Shown piece by piece: positions 1-39,664 of a stretch of DNA of 39,664 nt; the stretch's first letter is position 1; every line of letters starts with the position of its first letter. The DNA is from Bacteriovoracaceae bacterium (GTDB taxonomy: Bacteria > Bdellovibrionota > Bacteriovoracia > Bacteriovoracales > Bacteriovoracaceae). Under the pieces are notes generated by a model. It was not told the origin of the DNA. It was given only the letters and a program-made list of their open reading frames with translations, and searched no databases. The translations under genes and the position numbers were made by a program. The DNA lies in NCBI GenBank assembly GCA_023954635.1, contig JAGSHI010000019.1, positions 1-39,664 of the forward strand, in the 5' to 3' direction.

Positions 1-1
1 A

Positions 2-1780
2 GGAACAGCAACCGCAACACCTTCGGGAACTGCAACTGCGACTGCAACACCTTCGGGAACTGCGACTGCCATTCCGACGGAAACTGTTATGGCAACTCCA
101 ACTGAATCTGCAACACCTTCGGGAACGGCCACTGCCACTCCAACAGGAACTGCGACTGCAACTCCGACGGAAACTGTTACGGCTACTCCAACTGAATCTG
201 CAACACCTTCGGGAACGGCGACTGCCACTCCAACCATAACTTCGACTGCCACTCCAACTCCAGGAGAGGATAATCAAAATAACGATGATCAAAATGATCT
301 TGGCGATGATGGTCAAAATCAAGATAACGATGACCCAGAAGATAAGATTAAAGATAGCTTGAGTGATGATGAACTTGAAGATCAAATGACTCGAGTCGCG
401 AGGATATTAGATTCGCAAATGAATTTTAGGTATAGACCAGTTTGGCATGGACCTTATGATGTAGAACCTAAACTTAAAAAGTTAGCCATTCTTAAAGATA
501 AGGGTGTTCCTTATGTTTTATTTGTTTCTCAAATGAGAGAAGGGAGACGTCTTTATAGTAAAGCTATTTTCTTCTTATTAAACTTATCTGAAAACTCTTA
601 TCAAAAGTATCATTCCAACTTAGAACATAAAGTAATTAACGTAGGCAAAGTAAAAGGACTTAAGTTTGAATTACTTACAAGACATGAGTCTGCCCTTTAT
701 GAATTAGATATGAAAGGCATGACTATAAGATTAAAATCTACAGATACAAGTAAGTTTAAAAAGTTTAAACATAAGAAAGTAAAATATAGGGTTAAAATTG
801 ATAGAGTAACTTCAAATTTAGAAGAGCCAGAATCAATTGTTTGGTTTAGGGAAAAATCTGATAGAGAGTGGTCACAAATAAAGTTAGATTCAGTATATAA
901 ATATCGGAGAATATCTAAAATAGTAAAATCGAATGAACATCTAACTCTTTTGATGAAACACGGTATTGTACAGAACCATACTAATTCCTACGTACATAAC
1001 CTTTCTTTTACACCTATTGGAATTCATCAGATAGATAACAAACAGTATCTTGTTGATCGTCGAGGAAGCATACATGAGCTTCTTGTTGAGAGTCCTGTAA
1101 ATGAGTGGATACAGAAACTATTTAATGATCAAAATGTTGTTAACCCTTCACCATACATCTCAGCAGTGGAGAAAATGAAGGTCTTGAAATCTATTCAAAA
1201 AGATTCGATGATTTATCTTGTAGGTAAAAATAGAGATAAAGAAAGGTTTGTTGTGAGTAGTGACTTAGAGTCACAAGATCAAATAAGTAAAGATTTAGAA
1301 GTAGGCTCTATTATTGATTTTGTTACAACAGCAAATGGCTTTTTAGTTTTATCTCGAATGGAAGAGAAAACAAATGCCTTTTTACTGGATCAAAATCAAG
1401 AAATTATCAAGAGTCTAGAATTAGATAAGAAATTTAAAAGAGGTAAGCTTACAGTTATAAATAATACCATCTTTATTATTTCTAAAAAATATATGACTGC
1501 ACTTAACTTTGAACTTGAAGAAATCTGGAGTAAGAATATTCGAGGTCAGGTCTCATTTACCGCTCAGGAGTTACCAAGCAAAAAACTTGTTGGTATTGCT
1601 AATGATCATGTCGTGATTATTGATCCAGAAACTGGTGACTTTAAACAACTATATTCCTTAAACGATCTAACATTTCAGTATGTAAAAGAAATTATTTTAA
1701 TAGATGATATACTTTACGTTCATACAGGTGGTGAAAAAGTTTACGAAATTAATCTTCCATATCACGAGATTGCACTATGA
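2..1780 (+). CDS. Thr/Pro-repeat stalk protein, 5'-truncated by window
   Basis: The reading frame is open from base 2, so the gene starts outside the window. The ATG at 89 lies inside the repeat (V-M-A-T-P where the sister copy has V-T-A-T-P) and is not a start. The visible part has three zones. First come about 85 residues of Thr/Ala/Pro/Ser repeats (TATPT, ATPSGT, PTETV), then an Asp/Asn/Gln-rich acidic linker of about 45 residues, then about 460 residues rich in alternating hydrophobic and polar strands that end at a C-terminal Leu. No family was recognised for the last zone; its strand-rich pattern would fit a beta-propeller, which is inference. Low-complexity Thr/Pro stretches of this kind usually act as extended, surface-exposed spacers. 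The gene overlaps the next one by ATGA, so it heads or continues an envelope operon. Signal peptide and N-terminal domain are not visible. Confidence 0.8.
74..253 (+). repeat. Tandem 90-bp coding repeat (two copies visible)
   Basis: The segment CCGACGGAAACTGTTA recurs exactly 90 bp apart (from 74 and from 164), and most of the intervening 90 bp (30 codons) is nearly identical between copies. Shorter ACACCTTCGGGAAC units continue upstream to the window edge. Differences are mostly silent or Thr/Gly/Ile changes. The tract is visibly richer in GC than its surroundings, as expected for a Thr/Ala/Pro repeat. Such tracts can expand and contract by slippage or recombination. Confidence 0.9.
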
Positions 1781-2202
1781 ATATTAAAAAAAGAAAATTA
1801 AAAAACTATCTTTTGTTCCCACATATTCAATTTAAACTTATCATTGGGGCACTGATCGCCACAATACTAAGCCTTGGGGGAGCTTATTTCTCAGTACAAG
1901 CTTCTTTCAACAGACTTACTGATATAGGACAGAAACTTAATTTTCCAAGCAATAGTGGTTACTTTAAACTAATCAACGCACAACAGGAAATTGTCTTTTC
2001 AAATGTTATGATGGCATCTGCAGTAGGCATAATTCTAACTATATTAATTGTTATTTTGATTTCCCACCGTGCCCTCGGCCCATTTTACAGAATCAAAATT
2101 TTCTTTCAAAATTACGAAAGTAATTCAAATGACAGAATTAAATTCAGAGATTCTGATTACTTTAAACAATTAGAAGAAGATATAAATCGGGCCTTAAAAT
2201 GA
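1777..2202 (+). CDS. Small two-helix membrane protein, HAMP-like
   Basis: A 141-residue protein with a basic N-terminus, a membrane helix at about residues 20-43, a short periplasmic loop of about 32 residues and a second helix at about 76-96. It ends in a cytoplasmic tail that begins [11 protein letters not shown]. That SHR-x-x-GP-x-YR motif directly after a membrane helix is typical of small HAMP-like sensor or chemoreceptor-related proteins of delta-type bacteria (family knowledge). There is no kinase, cyclase or methyl-accepting domain, so it cannot signal alone by any known catalytic route. Its ATG overlaps the stop of the stalk protein (ATGA), and its own stop overlaps the next start in the same way. 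The two neighbours are therefore probably translationally coupled to it and it may anchor or sense for the stalk protein. Confidence 0.75.
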
Positions 2203-2441
2203 CTATAAAAAAAAATGGATTATACCGTCACTACAAGGGTAATAATTATTTATTACTTGATGTTGTGAGGCATTCTGAAACACTTGAAGAAATGGTCTTT
2301 TATAAATGTTTATATGAGAATGAACTAGGTGACCTGTGGGTTAGACCTCTCTCTATGTTTATAGAAAATGTGACCATAGATGGTAAAGAAATTCCAAGAT
2401 TTGAGTACATTGGAGACCACAAAGGAAAGGACAGACTTTAA
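2199..2441 (+). CDS. DUF1653 family protein
   Basis: Eighty residues that match the DUF1653 signature end to end: G-x-YRHYKGN near the start, then RHSETLEEMVFYK, LWVRPLSMF and a PRFEYI close. The family is a small soluble domain of unknown biochemical function found alone or fused to other domains in many bacteria. It starts within an ATGA overlap with the preceding membrane protein and its TAA is followed directly by the ATG of the ydbH-like gene. It is therefore embedded in the envelope operon although nothing in it suggests export. Confidence 0.85.
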   Translation: MTIKKNGLYRHYKGNNYLLLDVVRHSETLEEMVFYKCLYENELGDLWVRPLSMFIENVTIDGKEIPRFEYIGDHKGKDRL

Positions 2442-4340
2442 ATGACCTTTCGTTTGAAAATCATTTCTGCTTTGATTTGTTCATTTATATTTATCTTAAT
2501 ATTTCTTCCATGGAATTCTATTACAGAATTTGCTCTTCTTAAGGTTCTGACAAAACAGGGTTTAAAGAAATCAGAATTGACCGTAAGTGATGTTGGTCTT
2601 AGTAATATTACGATTAATAATTTATCCACTTTAAGTGGAGGAGTAAAATTAAAAGAACTTAAGGTAACTTGGACTCTTTCTGGTTTATTGAATAAAGAAG
2701 TTGAAGATATACAATTAGATGGTCTCGAAGTTAATACTGAGTCAATACTGCCGGATACTGATAATAAAAAATCTAAACCTCTAAAATTTTCCAATTTGAT
2801 TAAGGAATTGCCTCTTAAAAATGGTAATTTAAATATTACATTGCCTAAGAAAATTCTAAATAAATATATGATAAGAGACGGGGCGGTTAATATTACTATT
2901 GATAAGAAAAATAGTGAAATTACTCTTCGTTCATTGAATAAGTTTAAAATCTCTTCAGATGAATTCGATCTTGATTTTGACAATTTATCAATAAAGTTAA
3001 ATATCATCGGAGAAACACTTAGAGTCTCGTTTCCATCTGTAGAATTAGATCTGAAATATAAAATCACACAAAAGCCTTTGAGTGAAGTTGCTCTTAATTC
3101 TATTAAAATAAATAATAAATCTTTCTTGAACATTATCTCTACAAATAACGGAATTAAGGTTGAGACGATTCAAATCGATATTGATCAAAATTCTGGTTTT
3201 TTAGATAATCAAATTAACTGGGAAAAAATCGATTTAAGTTTAAAAGGATCACTTCAAAACCTTGAGGTAAATGGCCATTTAAATAACATCTCACATACAG
3301 AGTCTAACTGTGTTAAGGATCTTGACTTAGAAATTAATGCACTAAAAAGTGAAGAACATTATTCAGTTTCTATCTCTACTCCAAAGAATAGAAAAGATTT
3401 GCAAATTACAGTTAAAGCATTAATCGGGGATATAGTTAGATTTAATGTTAAATCTAAAAAATTATCAGAAATTGATTTTAAAACAAATTTTCCTTGCATT
3501 GGAAAAGATATCTCCTCAGTAGGGGGAAGCCTTTCTCTATTAGGTTATAAAAGCCTTAGTAAAAACGGTAAAGAAAAACTGGATTTGTCTTTGGAAAATG
3601 GTCAATTTCAGTGGGAAGAGATGGTAGTTAAAGGTTTAGATGTTAAATTTAACTTGATAAATTTTAATGATTTCAGCTCCAAGAAATATTCAAGTTTAAA
3701 AATAAAAAAAGCAGATCTCGGAATTGATATTTCTGATTTAGATATAATATTTAAAATACAAAATAAAAAATTAATTGATGTGAACTCAGTTCAATTCTCA
3801 ATACTTGATGGAAATGTTAGGGTAGAACCATTTCTTTTTTATCGCTTAACGAATAAGTTTAAGAAATTAACTGTAGAGGTAGATGATATCCCCTTAGAAA
3901 AAGCATTAAAGATGGGATTAAAGGATGCTGTCGAAGCGTCTGGTATGCTTACAGGTTCTCTTCCAATCATTTGGAAGGGTGAAATACCCGAAGTCTTAAA
4001 TGGTAAGCTAGAAACAAAGGATAAGGGAGTTCTAAAATACAGACCTAAAAGCTTTAATCCTTTAAAAAAGACAGGTAACTTGCATGTCGAAATGTTGAGT
4101 GATTATCTCTGGGATTTTCATTACGACAAATTGAGCATTGATGTTGATAGTGATGAGAAGTACAATCTTGAAATGAAAACATCTATTCTTGGCAAAAATT
4201 TAAAGGTCAACAATGGAAGACCTCTTAAATTTGGATTAAACCTAGATTTAGATGTCAAAGACACACTGATTAGTACTCTTTTTCTTATGGAATTTCCAAA
4301 GAAGATAGAACAGAGTATATTGGAAAAGTTGAAAAAATGA
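2442..4340 (+). CDS. ydbH: YdbH-like intermembrane phospholipid transport protein
   Basis: A 632-residue protein with one N-terminal signal-anchor helix (about residues 5-24) and an otherwise periplasmic chain of repeating amphipathic beta segments, as in AsmA/TamB/YdbH bridge proteins. The identification rests mainly on context. The next two genes encode a YnbE-like lipoprotein and a YdbL/DUF1318 protein, the same trio and order as ydbH-ynbE-ydbL of Escherichia coli. In E. coli, YdbH forms with YnbE a bridge that carries phospholipid from inner to outer membrane and acts redundantly with TamB and YhdP. At 632 residues it is shorter than E. coli YdbH (about 880). Start and stop are fused to neighbours (TAAATG upstream, ATGA downstream). 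Confidence 0.82.
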   Translation: MTFRLKIISALICSFIFILIFLPWNSITEFALLKVLTKQGLKKSELTVSDVGLSNITINNLSTLSGGVKLKELKVTWTLSGLLNKEVEDIQLDGLEVNTESILPDTDNKKSKPLKFSNLIKELPLKNGNLNITLPKKILNKYMIRDGAVNITIDKKNSEITLRSLNKFKISSDEFDLDFDNLSIKLNIIGETLRVSFPSVELDLKYKITQKPLSEVALNSIKINNKSFLNIISTNNGIKVETIQIDIDQNSGFLDNQINWEKIDLSLKGSLQNLEVNGHLNNISHTESNCVKDLDLEINALKSEEHYSVSISTPKNRKDLQITVKALIGDIVRFNVKSKKLSEIDFKTNFPCIGKDISSVGGSLSLLGYKSLSKNGKEKLDLSLENGQFQWEEMVVKGLDVKFNLINFNDFSSKKYSSLKIKKADLGIDISDLDIIFKIQNKKLIDVNSVQFSILDGNVRVEPFLFYRLTNKFKKLTVEVDDIPLEKALKMGLKDAVEASGMLTGSLPIIWKGEIPEVLNGKLETKDKGVLKYRPKSFNPLKKTGNLHVEMLSDYLWDFHYDKLSIDVDSDEKYNLEMKTSILGKNLKVNNGRPLKFGLNLDLDVKDTLISTLFLMEFPKKIEQSILEKLKK

Positions 4341-4519
4341 AAAAATACATACTACTCTTAATTCCATTCTTTTTTATCTCTTGTGCTCCAACAGTAAAGG
4401 TTCAAGCACCTGATAAACCTGTTGAGATTAATATGAACATTAATATCAAGCACGATATAAATGTAAAAATTGATAAACAATTAGATAACGTAATGGAAGA
4501 TAACGAAGACATTTTCTAG
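4337..4519 (+). CDS. ynbE: YnbE-like lipoprotein
   Basis: A 60-residue lipoprotein precursor. It has a short hydrophobic signal ending FFISC, with the lipobox Cys at residue 16, followed by AP-x-VKVQAPDKPVEINMN and a stretch of alternating Asn/Ile/Lys residues ending D-I-F. The VxVxAPxxPIxINMN pattern is the hallmark of YnbE, the outer-membrane partner that extends the YdbH beta groove. It starts in an ATGA overlap with ydbH, consistent with stoichiometric production. Confidence 0.88.
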   Translation: MKKYILLLIPFFFISCAPTVKVQAPDKPVEINMNINIKHDINVKIDKQLDNVMEDNEDIF

Positions 4520-4529
4520 GATATTTATT

Positions 4530-4796
4530 ATGAAAAAACTTATAACAATTCTTTTTCTTTTATCATCTTTTTCACTTTTTGCTCTTACTTTAAAAGAGGC
4601 CAGAAGTAAGGGATGGGTTGAAGAACTGCCAACAGGGTTCATAAAAGCAACTAACCCCGGTGCTGAAGATCTAGTATCTGAAATCAATACAAAAAGAAAG
4701 AACGCTTATTTGAAAATATCTAAAAAAACAGGCTCTTCTGTTGATATGGTTGCCAAAAAGGCCCATCAAAAAATTAAAGCAAAACTAAATAAATAA
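4530..4796 (+). CDS. ydbL: YdbL/DUF1318 periplasmic protein
   Basis: An 88-residue secreted protein. It has a signal peptide with likely cleavage after FSLFA, then LTLKEARSKGWVEELPTGFI, which mirrors the LTLdqAR-x-G-x-vGE-x-x-GY start of YdbL. A helical C-terminal part ends in A-x-x-KIKAKL. DUF1318 proteins modulate YdbH-YnbE assembly in E. coli (established for that organism, inferred here). The start is set by AGGA eight bases upstream of the ATG. The family's C-terminal GxYxRxxxGxW tail is missing, so this copy is slightly short. Confidence 0.85.
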   Translation: MKKLITILFLLSSFSLFALTLKEARSKGWVEELPTGFIKATNPGAEDLVSEINTKRKNAYLKISKKTGSSVDMVAKKAHQKIKAKLNK

Positions 4797-4818
4797 GTGC
4801 ACGATTGTGCACTTATTT
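4791..4818. terminator. Bidirectional hairpin terminator
   Basis: A perfect 12-bp stem AAATAAGTGCAC/GTGCACTTATTT with a GATT loop. It sits over the ydbL stop codon and 9 bp short of the stop of the convergent ferritin-like gene. The A/T ends of the stem give a U-run on either strand. Confidence 0.85.
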
Positions 4819-4827
4819 AAATATCTT

Positions 4828-5568
4828 TTAAGCTCCTATTGGCTCCCAAGATTCATGACCTTTTTCATTTTGAATACCACTCTTTGCAATATTACCTAAG
4901 AACCGCCAAAAGTTTTGTTTAAAACTACCTTCGATAAAGTTCTCATTTAAGCAATAGTTCATGTGATTCAAACTTAGTTTCCTGTAAGACAGATCTTCTA
5001 GTCTTCTGTATTCTTCAATTTGTTTGTTAACTTCGACCTCATCTGTAGTGTAGTGAGAAATTATTTTATTACAGAATTTTAAATGTTTTTCCTCATCTTT
5101 TATGGCCTCTTCTAACATAGATTTTATGGCCCAGTCTTTATCAAAGACTTGTAATAGGTTTTGAAACTCTAGGATGGCCCTTTCTTCAATAACTAAAAGC
5201 AAGGCCATAATGTTGATTACATCTTGATCAGTTTTTATCTCGTTATTTAAAATATTGAGTTCACTGTCTAAAACTTTCAATAATCTAATATCATCTGTAA
5301 GTGGAATTGGTTTTTCACCTAACATTTCAATATAATCGAGAAACATTTGTTCATGTTTTTCTTCATCTGCTTTATGTGCTTTTACTATTTTTTTGATGGT
5401 CGGATCTTGAATATAATCTTCTATTTTATCAAAAAGATGTAGCTCACCTGAGTTTCCTCCTTCAGCATCGGCCATCTGGCTAAAGAGATGAACGAGACCC
5501 TTTTTATTAGTGAGGGCCTGTTTCATAAATTGGATATTGAGGTAATTTTCTAACATTTTTGTACGCAT
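4828..5568 (-). CDS. Ferritin-like diiron four-helix-bundle protein
   Basis: A 246-residue helical protein with two EExH-type metal motifs in a ferritin-like arrangement: E36 (DAEGG), EEKH at 69-72, EE at 128-129 with E134, and EEKH at 159-162. These fit the six ligands of a carboxylate-bridged diiron or rubrerythrin-like centre. No rubredoxin domain or signal peptide is present, so it is a cytosolic oxidoreductase or metal/peroxide-handling protein of unknown substrate. The ATG is preceded by GGAG. The TetR gene lies immediately upstream on the same strand, and a TetR operator copy sits on this gene's own -10 box, so it is the most likely target of that repressor. Confidence 0.78.
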   Translation of the reverse strand: MRTKMLENYLNIQFMKQALTNKKGLVHLFSQMADAEGGNSGELHLFDKIEDYIQDPTIKKIVKAHKADEEKHEQMFLDYIEMLGEKPIPLTDDIRLLKVLDSELNILNNEIKTDQDVINIMALLLVIEERAILEFQNLLQVFDKDWAIKSMLEEAIKDEEKHLKFCNKIISHYTTDEVEVNKQIEEYRRLEDLSYRKLSLNHMNYCLNENFIEGSFKQNFWRFLGNIAKSGIQNEKGHESWEPIGA

Positions 5569-5591
5569 ACTATTCTCCTGGTTGAAAAACT

Positions 5592-5629
5592 CACTGACTA
5601 TTGTAGTGTTTTAGTCAGTGGGTGGTAAA
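5592..5629 (-). promoter_or_regulatory. Promoter and TetR operator of ferritin-like gene
   Basis: The inverted repeat CACTGACTA (5592-5600), N11, TAGTCAGTG (5612-5620) matches the operator upstream of tetR (CTGACTA-N11-TAGTCAG). On the minus strand the -10 TACAAT (5600-5605) lies inside it, with a weaker -35 TTTACC (5624-5629) 18 bp upstream. Binding would block RNA polymerase. Confidence 0.8.
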
Positions 5630-5634
5630 TTTTT

Positions 5635-6225
5635 TTAGGCCTTCGCCCGTATTCCATTAAAAATAAGGTCAAAAGCTGTTTTTTCTCTATCTCTTAAGTC
5701 GTCCATATTTGTGTGTTCATTCATGTGGAACAAAAAGGTTGATGTCATAAGGTCTAAAAGGATATTTGCAACTTGTTCAACATTTAAGTCACCTTTGAAA
5801 GTACCTTGCCTGATCCCTGTTTGAAGTATTTCTCTAATTGGTCCAAGGGACAGTCTTCTTAATTCAGGGATTTTATTTTTTACACTAGGTATGAGGGATG
5901 AATACTTACCAAAAAAGAAGTCTTTTATGAGAGGGTATTTATCCATTGTTTCGATTGTTCTTTGACTTGCTTGAAGGAGTTGTTGATCGGCGGGTAGTGC
6001 CGGGTCTACATCCTCTAGGACTTCGAGGTCCCATCTTCTAATTTGCCGAGTGAGTACTTGGTAGAATAATTCGTCTTTAGATTTTGAAACGAGATACAAT
6101 GTGCCCTTGGCCACTCCTGCGGCCTTGGCTATTTCATCCATTGAAGTCTTTTTAAAGCCCCACTTCGCAAACTTTTGAGCAGCTTCAACTAGAATGCAAT
6201 CTTTCTTGTTTTTATCAATACCCAT
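5635..6225 (-). CDS. TetR/AcrR family transcriptional repressor
   Basis: A 196-residue protein with a TetR N-terminal DNA-binding domain: AAQKFAKWGFKKTSMDEIAKAAGVAKGTLY at about residues 14-43, with the helix-turn-helix at about 27-46. A helical ligand-binding and dimerisation domain without recognisable ligand signature follows. An AGGGA ribosome site precedes the ATG. Two copies of one palindrome with identical 11-bp spacing lie on the promoters of this gene and of the downstream diiron gene. This predicts autoregulation plus repression of that gene. The ligand is not inferable from sequence. Confidence 0.92.
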   Translation of the reverse strand: MGIDKNKKDCILVEAAQKFAKWGFKKTSMDEIAKAAGVAKGTLYLVSKSKDELFYQVLTRQIRRWDLEVLEDVDPALPADQQLLQASQRTIETMDKYPLIKDFFFGKYSSLIPSVKNKIPELRRLSLGPIREILQTGIRQGTFKGDLNVEQVANILLDLMTSTFLFHMNEHTNMDDLRDREKTAFDLIFNGIRAKA

Positions 6226-6250
6226 TGTATTCCCTTATCAGTCTTATCGA

Positions 6251-6293
6251 CTGACTAGAATTGAATTTTAGTCAGTAATGAGAAAAAAGTCAA
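6251..6293 (-). promoter_or_regulatory. tetR promoter with autoregulatory operator
   Basis: On the minus strand there is a good sigma-70 promoter, TTGACT (6288-6293), 17-bp spacer, TAAAAT (6265-6270). The operator CTGACTA (6251-6257), N11, TAGTCAG (6269-6275) overlaps the -10 and the start region. It has the same half-sites and spacing as the copy at 5592-5620. Confidence 0.88.
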
Positions 6294-6325
6294 GTTTAGT
6301 AGCTAATTCTCATAATTATGGGTAT

Positions 6326-7300
6326 TTAGTTTAGAATAAGAGGGGCTTTGTTCTTACTGATGTTTTGAGAAATATGAGTATCTTCAACTTTTAGCGAATG
6401 TAAAAGGTCAAAGACGGTATTTGCAGTCACTTGCAAATCCTCTTCATCCCCAAGCATAGGATTGACTTCTACTAGGTCCATCGAATTTAAACGGCCTGTT
6501 TTCCGTACTTCTTTGATGATGCTTTTGGCTTCATTCAACGTTAGGCCACCTTTGGCAGGAGTACCTGTTGAAGGAGCGTAACTGGGATCTATCCCATCAA
6601 TATCAAAACTTATATGAAAAGGGTCTTTGCCCCAAGGGTCCAACTTCTTAGTCGCCTCTTTAATGACCTGCTCTACTCCGTAAGCTTTCACTTCTTTAGA
6701 GGTATATACGCAAATACCATTTTCAGTTAGAAGTTTAACTTCACCTTCATCTATATCTCTTGCACCAATTACAACAATATTTTTTGGATCCAATTGAGGG
6801 ATCCACCTTGTGTATTCATCTGTCATTGGATGAGAATAAAGTTTAAGTAGAAAGCTTAAAGGCATACCATGAATGTTTCCACTAGGACTTGTAAGTGGAG
6901 TATTGATATCAACATGTGCATCAACCCAAATTATTTTTGTATTGGGATTATGTTTCAGTACACCAGATAATGTTCCAAGTGCAATACTGTGATCTCCACC
7001 AATGGTGAGAACAAAGTTAAGAAGTCCTAACTGGTCTTCAACTATATTTGATAGATGTTTGTTATAATTTGTAACACTTGGAAAGTTATGTGCCTTGTCT
7101 GGAAAATGCTCTTCAAACAACTTGTCTTGCTCTTCTAAATGCACTTCTCTTAATTCTGGGAGGTCATCAATAGTAGAGAATATTTCGTGTAACTGCCCTA
7201 GAAGACCTCTATGTTTTAGCCAACCAGGGGCCAAGTTTGTACCCTCGGTTTTCTGCCCGATCCAAGCGGCAGCCGATAGAAGTGTTAGTGTTTCACGCAT
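6326..7300 (-). CDS. rocF: Arginase
   Basis: A 324-residue ureohydrolase with the full set of binuclear manganese ligands: GGDHS (H104), VDAHVD (D127, H129, D131) and SFDIDGIDP (D233, D235). E278 lies in the VEVNP motif. The text around the active site (INTP...SGNIHGMPLSF) is that of arginase rather than agmatinase, so it should hydrolyse L-arginine to ornithine and urea. Ornithine would feed nitrogen or polyamine metabolism. No urease or ornithine genes are nearby. There is no Shine-Dalgarno sequence; a promoter -10 lies exactly six bases before the ATG, pointing to a leaderless transcript. The gene is monocistronic or reads into tetR. Confidence 0.92.
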   Translation of the reverse strand: MRETLTLLSAAAWIGQKTEGTNLAPGWLKHRGLLGQLHEIFSTIDDLPELREVHLEEQDKLFEEHFPDKAHNFPSVTNYNKHLSNIVEDQLGLLNFVLTIGGDHSIALGTLSGVLKHNPNTKIIWVDAHVDINTPLTSPSGNIHGMPLSFLLKLYSHPMTDEYTRWIPQLDPKNIVVIGARDIDEGEVKLLTENGICVYTSKEVKAYGVEQVIKEATKKLDPWGKDPFHISFDIDGIDPSYAPSTGTPAKGGLTLNEAKSIIKEVRKTGRLNSMDLVEVNPMLGDEEDLQVTANTVFDLLHSLKVEDTHISQNISKNKAPLILN

Positions 7301-7306
7301 GAGCTG

Positions 7307-7335
7307 AATCTATATTAAACATATATTCCTGACAA
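7307..7335 (-). promoter_or_regulatory. Candidate leaderless promoter of arginase
   Basis: Minus strand: TTGTCA (7330-7335), 17-bp spacer, TAGATT (7307-7312), then six bases (CAGCTC) and the ATG at 7300. No purine-rich ribosome site is present in between or upstream. Transcription would start at or within a base of the A of ATG. Confidence 0.55.
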
Positions 7336-7464
7336 TCATGCATTGAGTTGCTATTCATAAAACTGACTATAAGTAATTGAAATTATGAATATTATTAACA
7401 ATTCTCATTAGAATGCGTCTAAGAATTTAAGGTGCTGTTGCGATGCAGCTAGAGCAGTATTTAT

Positions 7465-8223
7465 TTACTTCTCTTCCTTAATTGCCCCGGCCGTAGAAAT
7501 TAAGGGGAGGCCGCCACTTACGTTGAGAGAGCTACCACTGATGTAAGTATCCTCCATGAGAAAAGTTAAACAACTTTGTGCAATATGGACAGGTTCACCT
7601 AGCTTGTTCATAGGGATACCTTTTGACATTCTCTTGGCATAGAACTCTCTTTCCCAGAATCTTTTTGTTCTTTGTGTTTTGATTATTCCTGGGCGGAGTG
7701 TGTTTGCTGTTATGTTATGTTTACCATAATCAACTGCAATATTTTTGATGAGTCCTTCTATCGCAGATTTACCTAAACAATACAGTCCATACTTACTAGT
7801 GCCAGCACTAGCAACTACACTTGATATATATAAAATTCGACCTAGCTTTCTCTCAACCATTCCAGGAATTAAAGATCTTAAAAGAAGGACATTTCCTTTG
7901 ATATTTTCTAAAAGCTCTGAATCAACATCTTCATCTGTAAACTCATGAAAATCTTTTAGTTCATCAACTTTTTTCCATGCATTGAGTACAACTGAATCTA
8001 ATTCAAATTTTACTAATTGTTCCATATTAGTATTTGGGGCTGAAAAATTAAAAATACAGAAATCAATACGGTCTTTATTAGGATGTTTTTCCCAATATTC
8101 TTTGGCAGATTTGTGACTCTCTTTAGAGCTGCAGGTAAAAACAATTGAATCACCTCGTTCGAGCAGAATTTCTCCTAAAGATTTAGAGATGTCCGAGTTT
8201 GAGCCAGTTATTAGGACTTTCAT
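7465..8223 (-). CDS. SDR family NAD(P)-dependent oxidoreductase
   Basis: A 252-residue classical short-chain dehydrogenase/reductase. The cofactor loop is TGSNSDIS (residues 6-13), with the catalytic Ser at 134-135 (YISS), Y148 and K152 (Y-C-L-G-K) and a PGxI motif after the active site. This enzyme class reduces or oxidises keto/hydroxyl groups; in this locus a beta-ketoacyl product of the KAS III enzymes is a plausible substrate (inference). It is the last gene of a seven-gene operon and starts in an ATGA overlap with the hexapeptide protein. The cofactor-loop glycine pattern (GSNSDIS) is looser than the usual GxxxGIG. Confidence 0.85.
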   Translation of the reverse strand: MKVLITGSNSDISKSLGEILLERGDSIVFTCSSKESHKSAKEYWEKHPNKDRIDFCIFNFSAPNTNMEQLVKFELDSVVLNAWKKVDELKDFHEFTDEDVDSELLENIKGNVLLLRSLIPGMVERKLGRILYISSVVASAGTSKYGLYCLGKSAIEGLIKNIAVDYGKHNITANTLRPGIIKTQRTKRFWEREFYAKRMSKGIPMNKLGEPVHIAQSCLTFLMEDTYISGSSLNVSGGLPLISTAGAIKEEK

Positions 8224-8816
8224 AAATTTTTTCCTTTTCCGTAAACTTGATTGGGTTCAGTTTTTGTTCCAGGTTTTACAGTCGTGTGGGGGAGGATAAG
8301 TGTTCCTGGTGCAAGATAAACTGGACGTAAAACTATTTTATCTTTTGCAATATAATGAGCAGTAATCTTGGCATTGTCTCCGATCAAGCAACCTTCACCA
8401 ATTGTTACCATTGTGAGGTCTGTAATCTCACTATTTAGGGCCATTTGGAAATTGTAAGGGACATTGGCCCCTAAAGCTTTAAAAATTAAATATCGACTCC
8501 AAGCCATTGATAAAATGATTTTTCTAAGTCCTGAACAGAGAAAGGCGCGTAATAAACAAAGATTCATATACCAACCGAGATACTCATTATTAAAGCCGAC
8601 AGTAATGACACCTTTTTGTGGTTTTGGAATAATTATTCTCATTAAGAAAAGAAAAAAGGAAAGTGTGAAAATGGCAAATACTGGGGTTAACCACATGAGT
8701 ATTTCATTTGTTCCTTTAGTAAAGAATAGAAATGTTAATGACCAAGTGGCGAGTATAGGTACAGTTATAAAAATATATCCAATTAAATCCATACAAATAA
8801 TAAGTTGTTTGTTCAT
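8220..8816 (-). CDS. Membrane-anchored left-handed beta-helix (hexapeptide) acyltransferase-like protein
   Basis: The protein has two N-terminal membrane helices (about residues 5-30 and 38-58), then an amphipathic region and a C-terminal left-handed beta-helix with hexapeptide rungs (VTIGEGCLIGDNAKI, KIVLRPVYLAPGTLILPHT). This layout resembles the terminal hexapeptide units of NRPS-like and poly-lysine-synthase-type proteins and O- or N-acyltransferases. The longer frame from 8873 would overlap its neighbour by 61 bp. The ATG at 8816 forms an ATGA overlap like every other junction in the operon and was chosen (198 residues). It may transfer the locus's acyl product to a membrane acceptor, but the catalytic residues cannot be assigned. 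Confidence 0.75.
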   Translation of the reverse strand: MNKQLIICMDLIGYIFITVPILATWSLTFLFFTKGTNEILMWLTPVFAIFTLSFFLFLMRIIIPKPQKGVITVGFNNEYLGWYMNLCLLRAFLCSGLRKIILSMAWSRYLIFKALGANVPYNFQMALNSEITDLTMVTIGEGCLIGDNAKITAHYIAKDKIVLRPVYLAPGTLILPHTTVKPGTKTEPNQVYGKGKNL

Positions 8817-9748
8817 TTTTTTAACCTCATCATTCTTTTGTCTTGAAACCACTCTAAACAATTCTGTAGACACTGGGACGGTTCAGTTTTTGGATTATAT
8901 TTAAGCTCATTCATAGCTTTTTGAGATGAGATTTTCTGAGTTAAGCAAAACTCTCTCTCAATAGGATATTTCCTTAATTCTTCTCTTGAAATTTCTGATA
9001 AGTCATTAAAGTCTTTTCCAATTTTTTCACAACAAACTTTTAAAAAATCTTCTATCTCAATGTTTGTTCCACCTAGAATAAAATGACCTTGGGAATTATT
9101 GTCAAGTGAAAGGAAGATACCATTAGCTACATCTGATGCAGCAACAATATTTTTGAAACCTTTAGTGTAGTAATTAAATTTTTTCATTTTGAGCGCCATT
9201 AAAACGGCACCAGAACTTGGTCTTGAATCATACTTATCTAACATAAACCCGGGATGAATTACCGTTACATTTGAAACATCTTGATTATCAAGCCAATCAT
9301 CAGCTTCTTTTTTTGTGAGAGCATACTTTGTTTCTCTCATGTGGGAATTTGAAGTTTCTGTTAACTCTTGTGATTGATCTTCTGATCCTAGAACACTTGT
9401 GGAGGAGATTTGTATAAATTTATTTATATTGGCAGACTTCCCCATAGTGTAAAGAGACTTAGGCAGTTGAGTATTCATTTGCTCCATTAGTTCATGATCT
9501 TTTTCAAATGGAGAAGCAAAGGCCGCAGCATTAATTATGACATCAACGTCTGAAAATAATTGTTCAGGAAGGCCCTCTGTAAGTTTGGTTTCAATTAGTC
9601 GAATAGATTCATTATCTTTGTGTCGATTTAAAAAATGCCGATTCGAGATTTTTCTATAGGGGACAACGAACTGATGATTTAACTGTAGACCTCGGTCAAT
9701 AATATGTGATCCGAGCAAGCCTGTCCCACCAGTAAGGAGTATCCTCAT
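8813..9748 (-). CDS. NAD-dependent epimerase/dehydratase family protein
   Basis: An extended SDR of 311 residues. The Rossmann loop is TGGTGLLGSH at residues 6-15, the active site is Ser 115-116 and Y142-A-L-T-K146, and the C-terminal substrate domain matches the dihydroflavonol-reductase/3-beta-HSD branch. It could reduce a beta-keto acyl group, as OleD does in the olefin/beta-lactone pathway, but the resemblance is at superfamily level only. The start at 9748 (MRILLTGG) is preferred over the one four codons upstream because it gives the ATGA junction with the KAS III gene. Confidence 0.82.
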   Translation of the reverse strand: MRILLTGGTGLLGSHIIDRGLQLNHQFVVPYRKISNRHFLNRHKDNESIRLIETKLTEGLPEQLFSDVDVIINAAAFASPFEKDHELMEQMNTQLPKSLYTMGKSANINKFIQISSTSVLGSEDQSQELTETSNSHMRETKYALTKKEADDWLDNQDVSNVTVIHPGFMLDKYDSRPSSGAVLMALKMKKFNYYTKGFKNIVAASDVANGIFLSLDNNSQGHFILGGTNIEIEDFLKVCCEKIGKDFNDLSEISREELRKYPIEREFCLTQKISSQKAMNELKYNPKTEPSQCLQNCLEWFQDKRMMRLKK

Positions 9749-10728
9749 TCTTGACCCCACAATATAGAGGCAATTCCTATATGATAACCAGCTCCCATCG
9801 CCATGATTAGAATTCTTTCCCCATTTTTTATGGAACCACTTTTAATTGCTTCAGAGAGGGAGAGTCCAACACTAGCAGAACTTGAGTTTCCATATTTATC
9901 AAAGTTAATCCAAACTTTAGACTCTGAGATTCCCATTTCTTTTGCAATGGCCCTAATTAAAAGACCGTTCCCTTGATGAAAAATAAAATGATCAAAGTCA
10001 TCTAGAGATTGGTTTTTAGACTCTAAGGTTTGAAGCACTTTATCTATTAATTTTGATTTGGTTATCTCTGATATTTTGGTTCCATCATTCATCGTTATAA
10101 GATGTTTATTTGAAGAATAAGTTTCCTTTGAAAAAGGCTCTTTAGTTCCTCCTGCTGGAATTAAAATTTCATAATCTTTTGAGGCCTCGGTTTTTGTTTC
10201 TACCCATTCAATCTGATTTGGGGAATCTGATTTTTCTACTATCATCGCACAAGCAGCGTCGCCAAAAAGAAATGCTGTACGTCTATCTGAGGTATTTATA
10301 AATCTTGAACGACATTCAGTTGCTATAACTAGTGCTTGTTTACATTTCCCTCGTTCTAGCCAGCCAAGGGCAGAATCGAGAGCAAAAAGATAACCTGCAC
10401 AAGCCGCATTAATATCAAAACAAGGGTAATCGTCGTTTAAGTTAAGTTTTCTCTTTAGAATTGAACTTGTTGACGGTGTTAAATAGTCACCAGTGATAGT
10501 TGAAAGGAATATAGGTCCTTGGAAATTTTTGAGATTTAGTTTTTCACAAGCAAAAGTGGCAAGGTCTGAGGTCGCCTGATCTTCAACGGCCCATCTTCTT
10601 TCTTTGATCCCTACAATTTTTTCAACCCATCCAGACTTCATCCTAAGTCCAAACTTATCAATGAGGTCTTGATTCGTAAGAATGTTATCAGGAAGGTAAT
10701 GACTTGTTTCTACAATTCGAAAACTCAT
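9745..10728 (-). CDS. Beta-ketoacyl-ACP synthase III-like (second copy)
   Basis: A 327-residue thiolase-fold condensing enzyme with the FabH triad in place: C110 (NAACAGYLFAL), H251 (FHQGN) and N281 (KYGNSSSAS), plus the GxGxG-like MAMGAGYHIG end. KAS III enzymes condense an acyl-CoA or acyl-ACP starter with malonyl-ACP. In secondary pathways they also catalyse ester formation or head-to-head condensation. It differs markedly from the other KAS III in the operon, so the two probably do different steps rather than being a recent duplication. Both ends are ATGA overlaps. A housekeeping FabH role is unlikely because no other fab gene is present. Confidence 0.9.
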   Translation of the reverse strand: MSFRIVETSHYLPDNILTNQDLIDKFGLRMKSGWVEKIVGIKERRWAVEDQATSDLATFACEKLNLKNFQGPIFLSTITGDYLTPSTSSILKRKLNLNDDYPCFDINAACAGYLFALDSALGWLERGKCKQALVIATECRSRFINTSDRRTAFLFGDAACAMIVEKSDSPNQIEWVETKTEASKDYEILIPAGGTKEPFSKETYSSNKHLITMNDGTKISEITKSKLIDKVLQTLESKNQSLDDFDHFIFHQGNGLLIRAIAKEMGISESKVWINFDKYGNSSSASVGLSLSEAIKSGSIKNGERILIMAMGAGYHIGIASILWGQE

Positions 10729-12050
10729 TCTTGCTCCAAAGTTTTGTATAATTGTTTTCGGTCAATTTTCTCTAGGGAGTTTCTAGGAAGAGATTCATAG
10801 GAATAAATCAATTTAGGGATTTGATGAGAAGCAAGTTTTCCCTTAAGAAATTCTCTAAGCAAAGAAGGCTCAACTGTTGGTTCAACAATAAGAATAGGCT
10901 CTTCTTCATATAACTCTGATTTCCTTTTTAAAACAATTGCATCTACTACTTTTGGGTGTTGTTTAATAACTAATTCAATATCTGAAGGATACAAACTTAT
11001 ACCTCCAAAATTGATGAGATCATCTTCTCTTGTTATGAAAAATACTTCGCTATTCTCATTGATTCTTACTTGATCTCTAGTAATAAGCCATCCATCAATT
11101 AACTCATTTTCTTTTATATTTAACTTTAGAGTTGGACTTTTTATTAAAAGTTTTCCTACTCCTGTTCTCGATATCTTTGAATCTGAATCAAGTACTGCTG
11201 TCTCAACACGCTTTAAGCTAGATCCTATAAAGCCTTCTTCGTGATCGCTCCATAGACCTGTAGTTACTCTTGGACCAGCCTCAGTAAGACCATAGGTGGT
11301 GTATATTTCAGTATTGGGGAGTTTTCTTTTAATCTCTTTTAGGCTTTTATTATCAATAGATCCTCCTCCTATCGAAATTATATCAATACCTATTGGAGGA
11401 GAGGTTTTTTCTTTTAACATAAATCTTAATTGGCTAGGGGACAAATGAATTACTGAATTTTTTAAATTTCTTTTTGATAATGTCTTTAAGCCAAGAAAAA
11501 TGTGATTTAAATCTAAAGTAAAGCCACATTTAATCCAAGCGAAGATATAAGAGATGATGCCGAAGGAGTGATAGAGAGGTAAGGTTTGTATAACAGTATT
11601 ATCTTTGTTAACTCCTAAGCTATCGGCATGAAGTTTGGAGTTCAAAAGAGCATTGTCTAAGTTTAAATAACATAGTTTTGATATACCAGTAGTACCAGAT
11701 GTTAAACATGCATAACAGTTTGTATGGCTTTCAGTTAAAGTCTCTTTACTTAAATTGATATCCTGATTATTGAAAACTGCGGCTCCTTTAATACTCTTTC
11801 TTAAATGTTCTAATTGAAACTCGGTAGTTTCTGTGGGTAAACTAATGGGGATTAACCCGAAATCAAGGGCCATTAAAAATGAATATAAGAATCGAACAGG
11901 ATCTTTTTGTAATATAAGTATAGGAGAGTTCTTAGGGACCTTTTCAAGGTTTAGCTTAATAGAGTCAATAATACGGTTTCTATCTGTGTTGAGAACTTCC
12001 TTTCCTGCTAAAGTTAAATTTAAATTTAAGGTTTGATCAACTAATTTCAT
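10725..12050 (-). CDS. AMP-dependent acyl ligase (ANL superfamily)
   Basis: A 441-residue adenylating enzyme. The phosphate loop is LTSGTTGISK (116-125), followed by YGLTEAG (253-259), a TRDQ equivalent of the TGD motif at about 324-327, the hinge RxDDxIxFGG (341-350) and the C-terminal lysine K428 in LEKIDR. It should activate a carboxylate as the acyl-adenylate and load it on CoA or on the adjacent ACP. It is shorter than typical fatty acyl-CoA ligases (about 500-560) and lacks a long N-terminal domain. An OleC-like beta-lactone synthetase is a remote alternative. It starts in an ATGA overlap with the ACP gene, which suggests the ACP is its partner. Confidence 0.87.
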   Translation of the reverse strand: MKLVDQTLNLNLTLAGKEVLNTDRNRIIDSIKLNLEKVPKNSPILILQKDPVRFLYSFLMALDFGLIPISLPTETTEFQLEHLRKSIKGAAVFNNQDINLSKETLTESHTNCYACLTSGTTGISKLCYLNLDNALLNSKLHADSLGVNKDNTVIQTLPLYHSFGIISYIFAWIKCGFTLDLNHIFLGLKTLSKRNLKNSVIHLSPSQLRFMLKEKTSPPIGIDIISIGGGSIDNKSLKEIKRKLPNTEIYTTYGLTEAGPRVTTGLWSDHEEGFIGSSLKRVETAVLDSDSKISRTGVGKLLIKSPTLKLNIKENELIDGWLITRDQVRINENSEVFFITREDDLINFGGISLYPSDIELVIKQHPKVVDAIVLKRKSELYEEEPILIVEPTVEPSLLREFLKGKLASHQIPKLIYSYESLPRNSLEKIDRKQLYKTLEQE

Positions 12051-12286
12051 CCTAACTTTTTAATTGTCTCAATACTATCACCAACAGTTTTCCATTCAGC
12101 AATAACGGTTTCATCTAATTCAGGATACTTTTCTTGGAGTTCGAAGGCCAATGTCATTAACCCTAAACTATCAAGTCCTAAGTCATTTCTATATTCATGC
12201 TCTGGTTTAACTTCATCTGGTTTTACTTGTGTGACTAGATCTTCGCTTTCTTGAAGGATATTTCGAATGACTTCTAAAATATCCAT
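12047..12286 (-). CDS. Acyl carrier protein
   Basis: Seventy-nine residues, acidic and helical, with the phosphopantetheine attachment motif LGLDSLGLM and the modified serine at S40. It is dedicated to this cluster rather than the housekeeping AcpP, because it sits between a KAS III and an acyl ligase with no fab genes. GGAGAGG precedes the ATG. The stop of the upstream KAS III immediately abuts this start, with zero intergenic bases. Confidence 0.92.
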   Translation of the reverse strand: MDILEVIRNILQESEDLVTQVKPDEVKPEHEYRNDLGLDSLGLMTLAFELQEKYPELDETVIAEWKTVGDSIETIKKLG

Positions 12287-13306
12287 TTAACCTCTCCGCC
12301 TTAAGCAAACTCCGGCCCAAGACAGGCCTCCTCCAACAGCATGGTAAATGAGTGTTTCACCTGGTTTTACTTTCTTTTCATTTTTGAGCCAGAAATGATA
12401 ATTAATAAAAATAGTAGGGCAACCCATATTTCCATATTGAGTAAAATTGAGTGCGACAGCGTTGTCATCTATTCCTTTGCTCTTAGCGAAAAGTAAATTC
12501 TTACTGCCATCTACCTGATGAGAAATATAATGATCGACATCACTACCTTCGATTTTTGAAGTCTCTAGTAAATCTTCTAGTGACTTTGACCAATAATAGG
12601 CCATCTTTTCAAGTGAATCTGTTTTTTGAGCAAAGTGAAAGAAGTATTGAGATGGATCATGATTATCTGTATCGATAGGGTATTTACCTGGGACATACAT
12701 CGTCTTTAAATACTCTGCATCTGTACCGTGTACAACTCCAAGAACTTCTACATTCTCATCTGCACTTACACTCATTGCACTAGCTCCATCCCCAATTGAA
12801 ACCGCCATCTGTAGAATTTCTTTATTTGTAAATTTTGAAAAAGTTTCAGCGCAGACAATAACACCTTTTTTGGCCCCATTCTGAAACCAATCAAGGGCCT
12901 GAATTAATGCTAATACCCCTGTTGAACAACCAGACTTAATATCCCAACAACTTGTATTCTTAAAGCCAAGTTCTCCTGCTAGTAAAGCAGAAGTACAGAC
13001 AGTTGGCATAGGGTTACTAATTCCGGCTAGAATTAAGAATTCGGCTTCTTCAAGTAATGTAGGATCTGTTTCAACTAATTTTTTAAGTGCTTGCCTGGAT
13101 AGATCAAGTGCATCCTGATCTTTTGTGGCCCAATAACGTTTTTCGATTTTCATTTTCTTAGTTACAAATGAAAGTAAACGTTGGTCTTCTTCACCTCGTC
13201 CCATTTTAAGAATATCTTCGTTTGACATTTCTTGCATGGATTCGAAGTCACAGGTTTCTACATTATCAATGGTCAAACCTGTCTTATAGTTTTTTGCATT
13301 AAACAT
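12287..13306 (-). CDS. Beta-ketoacyl-ACP synthase III-like (first copy)
   Basis: A 339-residue KAS III fold protein and first gene of the lipid operon. The catalytic triad is visible: C127 in KSGCSTGVLAL, H263 in YISHQVDG and N293 in QYGNMGCPT, with AVGGGLSW near the end. The active-site surroundings (SGCS instead of AACAG, a Pro at the position after GC) depart from FabH and from the second copy, so substrate choice probably differs. It has a good AAAGGA ribosome site and a TATAAT box. No decarboxylase or thioesterase is encoded nearby. Confidence 0.88.
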   Translation of the reverse strand: MFNAKNYKTGLTIDNVETCDFESMQEMSNEDILKMGRGEEDQRLLSFVTKKMKIEKRYWATKDQDALDLSRQALKKLVETDPTLLEEAEFLILAGISNPMPTVCTSALLAGELGFKNTSCWDIKSGCSTGVLALIQALDWFQNGAKKGVIVCAETFSKFTNKEILQMAVSIGDGASAMSVSADENVEVLGVVHGTDAEYLKTMYVPGKYPIDTDNHDPSQYFFHFAQKTDSLEKMAYYWSKSLEDLLETSKIEGSDVDHYISHQVDGSKNLLFAKSKGIDDNAVALNFTQYGNMGCPTIFINYHFWLKNEKKVKPGETLIYHAVGGGLSWAGVCLRRRG

Positions 13307-13323
13307 TAAATTCCTTTGTTTAA

Positions 13324-13329
13324 ATTATA
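13324..13329 (-). promoter_or_regulatory. -10 box of the seven-gene lipid operon
   Basis: A perfect TATAAT on the minus strand, about 18 bp upstream of the ATG at 13306. No convincing -35 lies 16-18 bp upstream, which suggests an activator-dependent or weak promoter. The predicted leader is only about 11 nt and just contains the AAAGGA ribosome site. Confidence 0.5.
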
Positions 13330-13442
13330 CTCGACTTTGAGGAAAAGGGAGATATGCCTTAATTAAATAGTTGGGAAGCATGGGCCTATTTTCGATTCAA
13401 TTTGAAAGGCAAAAATAAATTAAACCATTAACTAGGGGGATA

Positions 13443-13471
13443 TTGTTTAGTGAACTAATTATATGTGTAAT
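13443..13471 (+). promoter_or_regulatory. Promoter of the carboxyltransferase-desaturase pair
   Basis: TTGTTT (13443-13448), 17-bp spacer, TGTAAT (13466-13471), then AAGGTG and the ATG at 13497. This placement argues that the gene starts at 13497 rather than at the in-frame TTG at 13443. The 190-bp region between the two divergent operons holds nothing else that could be recognised. Confidence 0.5.
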
Positions 13472-13496
13472 AACAAATAGTTATAAGGTGTACAAA

Positions 13497-14996
13497 ATGC
13501 TGTCAGGGCATGAAACTTTTACAAGATTTAACAAAATGTGCACTGCGTCATTTAAACTATTAAAAAATTTTGAAAAGGTAAAAACAGTTATGAAAATGTT
13601 CAAGTGGTATCTCTTATCTGAAGATGAACAAAGATTTTTATCCCCAATACAGGGACTCATACCTGATTGTCCTTCAAATATATATGCTTATCTACCTCAT
13701 GATTGGGACAAGAAATCACTTCGTAAAAGCTTTGATGGACTTTGGACTATCAAAGTAGAAACTGCATTTAAGACTTACGGTATCGCTTGGAATGATTTTA
13801 AAATTTTTGGTGGAAGTTTTGGAGTTAGAAACTCAGCTAGACTTGTCAGTTTTATTAATCAACTCGATAAAGGTCGCAATCCTCTTTTTATGTCTTTCAA
13901 CACTATTGGTGTTCGGATAATGGAAGGTAGACAAGTATTCCCTTTTGCATTCAAAATAATTCCTGCACTGATTAGTTTTGCAAAAAAGAACCTTTTGGTA
14001 ACTTCAAACCATGGAAAATGTCTAGGTCTTGGAGCTCTACTCTATGTTCTCGGTCAATACAGAATGGCCCTTAAAGAAAGTAGCCAAATCAACCTTACTG
14101 GTCCAGAAGTTTTTAAAATGTTCTTTGGAGTAGGTGTAGATTTCTCTGAACATTTTAATTCAAAGAATATGCAAAATAAAACATCAATGATTCATGAAAT
14201 TCATGAAACCTCTGATGAATTATATGGAAAAGTCCAGACTCTGTTAGGCTTAAGGGCCTTACATGGAACTATTTCTAATCCTGGCGCTGCAACAGAAATC
14301 GTATTAGATAAAATGTTTGATTCTAGAATGGAAGTATTCTCACAAAATAATAGTAGTGTACTTTCTTTTATAGCCAAAAAAAGCAATGTAGACTGTGGTG
14401 TTCTCATTAACCCTCTTGGAAAAGGGAATATGATTAACTCTAAAACAATCCAAAAATATAGAGACTCGCTTGCCTTGTTCAAAAGGTTAGGATTACCCCT
14501 CATTAGCATCGTAGATACACCTGGTGCTGACCCAAGAATAGTAGAAACTGAAAATGGAATAATCAATGCAATCGCTGATGTAACAGCAGAAATAATTGAG
14601 TACCCACATGATAAAATTGGAATAACAGCTGGCCGTTGTTACGGTGGAGCGAGCGTTTTAATGATCCCAACTATTTATGGAGGTAAGCCTTCTTTAGCAA
14701 TGAAGGGTTCCCATATGGGAATCATGGGTAAACAAATAATAAAACAATTGTTGTCTGGTAGTCAGAGATTCCTTGAAATGTGGGAAGCTCATTCAAGCTA
14801 TGAAACAGGTTTAAGAGATTTAATTGAATTAGGACTGTTTGAGGGCGAATTTGATCTTGATGGCGTCATCTCTAAAGTCGATGACTTCTTACTTGATAAT
14901 GAAACAGAAGAAGAAAATATTATAAAAATTCAAAATGGAATTCAAATAAGATTGCCGCAACCCCAGGTGAGGACTAGAGTATGGAAAAGACAATAA
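13497..14996 (+). CDS. Acyl-CoA carboxylase carboxyltransferase-like protein
   Basis: About 499 residues of the crotonase-fold carboxyltransferase type (AccD/AccA and PccB relatives). There are two ClpP/crotonase-like halves, with glycine-rich oxyanion segments such as GRCYGGASVLMIP and a DTPGADPR motif in the second half that is characteristic of carboxyltransferases. No biotin carboxylase or biotin carrier gene lies nearby and no Cys4 zinc motif was seen. It must borrow partners, or act differently (for example as a decarboxylase). In this setting it could supply a malonyl-type extender to the KAS III enzymes. The start is set by AAGGTG six bases before ATG; the TTG 54 bp upstream has poor spacing. 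Its end overlaps the desaturase by 16 bp. Confidence 0.75.
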   Translation: MLSGHETFTRFNKMCTASFKLLKNFEKVKTVMKMFKWYLLSEDEQRFLSPIQGLIPDCPSNIYAYLPHDWDKKSLRKSFDGLWTIKVETAFKTYGIAWNDFKIFGGSFGVRNSARLVSFINQLDKGRNPLFMSFNTIGVRIMEGRQVFPFAFKIIPALISFAKKNLLVTSNHGKCLGLGALLYVLGQYRMALKESSQINLTGPEVFKMFFGVGVDFSEHFNSKNMQNKTSMIHEIHETSDELYGKVQTLLGLRALHGTISNPGAATEIVLDKMFDSRMEVFSQNNSSVLSFIAKKSNVDCGVLINPLGKGNMINSKTIQKYRDSLALFKRLGLPLISIVDTPGADPRIVETENGIINAIADVTAEIIEYPHDKIGITAGRCYGGASVLMIPTIYGGKPSLAMKGSHMGIMGKQIIKQLLSGSQRFLEMWEAHSSYETGLRDLIELGLFEGEFDLDGVISKVDDFLLDNETEEENIIKIQNGIQIRLPQPQVRTRVWKRQ

Positions 14997-15931
14997 ACCC
15001 AGCAAATCCATTAACAAGAGAACAATTAAAAAAGTTCACAACTGTTAATACAGCGAAGGGGCTTTCTCTCATTTTACTTGATTATGCAATATTGGCAGTA
15101 CTTATTATTGCTGCTGCTAAAATTAACCATTGGGCAATTTATTTACTCGCGATTCCTTTTATAGCGAATAGGCAGCACTCATTATTAATACAAATGCATG
15201 ATGCCGCTCATGGGAATATATCAAAAAATAAAAAGCTAAATGATTTTGTAGGTGAACTCCTAACTGCTTGGCCAATGTTTATTAGAATGGAGCCATATAG
15301 AATCACTCACAATTTACATCACTCTTTTTCAAATACAAACAAAGACCCAGACTTTATTGAAGAAAGGTTTCCACAGAGTCAAGAACTACTGAGAAAGCAT
15401 CTACTTAAAGATCTTTTCGGTTTAGGTATTCTTGATCAGTTTAAAAATATGAAGAAATTAAAAGCCCCAGCTAGCCCAAAAATTAAGGCATTAAGAATTG
15501 CTTTTTATCTTACTCTTGCAGGCATTATAACTTTTTTTGGAGTTTGGAAGTTTTACTTATTGCTTTGGGTACTTCCTCTCTTTACTTGGTTGAAGTTTAT
15601 TCTTCATATTAGATCTATTGCTGATCACTCAGGGCCAGGTCTGCAATTACAGGAACATCCTTTTAATACTAGAACAGTAAAACCTTCTTTGTTTGATATA
15701 CTTTTTATTGCTCCAAGAAATTGTAGCTATCATATGGCACATTCTATTTATGCAAGTGTTCCAACTTATCACTTGAAAGACTGTCATAATGAAATTATGA
15801 AACACTCAATCTTTCAGGAAAAAGCTAGAATAACTGATGGGTATCACAACTTATTGAGTGAGTTTCCAAAAACTGAGAAAGAAGTTAAAGAAAAAGATTT
15901 TGATTTCTTTTCAGGTAGTGTATTTTCTTAA
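14981..15931 (+). CDS. Membrane fatty acid desaturase family protein
   Basis: A 316-residue integral membrane diiron enzyme with about four hydrophobic segments. Histidine boxes: HDAAH (73-77) and HNLHH (110-114) are canonical. The third, expected as HxxHH near NxxYHxxHH, reads HMAHS (251-255), so one metal-ligand histidine is replaced by Ser; an extra H216 in ADHSG is present. The family introduces double bonds or hydroxyls into acyl chains, using oxygen. The altered third box may shift activity or mean a different ligand is used. It is coupled to the carboxyltransferase by overlap and closed by a hairpin terminator, so the two form a bicistronic unit divergent from the KAS III operon. Confidence 0.82.
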   Translation: MEKTINPANPLTREQLKKFTTVNTAKGLSLILLDYAILAVLIIAAAKINHWAIYLLAIPFIANRQHSLLIQMHDAAHGNISKNKKLNDFVGELLTAWPMFIRMEPYRITHNLHHSFSNTNKDPDFIEERFPQSQELLRKHLLKDLFGLGILDQFKNMKKLKAPASPKIKALRIAFYLTLAGIITFFGVWKFYLLLWVLPLFTWLKFILHIRSIADHSGPGLQLQEHPFNTRTVKPSLFDILFIAPRNCSYHMAHSIYASVPTYHLKDCHNEIMKHSIFQEKARITDGYHNLLSEFPKTEKEVKEKDFDFFSGSVFS

Positions 15932-15944
15932 TCCATAAAAGATA

Positions 15945-15977
15945 AAGTAAAGGGAGCTCTGAATAATCCCTTTACTT
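15945..15977 (+). terminator. Terminator after the desaturase gene
   Basis: Perfect 11-bp stem AAGTAAAGGGA/TCCCTTTACTT (15945-15955 and 15967-15977) with an 11-base loop, followed by an AT-rich run ending in TTTT. Confidence 0.75.
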
Positions 15978-16003
15978 ATTAAAATCCTTTTAACGTGAAT
16001 AAC

Positions 16004-17002
16004 ATGAAAAATATCATTCTATTCCTAGTCTTTATATTTTCATCTCAATCTTTAGCTAATGAAATTTGGAAAATAAATGACGATCATAGTGATCTTGGTT
16101 TTACGGTAAACTATCTAAAAGTAAGCTCAGTTCGAGGAAGGTTTAATAAACTTAGTGGAGAAGTAGAGTTAAAGAATAATAAACCTGTTAAAGTAAATTT
16201 AATCATTGGTGCCAAAAGTATATCCACTGGAAATAAACTCCGAGATTCTCATCTAAGACGTTCAGACTTTCTTCATGTTAAAAAACATCCAAAAATAAAT
16301 TTTACATCTAAATCTATTACTACAATTGATAAGAATGTATTTGAAGTTAAAGGATTTCTTAAGATACAAAAAATAAAACGGCCACTGAGCCTTATTGTTA
16401 CTCTAAGTGAAACTGTGAAAGATACTTGGGGAAAACAACATCGATTTGCTGTATATTCTGGTCAATTAGATCGTTACGACTACGGCCTTAAGTGGAATAA
16501 GACGCTTCCTGGTAGCGATTTCTTAGTCAGCAATAGGATTATTCTTAAAGGTTCAATTCAACTTCAACCTACAGGAAAAGCTACTGCTTCATCAAAGCAC
16601 ATGATCCCTGATAATAAGAGTATTCGAAAAAGAGAGAAGCTTAATCGTGGGGAAGTCTCAAAAGAAGCAACTAGGATTGATAGACCAAAACTTAAAATAT
16701 TTAAAAATAAAAACAATACATTTGAAAAATCAAACTTTATCAAAAAAAATAAAAAAGAAATTAAATCAAAAGAACCCGACTCACAGTGGCCTATCAGTAG
16801 AATTTTGGCACTTCTGTATCATGGACTTTTTGGTTTTATAGGATCTCTAACTGTTTTTATTGGTATAAAGAAGGCATTTCTTCATATCAATAAGGATAAG
16901 TACGATGAAACAAACTTAATAGGACACTTCTCTGATGCCATTGGCATCATCTTTTGCCTGCTTTGGGCCATTAGTTTTTACCACTTTGTCTTTTATAAAT
17001 AA
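16004..17002 (+). CDS. YceI-domain lipid-binding protein with membrane-anchored tail
   Basis: A signal peptide (cleaved near SLANE) leads into a YceI lipocalin-like domain of about 170 residues (W-x-I-x-x-x-HSxLGFTV start, ..LRDSHLRRSDFLHVKKHPKINFTS core). YceI domains bind isoprenoid quinones or fatty-acid amides in a beta-barrel. After it come about 80 basic, probably disordered residues and two membrane helices (about 270-290 and 310-330). That C-terminal extension is not part of normal YceI proteins, and would tether the barrel to the inner membrane. ATG 16004 was taken in place of the GTG three codons earlier; neither has a clear ribosome site. It lies just downstream of the lipid locus but behind its terminator. 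Confidence 0.78.
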   Translation: MKNIILFLVFIFSSQSLANEIWKINDDHSDLGFTVNYLKVSSVRGRFNKLSGEVELKNNKPVKVNLIIGAKSISTGNKLRDSHLRRSDFLHVKKHPKINFTSKSITTIDKNVFEVKGFLKIQKIKRPLSLIVTLSETVKDTWGKQHRFAVYSGQLDRYDYGLKWNKTLPGSDFLVSNRIILKGSIQLQPTGKATASSKHMIPDNKSIRKREKLNRGEVSKEATRIDRPKLKIFKNKNNTFEKSNFIKKNKKEIKSKEPDSQWPISRILALLYHGLFGFIGSLTVFIGIKKAFLHINKDKYDETNLIGHFSDAIGIIFCLLWAISFYHFVFYK

Positions 17003-17013
17003 GTTAGGAAATT

Positions 17014-17060
17014 TCAGCTCCGAGGTGTTACTCGGGAGTTTATCAACAACTCGGAACTGA
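17014..17060. repeat. Inverted repeat with alternative pairings after the YceI gene
   Basis: TCAGCTCCGAG (17014-17024) pairs with CTCGGAACTGA (17050-17060) at 10 of 11 positions. Between them ACTCGGGAGT (17030-17039) can pair instead with CTCCGAG. The two folds exclude each other. It starts 12 bases after the stop of the YceI gene and lacks a U-run, so it may be a 3' processing or Rho-type end rather than an intrinsic terminator. Confidence 0.5.
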
Positions 17061-17073
17061 GGATTTTGAGCGG

Positions 17074-17211
17074 AAAATTCGAGACCCTGGTTTGCATGAT
17101 TTTACGGGATTATACAAAGGGCCCTCATTTTCCATTTTCTTAGTTTTCAATTGCACTTGGGAGTCAATCCAAATGCAGGTAAATAGTTATGATAATTACC
17201 TGAGTCCTGCA
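17074..17211. other. Structured intergenic stretch upstream of the HTH gene
   Basis: TGCAGG (17174-17179) can pair with CCTGCA (17206-17211), or the overlapping AGGTAA (17177-17182) with TTACCT (17196-17201). No ORF was found. It lies upstream of the HTH gene's predicted promoter, so it would be DNA-level regulation or the 3' region of the preceding transcript. Confidence 0.3.
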
Positions 17212-17246
17212 ATGTAATAGCAAAAAGTTATGTATATTAGCTTTTT

Positions 17247-17275
17247 TTGTGCTATATGGTCACTAGCATCATAAA
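17247..17275 (+). promoter_or_regulatory. Promoter of the HTH regulator gene
   Basis: TTGTGC (17247-17252), 17-bp spacer, CATAAA (17270-17275), followed closely by AAAGGG and the ATG at 17294. The predicted leader is only about a dozen bases. Confidence 0.45.
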
Positions 17276-17293
17276 TAAACAAAGGGTTAACTT

Positions 17294-18049
17294 ATGTCAG
17301 AAATGAAGGCATCTGAGCTAATGGGAACACTAAAAAAGGTACTGAAGGCCAAGAAACTCACTTATAAGGCCTTAGGAGAGAAGTTATCATTTAGTGAAGG
17401 AACTCTTAAAAATATTTTTCATCATAACAATATTTCCATCGAAAGATTATTTGAAATTTGTGAAGTAGCTGAAATTAATTTTCAAGACTTGATTCGTATG
17501 TCTTCTAGAGCAAAAGAAGATGAGTTTTCTTTTAGTCTCAATCAAGAAGAGTTTTTTGCAGACCATCCTGAGTATTATTTTTTCTTTCGAGAAGTCTTTT
17601 TTCAAAGGAAGAGTTTAAAGCAACTAGAACGGGAGTTCTCACTTTCTGAAAAGTCTGTTTTAAAATATATTTTAACACTTGAGAAACTAGGGCTTTGTGA
17701 TGTTCTTCCAGGTAACAACCTTCGATGGAATGTTAATGGTAAACTACGTTGGATAAAGAATGGTCCTTGGAATAAAAAACATTTAAAAAGTTATGTACAA
17801 AGAACTCTTTCACTTATCCAAGAGAACCGAGAAAACTGTTATAATTCTCAAATTGGTCACTTTTCGATTAGTCAAAAGACTTATGAGGATTTTAAAGAAG
17901 AGTTAAGAAGACTAGAAGATAAATATAGGGAGATTGCCTTTCAAGATCATATGATGAATAGAAAAGGTAATTTCATACCTGTCTCTTATAACTTCTCTGT
18001 TATTGATGATGATATTTTTGATATTATGACAGAAATACCTAATCTTTAA
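17294..18049 (+). CDS. XRE-type helix-turn-helix regulator
   Basis: A 251-residue protein. The first 65 residues form a Cro/C1-type HTH (LTYKALGEKLSFSEGTLKNIFHHNNISIERL), followed by a helical, aromatic-rich domain. That domain contains a second winged-helix-like segment (KSLKQLEREFSLSEKSVLKYILTLEKLGL, about 108-136). This two-part layout, an N-terminal XRE domain plus a longer C-terminal domain, is common among Bdellovibrionota regulators related to the TIGR02147 group, though membership is not certain. No sensor cofactor site was recognised. AAAGGG precedes the ATG. Its stop codon overlaps the stop of the convergent outer-membrane protein gene by 4 bp, with no terminator in between. Confidence 0.78.
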   Translation: MSEMKASELMGTLKKVLKAKKLTYKALGEKLSFSEGTLKNIFHHNNISIERLFEICEVAEINFQDLIRMSSRAKEDEFSFSLNQEEFFADHPEYYFFFREVFFQRKSLKQLEREFSLSEKSVLKYILTLEKLGLCDVLPGNNLRWNVNGKLRWIKNGPWNKKHLKSYVQRTLSLIQENRENCYNSQIGHFSISQKTYEDFKEELRRLEDKYREIAFQDHMMNRKGNFIPVSYNFSVIDDDIFDIMTEIPNL

Positions 18050-19014
18050 AAGAAACCTGTCAGGCCAAGCGTGTATCCACGATTGAGATAATAATTACTA
18101 TAGAGGCCTGCGATGAAATGTTTGTTTATTGAATACTGTATGCCAACAAAAGTGTCCCGCTTGATACTTTCAGTTTCTAACAGTTTTGTTTCAAAATTAT
18201 ATTTTGGTCTGTAACTATCTTCTTTGCGTGTTCCGTAGGTAAACATCCATGCTTTCCAAAAAAATGTACCGGTGACTAAAATAATACTATCTGTATAACT
18301 GGTTCCGTAATAGTCAAATACATTGTAGAGATATGTCACATCTGCGATAAAGTGTGGAAGTTTTACACCAACAGTATATGTGTCGACATGATAACGTTCA
18401 AAATATTCATAGGCCGGTAGAAAGGCATCGTCATAAATATAGTAGTCGTCTTTGTATTTTGATATGCCAAATGTGAAAACAGATAACTCTATAGATGTTC
18501 CAAGTCCCCAGTTGAATTTAGAGGTCTCTTCATTATACTTTGCGATTAAACCAAGATTAAGTTTAGCGGTTTTTGATTGTTTCTTTTTATTATCATAGAG
18601 AACGAAGGCCGTCGCAAAAGAATACTTATTAGAAGTATATTTTTTTCCAGCTCTTTTTCTTTCGAGATAACTTTGAGAAGTTTCAAAACTCATATTCCCA
18701 AAAAAACTATCTTCATAATTAGAAGGAGATATCGCAGCACCAATTCGTCCTGTGCCTGTTACTATTGCGAAATCTTGATCACCATTATAATTTAAGATTT
18801 CAAGACCAAGTCCTTTATCTGTTGGAATACTACTTGGATTAAAATTAAAAGCGCCAGATTGTGTGGGTACAGACCCTCCAGAACCTTTTGAGTAACTTCC
18901 CCAAGGACAACTCTTAAGTTTGAGTTTGTTACACATCGATTTTGCCCAAATCTGGGAAGAGAATATAAGAGTTAAAAATAAGGTTCCTATGCACTTATAG
19001 GAGAGTCGAATCAT
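18046..19014 (-). CDS. Outer-membrane beta-barrel protein
   Basis: A 322-residue secreted protein. Signal peptide of about 24 residues (..LTLIFSSQIWA), a short Cys-containing segment (C28, C36), then repeated amphipathic strands rich in Tyr/Phe/Gly with short turns. It ends in GLTGFF, a C-terminal phenylalanine as used for BAM-dependent barrels. No family was recognised; strand count looks compatible with a 12-14-stranded pore or transporter. There is no ribosome site: a TAAAAT box lies six bases before the ATG, and a perfect palindrome covers the promoter, so expression is probably tightly regulated. It lies downstream of pepD on the same strand. Confidence 0.72.
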   Translation of the reverse strand: MIRLSYKCIGTLFLTLIFSSQIWAKSMCNKLKLKSCPWGSYSKGSGGSVPTQSGAFNFNPSSIPTDKGLGLEILNYNGDQDFAIVTGTGRIGAAISPSNYEDSFFGNMSFETSQSYLERKRAGKKYTSNKYSFATAFVLYDNKKKQSKTAKLNLGLIAKYNEETSKFNWGLGTSIELSVFTFGISKYKDDYYIYDDAFLPAYEYFERYHVDTYTVGVKLPHFIADVTYLYNVFDYYGTSYTDSIILVTGTFFWKAWMFTYGTRKEDSYRPKYNFETKLLETESIKRDTFVGIQYSINKHFIAGLYSNYYLNRGYTLGLTGFF

Positions 19015-19020
19015 CTGACG

Positions 19021-19048
19021 ATTTTAACAATTTTTTCTAAATTGTTAC
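19021..19048 (-). promoter_or_regulatory. Leaderless promoter with palindromic operator (outer-membrane protein)
   Basis: Minus strand: GTAACA (19043-19048), 16-bp spacer, TAAAAT (19021-19026), six bases, ATG. A perfect inverted repeat TAACAATTT-N5-AAATTGTTA (19025-19047) fills the spacer and touches both boxes. It is not followed by a U-run in either direction, which favours an operator over a terminator. Confidence 0.55.
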
Positions 19049-19076
19049 ATAGGGAAAATACTAATTTATGCTGTTA

Positions 19077-20519
19077 TTACAACGATTTGACAGTTTCTAT
19101 CAGTAGTTTCCAAAAACTTTCTACGGTTTTGATCTCAATTCTTTCTCTAGGAGTGTGAGCAGAGCGAACATTTGGTCCAATAGAAACAATATCTAAATTT
19201 GGAAACTTATCTTTTATCACACCACATTCAAGACCAGCATGAATGGCGGTAATCTCAGGGTCTAGACCAAAAATCTCTTTATACTTTTTAATCACTAGGT
19301 TTAACATTTCACCCTTATATACCGGTTTCCAACTAGGGTAACCACTTTCCATATTTAGTTCGAGATTGTGAGTCGATGCGATTAGTTGATAAGTTTGTTT
19401 AATTTTCTTCGTATCAATAGGGTCAAAGAAGCGAACAGAAGAAAGAATCTTCAGCTCATTAGAGTTTAGTTTTACTTCAGCTAAGTTTGAACTTTGAGAT
19501 ACAAGGACAGACTCGGCCTCTGTATCATACTTATGGGCCCCATGAGGTAAGGTGTGAATGAGGGACAAGAGTTTTAGAGAAGATTCTTCTGTTAGCTGTG
19601 CACTAGTATTTTCTTTTTTTATTAGTCCACTTATCTTTTCATCCTCAGGGTGGAGAGTATTTCTTATTATATCAATATAGTTATTTAGCAATGATTGTAC
19701 TTCTTCAAAGTTTAACGTTTCACTTGTGACAATGGCTTTTGCATCTCGTGGAATAATATTATGCGCTTTTCCGCCATCAAAGTGAGAGATTCTCAAATTG
19801 TTTTCTGAAATAAATGTTGCCAGTAGTTGAATGGCATTGCCTTGTTGTAAATGGATGTCGATCCCAGAATGACCACCCCTTAGCCCTTTAATTTCAACCT
19901 CAAAAATATTTGTATTTGCCGGCACACTTTCAGAACTCAACGATCCGTTCATTCGTACACCAAAACCACCAGCACATCCTACGAAAATCATACCCCAGTC
20001 TTCGGTGTCTAAATTCAGCATTTTCTCGGCAGAGATAAGAGAAGTATCTAGTGCCGTTGCTCCATGAAGTCCTGTTTCTTCTTCAACTGTGAATAATAAT
20101 TCGAGAGGTGGATGAGATAGTGATTTATCTGTCATTAATGCCAGGGCCGCAGCACAGCCAATACCATTATCGGCCCCAAGAGTTGTACGATCGGCTAAAA
20201 GCCATTCCCCTTCAACTTTTAAGTCTATTGGATCTGTTTCAAAATCTATCTTTCTGTCAGGAGTATTGTCGCAAACCATATCAACATGGTTTTGTAATAG
20301 TAATGGTTTCGAGTTTTTATTATCACTAGATGCAGGAACATAGACGACTAAGTTTCCTTTTTTATCTTCTTTCCAGCTACTGTTATTATTCTTGGCCAAT
20401 TCCTTTATATAATTCAGAACAGCTTCTTCTTTACCACTAGGCCTTGGAATTCGAGTTAACTCATAAAAAATATTCCAAATATGTTCTGGTTGTGATGGAT
20501 AGTTTTGTGGGCGACTCAT
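19077..20519 (-). CDS. pepD: Cytosol non-specific dipeptidase (aminoacyl-histidine dipeptidase)
   Basis: An M20 family metallopeptidase of 480 residues, the usual PepD length. Zinc and catalytic residues are visible: H78 and D80 in QNHVDM, D117 in LGADNGIG, and E146-E147-E148 in TVEEETGLHG with the catalytic Glu at 147. H-x-G-x-E/H motifs follow later (HAGLECG). It splits dipeptides such as Xaa-His in the cytosol, fitting a peptide-consuming predator or scavenger. The start is ATG 20519, with AAGGA about ten bases upstream; the TTG at 20534 overlaps that ribosome site and was rejected. It is probably cotranscribed with the hydrolase gene 50 bp upstream. Confidence 0.93.
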   Translation of the reverse strand: MSRPQNYPSQPEHIWNIFYELTRIPRPSGKEEAVLNYIKELAKNNNSSWKEDKKGNLVVYVPASSDNKNSKPLLLQNHVDMVCDNTPDRKIDFETDPIDLKVEGEWLLADRTTLGADNGIGCAAALALMTDKSLSHPPLELLFTVEEETGLHGATALDTSLISAEKMLNLDTEDWGMIFVGCAGGFGVRMNGSLSSESVPANTNIFEVEIKGLRGGHSGIDIHLQQGNAIQLLATFISENNLRISHFDGGKAHNIIPRDAKAIVTSETLNFEEVQSLLNNYIDIIRNTLHPEDEKISGLIKKENTSAQLTEESSLKLLSLIHTLPHGAHKYDTEAESVLVSQSSNLAEVKLNSNELKILSSVRFFDPIDTKKIKQTYQLIASTHNLELNMESGYPSWKPVYKGEMLNLVIKKYKEIFGLDPEITAIHAGLECGVIKDKFPNLDIVSIGPNVRSAHTPRERIEIKTVESFWKLLIETVKSL

Positions 20520-20569
20520 AGGAAGGTCCTTCAATGGGGTTTAGGCAGTGAAGGATAACAAGGAAAAGG

Positions 20570-21523
20570 TTAAATTTCTACAACTAGTCCATCATAGGCA
20601 AAATCCCATTCAACTGGATATAAAGAAGTTTTCGCTCTTCTCTGTTCTTGAAAATAACGTTGGGTATCTTTTTTAAGGTCAGTAATTTGTGCATCACTAG
20701 CAGCTGGGTCATGGTGAGTGAATAGAACTTTTTTGATTCCTTCACGCATAGCAAGATCTAAACCAATTTGTGATGCTGAATGACCCCAGTCAACCTTGGA
20801 TAAATGATCATTAAAGTCATATTGAGCATCAAAGTACATGAGATCTATACCTTGATAAAGAGGTAAATCATCACCAAGTTTATCTCTACTAATTCTTGTA
20901 CCTTCAGTATCAACACAGTGAGCGAAATTTTTATCATCACTGTTAACTTTCAGTCCCCAGCAAGGATCTGGATGATCAAGCTGGTATGGGGTACATTTTA
21001 AGTCTCCGACTTTAAATTCTTTTCGTGGTTCAATTTGGTGAAAAACAATTTGGGCCTTAATGACATTAAAGGGAACAGGAAAGTATGGTTTCTTAAAAAG
21101 TATTTCGAATACTTCTTCTAAGTCTTCACAAACTGAATAAACATGAATCTTATTTCCGGGTATATAAAAAGGAACAAAGAAGGGAAGTCCTACGAGATGA
21201 TCCCAATGATAATGGGTTAGGTAAATATGGGCCTCTCCTTGCCCTTTCCCCAAATCTGACCCGAGAAGAGACATTCCCAATGGTCTAATACCGCTTCCAC
21301 CATCAATAATTATATTACTTCCACTTTTACTTGTTACTTGAACACAAGTCGTGTTCCCGCCATAACCAGCAACGGAATTAAAATCTTTTGATTTTAAGTA
21401 GTCATCTGGAGTTAACCCACTATTATGAAAATCTAATAGTAGATCTTTCTTTTCGTTCCAAGTGTCTTGTGGGTAGGGGGATACAGGTATGGATCCTCTT
21501 GACCCCCAAATTTTTAGCTTCAT
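20570..21523 (-). CDS. Metallo-beta-lactamase-fold hydrolase
   Basis: A 317-residue MBL-fold protein. It begins MKLKIWGSRGSIPVS, then GGNTTCVQV and IDGGSGIRPLG, and carries the metal motif THYHWDHLVG (H104, H106, D108, H109), a later histidine in QLDHPDPCWG, and VLFTHHDP. The start and the overall shape recall RNase Z/PhnP-like phosphodiesterases; the substrate is not deducible. AAAGGA lies at the right distance before ATG. It has no signal peptide. It precedes pepD by 50 bp on the same strand. Confidence 0.85.
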   Translation of the reverse strand: MKLKIWGSRGSIPVSPYPQDTWNEKKDLLLDFHNSGLTPDDYLKSKDFNSVAGYGGNTTCVQVTSKSGSNIIIDGGSGIRPLGMSLLGSDLGKGQGEAHIYLTHYHWDHLVGLPFFVPFYIPGNKIHVYSVCEDLEEVFEILFKKPYFPVPFNVIKAQIVFHQIEPRKEFKVGDLKCTPYQLDHPDPCWGLKVNSDDKNFAHCVDTEGTRISRDKLGDDLPLYQGIDLMYFDAQYDFNDHLSKVDWGHSASQIGLDLAMREGIKKVLFTHHDPAASDAQITDLKKDTQRYFQEQRRAKTSLYPVEWDFAYDGLVVEI

Positions 21524-21643
21524 TAAAATAAATCCTTTGATATATTTTACATAAAATATAAAAATTTTTAAAATACTTTTTGTATTTAGAATGTTGTACG
21601 TGATTGGTCGGACAATGTGTTGAGAATTGATAATGGAGAGTGA

Positions 21644-22171
21644 ATGTATAAAGTATTAATCATAATTACATTATCCTTAAGTATGAAAATTGCTACTGCA
21701 GAAGATGAATTAAGTTTTAAAAAACAGGCAGAAATAAAAGTAAATATTTTTATGAAAGCTTTAAAAAAAGAACTAAAAGCAGGTTTGAAAAAAGGCCTAG
21801 TAAATGGTGTTGAGCACTGTAACGTCAATGTTTCAAAGATCTCTACTATGACAAAAGATGATAAGTGGAAAATAGGAAGAACTAGTCATAAGTTAAGGAA
21901 CCAAAAGAATTCACCTGAGAAGTGGATGCTCAGTTACTTAGACGATTATAAGAAAAATAAAAAGAAAGATTCGTCTGTTGTAAAATTGGGCAAAAACCAT
22001 TTTTTCTACTTAAAACCACTCTATGTTGGAGGAGTTTGTTTGGGGTGCCATGGGAAAAAAATAGCACCAAAAGTATCTAAGAAAATTAAGGATCTCTATC
22101 CTGAAGATCAAGCTGAAGGATTTGGCCTCGGTGACTTTAGAGGCTTTGTATGGGCAGAGTATAAAGAATAA
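21644..22171 (+). CDS. Tll0287-like (DUF3365) single-heme c protein
   Basis: A 175-residue secreted protein. The signal peptide is cleaved near ATAED, then a helical sensor-like domain carries one heme c motif, CLGCH (132-136), near its end. The layout matches the DUF3365/Tll0287 family, PAS-like heme domains found in the periplasm alone or as sensor modules. With no attached output domain it probably acts as an electron carrier or periplasmic redox sensor. GGAG precedes the ATG. It is monocistronic, closed by a hairpin. Confidence 0.82.
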   Translation: MYKVLIIITLSLSMKIATAEDELSFKKQAEIKVNIFMKALKKELKAGLKKGLVNGVEHCNVNVSKISTMTKDDKWKIGRTSHKLRNQKNSPEKWMLSYLDDYKKNKKKDSSVVKLGKNHFFYLKPLYVGGVCLGCHGKKIAPKVSKKIKDLYPEDQAEGFGLGDFRGFVWAEYKE

Positions 22172-22186
22172 TATTGGCGGGAAAGT

Positions 22187-22211
22187 GTGGAGGAAAACTA
22201 TTTTCCTCCAC
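22187..22211 (+). terminator. Hairpin after the heme-protein gene
   Basis: Perfect 11-bp stem GTGGAGGAAAA/TTTTCCTCCAC with a three-base loop, 15 bases after the stop. The A-run and T-run are inside the stem, giving a bidirectional terminator shape, but there is no extra U-tail. Confidence 0.6.
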
Positions 22212-22284
22212 TACCTCCCATAAGCTATGAAACCAGGAAGAGGTGTTTCTTTCCCATATTCAAGCTGATTCTATAACAGGTTTG

Positions 22285-22326
22285 AAATTTTCGGCAGATT
22301 ATATGTCCAAATCTGAAAATTTTTTG
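22285..22326 (+). terminator. Second hairpin with U-run; possible end of a small RNA
   Basis: AAATTTT (22285-22291) and CAGATT (22295-22300) pair with AATCTG (22310-22315) and AAAATTT (22316-22322) across a nine-base loop. This is followed by a T-run to 22325. It lies 115 bases after the heme gene's stop and 110 bases before the FecR gene, so it either backs up the first hairpin or ends a short non-coding transcript. Confidence 0.4.
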
Positions 22327-22376
22327 CAATAATAAGCTTATAATTTCAGTCAGTTATGGTAAGTAATCGAAAATTC

Positions 22377-22426
22377 AGAGCTCTTAATAATTAGCTCTAG
22401 TCGACGTGTTTCTATGAACTTATAAT
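22377..22426 (+). promoter_or_regulatory. Leaderless promoter and inverted repeat of the FecR-domain gene
   Basis: A perfect TATAAT (22421-22426) is followed by six bases and the ATG at 22433, with no ribosome site. The -35 is poor (TAGTCG at 22398-22403 for a 17-bp spacer). An inverted repeat AGAGCT/AGCTCT (22377-22382 and 22393-22398) abuts that -35 position and could bind an activator. Confidence 0.55.
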
Positions 22427-22432
22427 TTTTCC

Positions 22433-24448
22433 ATGACAAAATTCCTGATTTCAATATTTTGCCTACTTTTGACGACTTCTCTGTTTGCTCGAGAAGGTCG
22501 CGTCATTAGAATTCGTGGTGAGGCGTATGCTCGTTTTCTAAAGTCTAAAAAACCAGTACGGCTTTATAAAGGTCACAAAGTTAAAGGAAACGCCTTAGTC
22601 ACGACAAAGAAGAAAAGCTTTGTGAAAATAAAGTTTGAGGATGGGTCAATCATAAGTCTTGGTCCAAATGCAAAGATTGCACTTTCACAGAATAATAAAA
22701 AGAAACCACGTTTAGTTGAACTATTAAGAGGAAAAATAAGAGGTATCGTAGACCCCAAAAGCAAAGGGACAAAGGGATACAAACATAAAATGTATGTGAG
22801 CACCAGGTCAGCTTCTATTGGGATCAGAGGAACGGACTTTTTACTTATCTATAATGAAAAAAATAAAATAACTTCTAATATTACTCTTAAAGGAGATGTT
22901 CACCTTTATAAAAAGAAAGATGAGGAGATTCACGAATCATTAAGAGAAGAGTTAGACGATAAAAAACAAATCAAATTTGGGCAAGGTAATGAGCTTGATA
23001 ATATCGCTGACCATCTTAAGCACCACGATACTAAAAGTATTCCTAAGGGTCACTTCAGTGGAGCTTATCCGAGTTACGAAAAATCTTCTGAACCAGTTCA
23101 TATTTCAATGCCACAGTTAAATGCTTTAGGAAAAAATAAAGATCTAGGGAACAAGTCTAAAGGTAGAGTTGTCAGAGGTGGATATAAACTGGCCATGGGT
23201 GGAGATAAAAACAGCCACCTTGTTCCAGAACCCTATGGAGAAAATCAAAGTACTAAGAGCAAACGAAAACTTAAATCAGGTGTCAGACATGGCGGTCATG
23301 TTGACCTCAATACTGGAATCTATATTGCTCCTCCTGGCAATGCTCGTTATGACAAAAAAACAGGGCTCTACGCTATGCCTGAAGGCCTAGGGGGAATTGA
23401 TCCTGAGACCGGTCACTATGTGGCCCCTGAAGGAGTAAAACTTGATCCGCTTAAGGGTTTTGTCGTTGCTGACAGAAACTATGGAGATAGAAATATCAAA
23501 GAAAATCTCAAGAGGATTCAAAACTTAACTGGAAACTTTAACGAAAGGTTAGATAAAGCATTAAAAATCTTTAAACAAATTTCAAGGTTTGATGTACTGG
23601 CCATTGGTAACTATAGATACTCAACCAATGTAATGGAAAACTACTATGGCGAATGGACAAATATAACTAATACGCCGTCCATGGTTTGGGACTTTAAAGG
23701 CTTTACTGGCTTTCAGCTCTTTCATAATAAGCGTTATCTTTTTTATCCAAAGGCGAGTCTCTTTGCTCTTTATCATGAGCGGGCCCTTCCTGAAATCAAG
23801 AGAAATAATACTTATGAAGGTATGCTTGGGTTAGAGTTTCATCGAAAACATGAACTCTTTGGAAAGAAAGCGAGATTCATAGTCGATTTAGAATTTAGAA
23901 CTGAATATATGGATTGGAAGAAAAGAAACCTGTTTGATTTTTATACCGAAGACTCTGGAATAAGGTTATCGGAAGTTTTCAAATTTAATAGGTCTCATCG
24001 AACCGAGGCCTACTATCAGGCCAGAGCATTTCAAGGATATATCGATGCAAACCATGGAAATATTCATAATGTAGGATTTAATCATCGCTATATGATTGGA
24101 CCTCTCTATGACCTTTTGGCGGGGTTTGAATTTTCACAAAGAAGAGAAAAGGTATCAAATGACTACTTTGATATCTGGAACGGATATATGAAGGCCATAA
24201 GAAAAGATTTATTCTGGAGAACTGACTTAACGTTTGGTTACACTTATCAAACTCATGAGTCTAAAGAGAATATACCTTTTGATATAGCGAGATTTTATAA
24301 ATTAGACTTCCAGCTCAATAAAAGATTAAACAACTTTTGGAAAATCAATGCTCTTTATGAGTACAGTAGGCAAAGGGCCAAAGGTGCCACGCTCACTAAG
24401 TCTTTTATCCAACAAACTTGGGGTGGTGGGCTTACAATGGTCTTCTAG
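22433..24448 (+). CDS. Secreted FecR-domain protein with YxxPxG repeats and barrel-like C-terminus
   Basis: A 671-residue protein. The signal peptide is cleaved near SLFARE. Residues about 20-170 form a FecR domain (KGHKVKGNALVTT, FEDGSIISLGPNAK, STRSASIGIRGTDFLL). At about 285-350 lie four degenerate tandem repeats of the form xDxxTGxYxxPxG (DLNTGIYIAPPG, DKKTGLYAMPEG, DPETGHYVAPEG, DPLKGFVVAD). The last 280 residues are strand-rich and aromatic, ending MVF, like an outer-membrane barrel. A FecR domain outside a FecIR sigma/anti-sigma pair usually is a periplasmic binding domain, possibly for peptidoglycan (inference). Combining it with a barrel suggests an envelope-spanning or anchored porin. 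Translation starts without a leader. Confidence 0.75.
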   Translation: MTKFLISIFCLLLTTSLFAREGRVIRIRGEAYARFLKSKKPVRLYKGHKVKGNALVTTKKKSFVKIKFEDGSIISLGPNAKIALSQNNKKKPRLVELLRGKIRGIVDPKSKGTKGYKHKMYVSTRSASIGIRGTDFLLIYNEKNKITSNITLKGDVHLYKKKDEEIHESLREELDDKKQIKFGQGNELDNIADHLKHHDTKSIPKGHFSGAYPSYEKSSEPVHISMPQLNALGKNKDLGNKSKGRVVRGGYKLAMGGDKNSHLVPEPYGENQSTKSKRKLKSGVRHGGHVDLNTGIYIAPPGNARYDKKTGLYAMPEGLGGIDPETGHYVAPEGVKLDPLKGFVVADRNYGDRNIKENLKRIQNLTGNFNERLDKALKIFKQISRFDVLAIGNYRYSTNVMENYYGEWTNITNTPSMVWDFKGFTGFQLFHNKRYLFYPKASLFALYHERALPEIKRNNTYEGMLGLEFHRKHELFGKKARFIVDLEFRTEYMDWKKRNLFDFYTEDSGIRLSEVFKFNRSHRTEAYYQARAFQGYIDANHGNIHNVGFNHRYMIGPLYDLLAGFEFSQRREKVSNDYFDIWNGYMKAIRKDLFWRTDLTFGYTYQTHESKENIPFDIARFYKLDFQLNKRLNNFWKINALYEYSRQRAKGATLTKSFIQQTWGGGLTMVF

Positions 24449-24495
24449 AATACTCAGACTGTACAAATTCTTATGCAAAAGGTATAAGCCAGCTT

Positions 24496-24924
24496 ATGGA
24501 AATTCAACAACGTGTAAAAGATTTAATAGACGAATTCAGCTCTTTTGATGACTGGGAAAGTCGATATAAGCATATCATTGCGGTAGGAAAAGATCTTCCT
24601 CCGATGAATGAAGAATATAGATTAGAAGAAAATAAAGTCAAAGGCTGTCAGTCTCAAGTTTGGCTTTTTCCAGAATTATCTGGTGAAAAGTTGGTCTTTC
24701 ATGCAGACAGTGATGCAGCAATTGTTAAAGGAATTATTGCTCTTCTTTTAAGAGTCTATTCAAATTCGACGCCTGCGGAAATACTGGCCACTAAACCAGA
24801 TTTTTTAGATCAGATTGGACTCCGAGAGCACCTCTCTATGAGTAGGGCGAATGGTTTGTCATCAATGGTGAAACAAATTTCTATGTATGCAGTAGTCATG
24901 CAAGCAAAAATGAATATGGGATAA
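24496..24924 (+). CDS. sufE: SufE cysteine desulfuration protein
   Basis: A 142-residue protein that matches SufE throughout. It opens with DLIDEFSSFDDWESRYKHIIAVGKDLPPM, has the sulfur-accepting cysteine C51 in KVKGCQSQVWL, then DSDAAIVKGIIALLL. SufE takes sulfur from a SufS/CsdA-type cysteine desulfurase for Fe-S cluster assembly; no desulfurase is in the window. The ATG at 24496 was chosen because the SufE homology begins there; the longer frame from 24418 runs into the preceding gene. There is no close ribosome site, and TATAAG seven bases upstream may give a near-leaderless transcript. Three bases separate it from hemB. Confidence 0.92.
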   Translation: MEIQQRVKDLIDEFSSFDDWESRYKHIIAVGKDLPPMNEEYRLEENKVKGCQSQVWLFPELSGEKLVFHADSDAAIVKGIIALLLRVYSNSTPAEILATKPDFLDQIGLREHLSMSRANGLSSMVKQISMYAVVMQAKMNMG

Positions 24925-24927
24925 ATT

Positions 24928-25905
24928 ATGTTATCAAGACCTAGAAGAAATCGAGTCAATAATTCATTAAGATCTCTCATTAAAGAAAACGAGTTAACTA
25001 TTAATGACCTCATTGCACCTTTATTTATTGTGGATGGGAAAGACGAACTTATTCCTGTTGATAGCATGCCAGGGCAATTTCGTTACAGTATAGATCTCCT
25101 TGTTGAAAAGGTTAAAACTCTTTCAAGTCTTGGAATAAAATGTGTTTCTTTGTTTCCGGCCCTCGATGATTCTTTAAAAGATCCAAATGGGAGTGAGAGT
25201 TTAAATCCAGACGGACTTTTCCAAAGAGCAATTAAAGAAGTTAAGAATGCTTGTCCAGAAATGCTAGTGATGACTGATGTTGCATTAGATCCATATTCTT
25301 CAGATGGCCACGATGGGATTGTAAACCCTGATACAGGTGAAATCTTAAACGATCAAACTCTAGATGTTTTAGCGAACATGGCAATTAATCAGGCCAATGC
25401 TGGAGCAGATATTATAGGTCCATCTGATATGATGGATGGGAGAGTTGCTTTTATTAGAAAGGCACTTGATGAAAGTAACCATCGCAATGTTGGTATCATG
25501 TCATATACAGCAAAGTACTGTTCAGCTTTTTACGGTCCTTTTAGAGATGCTCTAGATTCAGCACCAAAGTCAGGAGATAAAAAAACTTATCAAATGGATT
25601 TTGCAAACACTCGTGAAGCGATAAGAGAAACTAAACTAGACGAAGCTGAAGGCGCTGACATTTTGATGGTAAAACCGGGTCTTCCATATCTAGATGTTGT
25701 TAAAACAATGCGAGAAAATACGACTTTACCAATTGCTGTTTATAATGTGAGTGGTGAATATGCCATGGTTAAAGCAGCAGATGAAAAGGGATGGGTTGAT
25801 GGTGAAGCAGTCATGATGGAAATGCTCACCTCTTTTAAGAGAGCAGGTGCTGATATGATTTTAACTTATTTCTCTGAAGAAGCAGCAAGGCTCCTTCAGA
25901 AATAA
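24928..25905 (+). CDS. hemB: Delta-aminolevulinic acid dehydratase (porphobilinogen synthase)
   Basis: A 325-residue HemB, normal length. The two Schiff-base lysines are seen in SYTAKYCSAFYGPFRD (about K196) and ILMVKPGLPYLD (about K249). The metal segment reads DVALDPYSSDGHDG, with Asp/Ser instead of the three cysteines of zinc enzymes, so this is the magnesium/potassium-dependent type. It condenses two 5-aminolevulinate molecules into porphobilinogen for heme synthesis. It is coupled to sufE by a three-base gap, linking Fe-S and heme supply. GGGA precedes the ATG. Confidence 0.96.
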   Translation: MLSRPRRNRVNNSLRSLIKENELTINDLIAPLFIVDGKDELIPVDSMPGQFRYSIDLLVEKVKTLSSLGIKCVSLFPALDDSLKDPNGSESLNPDGLFQRAIKEVKNACPEMLVMTDVALDPYSSDGHDGIVNPDTGEILNDQTLDVLANMAINQANAGADIIGPSDMMDGRVAFIRKALDESNHRNVGIMSYTAKYCSAFYGPFRDALDSAPKSGDKKTYQMDFANTREAIRETKLDEAEGADILMVKPGLPYLDVVKTMRENTTLPIAVYNVSGEYAMVKAADEKGWVDGEAVMMEMLTSFKRAGADMILTYFSEEAARLLQK

Positions 25906-25910
25906 TAGGA

Positions 25911-26864
25911 TTATTTTTTAGACTCTTTCTTTAAAAGTTTTTTAAGACCTTTAATTTTAGTTATTCTAAAAACCATTTCTTCAACTTCAAAGGCCTTATT
26001 ACTCTTTTTAGATACTCTCATACATTTATTATCTTCATCCCATTCATAATCTTCAGCACCTTGGATGAGAAGACCTTCAACCTTTTCAGTTTTCATATTA
26101 AAAACAGGACTTCCTGAGTTTCCACTAAATGTGTCTAGGTTAGCTTTGAAATAATAGCGCCGCTTGAATAGAGTTCCTAGAACATTAATTCTTTCTTCTT
26201 CATTCATTCCCCATTTAACAGATGCACCATCTGAAATTTTCATAGGTAAGCCAGAGGGATGTCCGATTACGACTAAGTCTGTACCAAGTTTTGGAAAACC
26301 TAACTTTCTAAGTTTTAAAGGTTCACGGTCTTCTACTTTTCTGTCTAATCGAATAACAGCATAATCTTTTACTTTGTATTTTGATTCATGCTCTTCACGT
26401 AAAAGTATTTCTTTACAACCATACACATTTTTCTTTTGAAGTTTTTCTGTCCCTTTTACATAATCAAAAACCCATTTTTTTCTTTTACAATCGGTAACAT
26501 CAGCGATGCAGTGGGCAGCAGTAATTAGAATGTCATCGTCTACGAGAAAGCCACTGCAGATAGGGAGTGTGTACTGGTCAGAATATTTTTCATCTTTACA
26601 TAAAGCTCTAGAACGTTGGGCCTGAATTTTTCCAAACCTTAATAGTTTTGGATCTTCTGGGTCTTCTGCGAGTTTGTAGCCTTTAACCATTCCGGCCACA
26701 GATTTAGAATGGTCTTTAAAAACTCGATCAGGATAGTCTTCAACTTCATAGCGATCATCTTCACCATAAATGACTTTTGGAATGTGCTGAGCGCTGGCAT
26801 TTGCTGTAATTGATAGCAATAAGGCAAAACTTAGACTCAAAAATTGTGATTTGGAATAACCCAT
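25911..26864 (-). CDS. Secreted trypsin-like serine protease
   Basis: A 317-residue S1-type peptidase with a signal peptide (cleaved around ANASA). The catalytic triad is intact: H118 in TAAHC, D167 in KDYAVIRL and S250 in SGNSGSPVF. Cys pairs around the histidine (C103-C119) are conserved. An about 75-residue segment after the signal peptide may be a propeptide. The architecture (GHPSG, FSGNSGSPV) is closer to bacterial glutamyl-endopeptidase/DUF-type trypsins than to digestive trypsin. Its likely role is extracellular or periplasmic proteolysis. The stop lies 5 bp from that of hemB on the other strand. AGGGGGA precedes the ATG. Confidence 0.88.
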   Translation of the reverse strand: MGYSKSQFLSLSFALLLSITANASAQHIPKVIYGEDDRYEVEDYPDRVFKDHSKSVAGMVKGYKLAEDPEDPKLLRFGKIQAQRSRALCKDEKYSDQYTLPICSGFLVDDDILITAAHCIADVTDCKRKKWVFDYVKGTEKLQKKNVYGCKEILLREEHESKYKVKDYAVIRLDRKVEDREPLKLRKLGFPKLGTDLVVIGHPSGLPMKISDGASVKWGMNEEERINVLGTLFKRRYYFKANLDTFSGNSGSPVFNMKTEKVEGLLIQGAEDYEWDEDNKCMRVSKKSNKAFEVEEMVFRITKIKGLKKLLKKESKK

Positions 26865-26868
26865 TGAT

Positions 26869-26913
26869 TTCCCCCTGAGGGGAATTTGTACCTAAAACTG
26901 TGGTATTGTGCAA
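26869..26913 (-). promoter_or_regulatory. Protease promoter and hairpin over its ribosome site
   Basis: Minus strand: TTGCAC (26908-26913), 17-bp spacer, TACAAA (26885-26890). A six-bp hairpin TTCCCC/GGGGAA (26869-26884) contains the AGGGGGA ribosome site. A transcript starting near 26878 would lack the hairpin's 5' arm, whereas read-through RNA from upstream would carry it and hide the site. Confidence 0.4.
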
Positions 26914-26939
26914 GACGTTAAGGTAAAGATTACAGGACT

Positions 26940-27062
26940 TTACTTTATGTGTCGTGGGTTCTTTTTGACAGGAACCTTTACTTTATTTTTCTCTGACGCC
27001 TCTTTCGCAATTGAAGCTCCAATTAAAATAAGTCCAAGTCCTAGTATTATCGAAATTTCCAT
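26940..27062 (-). CDS. 40-residue single-pass membrane miniprotein
   Basis: This is a short ORF with a strong ribosome site: AGGAG eight bases before ATG, and a perfect TATAAT (27089-27094) upstream. The product starts MEISIILGLGLILIGASIAK, a clean membrane helix, and continues as a 20-residue charged, strongly basic tail ending RHIK. No family was recognised. The 75-bp gap to the protease on the same strand suggests possible cotranscription. Small hydrophobic proteins of this shape often regulate a membrane partner, but none can be named. Confidence 0.55.
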   Translation of the reverse strand: MEISIILGLGLILIGASIAKEASEKNKVKVPVKKNPRHIK

Positions 27063-27314
27063 AGGTTTAACTCCTATCTGCTATATATATTATAGCGTAT
27101 ATTCTCCTTTTCGTTCTATTGGCCAGATTTATTAAGTTTTTTTGTCATATACTGACCAAAAAAAGTGGCGAAATACCTTTCTATGACGGGTTTTAGGCGA
27201 TTTAGGGCCATTCTTTCGCCGCAAACCGTTGAAATACCGATGATTCCCTCTTTATTCCGCCGGTGAAGAGGCCTAAAATAAGATAAGTACTCAATATTTT
27301 AAAAGGATTTATGG
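27063..27314. other. Divergent intergenic region with structured leader
   Basis: The left part carries the miniprotein promoter. The right part (27160-27280) is richer in GC than its surroundings and self-complementary: GGCGAAA (27067+100 = 27167-27173) with TTTCGCC (27214-27220), TTTTAGGC (27191-27198) with GCCTAAAA (27271-27278), and CTCTT (27248-27252) with AAGAG (27266-27270). GAAATACC occurs twice, 61 bp apart. It probably forms the 5' leader of the plus-strand gene, but no known riboswitch was matched. Confidence 0.4.
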
Positions 27315-28733
27315 ATGAGCTTTTGTCAGATTCTCACTCCCACTCAAAAAGCGCTTCAAATCAATGTAGACGACAAGATATATGGAACCTTCGCAGAAAT
27401 TGGGGCCGGTCAAGAAGTGGCCCGACATTTCTTTCAGGCCGGGGGTGCTGCCGGCACTGTTGCTAAGACAATGAGTGCTTATGACATGACCTTTTCCGAT
27501 ATTATTTATGGAAAAGGTGAGCGATACGTCAGTGAAGAACGCCTCAACAAAATGCTTGAAAGAGAATATGAACTCTTAACAGAAAGACTAGGGAAAGTAA
27601 GACCTGATGGAACTAAGTTTTTCACCTATTCAAATACTGTTGCGGCGAAAAGTTATAGTGGACTTGGAGAGTGCCATGGTTGGATGGGAGTTCGTTTTCA
27701 AAATGAAGCAGACTCTAAATTCTCACAAATAGTCCTTCACGTTAGAATGATGGATAGAGAAAACATTCAACAGCAAGAGGCCATCGGTAAGTTGGGTGTA
27801 AATATGATTCACGGCTGCTTTAACAGTTTAAGTGATCGGTCAGAATTTATTAAGGGGCTAATGGATGGACTTTCAAAAGACCGAATCATAATCGATATGA
27901 TTAGGGTAGAAGGCCCGGCCTTTGCTAAATCATTCGATAGTCGTTTGTTAAACTTAGAACTTGTTAAGAGAGGATTATGCCATGCTATTATGTTTGATGA
28001 GAATGGCAAGATTCTTCAATCAACAGATACAATCTATAAGAAAAATATTCTTTTAAACCGTGGAAGTTTTAGACCTCCAACATTAGTTAATTTAGATATG
28101 CTTAAATGTGGACTTGAAAACTTTAAAGCAAGTCTACCGAAAGATCAGAAAGATAATATAATGGTCCTTCCTGAAATCTCTATGTCGAGACTACTTGCAA
28201 GAGACGGTGATGTTGATAATGAAGACTTTTTATGTAGAGTCGATTTACTGAACGCTCTTGGGCATAAAGTTCTAATAACTAATTTTGAAAATCATTATCA
28301 GGTGTCAGAGTTTATCTCAACCTATAATAAGGCCCATGAAATTGGGATAGTTACGGGCATTTATAATCTGAAATTGATCTTAGATGAAGAACAACATAAA
28401 GATAAAAGTACAGGATTAATGGGAAGTTTAGGTGAACTATTTGGACATCATGCTAAATTGTTTATTTACCCTGCTGCCGATGATAATGAGCCAAATAAAT
28501 TAATAAAATCTAATGACGTAAAATTTCCTAAAAATATAAAAAATCTAATTCTGTATTTAAGAGACAATAATTTATTAAATGATATAGATGATTTTAACCC
28601 TGAGTTTTCTGGAATATGGTCTAGAACTGTTATCAAGATGATTCAAGAAGGGGAGCCAGGCTGGGAAAAAATGGTTCCAAAAATAGTTTCTAAAACAGTG
28701 AAGGATAAAAATCTCTTCGGTGCTAAGAAGTGA
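27315..28733 (+). CDS. Conserved cytosolic protein of unknown function
   Basis: A 472-residue protein beginning MSFCQILTPTQKALQINVDDKIYGTFAEIGAGQEVARHFF; GGAAGTVAKTMSAYDMTFSD and ECHGWMGVRFQ follow. I recall this well-conserved family from delta-type bacteria and cyanobacteria, where entries carry ill-fitting names such as TonB-dependent receptor. Nothing here supports that: no signal peptide, no barrel, no TonB box, and the body looks like a soluble alpha/beta enzyme. Function unknown. AAAGGA precedes the ATG at 27315. Its stop overlaps the GTG start of the RnfD-like gene (GTGA), so the two are translationally coupled. Confidence 0.7.
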   Translation: MSFCQILTPTQKALQINVDDKIYGTFAEIGAGQEVARHFFQAGGAAGTVAKTMSAYDMTFSDIIYGKGERYVSEERLNKMLEREYELLTERLGKVRPDGTKFFTYSNTVAAKSYSGLGECHGWMGVRFQNEADSKFSQIVLHVRMMDRENIQQQEAIGKLGVNMIHGCFNSLSDRSEFIKGLMDGLSKDRIIIDMIRVEGPAFAKSFDSRLLNLELVKRGLCHAIMFDENGKILQSTDTIYKKNILLNRGSFRPPTLVNLDMLKCGLENFKASLPKDQKDNIMVLPEISMSRLLARDGDVDNEDFLCRVDLLNALGHKVLITNFENHYQVSEFISTYNKAHEIGIVTGIYNLKLILDEEQHKDKSTGLMGSLGELFGHHAKLFIYPAADDNEPNKLIKSNDVKFPKNIKNLILYLRDNNLLNDIDDFNPEFSGIWSRTVIKMIQEGEPGWEKMVPKIVSKTVKDKNLFGAKK

Positions 28734-29521
28734 GAGACCCCAGAAATATTCAAATATTAATTCTCCTCATTTTGCATTCAATAGCTTCTTTTTTAGGAGT
28801 CGGAATGATCATTCCTGGAGTGATATTAATTCTCCTGTGGTCACTATGTTTGCAGTTCATCTTTGATCATTCAATTGAGAAAAAGTTCAATTGGAAATCA
28901 GCTTTTATTTCCACGTTGAGTTTAACTCTACTTCTAAAGTCAGACTCCATGTTTGTTTGGTTAATGGCCCCTCTCTTCACGATTGCTCCCAAATTTGTGT
29001 TACGTCACAAAGGTAAGCATTTTTTCAATCCGACTAATCTCGGAATTGTATTATGCCTTTTACTCTTTAGTGAATTCTCATGGGTTAGCCCAGGGCAATG
29101 GGGAAGAGACGTTTTCTTTATAGGATTACTCTTGTTTGCAGGAGTCTTCGTTTGTCATAAATCATCTCGAATAGATACTCCATTTTATTTTTTAGGTTTT
29201 CACTTACTTTTTTTAGCTAGTAGAACTGTTTGGTTAGGTGATCCCTTTACTATCGCAATTCATCGAGTTCAAAATATAAGCTTACTTATTTTTGCCTTTC
29301 TTATGATTTCTGATCCGAGGACTACTCCAGACTCAAAGAAAGGTAGAATCCTTTTTTGTGCCACAGTAGCTGGGCTTACCTATTATTTTGATTATGTTCT
29401 CTACATTAGAGAAAGTTTATTTTATGCACTAGCTTTGACATCGCTACTAACACCAATTTTGAACAATATATATCCTGGGAGTACCTACCAATGGGAAAAT
29501 CAATCTTTAGCATCTTCTTAA
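28730..29521 (+). CDS. RnfD/NqrB-like integral membrane protein
   Basis: A 263-residue protein with about eight hydrophobic helices. The RnfD/NqrB-type signature is HFFNPTNLGIVLCLLL, with MISDPRTTPDSKKGRILF near the C-terminus. In Rnf and Na+-NQR complexes this subunit carries covalent FMN on a Thr in an S/D-GAT motif; no such motif is visible here. It is shorter than RnfD (about 350) and no other rnf genes are present, so it is a stand-alone relative, perhaps a heme/flavin or ion channel module. It starts with GTG in a GTGA overlap, and its end overlaps the DUF2330 gene by 31 bp. Confidence 0.75.
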   Translation: MRDPRNIQILILLILHSIASFLGVGMIIPGVILILLWSLCLQFIFDHSIEKKFNWKSAFISTLSLTLLLKSDSMFVWLMAPLFTIAPKFVLRHKGKHFFNPTNLGIVLCLLLFSEFSWVSPGQWGRDVFFIGLLLFAGVFVCHKSSRIDTPFYFLGFHLLFLASRTVWLGDPFTIAIHRVQNISLLIFAFLMISDPRTTPDSKKGRILFCATVAGLTYYFDYVLYIRESLFYALALTSLLTPILNNIYPGSTYQWENQSLASS

Positions 29522-30861
29522 TATTAATTATGACTAAGGCCCATGGCTTTTGTGGGTTTTATGTATCAAAAGCAGATACAAAACTATTTAATGAGGCCTC
29601 AAAAGTAGTTATGGTGAGAGATGGCAATCGTACAGTTATCACAATGTCCAATGACTATAAAGGCGAGGCCACAGAATTTGCCACTGTTATTCCTGTTCCT
29701 ACAGTTTTAGAAAAGGGACAAATCAATGTAGCTGAGCCTAAACTCGTAGACCATATAGATGCTTTTACTGCTCCAAGGTTAGTTGAATACCATGATCCTA
29801 ATCCATGTCATAAAAATAGATATATGGAAATGAATACAGTTCAAAAATCAATGAGTGGGGGAGCTCGTGTTAAGCGCAAAGGAGGTAAGAAAAAGAACTA
29901 CGGAGTTAAAATAGAGGCCTCTTATACAGTAGGTGAATACGACATTCTTATTCTCTCTGCAAAAGAGTCTGACGGTCTTACCAGATGGTTAAAAGATAAT
30001 GAATATAAAGTACCCACTCAGGCGGAGAAAATATTAGGTAGTTATATTAAGCAAGGAATGAAATTTTTTGTCGCAAAGGTAAATTTGAAAGAGCAAAATA
30101 AGCTAGGATATTCTTATCTCAGACCTCTCCAGATGGCCTATGAATCTGAAAAATTTATGTTACCTATAAGGCTTGGCATGGCCAATGCGAAGGAGAAGCA
30201 AGAGCTGTTTGTCTTCGCTATTACAAAATCAGGAAGAGTTGAAACAGTTAACTATAGGACTGTGAAAATTCCTTCAAATATGGATCTACCTCCTTATATA
30301 AAAGGAGAAAAACATTTTAAGAATTTTTACAAAGATATGTTTAAAACTGCCGCTAGAAGAGAAGATAATCGGGCCGTCTTTTTAGAATATGCATGGAACA
30401 TGAATTGGTGTGACCCATGTGCAGCAGAACCTCTATCTCCAGAAGAATTAAAAAAGTTAGGTGTCTTTTGGGTCAATGATAATAACTTTGATAAACCTGG
30501 AGTGCCAAGTCCCAGAAGAAAAATGAGAAGAGGAGGAGCAGTTAACGCTTATGTAACGAGACTCCATGTGAGTTATGATAAAAAGAACTTTCCCGATGAC
30601 TTAAGATTTCAAGTCACTAAAGATTCAAGCAATTACCAAGGGCGATATATTTTACGTCAGCCTTTCAAAGGTGAAGCAAAGTGTGAACAGTATCAAACTT
30701 ATTTAAAAGATTTAAAAGTCAGACAAGAAAAAGAAATGACCACTCTTGCTCACCTAACTGGATGGAGTAAAGAGCAAATTATTAAAGATGCTAACTACAC
30801 ATCAATCAAACCTGACCCTGAGAAAAAAGATGACAAATGGTGGAATCGGGTTTGGAAATAA
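29491..30861 (+). CDS. DUF2330 periplasmic protein
   Basis: A 456-residue secreted protein. Its signal peptide is followed directly by FCGFYVSKADTKLFNEASKVVMVRDGNRTVITMSNDYKG, the DUF2330 opening, then FATVIPVPTVLEKGQI. Cys residues are well spaced (C22, WCDPC at about 308-312, C400s), suggesting disulfides. The C-terminal about 60 residues are polar and end in WWNRVWK. DUF2330 proteins have no assigned function but often sit next to RnfD-like membrane proteins, as here. GGGAG nine bases before the ATG sets the start inside the preceding gene. Confidence 0.82.
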   Translation: MGKSIFSIFLILIMTKAHGFCGFYVSKADTKLFNEASKVVMVRDGNRTVITMSNDYKGEATEFATVIPVPTVLEKGQINVAEPKLVDHIDAFTAPRLVEYHDPNPCHKNRYMEMNTVQKSMSGGARVKRKGGKKKNYGVKIEASYTVGEYDILILSAKESDGLTRWLKDNEYKVPTQAEKILGSYIKQGMKFFVAKVNLKEQNKLGYSYLRPLQMAYESEKFMLPIRLGMANAKEKQELFVFAITKSGRVETVNYRTVKIPSNMDLPPYIKGEKHFKNFYKDMFKTAARREDNRAVFLEYAWNMNWCDPCAAEPLSPEELKKLGVFWVNDNNFDKPGVPSPRRKMRRGGAVNAYVTRLHVSYDKKNFPDDLRFQVTKDSSNYQGRYILRQPFKGEAKCEQYQTYLKDLKVRQEKEMTTLAHLTGWSKEQIIKDANYTSIKPDPEKKDDKWWNRVWK

Positions 30862-30911
30862 CATAAATTCAGTTACTTAAGAGGCTCAAAGTAAGTTTTT
30901 TAAATGCTCTA

Positions 30912-30941
30912 CCTTGACGCCTCTCTTATTTATCCCAACTT
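30912..30941 (+). promoter_or_regulatory. Candidate heat-shock (sigma-32-like) promoter of the ClpB-like gene
   Basis: CCTTGACG (30912-30919), 14-bp spacer, CCCAACTT (30934-30941). This resembles the CTTGAA / CCCCATNT sigma-32 consensus, whereas no sigma-70 -10 is present 16-18 bp after TTGACG. Context (a chaperone gene) fits. Confidence 0.35.
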
Positions 30942-30980
30942 GTATTTAGAACTTAAGAATCTGGTATTAAGGAGGATGGG

Positions 30981-33359
30981 ATGAATAAATTTGACTCAAT
31001 CGTGACAGGTGCTCTCGATATTGCTCAAACAGAGGCACTCAAAAGAAAAAATTCGGAATTAACACCTGAACATTTACTTTATGGTTTAGTAAGTAATCCT
31101 GCTTCATTTGCAAGCAGAGGCCTAAAAAAATATAAAAAAGACATTGAGAATCGCTTATCAAGGTTAGCTACTGTAGCAGGTAGTCTCGACTTAGATCAGT
31201 TAAGACCTAGCTCTAAGTTTGGTGAGTGGATAACATTGGCCTCAAGTTACGCTATTCAAAACGGTAGACAAGAAGTTTCAGAAAAAGACCTATTAAGACA
31301 TATCCCTCAAGCTCTTCCTGATTTCGAAATTGATTTCGAGGAAATGGCAGAAGGTAATGATGAAGAAAGTGAAGTACCTGAATTTATCATTAACCTTAAT
31401 GAACTTGCTGAAGAAGGAAAACTAGATCCAGTTATCGGAAGAACAAAAGAGATTCGTGCCGTAATGGAAATACTAGGTAGGAGAGGTAAAAATAACCCTG
31501 TACTAGTAGGTCCTGCTGGGGTCGGTAAAACCGCCATTGTTGAAGGACTCGCAGAGGCCATCGTTAAAGGAACTGTACCTGATGTTTTAAAAGGAAAGAC
31601 AGTTTACTCTCTTGAAATGGGAAGCTTAATGGCCGGTACAAAGTATCGTGGAGAGTTTGAAGAAAGACTTCAAAAACTTATCAAGTTTACTAAGGAACAG
31701 GCCGGAGAAGCTATCCTTTTTATTGATGAAATTCATCAACTTGTTGGAGCTGGTAAAACTGACGGAGCAATGGATGCTGCAAACTTATTAAAACCTGCTC
31801 TTGCGAGAGGAGAATTGAACTGTGTCGGTGCGACGACTCCTGAAGAATATCAAAAATATATACTAGGGGATTCAGCACTTGATAGAAGGTTTAGAAATGT
31901 ACCTGTTGATGAGCCATCTAAAGAAGATACCATTGAAATAATGATGGGTATTAGAGAAAAGCTAGAAATTCATCATGGGATTAAAATTTCTGATGATGCG
32001 ATTTTTAATTCAGTCTTTTTATCTGATCAATACATAACAGACAAAAATCTCCCAGATAAGGCCATCGATCTTGTTGATGAGGCCAGTTCTGCTTTGAAAC
32101 TCTCAGCAGAGGCCATGCCATCAAAACTAGCAGAACTAGAAAGTGAAATTAGATCTAAGAAAATCTATGCTCAAGTTCATGATGACAACAAAGATGTCCT
32201 TGCTGATATAAAAGCAATGGAGAAAGATTTTGAAGAAGGACGCTCATCATGGGAGAAAGAAGTTCTTTCTATGAAAAAAGTAACTGAGCTTAAGAATCAA
32301 TTAGATCGATACAAGTTTGAACTAGAGCAAGCTGAAAGAAATCAAGACTATGAAGGTGCGTCAAAATTAAAATATTCGATTATCCCTGAAGTTCAAAAAC
32401 AGCTTGAGGAATGTTCTCACAACTGGATTTTATCTAGTGATCACATTGCAAGTGTCATCTCTAGACACACAGGAATTCCTGTGGAGAAAATTCTTAAATC
32501 TAAACAAGATAATATCCTTGAAATTGAAAACTACTTGAATGAGCGTGTTTTTGGACAATCTGAACCGCTCCATGAAATTGCAGATACTTTAATCACCTCT
32601 CATGCAGGTTTAAAAGATGAAACAAAACCGCTTGGAAGTTTTCTGTTAAGAGGACCATCAGGAGTCGGGAAAACTGAGACTGCTAAATCACTTTCTCAAT
32701 TTCTTTTTGATACAGAAGCCAATCTAATAAGGCTTGATATGAGTGAGTATAGTGAAAAACATTCTGTATCAAAACTTATTGGAGCACCTGCCGGTTATGT
32801 TGGCTATGAAGAGGGTGGAATTTTAACTGAGGCGATAAGAAGAAAGCCCTATTCCGTTATCTTATTTGATGAAATTGAAAAAGCTCACAGAGACTTTTCA
32901 GATATTCTTTTACAAATTCTTGATGATGGACGCCTGACAGATAATAAAGGTCGCACTATAAACTTTAAGAATACTATTATTCTTCTTACAACTAACTCTA
33001 GAGATATTGAACTGGACTTTAAACCAGAAGTACTTGGAAGACTTGATGGTATCTTAGATTATAAAGAGCTTGACCCTGAAATTATGAAGTCTCTAGTTGA
33101 GAAACAAGTGATAATGCTAAATGAAAGATTATCGGATAAAAAACTTAAAATTGAGTTAGACGATAAAACAATAAAGGTTCTTTCAGAGCGCGGTTATGAT
33201 CCTAGGTTTGGAGCAAGACCTTTATCAAATGTCTTTAACAAACTTATTACTCGTCCACTCTCAAAAGAAGTTTTAAAAGGAACTTTGAAGCCTGGTACAT
33301 TAGTAACAAGCTGGAGTGAAAGTGGGAGTGAAGGTCAAATTGAGTTTATTTCTAGATAA
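30981..33359 (+). CDS. clpB: ClpB-like AAA+ disaggregase/unfoldase
   Basis: A 792-residue Hsp100 protein. A Clp-N domain ([11 protein letters not shown]) is followed by NBD1 with Walker A GPAGVGKT (177-184), pore loop KYRG and FIDEIHQL. A coiled-coil middle domain at about 400-480 has a ClpB-like segment ([17 protein letters not shown]). NBD2 has Walker A GPSGVGKT (557-564), pore [18 protein letters not shown] and sensor-2 GARPL. Compared with E. coli ClpB the middle domain is about 20 residues shorter. About 22 residues are missing between the sensor-1 TTN and the arginine-finger PEVLGRLD. That missing stretch holds the ClpP-binding loop in ClpA/ClpC, so ClpP partnership is unlikely and disaggregation is the best call. 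GGAGG precedes the ATG. Confidence 0.82.
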
Positions 33360-33372
33360 TATATCCGACAAT

Positions 33373-33400
33373 AAGGCCCTTATATTTTAAGGGCCTTTCT
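33373..33400 (+). terminator. Terminator after the ClpB-like gene
   Basis: Perfect 10-bp stem AAGGCCCTTA/TAAGGGCCTT (33373-33382 and 33388-33397), five-base loop, then a short TCT/CT pyrimidine run. Confidence 0.85.
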
Positions 33401-33412
33401 CTAGATTCAAAG

Positions 33413-33441
33413 TTTCAAATACTCTTTACATAAGTTATAAT
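33413..33441 (+). promoter_or_regulatory. Leaderless promoter of the cyclic-nucleotide protein gene
   Basis: A perfect TATAAT (33436-33441) sits six bases before the ATG at 33448; TTTCAA (33413-33418) with a 17-bp spacer is a weak -35. No ribosome site is present. Confidence 0.6.
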
Positions 33442-33447
33442 ATTCAC

Positions 33448-33795
33448 ATGTCTGACAAAATTTCATTAAAACCTGAAGAATTTTTACTTCGTGAAGGCGA
33501 AGAAAGTACAACAATGTATTTTTTGCAAAGTGGAACCTTAGCTGTTCTAAAAAGACAAGGTGATGTTGAAAAGCAAATTGGAACAATTTATTCGGGAGAA
33601 GTTGTTGGGGAAATGAGTTTTCTAGATAAACAACCAAGAAGTGCTTCGATCAAAGCGATGACTGATTCTGAACTAGTTGTTATACCAAGTGAAAAGTTTG
33701 AAAAGATTTTTAAAGATCAGCCTACATGGTATAAGGCCTTGATTAATACACTTCTAGAAAGACTTAGAAAAGCAAACGCCAGAGTCCGAGTCTAA
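33448..33795 (+). CDS. Single-domain cyclic nucleotide-binding protein
   Basis: At 115 residues this is little more than one CNB beta-barrel. The phosphate-binding cassette is visible as GEVVGEMSFLDKQPRSASIKA, with the conserved Glu and Arg for cAMP/cGMP contact. No DNA-binding or catalytic domain follows, so it must act on a partner, or be a ligand sensor or sink. Its stop overlaps the stop of the convergent LRR gene by 4 bp. The transcript is probably leaderless. Confidence 0.88.
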   Translation: MSDKISLKPEEFLLREGEESTTMYFLQSGTLAVLKRQGDVEKQIGTIYSGEVVGEMSFLDKQPRSASIKAMTDSELVVIPSEKFEKIFKDQPTWYKALINTLLERLRKANARVRV

Positions 33796-34358
33796 AACCA
33801 AATACCAAATTCTCTTCCAATTCTGGCCTTTTCCTCAGGTGAAAACTTATTCCCATCAATAGATAAATGACCTAGATCCTTTAAATTTTTTATAAAATCT
33901 GGAAGAGTTGTAATTTCATTGCGATCAAGTACAAGTCTTCTCATACTCTTCATCGATTCAATCTCTCGCGGTACACTTTTAAGGTTATTTCCTGAAAGGT
34001 CTAATAACTCTAACTGATCTAAATTGGAAAACCACTTAGGTACACTAGTCAGAGAGTTACCACTTAAAAAAAGAGTTTTAAGAGGTGCTGAATTTTCGAC
34101 TTCAGGAAGACTTTCAATACTCGTATTTCTCAGTTTAAAAATTTGCAGATTTTGGTGACATAATATATTGGAATTAACTTCTTTGAGATTAGGACAATTT
34201 ATTGAAAGAGTTCTCAGTGTCGAAATCTCACCTAAAGAATAGGGAAGAGACTCAATGCCTTCTCCTTGGATTTCTAAACATTCCCATGGTTGTTCAAAAA
34301 GTATTTCTGATGGGAATGAAGATTGGTTTTTTCTAAGTTTTATTAGCCGAGCTTTCAT
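33792..34358 (-). CDS. Leucine-rich repeat protein
   Basis: A 188-residue protein made almost wholly of about five LRR units of the LxxLxLSGNxLxSVP type (LLDLSGNNLKSVP, RLVLDRNEITTLP, HLSIDGNKF). There is no signal peptide or membrane segment, so it is cytosolic and presumably a protein-binding adaptor. It follows serB on the same strand by 19 bp. No clear ribosome site lies before the ATG at 34358. Confidence 0.85.
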   Translation of the reverse strand: MKARLIKLRKNQSSFPSEILFEQPWECLEIQGEGIESLPYSLGEISTLRTLSINCPNLKEVNSNILCHQNLQIFKLRNTSIESLPEVENSAPLKTLFLSGNSLTSVPKWFSNLDQLELLDLSGNNLKSVPREIESMKSMRRLVLDRNEITTLPDFIKNLKDLGHLSIDGNKFSPEEKARIGREFGIWF

Positions 34359-34377
34359 CCGGTATAGGATAGCACAA

Positions 34378-35583
34378 TTATCTTTTTTGAGGTCCAGGAA
34401 TACCTAAGAAATAAAGTATTGAAGTCATTGGGCCATGGCTCATATGATGTTCTGCTTCACGTCTGACAACATCTTTGGCGTGAAAGGCAATGCCAAGACC
34501 TGCAGCACTCAGCATAGGTAGGTCATTTGCTCCATCACCGATGGCCACAACTTGTTCCATACTTATGTGCATTTGTTGGGCAATTAAGTTAACTAATAGC
34601 GCCTTTTGTTCAGCATTAACAATGGTTCCTGTAATATTACCTGTAAGTTCGCCATTGATGATTTCAAGTTCATTTGCAAAGGCGTAATCAAGCCCAAGCT
34701 TTTGTTTAAGGGCATTAGCAAAATAAGTAAATCCACCAGAAATGAGTGCGACTTGATAACCGAGTCCTTTAACCGTTTCTATAAAATCTTCTACACCTGG
34801 AGTTAGAGGAAGTTTTTTTAAGATTTCATCTAGCTTATCTGCCTTTAGGCCTTTGAGTTGAGAGACCCTTTGTTTAAGGCTTTCATCAAAATCCATTTCT
34901 CCGTTCATGGCCTTTTCGGTGATCTCTCTAATTTGTGGTCCAACACCGGCCTCATCAGCGATTTCATCGATGACTTCAGTTTGAATTAGAGTAGAGTCCA
35001 TGTCGAAGACAATAAGTCTTTTGCTTCTTCTGAAAACATTATCTTTGATAAAGGCCATATCAACACGATGTGAAGTAGAAATATCAATAAGCTTCATCTT
35101 AGGTGTTTTGAGATCTAATCCAGCTGGGACCTGAGTCATAACTTCTAGAGAAGTAAATTCTCCAGGTGAAACTTTATCAATTCTTTTTATATTTATTCCT
35201 GACTCTGCAAGAGTAGTAGAGATGTCTCTAATAAAAGCAGGTGTTATATGGTCAACTGCTACACAGTTAAGAATAAAGTTATTATCTGAAATTGTTTCTT
35301 CAATATCGTCTTTCTTTTCAAGAACTCGGTACTCTAACTCTAAACCCATGTCTTTTGCTTTAAAAAGCAAATCTCTAACAACTGGAGAGTGTCCATTTGA
35401 ATCAGCTGAAGTTACTTCGAGAACAAAACTAAGAGAGAGAAGGCCGTGAGTAACGGCCTGACCCATGTCGAGAATATTGTCTCCTGAAGAAGCAGCAATT
35501 TTCATCATTTCAGAAGTAATACCAGGATGATCAGGACCAGCAACAGTTATTAAGAATAATTGTCCGTTTTTACTTACTGGCAT
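34378..35583 (-). CDS. serB: Phosphoserine phosphatase with N-terminal ACT-like domains
   Basis: A 401-residue SerB. Two ACT-type regulatory domains fill the first 180 residues. They are followed by a HAD phosphatase core with DMDSTLIQTEVIDEIA (nucleophile D194, acid D196), LISGGFTYF and AIGDGANDLPML. It removes phosphate from phosphoserine in the last step of serine synthesis, and the ACT part suggests serine feedback. AAGGA precedes the ATG. The start overlaps the pgsA end by 14 bp, so the two are cotranscribed even though their pathways differ; serine and glycerophospholipid synthesis meet at phosphatidylserine. Confidence 0.95.
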   Translation of the reverse strand: MPVSKNGQLFLITVAGPDHPGITSEMMKIAASSGDNILDMGQAVTHGLLSLSFVLEVTSADSNGHSPVVRDLLFKAKDMGLELEYRVLEKKDDIEETISDNNFILNCVAVDHITPAFIRDISTTLAESGINIKRIDKVSPGEFTSLEVMTQVPAGLDLKTPKMKLIDISTSHRVDMAFIKDNVFRRSKRLIVFDMDSTLIQTEVIDEIADEAGVGPQIREITEKAMNGEMDFDESLKQRVSQLKGLKADKLDEILKKLPLTPGVEDFIETVKGLGYQVALISGGFTYFANALKQKLGLDYAFANELEIINGELTGNITGTIVNAEQKALLVNLIAQQMHISMEQVVAIGDGANDLPMLSAAGLGIAFHAKDVVRREAEHHMSHGPMTSILYFLGIPGPQKR

Positions 35584-36253
35584 CTGTTGTTCCTTCAGGG
35601 TTTGTATTTTTATTTTTCTCTTGAGACTTCTCGGACAATTTACGTTGTCTTTGGAGTTTTAAATTTTTTAAAAGGTTAACGGAGTACTCAAGGGCAGAGT
35701 ATAAAGAGAATATACTTGCTAGGTAAATAAAAAGTGTCCCAAGAAGTGGCATGGGAATTCCCCATGGAGTATCGTAGGCCATAAGAAGTGGAATACCTAC
35801 CATTTGGAAAGCAGTTTTCCATTTACCTAATTGACCTACAGGAACATTAAATCCTCTTTCGTTGGCCAAGAGTCTTAAGGAGTTAATATACATTTCTCTT
35901 AAAACTAAAATGATGACGATGATAACTGGGACTCTATCCATCCCTTGAAGCATGATAAGGCTTGAAACAACGAGAAACTTATCGGCCATAGGATCGAGAA
36001 AGCTACCTAGAACAGTGACAATTCCTCGTTTCCGAGCAAAATATCCATCAAAAAAATCAGTGATTGAGGCCGCGACAAAAGTCCAGCCCGCTATCCAACC
36101 TAGGTCTTTATGGAAAGGTATAATCCATTCCGAATCAGTCAGGTTTAAAAATAAACATCCCAATATAATAGGAATCAAGACTATTCTAAAAATAGTCAGT
36201 CGATTGGGGAGATTATCAATCTGCCATTCAGATTTTTGGTTGGTTGTGTCCAT
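35570..36253 (-). CDS. pgsA: CDP-diacylglycerol-glycerol-3-phosphate 3-phosphatidyltransferase
   Basis: A CDP-alcohol phosphatidyltransferase of 227 residues with four to six membrane helices. The full motif is present: D66-x2-D69-G-x2-A73-R74-x8-G83-x3-D87-x3-D91. LPNRLTIFRIVLIPII at the N-terminus is typical of PgsA. It makes phosphatidylglycerol phosphate from CDP-diacylglycerol. The start at ATG 36253 was preferred over TTG 36280. A basic, disordered C-terminal tail of about 30 residues is extra compared with most PgsA proteins. It leads serB and the LRR gene in one operon. Confidence 0.93.
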   Translation of the reverse strand: MDTTNQKSEWQIDNLPNRLTIFRIVLIPIILGCLFLNLTDSEWIIPFHKDLGWIAGWTFVAASITDFFDGYFARKRGIVTVLGSFLDPMADKFLVVSSLIMLQGMDRVPVIIVIILVLREMYINSLRLLANERGFNVPVGQLGKWKTAFQMVGIPLLMAYDTPWGIPMPLLGTLFIYLASIFSLYSALEYSVNLLKNLKLQRQRKLSEKSQEKNKNTNPEGTTDASK

Positions 36254-36436
36254 GTGTTCTCTCAGTTGAAAAATTATCAAAGGCCCTCCATAAAGTCCAT
36301 CGTAGAAACCATTATGATGCTCTAAGTCTTTGAGATGAGGGGCGTTTCTTTTTGCCCTCCTGATTTTGAAGTCAATCTTGGGTTAAAATAGTAGGTAATA
36401 TTGACGGGTTAGACCTAAATTTAAAAGGGTTAGTGT

Positions 36437-37159
36437 ATGGATAGACATTTAAATTTGATTAAGACTGATTATCAAGAAACTGAAAAACGTGTCTTCCCAA
36501 GATTCCCTTTTACTTATCTTACTTTCAAATCGAAAGAAGCTGATAGCAGAGTCTTCGAAGTTAAAGATATTAGTGCTAATGGAATGCAATTATGTCTTAA
36601 AGACGGCGGGCATGACTTCATTCCAGGAACTGAAATTGATGGAACTCTTCATTGGAAAGGAGCTACGCTTGAGGCCCTTGGAAATGTTAAATGGGTTAGG
36701 GGTCAACAACTTGGTGTGGCCTTTGTTTTAAGTAGTGTTTTCGAAAAAGATGTAAAAAACTTTCTATCTGTAGAAAATATAGTCGCCGGAATGCGGCCAA
36801 TTCATAGTTCAGGTCTCGATATTGAGATGCCGGCCAACCTAAAGTATTGGCTTCGGGCCGACGGGCCAGTTGAAATTTTTGTTTGGCATCATAACGATGG
36901 TGAAGTTTCTAGGTTCCAAATCATTCTCATGGATAGGTTTTTAGAGTGGGAAGATGGGAAAGGTCTAAAGACTGGAAATGTCGCAGATAAAAAAGATCTT
37001 GATACGCCATTAGTCAAAGAAGATGAATTTGTCTTTCGCTTCGATGAATCAGTAGATGAAGATATCGTCATATTTGCTCAGAGCGTTGTTAAAGAATTAC
37101 CTGATGATTACTTGCCTGACAGCGCTAGAGAATTCTTAAAAACTAAGTTAGGACTTTAA
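36437..37159 (+). CDS. PilZ-domain (c-di-GMP receptor) protein
   Basis: A 240-residue protein. The N-terminal PilZ domain carries both signature motifs: R18-x3-R22 (EKRVFPRFPF) and D44-x-S-x-x-G (DISANGM). It should therefore bind cyclic di-GMP. Residues about 120-240 form a second region of alternating strands and helices with no recognised family, probably the effector part. AAAGGG seven bases before the ATG. It is monocistronic, divergent from pgsA. Its direct partner is not evident from neighbours. Confidence 0.9.
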   Translation: MDRHLNLIKTDYQETEKRVFPRFPFTYLTFKSKEADSRVFEVKDISANGMQLCLKDGGHDFIPGTEIDGTLHWKGATLEALGNVKWVRGQQLGVAFVLSSVFEKDVKNFLSVENIVAGMRPIHSSGLDIEMPANLKYWLRADGPVEIFVWHHNDGEVSRFQIILMDRFLEWEDGKGLKTGNVADKKDLDTPLVKEDEFVFRFDESVDEDIVIFAQSVVKELPDDYLPDSAREFLKTKLGL

Positions 37160-37183
37160 TGTTCAATTAGACTTAGTCCCCCC

Positions 37184-37212
37184 TGTTCAAACAGCCTCGT
37201 AAACTTTATAAT
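37184..37212 (+). promoter_or_regulatory. Promoter of the glpX operon
   Basis: A perfect TATAAT (37207-37212) with TGTTCA (37184-37189) 17 bp upstream; a 33-base leader ends in AGGGAG before the ATG. Confidence 0.55.
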
Positions 37213-37251
37213 CTGTGCGATTTTACAACAAATTCGTATAGGGAGTTATAC

Positions 37252-38205
37252 ATGAATCGTAACCTGGCTTTAGAGTTCGTCAGAGTAACAGAAATGGCCG
37301 CCATAGCATCCGCTCGACTTATGGGTCGTGGTGATGAGAAGGCAGCTGATCAGGCAGCAGTAGATGCCATGAGAACTATGCTTGAGAGTGTAGATTGTCA
37401 GGCCACTGTAGTTATTGGAGAAGGCGAAAGAGATGAAGCTCCAATGTTATACATTGGTGAGAAAGTAGGTAGTGGAGTTGGTCAAGAACTCGAGATTGCA
37501 GTTGATCCTCTTGAAGGAACAACAGTTTGTGCAACTGGTGGGACAAATTCTATTTCAGTTATGGCCATTGCTGAGAAAGGTGGAATGTTAAATGCACCTG
37601 ATACTTATATGCAAAAAATAGCCGTTGGCCCAGAAGGTAAAGGAATCATCGATATTCTAGAAAGCCCAAAAGAAAACCTCAAAAGATTAGCTGAAGTTAA
37701 AAAATGTCGAATTCAAGACTTAACGGCAGTTATTCTTGATAGACCAAGACATGAAGAATTAATTAATGCCGTTAGAGATGCTGGGGCAAGAATTATGCTT
37801 ATCGGTGACGGTGATGTCTCTGCAGCGATTGCTACATGTGAACCAGATAGTGGAGTTGATATTCTTTTCGGAACTGGTGGAGCTCCTGAAGGTGTAATAG
37901 CCGCAGCTGCTTTGAGTTGTCTCGGAGGTGATTTTCAAGGAATTTTTAAACCAAGAAATGATGAAGAAGTTGTAAGAGCAAAGGCCATGGGTGTTGAAGA
38001 CATTGATAAAGTTTTAAACATTGAAGACCTTGCTTCTGGTAACGTTATGTTTTGTGCCACAGGTGTTACAACTGGTAATCTTCTTCCTGGTGTACAGTTT
38101 AAAAACTGGGGGGCCATTACTCACTCAATCGTAATGAGAAGTCAGTCTGGAACGATTAGACATATTACAGCTGAACATCACTTTGAAAAAAAGCCTAGGT
38201 ACTAG
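37252..38205 (+). CDS. glpX: Class II fructose-1,6-bisphosphatase
   Basis: A 317-residue GlpX-type enzyme. Metal and phosphate motifs: IGEGERDEAPMLYIGE (with D/E ligands), DPLEGTTVCATG and VDILFGTGGAPEGVIAAAAL. It hydrolyses fructose-1,6-bisphosphate for gluconeogenesis, fitting an organism that lives on amino acids. GGGAG precedes the ATG. It heads an operon with the SRPBCC gene (two-base gap), a small hypothetical and the yggS-type gene. Confidence 0.95.
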   Translation: MNRNLALEFVRVTEMAAIASARLMGRGDEKAADQAAVDAMRTMLESVDCQATVVIGEGERDEAPMLYIGEKVGSGVGQELEIAVDPLEGTTVCATGGTNSISVMAIAEKGGMLNAPDTYMQKIAVGPEGKGIIDILESPKENLKRLAEVKKCRIQDLTAVILDRPRHEELINAVRDAGARIMLIGDGDVSAAIATCEPDSGVDILFGTGGAPEGVIAAAALSCLGGDFQGIFKPRNDEEVVRAKAMGVEDIDKVLNIEDLASGNVMFCATGVTTGNLLPGVQFKNWGAITHSIVMRSQSGTIRHITAEHHFEKKPRY

Positions 38206-38207
38206 AA

Positions 38208-38633
38208 ATGGCCAAAGCCGAAATCTCTCAGGTTTTTCAAGCACCTATTGAGAAAATATACAATTGTATTGTTGATTACGCCTCTTACCCTGATTTTGTG
38301 GATGGAGTAAGTGGGATTAAAGTTCTCGAGCAAAGTGAAAACTCTGCTAGAGTTGAATACTCCCTTAATATGATCAAAACATTTACTTATGTTTTAAAAC
38401 TCACTCAAACTAAACCTACAAGCGTTAGTTGGGAGCTAGAGGGTGGAGATATTTTTAAGAAAAATATTGGATCATGGGAGCTTTCAGATCGCGGTGATGA
38501 AACAACTGATGTAAAATATAACTTAGAAGTAGACTTTAAAGGGTTTGCCCCTAAGGCCATCATCAATAAACTGGTAGCGAACAACCTACCTAGCATGATG
38601 AAACAATATGAAGATCGGGTGAAAAACTTATAA
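38208..38633 (+). CDS. SRPBCC (COQ10/RatA-like) lipid-binding domain protein
   Basis: A 141-residue single START-like domain, opening AEISQVFQAPIEKIYNCIVDYASYPDFVDGV, the signature of the polyketide-cyclase/COQ10 subgroup. It ends with a long amphipathic helix. Such domains hold hydrophobic ligands (quinone, lipid) or act on ribosomes (RatA). Which of these applies is not decided by sequence. It is spaced two bases after glpX. Confidence 0.85.
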   Translation: MAKAEISQVFQAPIEKIYNCIVDYASYPDFVDGVSGIKVLEQSENSARVEYSLNMIKTFTYVLKLTQTKPTSVSWELEGGDIFKKNIGSWELSDRGDETTDVKYNLEVDFKGFAPKAIINKLVANNLPSMMKQYEDRVKNL

Positions 38634-38646
38634 TCCAGGTGTTTAA

Positions 38647-38982
38647 ATGAGTGACGATAAAGATAATAAAATTGGTGATGTCATAAAAAAAGTAGTCTCA
38701 ATAGGTGTCGGGGCTGCTTTTATGACTGAAGATGCTGTTAAAACAGTACTCAATGACCTTCCTCTTCCAAAGGATATCGTAAATGGACTTCTGCAAAATG
38801 CAAAAAGTGCAAAAACAGATTTTGCTGAAGGTGTTCGTGAAGAAGTTGGCAAATATTTAAGTAAAGTTGATCCTAAAACTCTTTTAGATGAAATGCTTCA
38901 AAATTACGATGTTGAAGTGAACGCAAAATTTAGCTTCAGTAAAAAAGAAGAAGGAAACAAAGTTACTAAGAAAAATGGATAG
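38647..38982 (+). CDS. Small helical protein of unknown function
   Basis: A 111-residue protein. The first half is helical with a mildly hydrophobic stretch (VVSIGVGAAFMTEDAVKTVL). The second half is amphipathic (DFAEGVREEVGKYLSKVDPKTLLDEML), ending in a charged tail. The shape recalls phasin-like surface-active helical proteins, but no family is certain. AGGTG precedes the ATG. It sits between the SRPBCC and yggS-type genes and overlaps the latter by 8 bp. Confidence 0.75.
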   Translation: MSDDKDNKIGDVIKKVVSIGVGAAFMTEDAVKTVLNDLPLPKDIVNGLLQNAKSAKTDFAEGVREEVGKYLSKVDPKTLLDEMLQNYDVEVNAKFSFSKKEEGNKVTKKNG

Positions 38983-39664
38983 AAAGAGCCTTGTTTCAAG
39001 TAATGTCTTAAGGTTCAGAGAGCTTGTTGCTCCGGCCAAGCTCCTGGCCGTTACTAAATACTCTAATATTGATGATGTTTTCTATGCTTACGACAGTGGT
39101 CACAGAGACTTTGGTGAAAGTCGTGTTCAAAACTTAAAAGAAAAGTCTGATGAGTTAAACTCGAGTGGTAGAAAAAATGTAAGGTGGCATTTCATTGGTC
39201 ATATTCAAAGTAATAAACTTAATCGCCTTTTGAAAATCCCTGGTCTCAAATACATTCACTCTATAGATTCTTACAAAATTCTAGAATTACTCTATGACAA
39301 AATTGAACATTTTGAAGGTGAAACCCTATATTACTTTTTAGAAGTAAAGACCTCTGGTGAAAATGAAAAAGCAGGTCTTGAAGATTACGATGAACTGGCC
39401 AAGGCCATGAATTTTATTCTTAACCACGAAACCCCAAAACTAAAATTTGCTGGTCTCATGACAATGGGTTCAATTAGATCTGAAAACTTTGAAGAATCTG
39501 CTAAAAATTCTTTCAAGAAACTAAAAGAATACAGAGATAGACTTCATAAAGAATTCGAATATCCTAACCTAAAACTCTCTATGGGGATGAGTTCTGATTA
39601 TATGTTCGCCCTAGAAGAAGGATCTGATTGGGTCAGAGTCGGATCGGCCATCTTTCCTAAAATC
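38975..39664 (+). CDS. YggS-family PLP-binding protein, 3'-truncated
   Basis: An ORF that runs off the window end after 230 codons. Family marks: the PLP lysine K28 in LLAVTKYS, FGESRVQN, WHFIGHIQSNK, EVKTSGENEKAG, GLMTMGS and LSMGMSSDY. These pick the YggS/PLPBP group, which buffers pyridoxal phosphate rather than catalysing a reaction. It begins inside the last codons of the preceding gene (8-bp overlap). Only the last few residues are missing, given family lengths of about 230-250. Confidence 0.92.
   Translation, partial: MDRKSLVSSNVLRFRELVAPAKLLAVTKYSNIDDVFYAYDSGHRDFGESRVQNLKEKSDELNSSGRKNVRWHFIGHIQSNKLNRLLKIPGLKYIHSIDSYKILELLYDKIEHFEGETLYYFLEVKTSGENEKAGLEDYDELAKAMNFILNHETPKLKFAGLMTMGSIRSENFEESAKNSFKKLKEYRDRLHKEFEYPNLKLSMGMSSDYMFALEEGSDWVRVGSAIFPKI

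Follow-up and report, generated by a model that had tools for sequence, protein, structure and literature searches.

The window analysed here is a 39,664-nucleotide stretch of DNA from a Bacteriovoracaceae-type genome (Bdellovibrionota), and between positions 7465 and 15931 it holds nine open reading frames with the domains described below. Seven of them form a minus-strand operon with a KAS III-fold gene, KAS1, as its first gene, and a carboxyltransferase (CT) and a desaturase run divergently on the plus strand. All nine genes reported in the sequence-only reading are found in the sequence, as are its five 4-nt ATGA overlaps, its one junction without intervening bases and the active-site motifs of the two KAS III enzymes. 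Read directly, the TAA of KAS1 is followed without a gap by the ATG of the acyl carrier protein (ACP) gene, and the ATGA overlaps lie at ACP/ANL, ANL/KAS2, KAS2/epimerase, epimerase/hexapeptide and hexapeptide/SDR; two of the five need ATG starts, at 9748 for the epimerase and 8816 for the hexapeptide gene, and not the mechanical GTG starts. The CT and desaturase reading frames overlap by 16 nt, and the start of CT seems better placed at the ATG at 13590 (468 aa) than at the TTG that opens the reading frame at 13443, because the TTG is not conserved and the L011 orthologue begins MVMKMFKW. The divergent intergenic region separating the operon from CT and the desaturase (13307–13589) was read and scanned for promoters, and gave no signal above the shuffled background. 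A YceI gene (15995–17002) is a neighbour of the locus in the two congeners alone and was not counted as part of it.

Carrier protein, ligase and other operon genes

The ACP (12047–12286, minus strand; Pfam PP-binding) carries a DSL motif with Ser40 invariant in the alignment, and is followed by a short ANL-family acyl ligase of 441 aa (10725–12050, minus), identified by its AMP-binding domain, in which the motifs LTSGTTG, YGLTEAGPR and TRD and the C-terminal lysine are intact and conserved. The ligase orthologue adjoins the ACP in G038, and the ligase is probably an ACP-loading acyl enzyme. Both reductase genes belong to the SDR superfamily: an extended SDR of the NAD epimerase type (8813–9748, minus; Epimerase 64.6 bits; TGGTGLLG and YALTK) is likely a keto reductase, and a classical FabG-like SDR (7465–8223, minus; adh_short_C2 99 bits), with a YCLGK active site in the alignment, is likely a 3-oxoacyl reductase. 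Between them lies a gene for a membrane-anchored hexapeptide (LbH) protein (8220–8816, minus), recognised by a weak Hexapep match and by alignment and taken as a putative acyltransferase. The best family for its relatives is TIGR02353, the Pls/PosA NRPS terminal domain (E 1e-9 to 1e-15), and the hexapeptide part of the sequence-only reading is supported. The likeness is to the N-terminal membrane and hexapeptide region of that model, whereas the locus proteins stand alone at 198–295 aa with no NRPS and score far under the family cut-off.

On the plus strand the membrane protein of the fatty-acid-desaturase family (14981–15931; FA_desaturase 105.9 bits; alignment) has the boxes HDAAH, HNLHH and HMAHS, the third with Ser in place of the usual HxxHH. 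Close orthologues occur in three of seven carriers, and in G138 the copy sits elsewhere in the genome, next to a hexapeptide/SDR pair. With so patchy a distribution the desaturase was rejected as a core gene and is taken as an accessory one.

The two condensing enzymes and the carboxyltransferase

KAS1 (12287–13306, minus; Pfam ACP_syn_III plus C-terminal domain) is a strongly diverged condensing enzyme that forms a separate clade (support 100/100, stem 2.66), and its triad C127/H263/N293 is invariant across seven orthologues. Its predicted structure (pLDDT 82) has the FabH fold, and the structural neighbours listed are all of FabH, BioZ or PqsBC/PqsD types, with Z scores so nearly tied that the ranking does not separate BioZ, FabH and PqsBC. 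KAS2 (9745–10728, minus) is FabH-like and also falls in a clade of its own in the tree; it has the triad C110/H251/N281 and scores 244.7 bits against the beta-ketoacyl-ACP synthase 3 profile, slightly below the cut-off of 249. The active-site motifs differ (DIKSGCSTG in KAS1, NAACAG in KAS2), and SGCS versus AACAG had been taken to imply two different condensations; that contrast alone is no proof, and the Cys-His-Asn triad is intact in both. The Glu-Pro of OleA (E117-P118) is absent, the aligned position being M/L-P in KAS1 and T-P in KAS2, whereas the true OleA of the same genome carries E-P there. The KAS2 clade has a sister KAS III (G067, L096) that adjoins a complete BC-BCCP and CT set, together with ACPs, ligases, an SDR and a hexapeptide protein.

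CT (13590–14996, plus; Carboxyl_trans 70.9 bits) belongs to a rare subfamily of PccB/12S-type carboxyltransferase subunits, with the motifs GGSFG, RIMEG, LTGPEV, VDTPG and YGGASV. It aligns along most of its length with PccB and transcarboxylase 12S subunits, the profile match to a PccB in the PDB reaching E 1e-32 with the YGGA and TGP(E/D)V motifs kept, and its predicted model (pLDDT 78) matches CT subunits, with a Foldseek E of 4e-26 to AccD6. Sequence and model together show both crotonase-fold halves of a PccB/AccD carboxyltransferase, including its oxyanion loops for acyl-CoA and for biotin. As a housekeeping ACC it was rejected, being absent from 111 of 116 relatives at E 1e-20; solitary CT homologues exist away from KAS1 within carrier genomes.

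For PccB-type enzymes a rule relating pocket residues to acyl-CoA chain length has been described (PMC5187497), and by that rule the pocket positions of CT seem to be changed as in a medium-chain enzyme. The position of PccB Asp422 is Val in the window CT and either Val or Ile in every one of the nine members. The Phe that short-chain enzymes conserve is also replaced, at a position that shifts by one residue between alignments; the CT of G038 carries Phe at this gate position in one of them. Taken together, two pocket positions at about 18% identity to the reference point to an alkylmalonyl-type extender. That CT supplies malonyl units only is probably not so, since the residues that restrict PccB to short acyl-CoAs are replaced. 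MccB of the stambomycin pathway likewise resembles CT across most of its length, has a hydrophobic residue for Asp422, has lost the Phe gate and is a lone beta-subunit; CT differs in forming a separate subfamily and in being tied to KAS III-fold enzymes and not to a modular PKS. No biotin carboxylase was found among the reading frames scanned in the window, which is no contradiction because MccB pairs with an alpha-subunit of primary metabolism (PMC5187497).

Occurrence in other genomes

KAS1 orthologues (at least 56% identity) and CT are found in exactly the same five of 116 related genomes, and so the two have the look of an obligate pair. The chance of two random sets of five coinciding among 116 is 6e-9, or about 5e-7 by genus (4 of 84; a hand calculation), both figures taking no account of shared ancestry. 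G001, of the same genus, has neither gene, and both are present in two genomes beyond the five, G138 and the gammaproteobacterial MAG G369. In other genera the core that is kept comprises KAS1, ACP, ligase, KAS2, the reductase(s) and CT, to which an MMPL transporter and a membrane hexapeptide protein are usually added. Co-occurrence of the set is conserved and exceeds chance, with the core as a compact operon in four other genomes. In G038 all the genes are present yet unlinked, scattered across five contigs, and the co-occurrence of KAS1 and CT is therefore not mere linkage.

The window has no MMPL gene, and the best MMPL matches in its genome are paralogues at 36–37%; in G002, G035 and G138 the gene adjoins the locus, and in G038 it is unlinked. 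The extra hexapeptide proteins at the relatives' loci are likewise missing from the window. In G369 the ligase family was not found in the genome and no ACP was recognised at the locus, where a GH3-type adenylating protein is present instead. Among 369 genomes of its class KAS1 occurs in this MAG only, so that no broad distribution beyond Bacteriovoracaceae emerged. Viral contigs scanned with KAS1 gave no relative, and plasmids scanned with KAS1 and CT gave distant FabH- and PccB-type relatives only, below 30% among the matches listed.

A possible route to an envelope lipid

At the sequence level the catalytic residues are intact in both KAS enzymes, the ACP, the ligase and the SDRs. The locus may encode, with the chance put just short of even, a type II pathway of discrete enzymes to a wax-like, alpha-branched beta-hydroxy envelope lipid, resembling the FadD32-Pks13-AccD4 route to mycolates. 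CT, working with the cell's general biotin carboxylase and BCCP, would carboxylate an acyl-CoA of medium or long chain, giving an alpha-carboxyacyl (alkylmalonyl) thioester, and a second fatty acid would be activated by the ANL ligase and transferred by it to the dedicated ACP. KAS1 would then join both chains in a decarboxylative Claisen condensation, KAS2 perhaps being its heterodimer partner or acting in a further step. Reduction of the 2-alkyl-3-oxo product to a 3-hydroxy acid would fall to the two SDRs, epimerase-type and FabG-like, and the membrane hexapeptide protein would hand the acyl chain on to an acceptor, either a lipid or a glycan. The MMPL transporter of the relatives may export the product, and one of the chains may be modified by the desaturase, encoded here in the present genus and at a different locus in G138. 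The dedicated acyl-ACP assembly pathway of the sequence-only reading is supported, with its malonyl-type extender, its counting of the desaturase in the set and its argument for two chemistries corrected.

The nearness of KAS2 to the generic synthase 3 profile, and the FabH, BioZ or PqsBC/PqsD character of all the listed neighbours of KAS1, would also suit a linear short-chain pathway, in which malonyl units come from CT or the housekeeping ACC, KAS2 starts from an unusual acyl-CoA, KAS1 extends it once and the SDRs yield a linear 3-hydroxy- or dihydroxyacyl-ACP for transfer to a surface glycan or lipid. This is unlikely, as a further CT, always found with KAS1, would be superfluous beside a housekeeping ACC that already supplies malonyl-CoA, and as CT has lost the residues that gate PccB for short chains. 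A transcarboxylase role for CT is conceivable as well. It is improbable, too, that CT acts on the cluster ACP as a biotin-independent or Na+-linked decarboxylase (MdcDE- or MmdA-like), for instance turning malonyl- or alkylmalonyl-ACP into acetyl- or acyl-ACP primers for the KAS enzymes. Malonate decarboxylase does pair CT-type decarboxylase subunits with an ACP (PMC5534430), there is no BC within the locus, and the best NCBIfam match of CT is MmdA, yet at 37 bits against a cut-off of about 999; the malonate decarboxylase profile matches at 18.7 bits only, in the PDB it is carboxylase beta-subunits that CT matches best, along the greater part of its sequence and with the two oxyanion loops present, and G369 has KAS1 and CT at a locus with no recognised ACP.

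Comparison with characterised clusters bears on a further alternative. The earlier statement that the locus matches no complete ole, aryl-polyene or fatty-acid cluster is supported by profile scores, and a search of the open-access literature found no characterised cluster with the same genes. Models for aryl polyene, dialkylresorcinol and flexirubin pathways score low (DarB 48 and 21 bits, cut-off 550; FlxB 74, cut-off 340). With oleABCD the locus shares a KAS III-fold enzyme, an ANL ligase and an extended SDR; it differs in having no OleB (no alpha/beta-hydrolase among the window reading frames scanned) and no OleA Glu-Pro, and in adding an ACP, CT and a second KAS. The same genome holds a separate oleABCD cluster (L141) and a FabH within its FAS operon, and by these in-genome controls housekeeping FabH, OleA and an ole cluster were rejected as identities for the KAS enzymes or the locus. 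The OleD model gives the epimerase-type SDR 18.6 bits (cut-off 580) against 333 for the genome's own OleD, and no OleC model is among the ligase's best 25 families, whereas the genome's own OleC scores 608 bits, with hits to the OleC model at 461–500. The lipstatin synthase LstAB and PqsBC resemble the locus in having two diverged KAS III genes per operon, here possibly for a heterodimer; in the LstAB type the two subunits depend on each other and one contributes an additional catalytic Glu. In the present locus both enzymes have Cys-His-Asn triads and there are an ACP and CT. Like lst (PMC12141560), the operon pairs two KAS III enzymes, of about 28% identity, with an extended SDR and a ligase, and it lacks OleB. 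A non-decarboxylative condensation by a KAS1/KAS2 heterodimer with an OleC-like ligase and an OleD-like epimerase, in which a 2-alkyl-3-oxo acid would be turned into a beta-lactone or a hydroxy acid, is nevertheless very unlikely in view of the full triads, the ligase and SDR scores, the Glu-Pro missing by comparison with OleA (LstB has its Glu elsewhere) and a CT that such a route leaves with no role.

The mycolate-like pathway, returning to the favoured reading, would follow by analogy the carboxylase, ligase and condensing enzyme logic described for fadD32-pks13-accD4 (PMC9900942), found with CmrA and MmpL3 in Corynebacteriales. It differs in that separate KAS III-fold enzymes and a free-standing ACP take the place of the type I Pks13 (ACP-KS-AT-ACP-TE; no multidomain PKS was found among the window reading frames scanned), that CT is about 18% identical to structurally characterised beta-subunits, that a hexapeptide membrane protein stands in for the Pks13 thioesterase, and in the phylum itself. 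It is conceivable, and on balance doubtful, that the Gram-negative Bacteriovoracaceae independently evolved a mycolic-acid-like pathway of free-standing enzymes, in which two fatty chains are joined head to middle by a long-chain acyl-CoA carboxylase and a dedicated KAS III-fold condensing enzyme and the branched beta-hydroxy product is exported to the outer membrane. PMC5310785 describes mycolic acids as exclusive to Corynebacteriales, and a type II version in Bdellovibrionota, if true, would be a case of convergent evolution and would offer soluble, separable enzymes for alpha-carboxyacyl condensation. Even if the branching is wrong, the always-paired CT and KAS III are apparently unreported and would mark an envelope lipid in predator-related bacteria.

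The nine-gene locus and its relatives

All nine genes that the sequence-only reading had placed at 7465-15931 were recovered by ORF and domain search with domains matching its claim. The sequence also bears out its junctions in the seven-gene minus-strand operon (KAS1, ACP, ANL ligase, KAS2, epimerase, hexapeptide protein and SDR), five ATGA overlaps and one zero-base junction, provided that the starts are moved to 9748 (epimerase) and 8816 (hexapeptide protein). For the divergent carboxyltransferase (CT) the likeliest start is 13590; the gene overlaps the desaturase by 16 nt. The window is the entire 39.7-kb contig C115 of draft genome G000, and the GC contents of the locus region (0.346) and the remainder (0.352) are alike. 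A ferritin-like protein and a TetR regulator lie nearby (4828-6225) and do not adjoin the locus in the relatives read; an arginase-family gene (6326-7300) sits between them and the locus.

Comparisons draw mostly on MAGs, and the closest locus-carrying relatives include MAGs labelled Bacteriovoracaceae and Bdellovibrio. Only 6 of 369 genomes in the phylum sample carry KAS1; a seventh match, in G065, was rejected as a FabH-type paralogue. Orthologues match at 81% in G002 (same genus), 61% in G138, 60% in G043, 58% in G038, 56% in G035 and 53% in the gammaproteobacterial MAG G369 (JABLXQ010000018). The order KAS1-ACP-ligase-KAS2, followed by epimerase-type and classical SDRs, is kept in G002, G043, G035 and G138, with hexapeptide proteins, MMPL and CT nearby in varying order, except that the G043 locus lacks MMPL and the nearest CT in G035 is some 10 kb away. 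In G038 the genes occupy different contigs (KAS1 C14; ACP-ligase C49; KAS2-SDR-epimerase C116; CT C87; MMPL C41), and G369 has a reduced set of KAS1, CT, SDR, a more distant KAS2-like protein and a GH3-family adenylating protein.

The desaturase (14981-15931) has the boxes HDAAH and HNLHH and, as in all three close orthologues, an unusual third box, HMAHS, in place of HxxHH; among NCBIfam models it comes nearest to the GntB arginine hydroxylase (108.6 bits, under the cut-off of 380). It has no match in G043, G038 or G369, a weak one in G035, and in G138 it adjoins homologues of the window hexapeptide protein and SDR at a second locus, so that hexapeptide protein, SDR and desaturase appear to form a tailoring module that can be separated. 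That second locus (L105, contig C9, 5092-13501), with MMPL, a MATE-like transporter, two unscanned ORFs, SDR, hexapeptide protein and desaturase, is possibly a tailoring/export module.

Condensing enzymes and the ole comparison

The locus is not the ole cluster. A genuine, complete oleABCD cluster elsewhere in G000 (L141, contig C30, 4284-8780; OleA 393 bits, OleC 608, OleD 333) served as internal control, and the G000 FabH sits in a fabH-fabD-fabG-fabF operon (L142; fabD and fabF named by eye from sequence). In a 40-sequence tree KAS1, KAS2, OleA and FabH each fall in a clade of their own, fully or almost fully supported; the deep order is weak and the KAS1 stem long. The Glu-Pro feature of OleA is present in the G000 OleA but missing from KAS1 and KAS2, both of which keep intact Cys-His-Asn triads, and this favours ordinary decarboxylative condensation as their predicted reaction. 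A non-decarboxylative KAS pair like the lipstatin synthase LstAB is a rival reading of lower confidence.

Other KAS III-like proteins were seen. A further G000 locus (L140, contig C55, 8628-13429) encodes a hydrolase-like ORF, an aberrant KAS III (its Cys lies within SARCSSN and it lacks an HQ motif), an SDR, another hydrolase-like ORF and an ANL ligase. A different lipid cluster in a relative (L096, G067 contig C80, 6186-19486) has a KAS III sister to KAS2, with two ANL ligases, SDR, hydrolase, hexapeptide protein, Haem_oxygenas_2 protein, ACPs, a fused biotin carboxylase-BCCP, an acyl-CoA dehydrogenase and a CT. Two IMG/VR viral contigs (L107, L113) carry KAS III-like proteins of 30% identity to KAS2.

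The carboxyltransferase

Across 116 related genomes, the same set for both searches, the carriers of a KAS1 orthologue and those of the CT are the identical five; the congener G001 lacks both. Two random sets of five would coincide with probability 6e-9, or about 5e-7 counted by genus (by hand), each before allowing for shared ancestry. Because the genes are unlinked in G038, their association seems to reflect function and not position. Carrier genomes also hold CT paralogues without a neighbouring KAS1. A second G000 homologue (L064, contig C1, 5315-6665) comprises two overlapping ORFs in different frames; it may be a copy with a frameshift, or else be naturally split into beta and alpha parts.

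In a profile search the CT aligns with most of the length of PccB/12S carboxyltransferases (E 1e-32), and structural matches to its predicted model include AccD6, PCC and long-chain acyl-CoA carboxylase subunits. It retains TGPEV and, on the biotin side, the YGGA loop. Asp422 of PccB is replaced by Val in the window and by Val or Ile across the family; a shift of one residue in the alignment decides whether the Phe universal in enzymes for acyl-CoAs of up to 4 carbons (PMC5187497) is replaced by Ile/Leu/Val or by Pro, and in one of these registers G038 has Phe. In the stambomycin carboxylase beta-subunit MccB, whose partner is the general carboxylase alpha-subunit, it is changes at both of these sites that open the pocket to longer chains (PMC5187497). 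The CT is thus probably a medium/long-chain carboxyltransferase, as predicted from its residues; its acting as a decarboxylase is given lower confidence.

The proposed assembly route

Mycolic acid assembly uses FadD32, the ACP/KS of Pks13, AccD4 and CmrA (PMC9900942). For the locus, the sequences show that the genes are present and conserved and have their catalytic residues; the chain lengths of the substrates, the pairing of chains by each KAS, the acceptor and the export step are inferred. The best relationship of the hexapeptide proteins is with the membrane/LbH part of the Pls/PosA terminal domain, in keeping with an acyl transfer step at the membrane. A linear malonyl-based pathway is a rival of lower confidence. 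With an acyl ligase, a dedicated ACP, a probable medium/long-chain CT, two reductases and condensing enzymes that carry the triad, the locus would most simply, by analogy, follow the logic of mycolic acid assembly with discrete enzymes.
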